Below, in pieces: positions 1-32,785 of a stretch of DNA of 32,785 nucleotides. Both the position numbers and the translations under genes were made by a program. The stretch spans positions 19,437 to 52,221 of the forward strand of contig NZGY01000103.1 of NCBI GenBank assembly GCA_002689605.1, written 5' to 3'. Numbering within the stretch: position 1 is the first letter of the stretch; every line of letters starts with the position of its first letter. The notes under the pieces were generated by a model that made no database searches, had not been told where the DNA came from, and was given only the letters and a program-made list of their open reading frames with translations. The DNA comes from Filomicrobium sp. Its GTDB lineage: Bacteria; Pseudomonadota; Alphaproteobacteria; Rhizobiales; Hyphomicrobiaceae.

Positions 1-315
1 CGCGTTGACTTCCTCTACGATGTGCTTTCACCCAGAAAAAAATCGTTGATCGATATCATCGGGTACCTGTTCCTCTTGCTTCCGATTCTGATCTGGGTGA
101 GCTGGGCGCTCTACGTTTACTTCTTTGAAGCCTACCAGGTTAATGAACAGTCGGGTGAGTCCGCATGGAATCCAATCATCTGGCCGTTCAAATTCACATT
201 CGCATTCGGTTTCTTCTTGTTCACCATGCAAACGGTTGCTGAAACGATCAAGTGCGCTCTCGTCATCATGGGCCGTGAAATACCGGCTCCAAATCTACCG
301 CGGGGGCTGCACTAA
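1..315 (+). CDS. TRAP transporter small permease (DctQ-type), 3' part only
   Basis: This is the C-terminal part of the small membrane subunit of a tripartite TRAP transporter, which with the large permease and a periplasmic binding protein imports organic acids or similar solutes using an ion gradient. The frame is open from the first base of the window (RVDFLYDVLSPR...), so the gene begins upstream. The GTG at 22 is internal and not the start. Two hydrophobic segments are visible, around bases 58-125 and 178-275. The segment just before the first one has the DctQ-like pattern in which a V-D-F-L stretch is followed by a basic patch. Its stop codon overlaps the start of the large permease by one base (TAATG), so the two are translated together. 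The binding protein gene (DctP) is not in the window and probably lies upstream. The substrate is unknown; the neighbouring catabolic genes suggest an acid or amide that feeds that pathway. Confidence 0.85.
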   Translation, partial: RVDFLYDVLSPRKKSLIDIIGYLFLLLPILIWVSWALYVYFFEAYQVNEQSGESAWNPIIWPFKFTFAFGFFLFTMQTVAETIKCALVIMGREIPAPNLPRGLH

Positions 316-1658
316 TGGCTGTCGAATTTGCACTCTTAATGTTTCCAGCGCTGCTGGTTCTGCTGTTTTTCGGCTTTCCAGTAGCCTTCTCATTGATGGG
401 CATCGCGCTCATCTTTGGCGTCATCCGCTTTGGAGATGCCGCTCCGGCTCTGTTTCTATCCAAGGTCGACGAGGTCGCGTCGAACTACGTTCTTGGCGCC
501 GTGCCCTTGTTCATTTTCATGGGGTCATTGCTCGAAAGATCCGGTGTTGCCGAACGACTGTTTGAGGCGATTCATATGTGGACGCGACGTTTGCCTGGCG
601 GTTTAGGCGTCGGCACCGTTCTTCTGTGTGTTGTGTTCGCTGCCTCTACCGGTATCGTAGGCGCCACGGAAACGGTTGTGGGCTTGCTCGCCATCCCGGT
701 GATGTTGCGATATCAGTACAATAAGTCACTCATCTCAGGCACAATCTGCGCCGGTGGCTCGCTTGGAACGATTATTCCGCCATCAGTCGTCGTGGTCATC
801 CTCGGCCCCGTCGCAGACGCATCCATCGGTGACCTGTTCGCAGGCATGATCATACCGGGCTTGATGCTGGCAGGATGTTACATCTTCTACATAATTGTAC
901 GATGCACACTGGTTCCGTCGGATGGCCCGCGCATGCCACCAAGTGACAACGAACCGTCTTTTGGTCAGAAACTCTGGATCACCGCGACAGCCCTTATCCC
1001 ACCATTCATGCTCATCTTTATTGTGTTGGGCACGATCCTCATGGGTGTCGCAACACCCACCGAGGCGGCAGCATGTGGCGTGGTTGGCTCAACGATTATG
1101 GCGGCCGTCTACAAATCACTGTCCTGGGGAGTGATGAAAGAGGCGCTCTTTAAGACAGTCATCATTACAGCTATGATCTTGTTGATCCTTATCGGCGGTA
1201 CAATGTTTGCTGGTGTGTTCACGGCAGCTGGTGGCCTGGTCGGAATGCAGAACCTAGTGACTGCTGCGGAGTTGTCGAACTGGCAAACACTCGGCATCCT
1301 GCTACTACTAGCGTTCGCTGCCGGTTTCGTTCTGGACTTGATCTCGCTGATGTTGATTGTCGTTCCAATCGCGATGCCAATCATCACGACGTTCCCGTTC
1401 TACGATCTGGATCCGACACAGGTGAAGATCTGGTTCTCGATCTTGTTCTTGATCATGATACAGACAAGTTACCTGACGCCACCTATGGCACCAGCGATCT
1501 TCTATCTGCGCGGCATTAGTCCGCCAGAGATCACGCTCATGCACATGTACAAGGGTGTTATTCCATTCATCCTTCTGCACTTCGTTGTCATGGCGTGTGT
1601 GATCATATATCCGGACTTAGCACTCTGGTTGCCGACTATATTGTTCCGAGGCTTCTAA
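315..1658 (+). CDS. TRAP transporter large permease (DctM-type)
   Basis: This 447-residue protein is hydrophobic throughout and has the usual DctM length. It would be the ion-coupled transport subunit in the inner membrane. Typical features are the N-terminal hydrophobic hairpin with F-G-F-P-V-A-F-S, the segment G-S-L-L-E-R-S-G-V-A-E (about residues 69-79), the ATG-rich stretch T-G-I-V-G-A-T-E, the I-I-P-P-S loop, and near the C-terminus T-P-P-M-A-P with F-Y-L-R-G. All match the family in order. The start ATG overlaps the TAA stop of the small permease. A hairpin spans the stop codon and a stronger terminator-like hairpin follows about 30 bases downstream, so the TRAP transcript probably ends here. 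The substrate cannot be read from the sequence. Confidence 0.95.
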   Translation: MAVEFALLMFPALLVLLFFGFPVAFSLMGIALIFGVIRFGDAAPALFLSKVDEVASNYVLGAVPLFIFMGSLLERSGVAERLFEAIHMWTRRLPGGLGVGTVLLCVVFAASTGIVGATETVVGLLAIPVMLRYQYNKSLISGTICAGGSLGTIIPPSVVVVILGPVADASIGDLFAGMIIPGLMLAGCYIFYIIVRCTLVPSDGPRMPPSDNEPSFGQKLWITATALIPPFMLIFIVLGTILMGVATPTEAAACGVVGSTIMAAVYKSLSWGVMKEALFKTVIITAMILLILIGGTMFAGVFTAAGGLVGMQNLVTAAELSNWQTLGILLLLAFAAGFVLDLISLMLIVVPIAMPIITTFPFYDLDPTQVKIWFSILFLIMIQTSYLTPPMAPAIFYLRGISPPEITLMHMYKGVIPFILLHFVVMACVIIYPDLALWLPTILFRGF

Positions 1659-1667
1659 CGAGCCTCG
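1647..1667 (+). repeat. Hairpin across the stop codon of the TRAP large permease
   Basis: A perfect 7-base inverted repeat, CGAGGCT (1647-1653) and AGCCTCG (1661-1667), encloses the TAA stop. There is no T run, so it is unlikely to terminate alone. It may help protect the mRNA end. Confidence 0.4.
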
Positions 1668-1690
1668 CGATCAAATAACAAAGAACCAGG

Positions 1691-1720
1691 AAGGACGGCG
1701 CTAGCCGTCCTTCTCCGTTT
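1691..1720 (+). terminator. Rho-independent-type terminator after the TRAP operon
   Basis: A perfect 9-base stem, AAGGACGGC (1691-1699) and GCCGTCCTT (1704-1712), has a four-base GCTA loop and is followed by a short pyrimidine-rich tail ending in TTT at 1718-1720. The stem is GC-rich but the T tail is weak. It lies 33 bases past the permease stop and just before the next gene, so it probably separates the TRAP transcript from the hydrolase gene. Confidence 0.65.
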
Positions 1721-1734
1721 AGGGGCTAAGACTT

Positions 1735-2616
1735 ATGACAAGCAGCAACGATCTCATTACCCATCATTTCGCCGAGGTCGGCGAAGTCATGCTCCATTAT
1801 GTTACGGCAGGGTCCGGACCGCCGATTGTCTTGCTGCACGGATGGCCACAAACTTGGTATGAGTGGCGCCATATCATTCCACGCTTGGCAGAGCGTTTCA
1901 CTGTTATAGCACCCGACCTGCGTGGCCTCGGGGATTCTTCACGGCCATTGTCAGGCTATGACAAGAAGACAGTTTCAGGCGACGTCTGGCGCCTTGTCAG
2001 CGAGCAGCTTGGACATGAGACTTTTCACCTCGTCGGCCATGATTGGGGCGGCCCAACGGCCTTTGCGCTCGCAGCTGCGCATCCCGAATCCATTAGGACT
2101 TTGACAATCGTTGACGTTGTGATCCCAGGCGACGGCGGTGATTTCTCAGAAGGTGGTCGTCGTTGGCATCATCAGTTTCACATAACGCCAGATCTTCCTG
2201 AAGCACTCATAACCGGACGTGAGCGAACCTATCTACAGTGGTTCTACCAAACCTTTTCGTACAAATCTGACGCGATTGACGACGACGCATTGAATGAATT
2301 TGTGCGCACGTACAGTCAACGAGGCGCGCTGCGCGCAGGCTTCAACTTTTACCGCTCCATTGGACAAGATGCAGCGGACAACGCTGCACTTCTTAAGACA
2401 GGCTTCAAACTGCCGATGCCTGTTTTGGCAATCGGTGGCGGCGTAAGCTACCCGCACGGTCGCGGACGTGGAACCAGCGTCGAGGAAAGCCTGCGGCGCG
2501 TAGCCAACAACGTCAGGGGCGAAGTCATTCCAGAATGCGGACACTTCGTGCCCGAGGAACAGCCGGAAAAATTGACAGCATTACTGCTGGATTTTCTCAA
2601 TACATCAGGCCCCTGA
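1735..2616 (+). CDS. Alpha/beta hydrolase, epoxide hydrolase or dehalogenase-like (Asp nucleophile)
   Basis: This 293-residue cytoplasmic alpha/beta hydrolase has the oxyanion motif H-G-W-P at residues 35-38 and the nucleophile elbow G-H-D-W-G-G with Asp103. The late catalytic His is His270 in G-H-F-V-P-E. An Asp nucleophile, in place of Ser, places it with soluble epoxide hydrolases and haloalkane or haloacetate dehalogenases, which act through a covalent alkyl-enzyme ester. The pattern P-D-L-R-G-L-G-D-S-S at 60-69 is also typical. The cap region (about 140-220) contains several Trp and Tyr residues, but the substrate cannot be assigned. The start follows a GGGG stretch about ten bases upstream. 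An exporter gene follows after 30 bases, so the two may be co-transcribed. Confidence 0.88.
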   Translation: MTSSNDLITHHFAEVGEVMLHYVTAGSGPPIVLLHGWPQTWYEWRHIIPRLAERFTVIAPDLRGLGDSSRPLSGYDKKTVSGDVWRLVSEQLGHETFHLVGHDWGGPTAFALAAAHPESIRTLTIVDVVIPGDGGDFSEGGRRWHHQFHITPDLPEALITGRERTYLQWFYQTFSYKSDAIDDDALNEFVRTYSQRGALRAGFNFYRSIGQDAADNAALLKTGFKLPMPVLAIGGGVSYPHGRGRGTSVEESLRRVANNVRGEVIPECGHFVPEEQPEKLTALLLDFLNTSGP

Positions 2617-2646
2617 TCGATCGAACAAGGCATATCCGGATTACGA

Positions 2647-3552
2647 ATGAATACACCCACCGGTCGCCTGAAAAGTAATGCCTCGAAAGGCATCATGTAT
2701 ATGTGCCTGGCAGTACTTTTGATGCCGGTCATGAACGCCTGCGCCAAATCACTCACAGTCGACTACCCGGTGATGCAGGTTGTATGGGCGCGTTTCACCG
2801 GTCATCTCGTGTGTATGACGCTGGTGTTTTGGCCAAAGCGTGGTTGGCGCTTGTTTCAGAGCGCAAACTACCCGTTGCAGCTCGCACGCTCTGCGATCAT
2901 GTTTCTCTCCAATAGCGTCTACATCGCCGCATTATCAACCGTTGCTCTCGCGACTGCCTCCGCCGTCATGTTTACGGCTCCTCTCATCGTAACGGCATTG
3001 TCTGCGCCTTTCCTTGGAGAGAAGGTCGGCATCCGTCGATGGAGTGCCATCGTCGTCGGCTTCATCGGTGCACTGGTAATTATTCGCCCGGGTGTTACGA
3101 CGCCAAACTTTGATGCATCGGGTTTAGGGTTGGCACTCTTGTTCGCCTCATCAACCTGCTTTGCCATCTACCAGTTACTGACGCGACGTCTATCAGATCG
3201 CGACTCGGCAGAGACGAACATCGTCTACACAGGATTGATCGCCGCCCTTGTCATGTCTTTCGCGATGCCTCTGATCTTCATCGCTCCCAAGGATACGATC
3301 GACACAAGCCTGTTTCTGATCGTCGGTATTCTCGGTGGATTTATGCAGTATTTCGTTGCCAAAGCGCTTGAGGAGGCACCAGCTTCTGTGGTGTCTCCTT
3401 ATCTCTACGGCGAACTGGTTGTTGCTGTCGCCGTGGGCTTTGCAGTGTTCGGTGATTTTCCCGACCACTGGACACTTGTCGGCGCAGCTACAATAGCTGC
3501 GAGCGGCCTCTACATTGCTTATCGAGAAGCTCTATTCCGCCGCGCAAAATAA
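2647..3552 (+). CDS. DMT-superfamily EamA transporter
   Basis: This 301-residue protein has about ten predicted membrane spans in two repeated EamA halves, roughly residues 14-145 and 158-293. Each half ends with the usual V-G-F-x-G-A or A-G-L-type helix; G-F-I-G-A-L-V-I-I-R-P (about 139-149) closes the first. Proteins of this family export metabolites, amino acids or drugs across the inner membrane, but individual substrates are rarely predictable. It lies 30 bases after the hydrolase gene on the same strand and ends 33 bases from the convergent PanB-like gene. It may export an intermediate or simply be a passenger. Confidence 0.9.
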   Translation: MNTPTGRLKSNASKGIMYMCLAVLLMPVMNACAKSLTVDYPVMQVVWARFTGHLVCMTLVFWPKRGWRLFQSANYPLQLARSAIMFLSNSVYIAALSTVALATASAVMFTAPLIVTALSAPFLGEKVGIRRWSAIVVGFIGALVIIRPGVTTPNFDASGLGLALLFASSTCFAIYQLLTRRLSDRDSAETNIVYTGLIAALVMSFAMPLIFIAPKDTIDTSLFLIVGILGGFMQYFVAKALEEAPASVVSPYLYGELVVAVAVGFAVFGDFPDHWTLVGAATIAASGLYIAYREALFRRAK

Positions 3553-3585
3553 CATGTCGTCATTGAGTGCACAGAGAGCAGAACC

Positions 3586-4491
3586 CTATGAGCCCTCTTT
3601 CTCAACTTTCTCCAGGAACTCATCCATCAAGTTTGCAGGCGCCTTGATTACGTGTTCAGGCGCAGGAAAAGCATTGTTGCGTACGTCGTCTACGAACTCG
3701 CGGAACCCGGCGATACGCTCTCTCTGCATTTCTTCTTTCATCTTATAAAGGTTGCGGTACTGCTTCGAGTGTCGTGGGTACGGTGGAGGGTTGTTACCCA
3801 ATATATCTTCTGCAAAAAGAAACTGAATGTCACCACCACTTCCCGCGCCAATGGATGACGTCATCAGCGTCGTGCGTTTCGAAATCTCGACCAGTAGCTC
3901 TTCCGGAATGACTTCGACTTCGACGGCATAGGCTCCTGCCTCTTCCAGGGCTTTGATCTCGCGGTATACCCAAAGCGCTTCGTCGATGGTTTTGCCAACA
4001 GCGCGCAAGCCGCCTGTCCAGGTACTCTTGCGCGGCACGAGTCCAGCATGACCTTGGATTGGAATTCCTGCGTCCGCCGCAGCCCTTACAAACATCGGAC
4101 TCCACTGGCACATGATGGCATCGGCACCAAGCTTCATCGCATCGTATCCGAGACGCACAGCCTCGGTTTCACTGGCTGCGGCAACGAGTGGAACCGAAAA
4201 AGCCATAAACGTATTAGGTGCAGCTCGCCGAATAGCCGCCGCAGGTTCAGGCTGACTGGGATCAAACCGAACTTTCATGGTATCGATGCCGGCTTCTTCA
4301 GCAGCGGCTGCTTCTTCGGGTGAGAAAGGAAGCGTTTCAGTCAGGGTACGCTTCCCCTTCTGATCGCGCAGACCTTTAACGGTGTAATTGCGCGTACCAT
4401 ATGCACCCCCCAGCGTCATAATGCGCGTCAGACCGCGCTGCGCTGCATCTCGCGGTGGAATACCCCCATCTCCAGTCGCATGACTAGCCAT
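3586..4491 (-). CDS. PanB-like (ketopantoate hydroxymethyltransferase fold) protein, divergent
   Basis: This 301-residue protein is recognisable as a distant PanB homologue, with A-P-N followed by a beta strand, G-H-A-G-L-V-P-R (G-H-x-G-L-x-P-x in PanB), a long helix ending in L-E-E-A-G-A, the strand with E-V-I-P, and S-I-G-A-G. PanB transfers a hydroxymethyl group to 2-oxoisovalerate in pantothenate synthesis. By my hand alignment the general base Glu is kept (E193), but the metal ligand Asp84 of E. coli is Ser99 here and Glu114 is Gln129. The N-terminal third hardly matches. A biosynthetic role is therefore doubtful, and a lyase or aldolase step in the neighbouring degradation pathway is more likely. 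The ATG at 4491 is chosen over the TTG at 4494 because a GGAGG lies nine bases upstream. It is the last gene of the minus-strand cluster, after a 159-base gap. Confidence 0.75.
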   Translation of the reverse strand: MASHATGDGGIPPRDAAQRGLTRIMTLGGAYGTRNYTVKGLRDQKGKRTLTETLPFSPEEAAAAEEAGIDTMKVRFDPSQPEPAAAIRRAAPNTFMAFSVPLVAAASETEAVRLGYDAMKLGADAIMCQWSPMFVRAAADAGIPIQGHAGLVPRKSTWTGGLRAVGKTIDEALWVYREIKALEEAGAYAVEVEVIPEELLVEISKRTTLMTSSIGAGSGGDIQFLFAEDILGNNPPPYPRHSKQYRNLYKMKEEMQRERIAGFREFVDDVRNNAFPAPEHVIKAPANLMDEFLEKVEKEGS

Positions 4492-4494
4492 CAA

Positions 4495-4653
4495 TCCCGT
4501 CCTCCCACATTGACGATTGCTATTCGCTCCATCTTGAGCGCGCAGTCGCGATAGCGCAAGTCATAGGCGCTCCGAGACAACACAATTCCCTGATCGATTT
4601 TTCGTTCTGCGAACTGCAAGAAACAGAGATTGGGTCAACGCAGCTGACGTCTA
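4495..4653. other. Gap between the ferredoxin and PanB-like genes
   Basis: This stretch of about 160 bases contains no convincing coding frame. Apart from the ribosome binding site of the PanB-like gene (GGAGG on the minus strand near 4500-4505) I see no clear promoter or terminator. The gap is much longer than the others in this cluster, so the PanB-like gene may have its own promoter here. Confidence 0.4.
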
Positions 4654-4983
4654 CTACAAGCGCTCAGCAGGAGGGCCAATCTCAGTTACGAGATCACGCA
4701 CGAGTGGCTTATTAGCTAGCGGTGCGAGCATCATCTCACGTGTTTCCAGCCGGGCAAGACAGGCGTAGACGACCTTATCGTCGATACGCATCATGCACTC
4801 CTTGCAAGCGTTTGCACTGATACATGAGAATCGAAACGCAAGTGTGGGGTCCTTGTTCACCCGAATCCATCGCAGCCCATCCAGTACAGATTGTCCCGGC
4901 TGAAATGGGACATCAAAACTTTCGTGCTGACCTGGAGCTTCCGCGGTTCCGCGAGCGATAATCAATCTTGCTGTCTCAGTCAT
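4654..4983 (-). CDS. Single-domain [2Fe-2S] ferredoxin, SdhB/FrdB N-terminal domain type
   Basis: This 109-residue protein matches only the N-terminal plant-type ferredoxin domain of succinate dehydrogenase/fumarate reductase iron-sulfur subunits. The cluster ligands appear as C-x5-C-x2-C-x11-C, at Cys54, Cys60, Cys63 and Cys75. The second domain of normal SdhB/FrdB (about 120 more residues with two Cys groups for the 4Fe-4S and 3Fe-4S clusters) is absent, and no downstream frame supplies it. The start ATG overlaps the TGA stop of the flavoprotein gene by four bases (4980-4983), which strongly suggests a two-subunit complex. It probably passes electrons from the flavoprotein to an external carrier. 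A membrane anchor is not encoded nearby. Confidence 0.85.
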   Translation of the reverse strand: MTETARLIIARGTAEAPGQHESFDVPFQPGQSVLDGLRWIRVNKDPTLAFRFSCISANACKECMMRIDDKVVYACLARLETREMMLAPLANKPLVRDLVTEIGPPAERL

Positions 4984-6689
4984 ATGGGCGACTCCAAATC
5001 GCTTGCTGCCGGACCTTGGACAACAGACAACGTCTCACCATCCATTTCGACAAATTGATTTAGCGTCCATTCTTCCATCAGACCAGGATGATCTTCGCGT
5101 TGATGCGCCCCACGGCTCTCATTCCTGGACAAAGCAGATTCAACAACTGCGCGGCCTATGAGCAACATGTTCCGCAGATCAAACCAATCAACCCGTGACG
5201 GATGGAAGACATCAAGCGCTCCAGGCGGCACAGCCCCGATCTTATTCTCTAGTTCCGCAATGACAGACAAAGCTTGTTGCAGACTTTCTCTTGTCTTAAA
5301 CGGGCCAGCATAGTCAGACATCGCAGACTGGAGATTCGCGATCAGAGCAGCCGTATTGACTTCATCGCCTCTGGCATTCACCAATTCTTTGGCTCGGCTG
5401 GCCGACGCTTCCCCAGTTGTGGACCAAGGCGCTGCGCCACCATTTGCAGCAATCTTTGCCGCAGACCGTCCGGCCTGTCGGCCAAATGCCAGCGCCTCGG
5501 TTATGGCATTACCTGACAGCCGGTTCGCGCCGTTAGCACCACCGACCGCCTCCCCTGAAGCATAGAGCCCGGGCACACCAGTCCACATATCTGTATCGAC
5601 CTCAACCCCACCCATATGATAGTGCGCAATCGGAGAAACCTCGATCGGCATTCGGGTAAGATCAATACCGTTGTCCTTCAGCTTCTTGATGACCGGACCG
5701 AATGCGCCGTCAAGCTCCTGCTCGCTGAGATGTTCAAAACTGAGGTAGGCGCCGCCTCTAGGTGATCCCCGTCCAGCTGCCACTTCTTTCGTTATGGCGT
5801 ACGTTGCCGCATCACGCGTGATGACATAGCGGCCATCCTCACTGGTGCCATAACGCTCGGTAAACTCTTCCATGTTGCCATTGAGAAGCCGTCCGCCCAG
5901 CTTGTAGCGGAACGGATCCCACATGATCGGGTCAAGCCCGATGATCCGCGGCGCGAGGTGACCGATCGGAAAGAACTGTACAAACTCCATATCAATCAGC
6001 CGCGCACCAGCCCGCAGAGCCAAGGCATACCCATCTCCGCCCATATTGAACGAGGCACTGCTGCGCCTGTAGAGCCGGGTCAGACCGCCGGTTGCTATCA
6101 CCGTCGCCTTGGCTACAATTGTCACCAAACGGCCAGTGCTGACCTCAAATGCAACAGCGCCAACCACAGCGTTGCCTGATCGAACCAGATCTACAATCAA
6201 CAAGTCCCCAACCCGCCGAATTTTATCTTCATGCTGGTGAAGGACTTTGCGCAGCGTTTTCGAAACTGCCGGCCCAGTGTTGAGAAAATCGACATAGACA
6301 CAGCGCGGACGATCATGTCCCGGTGCATGCGCTGATTTGATCTCTCCATTCTCACGAGCCCAGCCAACGCCCCAATCATCCATCTCCCGGATCACCTCCG
6401 GGCCAGCCTCGCATAGCAAGCGTGCGAGTGTCTCATTACAAAGCCCGCGCCCGGAGCTGAGAGTATCTGCCAAATGAAACGAAGGATCGTCAGGTGCAGC
6501 GTCTGAGCCAAGTGCAACAGCGACGGTCATCATGGCCATGACTGTCGCGCCGCTACGCCCGATCAGACTGCGGTCGGCAAGAAGTACGCTGGCGCCATTG
6601 CGGGCCGCTTCGATTGCCGCGTACATCCCAGCGCCGCCGGCACCTATAACCAGGACATCAGATTCAACATGAACGCTTTCAATACCCAC
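4980..6689 (-). CDS. FAD-dependent oxidoreductase, fumarate reductase/succinate dehydrogenase flavoprotein family
   Basis: This 569-residue protein has an N-terminal FAD-binding Rossmann motif G-A-G-G-A-G (16-21). It also has family signatures including G-R-G (306-308), the active-site His in H-Y-H-M-G-G (356-361), Arg292 in T-R-D, and G-A-N-R-L-S-G-N (387-394). These are the positions used for hydride and proton transfer in FrdA, SdhA, AprA and NadB. The segment that carries the covalent-FAD His in SdhA/FrdA reads S-G-A-T here (46-49), so the FAD is probably non-covalent, as in NadB or AprA. Translation starts at GTG 6689, 11 bases after the amidohydrolase stop. Its partner ferredoxin overlaps its end. 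It probably oxidises or reduces a C-C bond of a pathway acid. The exact substrate is unknown. Confidence 0.85.
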   Translation of the reverse strand: MGIESVHVESDVLVIGAGGAGMYAAIEAARNGASVLLADRSLIGRSGATVMAMMTVAVALGSDAAPDDPSFHLADTLSSGRGLCNETLARLLCEAGPEVIREMDDWGVGWARENGEIKSAHAPGHDRPRCVYVDFLNTGPAVSKTLRKVLHQHEDKIRRVGDLLIVDLVRSGNAVVGAVAFEVSTGRLVTIVAKATVIATGGLTRLYRRSSASFNMGGDGYALALRAGARLIDMEFVQFFPIGHLAPRIIGLDPIMWDPFRYKLGGRLLNGNMEEFTERYGTSEDGRYVITRDAATYAITKEVAAGRGSPRGGAYLSFEHLSEQELDGAFGPVIKKLKDNGIDLTRMPIEVSPIAHYHMGGVEVDTDMWTGVPGLYASGEAVGGANGANRLSGNAITEALAFGRQAGRSAAKIAANGGAAPWSTTGEASASRAKELVNARGDEVNTAALIANLQSAMSDYAGPFKTRESLQQALSVIAELENKIGAVPPGALDVFHPSRVDWFDLRNMLLIGRAVVESALSRNESRGAHQREDHPGLMEEWTLNQFVEMDGETLSVVQGPAASDLESPI

Positions 6690-6700
6690 CAGTGCTCTAC

Positions 6701-7954
6701 CTATGCTGCAATCGCGTCAGGAACCAATGGCGATATCACATCATAGCGCACGCCGTCCTTGAGGCAGTACAGTGGTCGGATCAGTTTTTCACTAACCTCT
6801 TCGGCGCCGCTATTGTCGGACAATAGAAAGCGACCACTATCGATCGACAAGACACTCACGTCAGCTGGTCTTCCGACCTGCAATGATCCGATCTCATCGT
6901 CCATGCCCAGCATCGAAGCAGGATTGGATGTAACCATCGCCACAATAGTTTGCAGCTCGACACCAAGGTGAAGCATCTCAGTCATCGCGATAGTCAGATT
7001 GAACGGTGCCACACCAAAAAACGGATTGGCCTCTCGGTCAGAATTAGAGCCGCCACTTGGCACAGTCACATTGTAGCCATGCATATCCGCACCAAGCGTG
7101 TGAGGAATGATACCAGCGTCCAACGCAATTCTGGCAACCTCAAAGCTAAAGTGAGAGCCATGCCCTACGTCAACACGAACGCCGCGATTGTGAACCGCCT
7201 CAAGCAATATCGGATGAACCTCGCCTTTGCTCGACACAAAGCCTCCAGGATGCCGCGTAAATGGATGCGCCATAATATCTCCAGGCTCCATCAGCGGTGT
7301 GAGTTCCTGAATTAACTCATCCGCATCAGGAATTTCGGCCGAGTCAGCCGTCGGCCACAACTGGCCGAGATGGATATAAAGCGGTAGTTTGGTCTCGCGT
7401 GAAATTTCCTTACCGATCTTGATCACGTCCATTCCCCAACGGGATTGACCGCCAATCTCAGCATGGGCCTTGATACCGCGAACCATATCCAGGTTTTCAA
7501 GAGCTACCTTGATCGTGTGTTCTTTATTGACCCCACCGGGACCATAGAGATCTGGATAGAGATGCCCCTCGAGTCCACCGACGAGATAACAAGAAATAAA
7601 GCACAACGCCCGTGTCGTTGAAGGTTCGGCCACATAGTGACGGAAACCACCGATGGTCATGCAGCTCGGGCCACCCTGATCCACCAGTGTTGTAACTCCG
7701 GATTGGATACCGACCATGTCGGCATTCAAACCAAACTTTCCAGTGACGTGTTGATAGACATGAGCATGCGTATCGATCATTCCGGGGATAACCAACTGAC
7801 CCGCAGCATCTATTCGCTCTGAAGCTTCAGCTTGAGAAAGGTCAGTATCGACCGCAGAAATCTTGCCCTTTGAGATCCCAACGTCGAAGCGGCCGTTGCG
7901 ACCAGCTGCCGGATCAATCAGCGTACCATTCTCGATAATTACGTCGTGCATCAT
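6701..7954 (-). CDS. Amidohydrolase, dihydroorotase/deacetylase-like metallohydrolase
   Basis: This 417-residue member of the amidohydrolase superfamily should have a TIM barrel and metal centre. The N-terminal beta sandwich strand leads into P-G-M-I-D-T-H-A-H, with metal ligands His63 and His65. A probable carbamylated Lys is Lys162 in I-K-A-H, followed by His195 (Y-I-H-L-G), His230 (A-H-P-F) and Asp290 (G-A-D-M-H-G). This is the order found in dihydroorotase, hydantoinase and the amidohydrolase/deacetylase group. Such enzymes hydrolyse cyclic amides, imides or N-acyl compounds. Two ATGs are adjacent (7954 and 7951); AGGAG lies just upstream and is better spaced for the second. It is the first gene of the minus-strand cluster and diverges from the Mo hydroxylase genes, which suggests that it opens a ring oxidised by that enzyme. 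Confidence 0.85.
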   Translation of the reverse strand: MMHDVIIENGTLIDPAAGRNGRFDVGISKGKISAVDTDLSQAEASERIDAAGQLVIPGMIDTHAHVYQHVTGKFGLNADMVGIQSGVTTLVDQGGPSCMTIGGFRHYVAEPSTTRALCFISCYLVGGLEGHLYPDLYGPGGVNKEHTIKVALENLDMVRGIKAHAEIGGQSRWGMDVIKIGKEISRETKLPLYIHLGQLWPTADSAEIPDADELIQELTPLMEPGDIMAHPFTRHPGGFVSSKGEVHPILLEAVHNRGVRVDVGHGSHFSFEVARIALDAGIIPHTLGADMHGYNVTVPSGGSNSDREANPFFGVAPFNLTIAMTEMLHLGVELQTIVAMVTSNPASMLGMDDEIGSLQVGRPADVSVLSIDSGRFLLSDNSGAEEVSEKLIRPLYCLKDGVRYDVISPLVPDAIAA

Positions 7955-8107
7955 GCTCTCCTACCGGAATTGCCCAATGGGTCCGATCAGCATTTGAATA
8001 TGCAAAGCGTCTTTGCTTTCATAACCTCTGTCAAGCGCGTAGTATAAGATGAACTTAAACGATCATTGATCAGTTGAAATAGCTTCCTCTCACTTGGTGG
8101 TGTTCCC
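7955..8107. promoter_or_regulatory. Divergent promoter region, amidohydrolase / Mo hydroxylase
   Basis: These 153 bases separate two divergently read operons and must hold both promoters. Two small palindromes are present: GCAAAG-CGT-CTTTGC at 8002-8016 and GATCA-T-TGATC at 8061-8071. A TATAAG hexamer at 8043-8048 could be a -10 element for the plus-strand genes, but I see no well-spaced -35. The palindromes are operator candidates; no regulator gene is present in the window. Confidence 0.5.
8002..8016. repeat. Perfect 6-base inverted repeat, candidate operator
   Basis: GCAAAG (8002-8007) and CTTTGC (8011-8016) are separated by CGT. It lies midway between two divergent operons, where a shared regulator would bind. 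It is short enough to occur by chance. Confidence 0.35.
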
Positions 8108-10483
8108 ATGGCGGTTGTCGACGATAGCGCGAAAGACCAAGGCATTGGCGCGCGATTGCGCCGAAGTGAAGATGACCGATATTTGCGCGGACGAGGGCGT
8201 TATGTCGCCGATATTCGTCGCCCAGGCATGCTCGAGATGGCATTCGTGCGTAGTCCTTTGGCACATGCCAACATTTGCGGCATTTCAAAACCTAGTACCG
8301 ACGCTGACATCAGATATGAGAATGTATTCACAAACGCGGACCTCACCGGGGTAACCGGCATTATTGCAAATTGTGCGCTCCCTGGATTTCGTAGTTCCGA
8401 GCAACCAGTACTGGCCCATGACAAAGTGCGTCACGTCGGCGAACCAATTGTAGCTTGCCTGGCGGAGACACGCGCGGCAGCCGAAGATCTTGCGGAACTC
8501 GTCGACATTGATTTCGAGGAATTAACGGCCGTCGCGGATATGACAACCGCCCGCGGCAGAGACATGCCGTTGCTGCACGAGCATTGGGAAGAAAACGCCT
8601 TTCTTGAAACCAACGTGGACACGAACTTCGAGGCAGCGATCGTCGGTGCAGCTTCAGTTATCACACGGACCTATCGTACGGCGCGGCAATGCATGGCCCC
8701 CATCGAAGGACGAGGCTGTCTCGCCGAATGGGATCGTCATCTGGAACAGCTCACGCTGCACACAGCAGCGCAAATGCCCCACATCGTCCGCACAGGTCTC
8801 GCGGAATGCCTTGGCCTGGATCACGGACAAGTCCGCATCATATCACCAGATGTCGGCGGTGGTTTCGGTTACAAGGGAATATTGCTCGTCGAAGAAGTCT
8901 GCGCCAGCTTTCTGGCGATGAAGCTTGATCGCCCGATCCGCTGGATTGAAGATCGACGAGAGCATCTGACCAGCGGTGCCAATTGTCGCGAACACTACTA
9001 CGAAGTAACGGGCTATGCAGCAGCTGACGGCGAGTTACTTGCAGTTGACTGCGAAGCTCTTGTCGACTCAGGAGCCTACTCACTTTATCCGTTCTCTGCT
9101 TGTCTTGAGGCTGCGCAAGTTACAAGCATTCTCCCTGGTCCCTACAAGCTTCAAGGCTTCCGCTGCAAAGCGATATCTGTTGCAACCAACAAGCCGAGCA
9201 TCCTGCCTTTTCGCGGTGTTGCACGCACCGGGGTCTGCTTTGCCATGGAGCTGATGATGGATGCGCTGGCAGAGGATCTCGGGCTTACACCTGAGGCCAT
9301 CCGCCAGCGCAATCTCGTGCCGCCGAGCGAGATGCCCTTCACAAACATCACCAACAAATTCTTTGACAGTGGAGACTATCCTCAGGCACTGCAACGCGCA
9401 GTCGAAGCCATCGATGTCGAAGGGGCCCGCCAACAACAGAGCGCTACAACTGGCAACACACGTATTGGCGTTGGATTCTCGATCTTCTGCGAACAAGGTG
9501 CCCATGGCACGACAGTCTATCAGGGCTGGGGAGTGCCTATGGTACCCGGCTATGAACAGGCAACTGCCCGACTAACACCAGACGGCGGACTGGAATTACG
9601 CGTCGGCGTGCATAGTCATGGTCAGGGCCTGGAGACGACACTCGCACAAATTGCTCACTCTGAACTCGGAATCTCCCCCGCCAAGATCAAAGTTGTTCAT
9701 GGCGACACAGCCTACACACCATACTCAACCGGCACTTGGGGATCACGCTGTATTGTGATGGCTGGAGGGGCGGTCGGCACTGCAGCCGCAGCTATTGGCG
9801 ATCGGATTCGCGCTATTGCGGGGCATCTGCTCCAGGCCAAACCGGATGACATTGTACTGCAGGGAGGTTTCGCGCGCGCAGGCGACGCTGAGATCAGTCT
9901 CGAAGAAGTGGCACACACCTGGTACCGCAAACCACACTTCCTGCCGCCGGATATGGATCCACGCGGCCTCGAAGCCACCGAGGGCTACAAGACCAAACCC
10001 GATACCGGCACATTCTCCTACGCCTGCCATGCCGTTAAGGTGAGTGTCGACCTCGACCTCGGGCAAATCGAGCTCCTCGATTATGTCGTTGTCGAAGATG
10101 CAGGGACCATGATCAATCCCATGGTTGTCGACGGTCAGGTCTTAGGCGGTACCGTCCAGGGAATTGGAACTGCACTCTTCGAAGAAATGCCCTTTGACGC
10201 CGGAGGCCAACCACTCGCATCAACACTGGCTGACTATCACTTGCCGGTGGCAGCGGACATTCCTCCCATCCGCATCGTCCACATGGAAACACCCTCACCG
10301 CTCAGTAAGTACGGACAGAAGGGTATTGGCGAAAGCGGCGCCATTGGTCCTCCAGCGGCAATTGCAAACGCGGTCAATGATGCGCTTCGCCCACTAGGTG
10401 CCCGCGTCAATGAAATACCAATGACACCCGAGCGCGTTCTGAGCGCTCTGGCCACTGCGGCTGGTGAGGGGAACAAGTCATGA
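8108..10483 (+). CDS. Xanthine dehydrogenase family molybdopterin-binding large subunit (CoxL-like)
   Basis: This 791-residue protein is the catalytic subunit of a three-subunit molybdenum hydroxylase. It has an N-terminal alpha/beta hammerhead domain (about 15-130) followed by the molybdopterin-binding domains. Visible landmarks are Gln222 in A-A-Q-M-P-H, the G-G-G-F-G-Y-K-G loop (250-257), and the catalytic Glu742 in G-I-G-E-S-G. The active-site loop reads P-F-R-G-V-A-R (367-373). CO dehydrogenase form I has A-Y-x-C-S-F-R and the common form II has A-Y-R-G-A-G-R, so this is not a CO-oxidising enzyme; an aldehyde or N-heterocycle is the likely substrate. The next two genes overlap by four bases each, giving the L-M-S order seen in cox-type operons. 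The electron path would be Mo, two [2Fe-2S] clusters, then FAD. Confidence 0.93.
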   Translation: MAVVDDSAKDQGIGARLRRSEDDRYLRGRGRYVADIRRPGMLEMAFVRSPLAHANICGISKPSTDADIRYENVFTNADLTGVTGIIANCALPGFRSSEQPVLAHDKVRHVGEPIVACLAETRAAAEDLAELVDIDFEELTAVADMTTARGRDMPLLHEHWEENAFLETNVDTNFEAAIVGAASVITRTYRTARQCMAPIEGRGCLAEWDRHLEQLTLHTAAQMPHIVRTGLAECLGLDHGQVRIISPDVGGGFGYKGILLVEEVCASFLAMKLDRPIRWIEDRREHLTSGANCREHYYEVTGYAAADGELLAVDCEALVDSGAYSLYPFSACLEAAQVTSILPGPYKLQGFRCKAISVATNKPSILPFRGVARTGVCFAMELMMDALAEDLGLTPEAIRQRNLVPPSEMPFTNITNKFFDSGDYPQALQRAVEAIDVEGARQQQSATTGNTRIGVGFSIFCEQGAHGTTVYQGWGVPMVPGYEQATARLTPDGGLELRVGVHSHGQGLETTLAQIAHSELGISPAKIKVVHGDTAYTPYSTGTWGSRCIVMAGGAVGTAAAAIGDRIRAIAGHLLQAKPDDIVLQGGFARAGDAEISLEEVAHTWYRKPHFLPPDMDPRGLEATEGYKTKPDTGTFSYACHAVKVSVDLDLGQIELLDYVVVEDAGTMINPMVVDGQVLGGTVQGIGTALFEEMPFDAGGQPLASTLADYHLPVAADIPPIRIVHMETPSPLSKYGQKGIGESGAIGPPAAIANAVNDALRPLGARVNEIPMTPERVLSALATAAGEGNKS

Positions 10484-11325
10484 AGCCTGCCAGATTCGAT
10501 TACGCCACACCTCAGAGCGCATCCGAAGTCTCTACCCAACTAAGCAACGGAAACGGCAACACTAAGCTTGTTGCCGGCTCACAATCGCTGGGCCCAATGC
10601 TCAATCTCCGCCTGGCGCGACCTGAGCGACTGTTAGATGTCTCGGCACTACGCGATCTGCGTGAAGTTCGTGAAACTGCAAGTGGCTGTGAAATTGGGGC
10701 GTCGATCACCCACGCCGAGATCGAAGATGGTGACATCAATGACCCCACCAATGGTTGGTTGCGCGAGGCAGCAGCCAACATCGCCCATCGCGCAGTTCGC
10801 AACAGAGGAACACTGGGCGGCAGCCTCGCCCACGCTGACCCTGCCGCCGACTGGGTCATTGTCATGACGGGGCTTGGAGCAACGGTGTTGATTGACGGAC
10901 CGAAGGGACCGCGCGAAGTTGCAATGAAAGACTTCGTCACCGGACCTTTTGAAACAGCACTTTGCCAAGACGAACTCATCAAAGCTGTCCGCGTTCCCAA
11001 GTTTGCCGCCAGCGCTCGCTGGGGCTACTGGAAATTCGTGCGGCAAGTCGGTGAGTTTGCCAAAGCCAGTGCAACCGTGCTTGTGGAACCCGATAAGGAG
11101 TCAGCACGTATCGCAATTGGTGCACTCGGCCGTCAGCCTCTCGTTCTGGGCACAGAGACGTCTAAAGATTTGCTCGAAAGCCGAATTCAGACAGCAGAGG
11201 CTCTCTCAGCAGCACTCCCCAACCGAACCGTAGCGGACTTAAGCATGCACACGGCGGCATTGAACAAGGCTATAGCTCTCGCCCAAGAGAACAATAGTTC
11301 GAGCGATGGAGGCTCAACCGCATGA
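10480..11325 (+). CDS. Molybdenum hydroxylase FAD-binding subunit (CoxM-like)
   Basis: This 281-residue protein is the medium subunit of the hydroxylase. The first FAD-pyrophosphate motif appears as A-G-S-Q-S-L (32-37, usually A-G-G-Q-S-L). The second is the R-N-x-G-T-x-G-G-S-L-A-H-A-D-P region starting near residue 108, both in their expected places. The C-terminal third is the CO dehydrogenase flavoprotein C-terminal domain. It would take electrons from the iron-sulfur subunit and pass them to quinone or another acceptor. The ATG overlaps the large subunit TGA by four bases, and its own stop overlaps the next gene by four bases, so the three are translationally coupled. Length is normal for the family. 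Confidence 0.93.
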   Translation: MKPARFDYATPQSASEVSTQLSNGNGNTKLVAGSQSLGPMLNLRLARPERLLDVSALRDLREVRETASGCEIGASITHAEIEDGDINDPTNGWLREAAANIAHRAVRNRGTLGGSLAHADPAADWVIVMTGLGATVLIDGPKGPREVAMKDFVTGPFETALCQDELIKAVRVPKFAASARWGYWKFVRQVGEFAKASATVLVEPDKESARIAIGALGRQPLVLGTETSKDLLESRIQTAEALSAALPNRTVADLSMHTAALNKAIALAQENNSSSDGGSTA

Positions 11326-12461
11326 GCGAAGTGGAGATAAACCTCACCGTCAACGGTCGCAGCGTCCAAAGTTCGGTCGAACCACGCACCCACTTGGCAG
11401 ATTTCCTGCGCGAGCAACTGTTGCTTACCGGCACCCACCTCGGCTGCGAGCAAGGTGTCTGTGGTGCATGCACAGTCATGATCAATGGCCGGCCAAGCCG
11501 TTCCTGCATTACTTTGGCAGCCTCCTGCGATGCCGCAGACATAAGAACAATTGAGAGTTTCGATGATGATCCATTGATGGTGAAGTTGCGCGATGCCTTC
11601 TCAGAACATCACGGTTTGCAATGCGGGTTCTGTACACCGGGACTGTTGACAACGGCCTATGACGTTGTACGGCGCGTTCCAGATGCGGACGCATCCAAAA
11701 TTCGAAAGGAACTATCAGGAAACCTCTGCCGGTGCACAGGCTATCAAGGAGCTGTGCAAGCCGTTGAGCACGTGATTGCGACCAACCCTCCTACAGCCGA
11801 ACTGCAACCAGGGCCACACACCCAACCACGTATCGGAGCAGCATCAACCGTCAATACAGCCCCGGACACGCCCGCACCAACGAGCGCAAACGTCTCGCTT
11901 CCTGACGAAATAAAAGACGGCATCAAGCTTGAACGTCGCATAGAGATTGCGGCCCCTGCAGACAAGGTTTGGGACGTCCTCAGCGATATCAAAGGTATTG
12001 CAGAATGTGTTCCCGGCGGTTCAATCACAAGAGTGGAAGGATCGGTTGTCGAAGGCCTGATGACGGTGGGCCTCGGTCCTATGCGTGCCAATTTCCAGGG
12101 CGCCGCCAACGTAACGTTCGACCCGGCGACACAATCCGGCAAGTTGCTCGGTCGTGGCGGTGATAGACTTACCAGGTCAAATGTTGATGGAGAGATGACG
12201 TTCCAACTTCACACGACCAGCGCTGACCAATCTGAATTGGAACTAAACATCCTATACAAACTCAAAGGACCTTTGGCTCAATTTGGCCGTCCGGCAATCG
12301 TTTCCGAAGTCGCCGATAAAATCCTGGCAGACACAGCTGCAAGTATTGCAGCCAAGGCGACCGGTAATGAGCACGCATCTGCCACGCAGAAACCCGCGGG
12401 AGGGCTGACACTTCTTTGGTCTGCTCTGCTGGGCATGTTCAAAGGTTTCTTCCGGCGTTGA
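11322..12461 (+). CDS. Fusion of CoxS-like [2Fe-2S] subunit with CoxG-like SRPBCC domain
   Basis: This 379-residue protein joins two proteins that are usually separate. Residues 1-155 form the small hydroxylase subunit, with the plant-type cluster ligands Cys42, Cys47, Cys50 and Cys62 and the second-cluster ligands Cys101, Cys104, Cys136 and Cys138 (C-G-F-C-T-P-G and L-C-R-C-T-G). A Pro/Ala/Thr-rich linker covers about 156-199. Residues 200-345 form a CoxG/SRPBCC domain, beginning with E-I-A-A-P-A-D-K-V-W. A short hydrophobic tail with basic end (about 363-379) resembles the CoxG membrane anchor. CoxG recruits CO dehydrogenase to the membrane, so the fusion may tie this hydroxylase permanently to the membrane and its electron acceptor. 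The reading frame is continuous and the linker is simple, so the fusion looks real. Confidence 0.9.
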   Translation: MSEVEINLTVNGRSVQSSVEPRTHLADFLREQLLLTGTHLGCEQGVCGACTVMINGRPSRSCITLAASCDAADIRTIESFDDDPLMVKLRDAFSEHHGLQCGFCTPGLLTTAYDVVRRVPDADASKIRKELSGNLCRCTGYQGAVQAVEHVIATNPPTAELQPGPHTQPRIGAASTVNTAPDTPAPTSANVSLPDEIKDGIKLERRIEIAAPADKVWDVLSDIKGIAECVPGGSITRVEGSVVEGLMTVGLGPMRANFQGAANVTFDPATQSGKLLGRGGDRLTRSNVDGEMTFQLHTTSADQSELELNILYKLKGPLAQFGRPAIVSEVADKILADTAASIAAKATGNEHASATQKPAGGLTLLWSALLGMFKGFFRR

Positions 12462-12484
12462 AGACGGATGATTGAGAGGCAACA

Positions 12485-13642
12485 ATGAGCGGCAACGATC
12501 CAACAGGTCTGTCTCACCAAAAACTCTGCGCAGTCGAGCCAGCGCTGTCATCAATTGCACCGCTCCGAGACTTCAAGTCAGTTGCAGACAAGACGTTGTT
12601 TCACGCCGGCCCTCCATTGATAGATCCAACGTCTCCACCTGCACCTTTACTGAACGGCATTCTCGCTGCAATCGTGCTTGAGAGATGGGCAAGTTCTCGC
12701 GAAGAGGCGGAAGCATTGTTCGCGAGCGGTGAAGTTAAGCTTAGCCCAGCTCAAGATGCCGGCATCGTCACACCGCTCGCGTTTGTCGTTGGCTCAAGTA
12801 CCGTTTGCCTCAAAGTAAGTGACCTAAACCAGACTGACCGGTTCGTGCTCTCTCCTCTCAATGACGGACCACCTCCCCATGCCATACGGTTTGGCACCTA
12901 CCATGATGCCGGACTGACAATCGTCCAATCATTGATCGACGGCGTTGGGAACGATCTAGCCAATGCTCTCAAAGCCCCCATCCCCCTACTGCCTCAAATG
13001 GCTGCCGCTCTTGCAGACGGAGATGAGTTGCATGGCCGTGTTGCAAGTATGCAGCAGCAGATTCGAGCCATCCTGGACACGCAACTCAGTCCACGTGCAA
13101 CCAAGTATTTGGATGGCGCCGGACAATTCGCATTAAACGCCATAATGGCGGCCGCCGCTTTGATGATTGAAGCAGGCGCTGGCATCCCTGGCAGCAGAAT
13201 GCTCGTTGCATGCGGAGGCAATGGTGAAAGCTTAGGTTTCAAAGTCGCCGATGCTCCAGATAAATGGCTTACGAAACCAGCCACCCGGCCAATCGGTGGC
13301 CGTCTCCCGGGCCTTGAGCAAACTGATGCTCTGCCAGCCATCGGTGACAGCGCTGTCATAGATGCTTTCGGCTTCGGCGCAGCCTGCCTAAGATTCAGCC
13401 CAGAAATAGCGGGTAGTTTGCAAGATCAGTTTGACCGACAGCTGATTTCATCCGCATTCCTGGACGATCGCGCACACAACGCATTCATTGGGCCTCACCC
13501 CAGACTCGGCAACGATAGCATTCGTGTCGGGTTGGACTTGAGCCAGCCGCGAGAATGCCTTGGCATCAACCTTGGGATTGTCGAAGAAACCGGAAAGCAC
13601 GGGTTGATCGGCCGGGGTGTGGCGCCTTGGCCCCAGGGTTAA
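12485..13642 (+). CDS. DUF1116 family protein (AllG/YlbE-like)
   Basis: This 385-residue protein has the DUF1116 pattern: H-A-G-P-P near residue 40, a helix with A-A-I-V-L-E-R-W, the segment E-E-A-E-A-L-F-A-S-G-E-V, A-D-G-D-E-L-H-G-R, and near the C-terminal third a G-G-N-G-E-x-L-G-F-K-V strand followed by A-I-G-D-S-A-V-I-D-A. The family includes YlbE/AllG of E. coli, a component of the oxamate carbamoyltransferase that makes carbamoyl phosphate in allantoin breakdown. The usual partners FdrA and AllH, and a carbamate kinase, are not in this window. Family assignment is from recognition of the motif pattern. The gene follows the CoxS-CoxG fusion after 23 bases with GAGG five bases before the ATG, so it belongs to the hydroxylase operon. 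A role in handling a carbamoyl or ureido intermediate is an inference. Confidence 0.75.
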   Translation: MSGNDPTGLSHQKLCAVEPALSSIAPLRDFKSVADKTLFHAGPPLIDPTSPPAPLLNGILAAIVLERWASSREEAEALFASGEVKLSPAQDAGIVTPLAFVVGSSTVCLKVSDLNQTDRFVLSPLNDGPPPHAIRFGTYHDAGLTIVQSLIDGVGNDLANALKAPIPLLPQMAAALADGDELHGRVASMQQQIRAILDTQLSPRATKYLDGAGQFALNAIMAAAALMIEAGAGIPGSRMLVACGGNGESLGFKVADAPDKWLTKPATRPIGGRLPGLEQTDALPAIGDSAVIDAFGFGAACLRFSPEIAGSLQDQFDRQLISSAFLDDRAHNAFIGPHPRLGNDSIRVGLDLSQPRECLGINLGIVEETGKHGLIGRGVAPWPQG

Positions 13643-13647
13643 CCGGC

Positions 13648-13998
13648 TTATTCCAATGCCACCAATGGATCCTTCAATAAGATATTGCCGTCTTCGATCT
13701 GAACTTCATATCGCCTAAGGGGGGCAAGTTGCCAACCACCAGAGCAACTGCCATCCGCCAGACTGAACCGTGCCAGATGCCGAGGACACTGGATCATATC
13801 ATCCACAAGCATCCCCTCTCCTAAGCGTGCCAGCTGATGTGGGCACAGCCCTTGAAAGGCGCGGATCTCATTCTCGAAATTGACCAAGAGGATAACGTGT
13901 CTCCCGAAGTGCACTTCTTGGAGACCATTGATTGGAACATCAGGAACCGTCGCCACGACAGTCCAGTTCTCTGCAGTTTCATTGTCATCCAATCCCAT
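13648..13998 (-). CDS. Rieske-type [2Fe-2S] ferredoxin
   Basis: This 116-residue protein has the Rieske ligand set C-P-H (Cys52, His54) and C-P-R-H (Cys71, His74) with the usual spacing. It resembles the small soluble ferredoxins of ring-hydroxylating or toluene-monooxygenase-type systems (T4moC also begins its motif C-P-H-Q). It would carry single electrons in the cytoplasm. No Rieske oxygenase, diiron oxygenase or dedicated reductase is in the window. It converges on the DUF1116 gene with five bases between stop codons. The ATG at 13998 is preferred over the TTG at 14016 because GAGGA sits five bases before it. Confidence 0.88.
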   Translation of the reverse strand: MGLDDNETAENWTVVATVPDVPINGLQEVHFGRHVILLVNFENEIRAFQGLCPHQLARLGEGMLVDDMIQCPRHLARFSLADGSCSGGWQLAPLRRYEVQIEDGNILLKDPLVALE

Positions 13999-14201
13999 TT
14001 GTCCTCTTATATTCAATCCCAGATCAAGTCGTTAGGAGTAGAGCGATTGCAATCCTGGCTTCGATCCACTTGCAACACGTTCGCGATTTGACGCATCATA
14101 CCAACTAAGCAGTTCTCCAGCTATTTCGTCGATTGCAATCAAGTCTTTTTCCATGGATAGTCCGCCTCATGACATACAGGGACGGAAGCAATACGCACGT
14201 G
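13999..14201. promoter_or_regulatory. Divergent region between Rieske ferredoxin and RND relic
   Basis: About 200 bases separate two divergent genes and must hold the Rieske gene promoter. The only clear element is the GAGGA ribosome binding site of the Rieske gene (minus strand). An open frame runs through 14133-14201 into the adaptor relic, but it does not look like protein. Confidence 0.35.
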
Positions 14202-15317
14202 ATGCATAAAGCCTGGATCGTTCGATCAAAGTTAGCGCTCACTCTTTTTGCTAACGCGCTCCTGCTGGCCACGCCGACATCGGCACAACAAAAGAATTCA
14301 CAATTACCAAGTGTGATCGTCCAAACAATTGAAGAAAAGGACGTCACGCCCGAGTTCAGGTATGTCGGACGCGTGGTGGCTCGCGACACCGTTTCTATCC
14401 GCGGCCGCGTGTCAGGCATTTTGGAGCGACGAAACTTCGTTGAAGGCCTCACCGTCAAAGAGGGACTGGTTCTTTTCGAGCTTGAAAAAGCTCCTTATCA
14501 GGTTGTCGTTGATCAGCGAAAGGCCGAACTCGCCAGTGCCAAGGCAAAGCTCGTTAATGCCGAAGCCGACTTCAAGCGCAAGAGTTCATTGCAGGGCCGG
14601 AATGTTGTTTCTGAAGCATCACTCGATGAGTCCTGAGCCAGCAAGCTTTCAGGTGAAGCCGATGTTCTGAAGGCCGAAGCTGCTTTGAGAGCAGCTGAGC
14701 TCAACCTTGGCTACACGACCGTAGTAAGCCCGATATCCGGCAAGATCAGCACAGCCAAGTATAGCGTTGGCAATCTTGTCACGACCACAAGCGACCCTTT
14801 GGCGACCGTTACCAGCGTCGATCCCATCTATGTCACCATCGGTGTCAGCGAGAAACAGATGATTGATGCTCGCAAACGCGGGATCGACCTGAAGAACCCT
14901 CCTGTTGCGCCATTTCTCCGGCTGTCTGATGGTACGGACTACAAATTGCCAGGCGCCTTCAACTACCTCTCGCCTGATGTCAATCAGAGCACGGACACGA
15001 TCACGGCACGTGCGCAATTCCCCAATCCTAACGGTGTTTCGCTTCCAGGACAGTTCGTAACGGTTGTCATTCGCCCGAAACAGACCGAGCGCTCGATTGT
15101 CGTTCCACAGGTCGCCGTTCAACGCGATAGCGAAGGCTACTTTGTTCTCGTGGTTGATCGAGAGGATAAGGTCGAAGCCCGGCGCATCACTGCCGAGCGA
15201 CAGGTCGAAACAGACTGGGTCGTGTCCAACGGGCTGGCGACAGGAGAGCGTGTCATCATTGATGGCATTCAGAAGGTTCGACCGACCATGGTGGTCAAGC
15301 CGGTTAAAGCGTCCTAA
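14202..15317 (+). pseudogene. RND efflux periplasmic adaptor (AcrA/MexE-like), broken by an internal TGA
   Basis: The frame encodes a membrane-fusion protein that would link an RND pump to an outer-membrane channel. It has a signal-peptide-like start (M-H-K-A-W... ending near A-T-P-T-S-A-Q), then a barrel-sandwich strand with Y-V-G-R-V, an alpha-helical hairpin, the return strand with V-V-S-P-I-S-G, and a C-terminal barrel to 15317. A TGA at 14634-14636 interrupts it inside the helical hairpin, and the same frame continues with matching sequence on the other side. This is a single nonsense change, for example CGA to TGA. There is no frameshift. The ATG at 14202 fits the signal peptide; in-frame ATGs at 14133 and 14169 are alternatives. 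The pump gene follows after 20 bases and is truncated too. Confidence 0.85.
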
Positions 15318-15337
15318 CGCACACCAGAGAGGCAACC

Positions 15338-17212
15338 ATGTTTTCGGCCTTTTTCATTAGCCGCCCGAAGTTCGCGTTGGTTATTTCGATCGTCATCTCT
15401 TTGGTAGGCTTTATCGCTCTGAGTGTTCTCCCCGTCGAAGAGTTCCCAGACGTCGCCCCGCCACAAGTTCAGGTGACGGCAAATTACACCGGAGCGAATG
15501 CAACTGCCGTCGAACAGTCTGTGGCTGCGCCCATTGAAGACGAAGTCAATGGCGTCGATGACATGCTTTATATGTCATCGAACAGTAACAATGATAGCAC
15601 TTACACACTGACTGTCACCTTCGATGTTGGCACCAACCCTGACATTGCTGCAGTAAACATACAAAACAGGGTCGCCACAGCGACCGCGCAGTTACCTTCA
15701 GAAGTAACGAGAAGTGGCGTCACCACCAAGAAACAATCATCCAGCCTGCTGATGGTGATTACGCTTCTGTCGCCAAAGCAATCACGCGATGCATTGTTTC
15801 GCAGCAATTATGCGTCAATCAACATTCAATATAGCCTGTCACGCATAAAGGGCGTTGGCAGCGTCTCACAGTTCGGACCACTCGACTACGGCATGCGCGT
15901 GTGGTTGGATCCGGATCGCCTGACCTCTCTCAATCTAACGACCGCAGACGTTAGTAACGCCATTTCAAGTCAGAATGTGCAGGCGACAGCCGGCCAACTC
16001 GGCGCGCCACCTTACGACACCCGCTCGCATTTCCAGCTTACAATTCAGGCCAAGGGGCGCCTCAAAACAGTTGAAGAGTTCGGGAATATTGTGCTGCGCG
16101 CCAATGCCGATGGCTCCTTCATAAGATTGAAGGACGTGGCACGCATCGAACTCGGTTCGCAGAACTACGGTTCGACAACCACGTTGAACAACTCGCCGGC
16201 AGCAGCAATTGGCATCTACCAGTCTCCAGGTGCCAACGCGCTAGACGTCGCAAACAAAATCTACGCTGAACTCGAACGCCTGGAGAAGCGCTTTCCGCCA
16301 GACGTTGAATACAATATTGTTTATGACACCACTCTATCTGTTCGAGCCTCGGTTCAGGAAGTTGTCACCACACTCTTCATGACGCTTGCGCTAGTGGTGG
16401 CGGTAACTTTCCTATTCCTCGCCGATTGGCGATCAACATTAATCCCGACGCTGGCTATCCCGGTTTCATTGATAGGCACGTTCGCATTCCTGTACCTCTT
16501 TGGCTTCTCAATCAATACCATCACACTATTCGCGATTATTCTGGCTCTTGGCGTGGTCGTAGATGACAGCATTGTCGTTGTTGAAAACGTTCAACGCCTA
16601 ATGGATGAAGAAGGTCTCGAGGTCCGGGAAGCGACGCGAAAATCCATGCAACAGGTCACCGGGCCGGTGATCGCGACCACTCTCGTGTTGTTGGCTGTGT
16701 TCGTCCCAGTGTCATTCATGCCTGGTATTACGGGCGTGCGGTATCGACAGTTTGCTATCACAATTAGCGTCGCTGTTTGTATCTCATCTCTGAATGCACT
16801 AACGCTTGCTCCTGCGCTGTGTGCCCTCATTCTGAAACCGGGCAGCTCAAAACCAACTGGCCCACTCGGTTACTTTGCGGCAGCAGTGGACTGGATGCGG
16901 GATCGGTTCGGATCAACCGCCAGCGCTATGGTACGCCGCGTTTTCGTATCTCTCGCCGTCTTCGCGCTGTTCGTGGCTGCAACCGGCTGGCTATTTTCAC
17001 GCGTTCCAACAGGGTTCCTGCCGCTTGAAGACAAAGGCGCACTGATGGCCAACATCCAACTACCGGATGGAGCCTCATTGTCCCGAACTCAGGAAGTCGC
17101 CGAACGCGCATCGGGAATGATGAGAGAAATAGCCGGCGTTCGTGATGTCCTGGCGGTGCCTGGCTATAGCTTGCTATCCGGAGCAGCGCGAAGCAGACGC
17201 GTATCAACCTGA
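15338..17212 (+). pseudogene. RND efflux permease, 3'-truncated (AcrB/MexF-like)
   Basis: This 624-residue frame is the first 60 percent of an RND pump; intact ones have about 1030-1060 residues. The N-terminal membrane helix, the periplasmic porter domains and helices with the proton-relay motif V-D-D-S-I-V-V-V-E-N are normal. After residue ~616, in the second porter region (P-G-Y-S-L-L-S-G), the homology stops and nine unrelated residues lead to a TGA. DNA directly after reads as the end of an L,D-transpeptidase gene in another frame, so a deletion joined the two genes. The second membrane half and last porter subdomains are missing, so it cannot be a working pump. The start ATG has AGAGAGG at a good distance. 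Confidence 0.88.
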
Positions 17213-17355
17213 AAGAGCCTATCCCTGTCGCAATCATGTACTGGACTGTCGATCCTCTCTGGGGCGACGGAATTTGCTTTTATGAAGACGTCTACAAGCG
17301 TGACGCAAAGGTCCTAAAGGCACTCGATGCAAAATTTCGCCCGGTGGCCCGTTAG
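17188..17355 (+). pseudogene. 3' fragment of an L,D-transpeptidase gene
   Basis: About 55 codons ending at TAG 17353-17355 read N-L-K-E-P-I-P-V-A-I-M-Y-W-T-V followed by F-Y-E-D-V-Y-K-R-D-A. That is the C-terminal pattern of YcbB-type murein L,D-transpeptidases (x-L-x-x-P-I-P-V-x-x-x-Y-x-T, then D-x-Y-x-x-D). The YkuD catalytic domain with its His and Cys is entirely absent upstream, replaced by the truncated RND pump in a different frame. No start codon suits this piece. It is therefore a relic left by the deletion that removed the pump's end. The left edge is approximate (17183-17195). Confidence 0.7.
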
Positions 17356-17476
17356 TCGATTTTGAGCACAATCCCGATATCAAGTGCAATACGACGGATA
17401 TCCCTAGCCAGTCTAAATAAGTATCCGCATAGTCCATCTTAGAACATGATTCAATCCAGACGAGCTGGCAGCATAC

Positions 17477-19288
17477 ATGAACGATATCGATTTGATCGCG
17501 CTTCAAGTTCGCGAGAAGCACGAAATCCAAGCGGCCATATCGGCCTGGCTCAACGCGTTCGAAGTGGCCTTGGCAAATGCCGATAGAGCCGCCCTTGCTG
17601 ACCTCTTCATAGACGATTGCCACTGGCGAGATGTCCTAGCGTTCACATGGCATCTGACGCCGAGAACGGGCACTGGATCGATTGTTGACGGATTGTTATC
17701 GCGGCAACCCGCTGTCCAGGCACACAACTTTGAGATAGATCAAGACCGGACACCTCCCCGCCGCATGAAACGGGTCGGCCGCGATTGCGTAGAGGTCATT
17801 TACAAGTTCGAAACAACAGTTGGCCGCTGCGCCGGAGTGTTGCGCCTTGTATCCTCCAACGAGGACGCGTCTGGTACTTACCGCGCATGGATGATCTCAA
17901 CCTCTTTGGACGAACTCAAAGGCTTTGAAGAAAAAATTGGTCCACGTCGCCCAACTGGTGATGCGTATTCCAGAAACTTTGGCGGCGACAATTGGGAAGA
18001 CGTAAGGCGCAAAGCACAAATTTACGATGACCGCGACCCAACCGTCCTTGTTGTTGGCGGTGCACAAGCTGGTCTCGCAATATCCGCCTGCCTCAATCAA
18101 CTCGGTGTCGACAACCTCGTTGTCGAAAAATGGCCGCGCATTGGAGACAGCTGGAGAAAGCGCTATCATTCGCTCGCGCTCCATAACGACATCAGCGTGA
18201 ACAATCTCCCATATCTCCCGTTCCCGCAAACGTGGCCTAACTACATCCCGAAGGACATGCTCGGCCTTTGGTTTGAGTTTTACGCGCAGGTCATGGAGAT
18301 CAATCATTGGACCAATACAGAGTTCACCAAAAGTGAATGGGACGAACAGTCCCAATGTTGGAACGCAACTCTGCGCCGCGCAGATGGCAACGAGCAGGTT
18401 TTACGACCCCGCCATATAGTTTTCGCCAACGGTGTATCAAGCTACCCATATACCCCGGATATCCCTGGATTGGATGAGTTCGAGGGAGAGGTCATTCATT
18501 CTGAGGGCTTCGACAGTGGTGCTCCATTCGCAGGCAAAAGAGCGCTCATCCTTGGAACCGGTTCATCGGCAAACGACATAGCGCTCGATCTACACAGCTA
18601 CGGTTGTGACACGACCATTGTACAGCGGGGATCCACAACCGTTGTATCAATCTACCCATCCGCAAAGTTGAACTACGCGCTATACGAGGAAGGCCCGTCT
18701 GTCGAAGATTGCGATCTGATTGGCTCAGCGCCAACACCACCGCTCATTCTCGAAGCTTACAAGCTTGGCGTTAAAAGGATGCTGGAGCTTGACCACGATA
18801 TGATCGAGGGTCTCAAAAGCATCGGCTTCAAATTCGATGTTGGTGAAGACGAGACGGGCCACCAGATGAAGTATCGACGACGAGGCGGTGGTTACAATCT
18901 GGATGCGGGTAGCTCGGCCCTCATGATCAACGGCGAAATTGGCCTCTTGCAGAATGACACTATCGAGCGTTACTGCAAAGAAGGCGCATTGCTGAAGGAT
19001 GGCACCATTGTTCCCGCCGATGTCATCGTCCTTGCAACGGGCTACTATCCACAGGGCGAACTTGTTCGTCGCGCACTCGGCGAAGAAATGGCAGAACGCA
19101 TAGGTCCGATCTGGGGCGAAGACGAAGATGGCGAGCTAGCGAACATGTTCAAACGCACACCGCAGCCCGGCACCTGGTTCATTGCAGGAAGTCTTACTCA
19201 GGCACGCATCTATTCAAAGCTCATGGCTTTGCAAATCAAAGCGATCGAAGAAGGTCTCGTGGATACAGATCCTTACGCGAAGAACTGA
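17477..19288 (+). CDS. Flavin-containing monooxygenase with N-terminal SnoaL-like domain
   Basis: This 603-residue protein has an N-terminal NTF2/SnoaL-like domain (about 10-150; I-S-A-W-L-N-A-F-E..., helix then beta sheet with Trp/His-rich strands). A class B flavoprotein monooxygenase follows. The FAD Rossmann motif is G-G-A-Q-A-G-L (194-200). The FMO signature F-x-G-x-x-x-H is F335 to His341 (F-E-G-E-V-I-H), and the NADPH Rossmann motif is G-T-G-S-S-A (360-365). Such enzymes add oxygen to N or S atoms or do Baeyer-Villiger reactions. The domain order is a known arrangement. It is on the plus strand after the RND relic and converges on the HyuB2 gene with 56 bases between. A link to the ring-degradation genes is likely but unproven. 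Confidence 0.9.
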   Translation: MNDIDLIALQVREKHEIQAAISAWLNAFEVALANADRAALADLFIDDCHWRDVLAFTWHLTPRTGTGSIVDGLLSRQPAVQAHNFEIDQDRTPPRRMKRVGRDCVEVIYKFETTVGRCAGVLRLVSSNEDASGTYRAWMISTSLDELKGFEEKIGPRRPTGDAYSRNFGGDNWEDVRRKAQIYDDRDPTVLVVGGAQAGLAISACLNQLGVDNLVVEKWPRIGDSWRKRYHSLALHNDISVNNLPYLPFPQTWPNYIPKDMLGLWFEFYAQVMEINHWTNTEFTKSEWDEQSQCWNATLRRADGNEQVLRPRHIVFANGVSSYPYTPDIPGLDEFEGEVIHSEGFDSGAPFAGKRALILGTGSSANDIALDLHSYGCDTTIVQRGSTTVVSIYPSAKLNYALYEEGPSVEDCDLIGSAPTPPLILEAYKLGVKRMLELDHDMIEGLKSIGFKFDVGEDETGHQMKYRRRGGGYNLDAGSSALMINGEIGLLQNDTIERYCKEGALLKDGTIVPADVIVLATGYYPQGELVRRALGEEMAERIGPIWGEDEDGELANMFKRTPQPGTWFIAGSLTQARIYSKLMALQIKAIEEGLVDTDPYAKN

Positions 19289-19344
19289 AGCCAAAACCGC
19301 AACGCTGGCTGAACCAAAAAGCAAACGCCGGCATTGCTCCAAGT

Positions 19345-20991
19345 TCACGTTTTCTTCCAGCCATAGTCACGCGCAGCCGCTTGATCAGTTATATAGCCAT
19401 CCGCAAGATCCGCTGTAACAGCTTCACTGACTCTATCAGAGGCATTGCCATATCCAGCACCACCAGCGCATTGAATGGCAAAGACATCGCCTTTCTGTAG
19501 AACCTTGGTTTTCTTTGAGTGCACTGCTTCCCCATTGATGCTGACGGCTGCAGGCGCACCAGACTGACCACCTTCAATCCCTATTGTCGGATGCTCCGTA
19601 CGATCCATCCGGACGGCGAAGGTCATAGCTTCATCGGATGTGGATTCGACGGCAAGCGCTTGACCGAGCCCCCCACGAAACTCACCAGCACCGCCTGAGT
19701 CAGCCGCCAATTGTTTGTAGCGAAACAGCAAGGGCTTCTCGTTCTCCGTAACCTCAACGGGCACGCCAGAGATATTTGCCGGGAAGCCGAGAGCAGAGAC
19801 CCCATCAAGCGATGGCCGGCCTCCCAGACCACCATTGGCAAACATGATGTCTACGAAACGACGCCCGCTGTTAGCCGTACCCATATAGGCCGTTAGGTGG
19901 GGAGGAGCGCCGGTTTCTGCATTCGCACGACCGGGCATGGCTTGACCAAGTGTGCGGATGATTAGGCTCGGAAGATACATAGATACCAGCGCTCGGCCTC
20001 CGAGAGCAGAAGGGTAGGTCGCGTTAATGACAGTTCCATCCGGCACAGTGTATTCAATACGTTTTAGCGTAGCACCATTCACTGGTGATCCCGGTCGCGC
20101 AAAACAAATGCAACCAAATGCTATCTCCGCAAATGACCAGCGCCACGTCGTATTGATACCAAATTGATCCTGATCGGATGTTCCTGTGCAGTCGACCTTG
20201 ATACGATCACCGTCAACAGTGATAGCGCAACAAAGTTTTAATGCCTGATTAAACCCATCCGTCTCAACCTCGCCACGGTAGGTCCCATCGGGTATCGCAG
20301 ATATTGCCTCCGCCATAGCGAGATCTGATCGTTTCCAAATCTCTTCGAAAAGCTCATCCAGGCAATCAAGTTTATTGGCATCCATGAACTCTTCGACGCG
20401 TCGCGCCGTGATGGTATTCGCCGCCAACTGCGCTTCTAGATCTCCGATAACGATATCTGGCACCCTTACGTTCATCCGGATAATTCGAAACAAGTCTTCG
20501 TTTGGCTGAGCTGCCTGGTAGAGCTTGATCACCGGCAAACGGAAACCTTCCTCGAAGATCTCTTTCGAGTCGGCTGAAAGCAATCTCCCACCAACATCAG
20601 GCGAATGGGAAACATTCATCGCGTAGGCCACAATTCGACCGTTGCGAAAAATCGGGGTCACAAAGAACACATCGTTGATCTGGCTGGCGCCAATCCAGGG
20701 ATCCGTTGTGATCAGGCTGTCGCCGGGTTGCAATGTCTCGGGTGGGTAGGCCGCGAGAAAGTCATGCAACGCGAAAGACATGCATCCCGTGAACTCGGGA
20801 AACCCATGTCTGCCTTGGGCAATCATCTCGCCTTTGGTGTCAAACAGCGCGCAGCTAAAATCCCAGGCATCCGTAACAATGCGGGAGAATGCAGTGCGCA
20901 GCAGCGTCGCCTGCGCCTCATCGACAATGGTGATGAGCTTGTTCCACCACATCGTCAGTGTAACAGCATCCAGCTCTCGCTTATCACTCAT
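19345..20991 (-). CDS. Hydantoinase B/oxoprolinase family subunit (HyuB2)
   Basis: This 548-residue protein is the second subunit of an ATP-dependent cyclic amidase of the hydantoinase/5-oxoprolinase/acetone carboxylase group. The family N-terminus is present, with a segment ending in D-F-S-C-A-L-F. The H-S-P-D-V-G-G motif is at 129-135. The segment that normally reads N-D-P-Y-x-G-G-T-H-x-x-D is T-D-P-W-I-G-A-S-Q-I-N-D here (96-107), so the conserved His is Gln104. HyuB1 at 23171-25207 keeps that His. The C-terminal G-G-A-G-Y-G loop is also normal. It is the last gene of the operon and overlaps HyuA2 by four bases (20988-20991). The length equals typical HyuB. Substrate unknown. Confidence 0.9.
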   Translation of the reverse strand: MSDKRELDAVTLTMWWNKLITIVDEAQATLLRTAFSRIVTDAWDFSCALFDTKGEMIAQGRHGFPEFTGCMSFALHDFLAAYPPETLQPGDSLITTDPWIGASQINDVFFVTPIFRNGRIVAYAMNVSHSPDVGGRLLSADSKEIFEEGFRLPVIKLYQAAQPNEDLFRIIRMNVRVPDIVIGDLEAQLAANTITARRVEEFMDANKLDCLDELFEEIWKRSDLAMAEAISAIPDGTYRGEVETDGFNQALKLCCAITVDGDRIKVDCTGTSDQDQFGINTTWRWSFAEIAFGCICFARPGSPVNGATLKRIEYTVPDGTVINATYPSALGGRALVSMYLPSLIIRTLGQAMPGRANAETGAPPHLTAYMGTANSGRRFVDIMFANGGLGGRPSLDGVSALGFPANISGVPVEVTENEKPLLFRYKQLAADSGGAGEFRGGLGQALAVESTSDEAMTFAVRMDRTEHPTIGIEGGQSGAPAAVSINGEAVHSKKTKVLQKGDVFAIQCAGGAGYGNASDRVSEAVTADLADGYITDQAAARDYGWKKT

Positions 20992-23096
20992 GATAGAACT
21001 CCGCTGATATCAATGACGAGCATGCGTTGCTCATCCACCGTTAGGTATCCTTTGTCAGGGACGACTGTAGTCGACTCGTGATCTTCAATGACACAAGGAC
21101 CATCAATCTGCGCACCTATAGGCAATTCACTGCGTTCATAAACACGACACTGCACAGCTTCATCGGAGCCAGGGAAGGTAATCTCTCGCTCAGCTTTCAC
21201 CGCCACGTCTGTTGAAGATGCCGAACGGCCAGGCCAAACGATATCCAGTTCCGGGAGCGGCCCAATGATGTTGAGGCGCCAACTCACCGTTTCAACTGGT
21301 ACATCGCGAATTTCTCTGCCATAGAAGTTGCGATAAGCAACATTGAACGCAGTCTCCATCTTCGCCATGTCGTTGGCCGAAAGCGGATAGCCCGACAGAG
21401 GAACAGTCACTTCGTAGCGCTGACCGTAATAACGCATATCCGCAGAGATGCTGACTTCAATACGGTCAGTGATTCCGGCATCCGCCAACTGGCGGCGCCC
21501 ATCAGCCTCAAGCTCAGCAAAGCGTGCGTTGACATAGTCCCAATCTACCTGGCTCAATTCGCGCATATAACCAAATGCGAAGTCAAACGAGTTTGGCGAC
21601 GTCAGGCAGCCGAGGGCCGATAGTACACCAGCTGCAAATGGAATACGGATCTTTGAAATCCCCAATCGTCGTGCAACATCCCAAGCGTGCGCCGGAGCAG
21701 CACCTCCAAATGCCATCAACGTATAACGACGGAGATCAATGCCCTGTTCTGCAGCGTAAACTCCTGCAGCATTGGCCATGTTATCGTTCACCACTTCAAA
21801 GATACTAGCAGCTGCACGTGTTGTGGTTGTTCCCATCGATTGGGCAACATTTACATCGATTGCAGCCAGTGATTTCTTGCGATCAAGCTGCATCTTACCG
21901 CCGAGGAAGTAATCTGGATTGAGAAATCCTAGAGCGACGTCAGCATCTGTAACGGTCGCAGATTCGCCACCTCGTCCGTAGCATGCTGGCCCAGGCGATG
22001 AGCCTGAGCTCTCAGGCCCAATCGTCAACAATCCCAACGCATCAATGTTGGCAATACTGCCCCCGCCGGCACCAATCTCGATAAGGTCAACAGCCGGCGC
22101 CTTCAAAAGCAGTCCGCTTCCCTTCATGAAGCGTTTGACCCGCGCGACTTCCAATTCGTTAGCGCGTGTAGGCTCGTAATCTGTAACAAGAGAAATCTTC
22201 GCTGTTGTGCCACCCATATCGAAAGACAGCATATGCGGCGTTTGCAATTCGCGTGCATAGTGAGCAGCAATCGCAACACCGGCTGCAGGCCCGGATTCAA
22301 CCAGCCTGACAGGATATTTCCGTGCTGCATCAAGGCTGAGCGTTCCGGCATTCGATCCAATCACGAAGAATGCCCCTGTTGAACCTAGGCTTGCCAGGGC
22401 TTCGGAAAGATCACCAAGATATCGATCAATCAACGGTTGTACGTACGCGTTTGCAACTGTCGTCGATACCCTGCCGTATTCACCGATTTCCGGCAGAACT
22501 TCACTGGACAGCGCCACAGGAACGTCTGGTTTCCAATGTTGTACCACCTCCCTTGCGGCCAGCTCGTTGTCAGAATTCGCATAACTGTGCAGGAAGCACA
22601 CCGCAATTGCTTCGACATCCCGCAAGTGCTCTGAGTCTAGTGCTGCCTGGATATCTTCGGACTTTAGCGGAGTGATCTTCGTACCATCGTACTTGGTCCG
22701 TTCATCAATTCCGATGCGACGACGGCGGGGAACAAGCGGCTCCGGGAACTGTATGAAGAGATCATGCAAATCGTAGCGCAGCTCGGTCCGCGTTTCGAGG
22801 ACATCCCGAAAGCCCTCCGTTGTGAGCAATGCAGTCTTTGCTCCCTTGCGCTCAATGATTGCATTTGTCGCAAGGGTAGTTCCATGAACGAGTGTCCGGA
22901 TAGCTGACGCAGGAGCACCGGTTTGCCGCAGCATTTCCTGAACCGCTTCAAGTACGGCTTGTTCCGGTTCCTGAGGTGTCGTGAGAACTTTGGCTGAATG
23001 AATCGATCGGTTGTTCTCTTCAACCACAACGACATCCGTGAACGTGCCACCGATGTCGACTCCGATAGCCAAAAAGCGGGTTTCACTCAATATCAT
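20988..23096 (-). CDS. Hydantoinase A/oxoprolinase family ATPase subunit (HyuA2)
   Basis: This 702-residue protein is the ATP-using subunit that activates the cyclic substrate before ring opening. The N-terminal phosphate-1 motif is G-V-D-I-G-G-T-F-T-D, followed by H-G-T-T-L-A-T-N-A-I-I-E-R. The second ASKHA phosphate loop is D-M-G-G-T-T-A-K, where HyuA1 has D-M-G-G-T-S-T-D. The C-terminal region has R-Y-Y-G-Q-R-Y-E. It pairs with HyuB2 through a four-base overlap. GGGAGA is only one base before the annotated ATG; an in-frame TTG at 23090 (residue 3) has better spacing, so the true start is uncertain by two codons. A 74-base gap separates it from HyuB1. Confidence 0.9.
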   Translation of the reverse strand: MILSETRFLAIGVDIGGTFTDVVVVEENNRSIHSAKVLTTPQEPEQAVLEAVQEMLRQTGAPASAIRTLVHGTTLATNAIIERKGAKTALLTTEGFRDVLETRTELRYDLHDLFIQFPEPLVPRRRRIGIDERTKYDGTKITPLKSEDIQAALDSEHLRDVEAIAVCFLHSYANSDNELAAREVVQHWKPDVPVALSSEVLPEIGEYGRVSTTVANAYVQPLIDRYLGDLSEALASLGSTGAFFVIGSNAGTLSLDAARKYPVRLVESGPAAGVAIAAHYARELQTPHMLSFDMGGTTAKISLVTDYEPTRANELEVARVKRFMKGSGLLLKAPAVDLIEIGAGGGSIANIDALGLLTIGPESSGSSPGPACYGRGGESATVTDADVALGFLNPDYFLGGKMQLDRKKSLAAIDVNVAQSMGTTTTRAAASIFEVVNDNMANAAGVYAAEQGIDLRRYTLMAFGGAAPAHAWDVARRLGISKIRIPFAAGVLSALGCLTSPNSFDFAFGYMRELSQVDWDYVNARFAELEADGRRQLADAGITDRIEVSISADMRYYGQRYEVTVPLSGYPLSANDMAKMETAFNVAYRNFYGREIRDVPVETVSWRLNIIGPLPELDIVWPGRSASSTDVAVKAEREITFPGSDEAVQCRVYERSELPIGAQIDGPCVIEDHESTTVVPDKGYLTVDEQRMLVIDISGVLS

Positions 23097-23170
23097 TCTC
23101 CCATGAGCGGGTTCACTCTGAGGTCGAGTTACAAACGACTTTGATCATACGCAAAGAGCATTTGGTTCAT

Positions 23171-25207
23171 TCACAACCTGGGCGGCCCAAGCAGTCTCAC
23201 TTCCAAACTTTCACCACTTGATAAGCCCAGCATTGCTAGTCCATGCGCATCGATTGGACAGGAGCCGGGCTCCAACTCTTGGTCGATAAGCAGCCAAGCG
23301 CGCAATGGTGCGCCATGCCCACTCACAAGTTCAACGAGGCTTTCTGCCTGACCGCCGATAGCTTCCGCATCTGAAGGATGCAGCCGACAGATGCGGTGGC
23401 GACTAACAGCACCTGAACGGTAACTACAGTCTTCAGATACAGCCGTTAGTTGAACACGACCATTTCGCAATTTCTCACGCAAGGCTTCAGTCGCAGCTTC
23501 ATCAGGGCCAGCGTTCTCACTGGAAACAACCACGGCATAAACATCTCGCATAGCCTGTTCCGAGATATAATTCAGACGACAATCCTCTGCGACTTTCTCA
23601 GCAGGCCGATCCAATGGATCTCCATATCCCCCACCGCCGGCGGAACGTAAAACCACACGCTCACTTTCGTTCACAACGTGCCCACCGACCTTTCCAGGAG
23701 TGTCAAACTCGACCCGGGAATCATCAGCCCTCTCAACCCATGACGCGAGTGGCTTACCACTCCGTCCGCCAAGGACACCGAAGGCAGGTACAATGGCACC
23801 ATCAGACAACAATGAGTACTTTGCATCAGGCGCCGTTACACGTATGCGCCGACGCATAGCCAATCCGCCCCGCGAGCGTCCTGCCCCACCAGAATCCGTA
23901 TCGAGCTGGGAGTATTCGACGAGCAACGGGAACCGCGATTCAATAACTTCGGATGGTTGCACGGTTACCAAGTCTCCCCAGTCGAAGGGAGCCATAGCAC
24001 TGGGGCCATCGGCTTCATCAAAGCCACCGTTCCCACCACCTGACCATTCATAGTGGACCCACTCTCGACCACTTCGTGTATCAAAGCCACCGAGCAGGTT
24101 GTGGAACGATGATCGGCATAGATCTCCAGCGACTTTGTCTGGCACAACCTGACTCAACGCTCCAACCATTGTCGCAATCACACGCTTTCGGATCTCACCG
24201 TGCGAACCGGCCGGTGCAGGTCTGGAAACATTGACGATCGTGTTCTCTGGCGCAACAACATCAATGGCGCGAAACGAGCCTTGATTGAGCGGAGCGTCTG
24301 GATCAAAGATCGACTTAACGGCGATGAACACTGATGCTGCCGTAACCGCCAAAGTCGAATTCACCGGCACTGGAACTTGCGGCGACGCCCCTGTAAAATC
24401 TGCCGTAATTCTATCGCCATCAATCTTAAGCGATAACGGCAACAACAGCGGCTCAAACCCACCTTCGGGGAATGTCTCAAGATAATCTTCATAGCAGTAC
24501 GTGCCATCGGGTAGTCCGGTGATGCAGCTCCGCATACGTGCTTCTGCCCGATCTAAGTCCTGTTTCACAGCCTCCAAGAGAACGTCAACACCATAGCGAT
24601 CGCATAACTCCAGGATGCGCTTTTCCGCGACGCGACAGGCAGCAATTCCAGCGTAGAAGTCACCAATGCGCTCATCCGGAACCCGCATGTTGGCCAACAG
24701 CAGCTCCAAAGCTGCATCATTCATTTTCCCGCGTTCCATAATCTTGATTGGTGGAATACGGATACCTTCTTGGTAAATTTCCGTTGCCTTACCAGACATA
24801 CTTCCGGGCACCATGCCGCCAACATCCGGCCAGTGTTCCCGAACAGCCGGAAAGAAGATTAGTCGGTCATCACGAAACACCGGAAAAATGATTGTGACAT
24901 CGTTGAGATGCGTGCCACCAACATAGGGATCGTTGACAAGAATGATATCGCCAGGTTCAAGGTCATCACCAAACTTGGCCATCGCAGATTGAACAGTCCA
25001 CGGCATCGGCACCACGTGACTGCCGATATCTTCGGACTGCGCCACGACTTGACTATCTGGGGCAAAGAGACCGCAAGAAAAGTCCTTGGCTTCATAAATT
25101 GCCACCGACTTAGCCGTACGCATGACTGTCGCTCGCATTTCGCGCACAACAGAGATCAATCCTTGCGACATGACCTCAAGCGAGATTGGATCGATGGAGA
25201 TTGTCAT
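23171..25207 (-). CDS. Hydantoinase B/oxoprolinase family subunit with C-terminal extension (HyuB1)
   Basis: This 678-residue protein keeps the usual HyuB motifs N-D-P-Y-V-G-G-T-H-L-N-D (92-103) and H-W-P-D-V-G-G (125-131), and the glycine loop G-G-G-G-Y-G-D-P closes the core near residue 545. About 130 residues follow that HyuB2 lacks. Their last ~94 (from about 585) include R-L-x-P-S-D-A-E-A-I-G-G, W-L-L-I-D, L-E-P-G-S-C-P-I-D and L-G-L-S-S-G-E-S-L-E-V. This spacing recalls the double-psi beta-barrel seen in CDC48-N and related folds. That fold assignment is my inference. The start at 25207 is chosen because its ATG overlaps the HyuA1 TGA by four bases; the in-frame codon at 25231 is eight codons upstream, within HyuA1. 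Confidence 0.9.
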   Translation of the reverse strand: MTISIDPISLEVMSQGLISVVREMRATVMRTAKSVAIYEAKDFSCGLFAPDSQVVAQSEDIGSHVVPMPWTVQSAMAKFGDDLEPGDIILVNDPYVGGTHLNDVTIIFPVFRDDRLIFFPAVREHWPDVGGMVPGSMSGKATEIYQEGIRIPPIKIMERGKMNDAALELLLANMRVPDERIGDFYAGIAACRVAEKRILELCDRYGVDVLLEAVKQDLDRAEARMRSCITGLPDGTYCYEDYLETFPEGGFEPLLLPLSLKIDGDRITADFTGASPQVPVPVNSTLAVTAASVFIAVKSIFDPDAPLNQGSFRAIDVVAPENTIVNVSRPAPAGSHGEIRKRVIATMVGALSQVVPDKVAGDLCRSSFHNLLGGFDTRSGREWVHYEWSGGGNGGFDEADGPSAMAPFDWGDLVTVQPSEVIESRFPLLVEYSQLDTDSGGAGRSRGGLAMRRRIRVTAPDAKYSLLSDGAIVPAFGVLGGRSGKPLASWVERADDSRVEFDTPGKVGGHVVNESERVVLRSAGGGGYGDPLDRPAEKVAEDCRLNYISEQAMRDVYAVVVSSENAGPDEAATEALREKLRNGRVQLTAVSEDCSYRSGAVSRHRICRLHPSDAEAIGGQAESLVELVSGHGAPLRAWLLIDQELEPGSCPIDAHGLAMLGLSSGESLEVRLLGPPRL

Positions 25208-27222
25208 GACTTTCGCTCCAGAACGATGCAATCATTCGCAGTCAGTCTTGCTAACCAGTCAGGAGGGACCACTGTCACGGAGCTGGCTTCTTCTATCAGA
25301 GCTGGCCCCTCGATTGACTCGTTAAGTGGCAACGCACCGCGCCTATAAATGTCTGTGGTGATAACTCGCTCGTCGAATACCACGTTCCGCACACCAACAT
25401 GGGCGCCATCTCTTGCACGACCGGTAGTGTTCAACTCCGGAAGTGAAGGTTTATCTGTTACACCCCATGCCGTTAGTCGGAAGTTGACGATCTCACTCCC
25501 GCCATCAGGAGCATCACCGTATCGATCAGCGTAGACTTCGCGGAACGCCGCATCGATTTCACCCATCGATGTAAAATCAAGAGGGATCGCGACAGACAAT
25601 TCAAAAGCCTGTCCGATATAGCGCATATCGAGCCTCACCTCGAAACGCTGTTTATCAGGTGGAAATCCTGCGGCGTCCAATTCGCTGCGTCCATCTGCAA
25701 GAAGCTCATCCAGGACGGCTCTGGCGTTCTTTTCCGGTAACTCAGCGGTGGCAGCGACATGCGTTCGGGCAAATTCTCGCCGCAGGTCGGCAACGAGCAA
25801 ACCGAAGGCTGAAAAATTTGCTGGCATTGGTGGAACAAGAACGGTTCCCATCCCGAGTTCATCCGCAATTGCTGTTGCGTGAAGGGGACCGGCACCTCCA
25901 TAAGCCATCAATGCAAAGTCGCGAGGATCCAAACCTTGCATAACCGAAATTTCCTTGATTGCACCCGTCATGTTCACGACTGCAATCTTCTTAATGCCCT
26001 CGGCCATTGCCTGCGTGCCAAGACCGACTTGACCGGCAAGCTCCGCGACGGCTGCCAAGGCCAAGTCGCCATCCAAGGCAAGGCCACTGTCTTGCTGCCC
26101 AGACGGCAGTCGCCCCAGAACCACATTAGCATCGGTTACAGTCGGCTCCGTCCCGCCCCGCCCATAAGCAGCCGGCCCCGGAACTGCACCAGCTGATCGC
26201 GGTCCAACACGAAGCACACTACCGGCATCGTAAGATGCAATGCTCCCGCCACCAGCCCCAACCGTCTTGATGTCAATCTGCTGAAACTTCACCGGGTATC
26301 GGCCAACCCGGCCCATTCCTGTCATGGCAAATGAACCGTCGCGGATGAGGCAAACGTCTGTGGACGTCCCTCCCATGTCACAGGTAATAACGTTCTTGAA
26401 CCCAGATGCTTCACCAACAAATTGCGCTGCAATCACACCAGCTGCAGGACCGGACAACATCGATAAAGCTGGCAGAGCCTCGATACGTTTGTCTGGCAGC
26501 GTCCCACCGCTGGACGTCATTATCGCAACCTCAGCACTGCAACCTTTTTCAGAGAGGCGCTTACGCAGGGCACCAAGATAACGCTGCATACGTGGAGCAA
26601 CGTAGGCATTTAGAGCTGTCGTAGAGAAACGCTCATGCTCACGGTATTCGGGGAGCACGTCTGATGATGTTGCAATCACTGCCGAAGGTAATACTCGGCC
26701 GAGAATCTCAGCTGTACGCTGCTCATGCTCGGATGTCTTATACGAATGCAGATAGCAAACGGCAACGGCCTCGCAGTTCTCCTTTGCGAGAACCCGAGCA
26801 GCTTCTTCTACCGCGGTCACGTCCAACGGTACCACGACATTACCATGCACATCGATACGTTCTGGAATCTCGAAGCACCTATCACGCTCCAGAAGAGGTT
26901 CCGGAGCGGTTGCTTTAATGTTGTACATCAATGTGCGATTACCGCGACCAGTAATGAATATATCTCGATGGCCTTTAGTGACGAGAGCAGCTATGCGGGC
27001 CCCGGAGCGCTCCAAGGCCGTATTCGTCGCCACGGTAGAACCATGGGCAAAGCGAGTAAGGCCAGCCGCATCCACACCCAGGGCCTCGAGACCGGTAAGC
27101 ATCCCTTCTGATTGATCAGCAGGAGTCGATGCCGTCTTTGCGAGTGTAATTTCCCGCGTTGCGCTATCATAGAGCACCAGATCCGTAAATGTTCCGCCGA
27201 CATCAACACCAACCCACAGCAA
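25204..27222 (-). CDS. Hydantoinase A/oxoprolinase family ATPase subunit (HyuA1)
   Basis: This 672-residue ATPase subunit pairs with HyuB1 through a four-base overlap. The phosphate-1 motif is G-V-D-V-G-G-T-F-T-D near the N-terminus, followed by H-G-S-T-V-A-T-N-T-A-L-E-R. The second loop D-M-G-G-T-S-T-D is the standard 5-oxoprolinase form, unlike HyuA2. The start is TTG at 27222, supported by GGGAGA seven bases upstream and by the need to include the phosphate motif. There are 14 bases between the crotonase stop and this start. The pair would hydrolyse a cyclic amide or imide with ATP in the cytoplasm. The substrate is unknown. Confidence 0.9.
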   Translation of the reverse strand: MLWVGVDVGGTFTDLVLYDSATREITLAKTASTPADQSEGMLTGLEALGVDAAGLTRFAHGSTVATNTALERSGARIAALVTKGHRDIFITGRGNRTLMYNIKATAPEPLLERDRCFEIPERIDVHGNVVVPLDVTAVEEAARVLAKENCEAVAVCYLHSYKTSEHEQRTAEILGRVLPSAVIATSSDVLPEYREHERFSTTALNAYVAPRMQRYLGALRKRLSEKGCSAEVAIMTSSGGTLPDKRIEALPALSMLSGPAAGVIAAQFVGEASGFKNVITCDMGGTSTDVCLIRDGSFAMTGMGRVGRYPVKFQQIDIKTVGAGGGSIASYDAGSVLRVGPRSAGAVPGPAAYGRGGTEPTVTDANVVLGRLPSGQQDSGLALDGDLALAAVAELAGQVGLGTQAMAEGIKKIAVVNMTGAIKEISVMQGLDPRDFALMAYGGAGPLHATAIADELGMGTVLVPPMPANFSAFGLLVADLRREFARTHVAATAELPEKNARAVLDELLADGRSELDAAGFPPDKQRFEVRLDMRYIGQAFELSVAIPLDFTSMGEIDAAFREVYADRYGDAPDGGSEIVNFRLTAWGVTDKPSLPELNTTGRARDGAHVGVRNVVFDERVITTDIYRRGALPLNESIEGPALIEEASSVTVVPPDWLARLTANDCIVLERKS

Positions 27223-27236
27223 ACTCTTTTCTCCCG

Positions 27237-28040
27237 CTACACACCGCGAAACTTCGGATCACGTTTCTCTGCGAAGGCTGCAACGCCTTCCTTGTAGTCC
27301 TCGCTGACAATGGCTTCATCTGCGACAGCCTGGATCGCGCCTTCTCGCTCGCTGGTTTCGCTGCGTGCGATGGCATCAAGCACGACTTTCGCTCCCTTGA
27401 TCGTCAGCGGTGCGGAAAGTTTGAGACCATTTGCAAAATCCAATGCGGCACCTAGCGCATCTGAATCCGAACGATGTGTCGCCATGCCAACCTGCAGAGC
27501 CTCATCAGCTGAGTAACGGCGGCCGGTAAAAAGCACTTCCTTCGCAACCGCCAACCCGACAGCGTCAAACAAGGCCCGCGTCTCTACGACACCATAGACG
27601 TTGGATAGGCGAGCGGCCGGGATGCCAAAATAGGCGCTCGCATCTGCGAAACGAAAATCACAAGATAAAGCTAGACCGACCCCCCCTCCAAAACACGGCC
27701 CGGAGATCGCAGCAATGGTAACCTTCGTGCATTGCGCGATTGCTATTTGGCAGGCGTCGCCTGCTGCCTCATAAGCTCGCCCTTCTTCAATCGTACTGCG
27801 CACCTCATCAAATTCCGAGATGTCGGCTCCGGCACAAAACGCACCACCACTTCCACAGAGGATCACTGCGCGCACGTCAGCTGCATGAGACAACTCGGAA
27901 AATATGCGGCCAAGCTCTTTCCACATGGCCAGCCTCATGGCATTTCGTCGGTTCGGCTGATTGATCGTTACAACGGCTATGGCCGCATCCGATCGATCAA
28001 CGAGAAGCGCACCATCCAGAAATACTTCAATTGAAGACAA
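27237..28040 (-). CDS. Enoyl-CoA hydratase/isomerase (crotonase) family protein
   Basis: This 267-residue protein has the crotonase fold. The oxyanion segment G-G-A-F-C-A-G-A-D-I is at 65-74, and the second oxyanion region is G-P-C-F-G-G-G (114-120). Aligned by hand with mitochondrial enoyl-CoA hydratase, the two catalytic glutamates (Glu144 and Glu164 in rat) correspond to Gly122 and Ala142 here. It therefore belongs to a crotonase subgroup without the normal water-activating pair and may catalyse a different CoA-thioester reaction. It begins the five-gene minus-strand operon. The start is TTG at 28040, with GGAG about ten bases upstream and an in-frame TAG close by, so no upstream start is possible. 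Confidence 0.88.
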   Translation of the reverse strand: MSSIEVFLDGALLVDRSDAAIAVVTINQPNRRNAMRLAMWKELGRIFSELSHAADVRAVILCGSGGAFCAGADISEFDEVRSTIEEGRAYEAAGDACQIAIAQCTKVTIAAISGPCFGGGVGLALSCDFRFADASAYFGIPAARLSNVYGVVETRALFDAVGLAVAKEVLFTGRRYSADEALQVGMATHRSDSDALGAALDFANGLKLSAPLTIKGAKVVLDAIARSETSEREGAIQAVADEAIVSEDYKEGVAAFAEKRDPKFRGV

Positions 28041-28286
28041 TTCAGTCTACTCCGCGTGCAAATAGCGACAATCCTGCTTTCAGGATGAACGTGAAGAAGT
28101 CTTGTGGCAATGCAGGAGACGACAGATCAGAAGTGCGATGCACAGGACGAAAGACAACCAGCAGTACAGGTTTGAGCGACCCCCCCTTCGCTCTTCATGT
28201 AAGTGATGCCAAGATGCTTGTTGACCTGCCAAATTCATGATCTCCTGATCTCAATAGAAGATCAAACTCTGACAAGTGAGGATTGC
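28041..28286. promoter_or_regulatory. Divergent region, HyuAB operon / aminotransferase
   Basis: These 246 bases lie between divergently read genes and should contain both promoters. Small inverted repeats are present: TCCTG/CAGGA around 28073-28086 and GAGCG/CGCTC at 28174-28193, around a run of seven C. The open frame that begins at 28203 and runs into the aminotransferase does not read like protein before residue 29. No convincing -35/-10 pair was found. Confidence 0.45.
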
Positions 28287-29660
28287 ATGACCCAGCTACC
28301 AAACAGCCTACGCGCGCTTGATCAGGCAAGTCTCATTCATCCCCAATCCAATCTCCGCACTCGCCTCGAAGAAGGTCCAACCATTATGACGCGCGGAAAT
28401 GGGATCTTTGTCTATGATGATGCTGGCAAGGAATACCTTGAAGCAGCAGCCGGGCTTTGGTGTGCTTCACTAGGTTTTGGTGTCGAGAGGCTGGCCAAAG
28501 TTGCTTACGACCAGATGTGTAAAGTTGGCTACTACCACATCTACCGAGACACATCGAACGAGACCGCAATCGAACTTGCCGCCAAGCTGTTGGAGATTGC
28601 GCCGGTTCCTATGTCGAAGGTCTTCTTTCAATGCTCCGGGTCTGAAGCAAACGATACCGCAGTGAAGATCGTATGGTACTACTGGCATGCCATGGGCAAA
28701 CCGGAACGCAAGAAAATCATAGGTCGTCTCCATGCCTACCACGGTTCGACATGCGCAGCCTCCAGCATCTCCGGCAAACCCGACATGCACTTCGAAAGCG
28801 GTCTGCCTTTCAATGGATTTCTCCACACCGAATACCCTAACTATTACCGATGCCAACAGGGTGGTGAAAGCGAAGAAGAGTTCTCCTCGCGCATGGCTGC
28901 GTCTCTTGAACAACTGATACTCGAAGAAGGACCTGAAACTGTTGCTGCATTCTGGGCGGAGCCAGTCATGGGTGCAGGCGGCGCCGTCATTCCGCCAGCA
29001 GGCTATTTCGAAAAGATCCAGGCTGTTCTACAGAAGTACGACATCTTGTTCGTCGCCGATGAAGTCATTTGCGGCTTCGGCAGAACAGGAAACATGTGGG
29101 GCTCACAAACATTCAGCCTGAAGCCCGACATGGTGTCATGTGCAAAAGCGTTGTCAGCCGGACTACAACCAATCTCAGCATTGATGCTCAATGAACGTGT
29201 TTTCCAGGGTCTCATGACGCAGAGCGACAAGGTCGGACATTTAGCACACGGCTATACGTATGCTGGCCATCCAGTGACGACTGCCGTTGCCTTGGAGACC
29301 CTGAAGATCTACGACGAGATGGATGTCGTCGGACATGTCAGGAATGTTGAGCCGACTTTCGTTGCAGAAATGACTGCTCTTGAAGATCATCCACTTATCG
29401 GAGAGTTCCGCGGTATCGGCTTGATTGGTGCTCTCGAAGTCGTCAAGGATAAGACGGCACGTGAACCTTATCCCAGCGAAACCAACGTCATCGGCCTGAT
29501 TGGTGCCAATGCCCGCAAGCATGGCCTCATTCTGCGTCTGATCGGTAATAGGATCGCCTTCTCTCCACCTCAGATCATCTCTTCTGCTGAAATCTCCGAG
29601 ATGGCGAAAAGGTTAAAACTGGCGCTTGATGATACATATACCCAAGTAAGGGTGAACTAG
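28287..29660 (+). CDS. Class III pyridoxal-phosphate aminotransferase (omega-amino acid type)
   Basis: This 457-residue PLP enzyme belongs to the class III group that transfers the terminal amino group of omega-amino acids or amines to pyruvate or 2-oxoglutarate. The phosphate-binding G-S-E (118-120), Y-H-G (151-153), Asp258 in A-D-E-V-I-C-G-F-G-R-T-G (pyridine nitrogen) and the Schiff-base Lys287 in S-C-A-K-A-L-S are all visible. The start at ATG 28287 is supported by GTGAGGA at 28276-28282; the ATG at 28203 would add 28 atypical residues. It diverges from the HyuAB operon. A lactam or hydantoin opened by HyuAB would leave an amino acid such as this enzyme could use, as the caprolactam pathway illustrates. 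Substrate unproven. Confidence 0.92.
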   Translation: MTQLPNSLRALDQASLIHPQSNLRTRLEEGPTIMTRGNGIFVYDDAGKEYLEAAAGLWCASLGFGVERLAKVAYDQMCKVGYYHIYRDTSNETAIELAAKLLEIAPVPMSKVFFQCSGSEANDTAVKIVWYYWHAMGKPERKKIIGRLHAYHGSTCAASSISGKPDMHFESGLPFNGFLHTEYPNYYRCQQGGESEEEFSSRMAASLEQLILEEGPETVAAFWAEPVMGAGGAVIPPAGYFEKIQAVLQKYDILFVADEVICGFGRTGNMWGSQTFSLKPDMVSCAKALSAGLQPISALMLNERVFQGLMTQSDKVGHLAHGYTYAGHPVTTAVALETLKIYDEMDVVGHVRNVEPTFVAEMTALEDHPLIGEFRGIGLIGALEVVKDKTAREPYPSETNVIGLIGANARKHGLILRLIGNRIAFSPPQIISSAEISEMAKRLKLALDDTYTQVRVN

Positions 29661-29672
29661 TCCCTTTGGGCA

Positions 29673-29715
29673 GGAAAGGTCGGAAAGATTACCGCGTGAG
29701 CACGACCTTTCCGAC
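29673..29715. terminator. Convergent hairpin between aminotransferase and quinone reductase genes
   Basis: GGAAAGGTCG (29673-29682) pairs perfectly with CGACCTTTCC (29703-29712) around a 20-base loop that includes the quinone reductase stop. A second, overlapping stem is possible: GTCGGAAAG (29680-29688) with CTTTCCGAC (29707-29715). It could act as a shared terminator for the convergent transcripts, but no strong T tail follows. Confidence 0.45.
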
Positions 29716-30666
29716 AGCTCTCCGCTCTGAGAGCTGAGCTATCGCCGTGCTCCCCTCCTCCAGGCCGTAGGTTGCCATAACTCGAGGCTTGAACTGCCCC
29801 TTGCTATAACTGTCCAAGAGTTCTGTCAGCCGCTGCCGCGTTTCGTCTGGAAAACGATGGCTATGCTCACCGAAAATAACGCCAGTCACTGAAAAGTTCT
29901 TCACCAGGATCATGTTGGCGGCGACGCTCGGAATATCTCCCGACGCGAATCCGACCACAAGAATGCGTCCTTCCCACCCAATACATCTAACCGATTGCGT
30001 AAACGCATCCCCACCGACGGGATCAAATACGACATCGACACCTCTTCCATCTGTCAACGCCCGCACTTGGTCACGCAGATCATCTTCATTGTAATTCACT
30101 ACGTCATCTGCGCCGTGTTCTCTCGCGATGTCGAGTTTTTCCTTGCTGCTCGCGGCAGCGATAACCCGGGCACCAAGAGACTTGCCAACCTCGATCGCTG
30201 CCAATCCGACTCCACCCGCGGCACCTAGCACGAGAAGGCTCTCGCCCTGCTGAAGTTGACCGCGATATTCGAGGGCAAAATGAGCTGTTCCGTAAGCCAC
30301 AGGGAACGCGGCGGCCGTAACGTAATCCATCGCATCAGGTATGGGCGTCACAATACCTGCCGGTAGAACAATTTCGTCCGCATGCGCACCACCAAATCGC
30401 GCAAAAGCCATCACCCGATCGCTGGGTTTGACATGATCAACCCCATCAGCGCATGTGAGCACCTCACCGGTCAACTCAAGCCCGGGCACAAACGGCAGGT
30501 CCGGCTTGACCTGATACTTGCCCTCAACCATCAGGATGTCGGGAAAATTAATCCCGGACGCCTTAACGGCAATTCGCACCTGGCCAGCTCCCAGCTGAGG
30601 AGAGGGCAACTCTCCAACTTCCAGGTTCGCAATCGATCCAAGTGACCGACATAAAAGTGCTCGCAT
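29689..30666 (-). CDS. Zinc-free quinone oxidoreductase (Qor-like, MDR family)
   Basis: This 325-residue protein is a medium-chain reductase without the structural zinc Cys cluster. The N-terminal domain has F-P-D-I-L-M-V-E-G-K-Y typical of NADPH:quinone reductases. The NADP Rossmann loop is A-A-G-G-V-G at 149-154 (with L-G-A just before), and V-V-F-D-P-V-G-G follows. Such enzymes reduce quinones, enones or acyl-CoA-derived double bonds with NADPH. The start ATG has GGAGAGGG about eight bases upstream. It is monocistronic by appearance, converging on the aminotransferase gene with 28 bases between stops. Confidence 0.93.
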   Translation of the reverse strand: MRALLCRSLGSIANLEVGELPSPQLGAGQVRIAVKASGINFPDILMVEGKYQVKPDLPFVPGLELTGEVLTCADGVDHVKPSDRVMAFARFGGAHADEIVLPAGIVTPIPDAMDYVTAAAFPVAYGTAHFALEYRGQLQQGESLLVLGAAGGVGLAAIEVGKSLGARVIAAASSKEKLDIAREHGADDVVNYNEDDLRDQVRALTDGRGVDVVFDPVGGDAFTQSVRCIGWEGRILVVGFASGDIPSVAANMILVKNFSVTGVIFGEHSHRFPDETRQRLTELLDSYSKGQFKPRVMATYGLEEGSTAIAQLSERRAVGKVVLTR

Positions 30667-30928
30667 GGTTTTATCCCTCTCCGGCTAGCGGGTTCCGAGC
30701 TCCAATCAGCTAAGCTCAGTCATTGCCGCAATTCACTAGCTCTCTGCAGTTATGCAACGCCCAGCATCTACAGCAAGTCATAAGGGCAAGCTAGGAACCA
30801 ACCATTCTTTAGTAATATTAAACTATGTTTGCCTCTGTAGAGCTAGCCGTTAACAGTTTGGAAATATTAACGTTCCTCATGGCTACTCTGAACACCCAAG
30901 TGCCTAAGAAAGGCTGGAATCGGGCAGG
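30667..30928. promoter_or_regulatory. AT-rich divergent region, quinone reductase / glycosyltransferase
   Basis: These 262 bases contain no gene. The middle part, about 30800-30880, is clearly AT-richer than its surroundings and includes TAATATTAAAC and GTTAA...TTAAC, with arms about 13 bases apart. This is where I would expect the glycosyltransferase promoter; exact elements cannot be named. It also marks the change from catabolic to envelope genes. Confidence 0.4.
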
Positions 30929-31990
30929 ATGGCAAAGCTAATTATCCAAATTCCATGTCTTAATGAAGAAGGCACGCTGGCGGTCACACTTCGAGACCTA
31001 CCACGCTCCGTACCTGGCTTCGACAAAGTCGAGTGGCTAATCATTGACGACGGCAGCACGGATGAGACCTCCCGTGTCGCGCAGGAAAACGGTGTCGACC
31101 ATATCGTTCGTCATACAGGCAACCGCGGTCTTGCCGTCGCCTTTATGACAGGCCTTCAAGCCTGTCTCGAAAGAGGCGCTGACGTGATCGTCAATACTGA
31201 TGCCGACAACCAGTATTGCGCTGCGGATATCCCTCTTCTAACGGATCCAGTCGTGAGCGGGGAAGCCGAGATAGCAATTGGCGAGCGCCCAATCTCCAGT
31301 ATCGCGCACTTCTCGCCAGTCAAAAAGGCGCTACAGAAAATTGGTAGCTGGGTTGTCCGGCAGGTTAGCAAGACAAATGTTGCAGATGCGCCAAGCGGTT
31401 TCAGGGCCATCTCGCGATCTGCCGCTCAAAGCCTGGTCGTATTCAACGAGTACACCTATACGCTTGAAACAATTATTCAGGCTGGTCAGAAAAATCTGCG
31501 GGTCGTGTCGGTCCCAATTCGCGTAAATGAAGATCTCCGGCCTTCGCGGCTTGTAAAGAGCATTCCGACGTATCTGCGCCGTTCGATCCTGACGATGTTC
31601 CGCATCTTCGTCATCTACCGACCATTGCGCGTCTTCGGAACTCTGTCCGCAGTTCTATTGACTGCAGGCTTTCTGCTCGGAGCACGGTTCGTCTATTTCT
31701 ACATGACGGGTGACGGCGAGGGTAAAATTCAATCGCTCATACTCGCCAGCATCTTGTTGACAGTCGGATTTCAAACCGGACTCGTCGCGCTCCTGGCCGA
31801 CGTTATCGCCGCCAATCGCCGCCTGCTTGAAGATATTCGCAGCTTTCAGCTCTCATCAATCAACCCGCAACAACAGCAGGCAGATCCTGAGCGACTGGAT
31901 GCGCAGCTACAGTTGTTGAAAAAGATGACAGCCGAAGCGGCAGCGCGTGAGCACACAGTATCACCTGGCATAACGGCTCGGGAGGCCTGA
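30929..31990 (+). CDS. Family 2 glycosyltransferase with C-terminal membrane helices
   Basis: This 353-residue protein starts with a GT-A domain (about 1-225): I-I-Q-I-P-C-L-N-E-E-G, D-D-G-S-T-D-E-T at 40-47, and the metal-binding D-A-D at 91-93. About two hydrophobic helices follow (roughly 230-250 and 265-285), then a hydrophilic Gln-rich tail with many charged residues. This layout fits polyprenyl-phosphate sugar transferases (GtrB/DPM1-like) that work at the inner membrane. With a methyltransferase four bases downstream and a flippase-like frame next, it probably belongs to a surface glycan or glycolipid operon unrelated to the catabolic genes. Confidence 0.9.
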   Translation: MAKLIIQIPCLNEEGTLAVTLRDLPRSVPGFDKVEWLIIDDGSTDETSRVAQENGVDHIVRHTGNRGLAVAFMTGLQACLERGADVIVNTDADNQYCAADIPLLTDPVVSGEAEIAIGERPISSIAHFSPVKKALQKIGSWVVRQVSKTNVADAPSGFRAISRSAAQSLVVFNEYTYTLETIIQAGQKNLRVVSVPIRVNEDLRPSRLVKSIPTYLRRSILTMFRIFVIYRPLRVFGTLSAVLLTAGFLLGARFVYFYMTGDGEGKIQSLILASILLTVGFQTGLVALLADVIAANRRLLEDIRSFQLSSINPQQQQADPERLDAQLQLLKKMTAEAAAREHTVSPGITAREA

Positions 31991-31994
31991 GAAC

Positions 31995-32633
31995 ATGCAG
32001 GGTGCAGGCGGTCTTGCTGAAGATGGCGTAATCATCGGCAACACACTCGACAAGTACGGCTCATGCAATCCGATTGTCCGCCGGATCATTGAAGGATTTG
32101 ACCAATCCCTCTCCCAACTTGTTGCGACCGCAAACCCGAGATCAATTCATGAAGTCGGGTGTGGTGAAGGCTACTGGGTAGTCAAATGGTGTAACGAGGG
32201 CATCGACGCCCGAGGCAGCGACTTTTCGGAAAAGGTGATTGCCATGGCGCAGTCACACGCGTCCGCTTCGGCAATCGACAACAACCGCTTCTTTGTGCGT
32301 AGCATCTATGAACTCGAGGCCGATCGCGATGCAGCAGATCTCATCGTTTGCTGCGAAGTCCTTGAACATCTCGAAGAGCCAGAAAAGGCTCTTGAGGCAC
32401 TAGCGCGCACGACCAAGAAAGACCTCATCATCAGCGTACCACGGGAGCCGCTTTGGTGTGCCCTCAACATGGCACGAGGTAAGTATTGGTCTTCATTCGG
32501 GAATACACCAGGGCACCTTCAGAACTGGTCCAAGTCTGGTATCGTCAAGCTAGCATCTCGCTACTTTGATATTGAACGAGTGTTGTCTCCTCTTCCCTGG
32601 ACAATGATCCATTGCAAGCCCAAGTCGAACTAG
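31995..32633 (+). CDS. Class I SAM-dependent methyltransferase
   Basis: This 212-residue protein has the SAM-binding loop E-V-G-C-G-E-G-Y-W (53-61), an acidic residue at the end of the second strand (G-S-D-F-S, near residue 76) and the fourth-strand segment D-L-I-V-C-C-E-V-L-E-H (about 115-125), as in Methyltransf_11/23-type proteins. The acceptor is unknown. It starts four bases after the glycosyltransferase stop with GGGAGG upstream, so the two are in one operon and probably act on the same lipid-linked or surface sugar. Confidence 0.9.
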   Translation: MQGAGGLAEDGVIIGNTLDKYGSCNPIVRRIIEGFDQSLSQLVATANPRSIHEVGCGEGYWVVKWCNEGIDARGSDFSEKVIAMAQSHASASAIDNNRFFVRSIYELEADRDAADLIVCCEVLEHLEEPEKALEALARTTKKDLIISVPREPLWCALNMARGKYWSSFGNTPGHLQNWSKSGIVKLASRYFDIERVLSPLPWTMIHCKPKSN

Positions 32634-32785
32634 CCCGCCCAAGTGTGGAGGCCACGCCAAAGGTTTGGCTCAATCGCGCCGGGCTGGCAAAGTATGTCCC
32701 TGGAAACATCTTTCAGTTTGTAAGTCGCCATGGACTGGGCCTGGCCGCAGGATTGAACAATCGGCAGTTGATCCGTTCAACTCTG
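32612..32785 (+). CDS. Start of a flippase-like membrane protein, cut by the window end
   Basis: The frame is open from 32576 to the end and includes A-K-Y-V-P-G-N-I-F-Q-F-V-S-R-H, close to the A-K-Y-L-P-G-N-V-x-x-x-x-G-R motif of lysylphosphatidylglycerol-synthase-like flippases. In that family the motif is normally preceded by two membrane helices (about 70-80 residues). Here only about 30 residues fit between the motif and any possible start (TTG 32612, GTG 32645, no ATG), and they are not hydrophobic. The N-terminal part may be missing, or the family member is atypical. The rest lies beyond the window. Confidence 0.4.
   Translation, partial: MQAQVELARPSVEATPKVWLNRAGLAKYVPGNIFQFVSRHGLGLAAGLNNRQLIRSTL

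Follow-up and report, generated by a model that had tools for sequence, protein, structure and literature searches.

Until now, AllG was known solely from one enzyme, in which three components, AllG among them, are all required. Here, a member of this family is encoded by the last gene of a molybdenum hydroxylase operon in Filomicrobium sp. The window, i.e., the whole stretch of 32,785 nt that was analysed, corresponds to contig C85:19437-52221 of genome G000. The preliminary description had assigned the product of the terminal gene to DUF1116, and the profile search bears this out: PF06545 (AllG, formerly DUF1116) matched the intact, ATG-initiated open reading frame over the entire profile (positions 1-215 of 215), the score being 128 bits (E 4.7e-37) and the cut-off 27 bits. 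The reported placement directly after coxL-coxM-coxS/G, at a distance of 23 bases, also agrees with the coordinates, and this gap contains a ribosome-site-like GAGAGG. The coxL/coxM and coxM/coxS-coxG reading frames overlap by 4 bases each, and all three subunits of a molybdenum hydroxylase of the xanthine oxidase family, with their domains (Mo-cofactor, FAD, and [2Fe-2S]), are present at 8108-12461 (Table 1). On the opposite strand, the product of the divergent gene matched NF006689 with 390 bits (cut-off 371) and is a member of a broad hydrolase family. Judging from its position between the divergent genes, the stretch separating them is likely a promoter region shared by the amidohydrolase gene and the cox operon.

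Table 1. Features of the DUF1116 locus in the window and MarR-DUF1116 fusions in related loci.
Coordinates	Strand	Feature	Profile match or basis
6701..7954	-	Amidohydrolase/deacetylase family metallohydrolase, divergent from the cox operon	NF006689
7955..8107	.	Intergenic stretch between the divergent amidohydrolase gene and the operon; putative promoter region	Position
8108..10483	+	CoxL-type molybdenum-cofactor subunit, molybdenum hydroxylase	PF20256, PF02738, PF01315
10480..11325	+	CoxM-type FAD subunit	PF00941; relatives 53-64% identical
11322..12461	+	CoxS-CoxG fusion: [2Fe-2S] subunit and CoxG domain	PF01799, PF00111, PF06240
12485..13642	+	Stand-alone DUF1116/AllG-like protein, 385 aa, last gene of the operon	PF06545
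13648..14016	-	Small Rieske [2Fe-2S] protein, convergent, 5 bases past DUF1116	PF00355
L057:9404-11128, L058:9458-11128, L059:165-1835, L068:9458-11128		MarR-DUF1116 fusion ORFs	

Among solved structures, the CoxL subunit was closest to quinoline 2-oxidoreductase (1t3q, E 1.4e-147). Molybdenum hydroxylases of this kind introduce a carbonyl at the ring carbon that neighbours a nitrogen, so that a lactam or a cyclic ureide is formed; to our knowledge, DUF1116 is not part of the described quinoline systems. This CoxL does not have the active-site loop motif of aerobic CO dehydrogenase: neither CSFR, as in form I, nor AYRGAGR, as in form II, occurs, and the loop reads FRGVAR. Beyond the operon, an RND efflux pair at 14133-17212 of the window looks decayed; a stop codon in frame splits its membrane-fusion gene into ORFs 14133-14636 and 14685-15317, and only 624 aa are encoded by the ORF of the pump. 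Three hydantoinase A/B pairs are situated within a span of about 40 kb on the window contig (window 19345-27222; L007:8663-12349), and a gene encoding the phosphonoacetate hydrolase PhnA (TIGR02335, above the cut-off) is located at L007:15583-16857, upstream of TRAP transporter genes that enter the window.

FdrA, AllH, and carbamate kinase, which had been reported as missing near DUF1116, indeed gave no match among the window proteins scanned or among scanned proteins from the 19.4 kb of contig upstream of the window. When the search was extended to the rest of the genome, as had been proposed, a second AllG was found on contig C128, in an ordinary allG-fdrA-allH operon (L006:5421-9234) in which the AllG gene is directly followed by fdrA and then allH, with an Lrp-type regulator upstream. 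The encoded FdrA matched NF004760 with 483.6 bits (cut-off 433), AllH matched PF11392, and the C128 AllG scored 294.7 bits against 128-130 bits for the window copy. No carbamate kinase was matched above the cut-off anywhere in the window genome by the family profile search. Since the genome holds this ordinary operon with its own AllG, and the two AllG proteins are 28% identical, the window copy is a diverged paralogue.

The position of this paralogue was clarified by its relatives. As a single query against the genome contigs and viral contigs, the window protein retrieved no confirmed relative. Full-length plasmid relatives, 31-37% identical, came from Azospirillum, Pacificitalea, Ruegeria, Rhodococcus, Caballeronia, and Paraburkholderia, and in a first tree these formed with the window protein a clade of 14 rows (support 100/100) apart from the canonical AllG group, with Pacificitalea as the closest row in that set. 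An alignment that took in these plasmid relatives then retrieved relatives from the genome contigs, of which the best 80 of 207 loci were surveyed; the best of these belong to Oceanibaculum, Hwanghaeella, Sneathiella, and Rhodovibrionaceae and are up to 55% identical to the window protein. A second tree, built from the window protein and 49 of the 80 loci against 12 canonical AllG sequences, separated stand-alone from canonical AllG by one fully supported branch (SH-aLRT 100). The window protein is thus a member of a separate stand-alone AllG subfamily with conserved neighbours. According to the preliminary description, a complete allFGH set elsewhere would mark this copy as a stray duplicate; such a set exists on C128, as does a canonical AllG from which a decaying copy could have arisen. 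However, the 28% identity to that copy compares with 51-55% to orthologues from other genera with the same gene order, and the reading frame is intact, retains all core residues, and falls into the separate clade. Conserved synteny refutes a stray duplicate, and we give this origin practically no credence.

In the closest relatives, the gene order comprises the amidohydrolase (-), coxL-coxM-coxS/G, usually a MarR gene, DUF1116, and the small Rieske protein (-); the window has no MarR gene. Between the window and the closest loci (L054-L063), identities are 73-77% for CoxL and 69-75% for the amidohydrolase. The neighbourhood survey that had been suggested showed that CoxL adjoins DUF1116 in 39 of the best 80 of 207 loci, while a Rieske ring-hydroxylating oxygenase takes its place in 33 of these 80; an amidase was found in 46/80, an amidohydrolase in 38/80, and HpxZ in 16/80 of the same neighbourhoods. 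Neither FdrA nor AllH nor carbamate kinase occurred in any of the best 80 of 207 neighbourhoods (0/80 each), and this absence of FdrA is not a blind spot, given that the same procedure found FdrA adjoining 16 of 21 canonical-type AllG genes. The 39 CoxL-type loci among the best 80 of 207 carry an amidohydrolase in 34 cases, MarR in 26, an orthologue of the small Rieske protein in 17, and HpxZ in 15, while HpxZ is absent from all surveyed Rieske-oxygenase loci (best 80 of 207). In Pseudomonadaceae (L082, L104, L110), closely related loci have either the CoxL or the Rieske version, and the amidohydrolase, DUF1116, amidase, and GGT-family genes stay constant despite the swap of the oxidase. Annotated example clusters are provided by Pacificitalea, Azospirillum, Ruegeria, Rhodococcus, Paraburkholderia, and Caballeronia; the Ruegeria cluster is composed of a Rieske oxygenase, two unknown proteins, DUF1116, and an amidase, and is situated beside sarcosine-oxidase-type genes. 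An adjacent pair of ~210-aa proteins (L043:10722-11977) recurs at Rieske-type DUF1116 loci (30/80 and 16/80 in the best 80 of 207), and the two had no Pfam match even at E 5. A phosphoribosyltransferase gene (PF00156) adjoins DUF1116 in 14 alphaproteobacterial loci (L059:2222-2968 and relatives). The combination of MarR, a Rieske oxygenase, and a Liv transporter also brought up auxin degradation, since the iad locus of Variovorax and Achromobacter likewise includes a MarR regulator, an ABC transporter, and a Rieske oxygenase; this candidate was rejected because iadA and iadB, which encode indolepyruvate ferredoxin oxidoreductases and accompany iadC-K in that locus, were not among the annotated neighbours, and DUF1116 is unmentioned in the iad papers.

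The lack of partners extends to whole genomes: no AllH was found in 37 and no FdrA in 38 of the 40 genomes that carry the stand-alone protein, and the subfamily is independent of AllF/AllH. As E. coli AllFGH requires all three genes (PMC11326118), the stand-alone protein must have another function or reach the same one by other means, in line with the different role that the preliminary description had considered. Its other suggestion, that the protein acts with partners encoded elsewhere, did not hold up: partners in trans were rejected for the subfamily on these genome counts. In the Filomicrobium genome itself, the complete C128 run could still be imagined to lend FdrA and AllH to the window protein, which would then serve as a working AllG subunit of oxamate carbamoyltransferase and pass the carbamoyl group of a ureido compound to phosphate. 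Yet that run has its own, far better-scoring AllG, the genome lacks a carbamate kinase match above the cut-off, and the canonical residues His90, Asn186, Arg245, and Gln374 are replaced in the stand-alone clade, so that we consider this borrowing very improbable. An oxamate carbamoyltransferase function of the window protein is not supported, and carbamoyl transfer via carbamoyl-phosphate chemistry is unlikely given the missing kinase and the switched residues.

The residues were compared between 50 stand-alone and 24 canonical-type sequences, a few of the latter without FdrA in view (window numbering). The core common to both groups consists of His40, Glu66, Arg135, Asp180, His183, Asn246, Trp261, and Gly287-Asp288-Ser289, and the core polar residues are invariant across the 50 stand-alone sequences. 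From canonical to stand-alone, His90 switches to Gln, Arg245 to Gly, and Glu293 to Asp; Asn186 and Gln374, conserved in the canonical group, have disappeared from the stand-alone clade. This pattern suggests that the substrate core was kept and that the carbamoyl/phosphate or partner-facing part was changed. In the AlphaFold2 model of the window protein (mean pLDDT 96.2, pTM 0.95), the whole AllG fold and the core residues are retained; the only clear fold match was 3clq, an AllG-family protein of Enterococcus faecalis with no function recorded (Z 53.3, TM 0.89, 376 residues, rmsd 2.1, 22% identity), and the next rows of the fold search had Z <=2.4. Compared to E. coli AllFGH (FdrA-YlbE-YlbF), the window protein belongs to the AllG-subunit family with its whole fold, but it falls into a separate clade without AllF/AllH, and its gene lies beside an oxidase instead of allantoin genes.

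Invariance of the core also bears on whether the protein is an enzyme at all. In four Sneathiella-type loci, MarR and DUF1116 form one ORF of ~557-575 aa (Table 1) with PF01047 at 47-104 and PF06545 at 261-465, and MarR accompanies two-thirds of the CoxL-type loci, as counted above for the best 80 of 207. The fusion links DUF1116 with the regulator of the pathway and would be compatible with sensing, DUF1116 then being a ligand-binding sensor or scaffold; an AllG protein alone could in principle be non-catalytic, considering that E. coli needs all three genes. A non-enzymatic role nevertheless appears improbable in view of the invariant polar core, of the catabolic enzymes that DUF1116 accompanies even when no MarR gene is nearby, and of the fact that most copies are unfused.

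We favour, with a probability of roughly 0.55, a reading in which the window DUF1116, a stand-alone, AllF/AllH-independent AllG-fold protein, serves in the oxidative breakdown of a nitrogen heterocycle. The molybdenum hydroxylase would oxygenate a ring carbon adjacent to nitrogen, giving a lactam or a cyclic ureide, and in other lineages a Rieske oxygenase could perform the equivalent oxygenation. The amidohydrolase, DUF1116, or both may then open the ring or cleave an exposed N-acyl or N-carbamoyl C-N bond, with DUF1116 possibly cleaving the C-N bond of an amide or ureide in the AllG substrate site, without forming carbamoyl phosphate. An amidase together with an AtzH/HpxZ-like protein would complete the breakdown of the small amide or carbamate in sister clusters. 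Based on the similarity of CoxL to quinoline 2-oxidoreductase and on the amidase and AtzH-like HpxZ of sister clusters, the C-N bond of the oxidised ring, or of the amide or ureide that results from its opening, is the most likely target. Both this reaction and the substrate are inferred, and the leading options for the latter are ureide-type and pyridine-type compounds.

A ureido substrate is made possible by the sister clusters, which carry HpxZ (PF11533, AtzH-like, above the cut-off), AtzE-related amidases, and GGT-family proteins. In this scheme, the oxidase would make a cyclic ureide of the hydantoin, barbiturate, or imidazolone type, and DUF1116 would cut the ureido C-N bond and feed an HpxY-HpxZ-HpxW-like module. 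DUF1989, which is linked to urea/guanidine carboxylase, and the phosphoribosyltransferase mentioned above recur near the DUF1116 genes, and the frequency of HpxZ among CoxL-type loci points in the same direction. Moreover, the known AllG-containing complex acts on oxalurate (PMC11326118), and AtzH is described as a decarboxylating amidohydrolase in cyanuric acid breakdown (PMC6219798). These amidase and HpxZ genes resemble the AtzEGH and HpxXYZ modules for cyanuric acid and oxalurate; none of the clusters read has an annotated AtzD-type ring opener, and DUF1116 is no part of those modules. Against a ureide route, the family search detected no HpxZ in the window genome, it is lacking at the Rieske-oxygenase loci surveyed, and the amidohydrolase family is too broad to point to ureides alone. 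Among ~20 amidase-signature matches in the window genome, none reached the cut-off for a PRK08310-type amidase, and for this reason the complete sister-cluster module is not to be assumed here; the HpxZ/PRK08310-type downstream module is not general. Altogether, we view a ureide route as possible but rather doubtful.

Alternatively, the substrate could be a pyridine-type ring, e.g., a pyridine carboxylate or an N-methyl pyridinium such as homarine, with DUF1116 and the amidase opening a pyridone or hydrolysing an N-acyl product. The affinity of CoxL to quinoline 2-oxidoreductase agrees with such a ring, and the sarcosine-oxidase-type genes beside the Ruegeria cluster would fit an N-methyl amino acid product. 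Homarine, for which Ruegeria has the operon homABCDER, serves as a lead for the Ruegeria-type cluster; our literature search found no paper on homarine-breakdown genes, nor one tying DUF1116 to pyridine breakdown. As the Rieske and CoxL branches may differ in substrate, and nearby HpxZ and DUF1989 suggest urea-like chemistry, we judge a pyridine-type substrate unlikely.

Returning to the stand-alone, heterocycle-directed reading, a bolder version is advanced here only tentatively: the AllG fold alone may act as an enzyme on C-N bonds of oxidised nitrogen heterocycles, either opening the ring or cleaving an N-acyl bond, and may represent the constant step of a widespread, undescribed pathway with an interchangeable molybdenum hydroxylase or Rieske oxygenase as the first step, and AllFGH may be a relative that gained carbamoyl-phosphate chemistry via FdrA and AllH. 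The stand-alone branch is a conserved, partner-free AllG branch in an undescribed catabolic cluster and not a lone oddity. A natural partner-free AllG offers a direct way to learn what the AllG fold catalyses, and the automatic naming of DUF1116 as oxamate carbamoyltransferase is probably wrong for the whole branch. The nearly constant placement of stand-alone AllG beside oxygen-adding enzymes in the best 80 of 207 loci points to an undescribed, widespread bacterial pathway for the degradation of nitrogen rings, and the conserved cluster that marks this uncharacterised route for heterocycles occurs in Azospirillum, Paraburkholderia, Caballeronia, Ruegeria, Pseudomonas, Sneathiella, and Rhodococcus, several of which can be cultured. 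Finally, one genome (G096; L038:6990-8237 and L039:6543-7784) contains another AllG-like group with no FdrA in view, the L039 copy being located ~4 kb from an ORF that resembles the urease alpha subunit by sequence.
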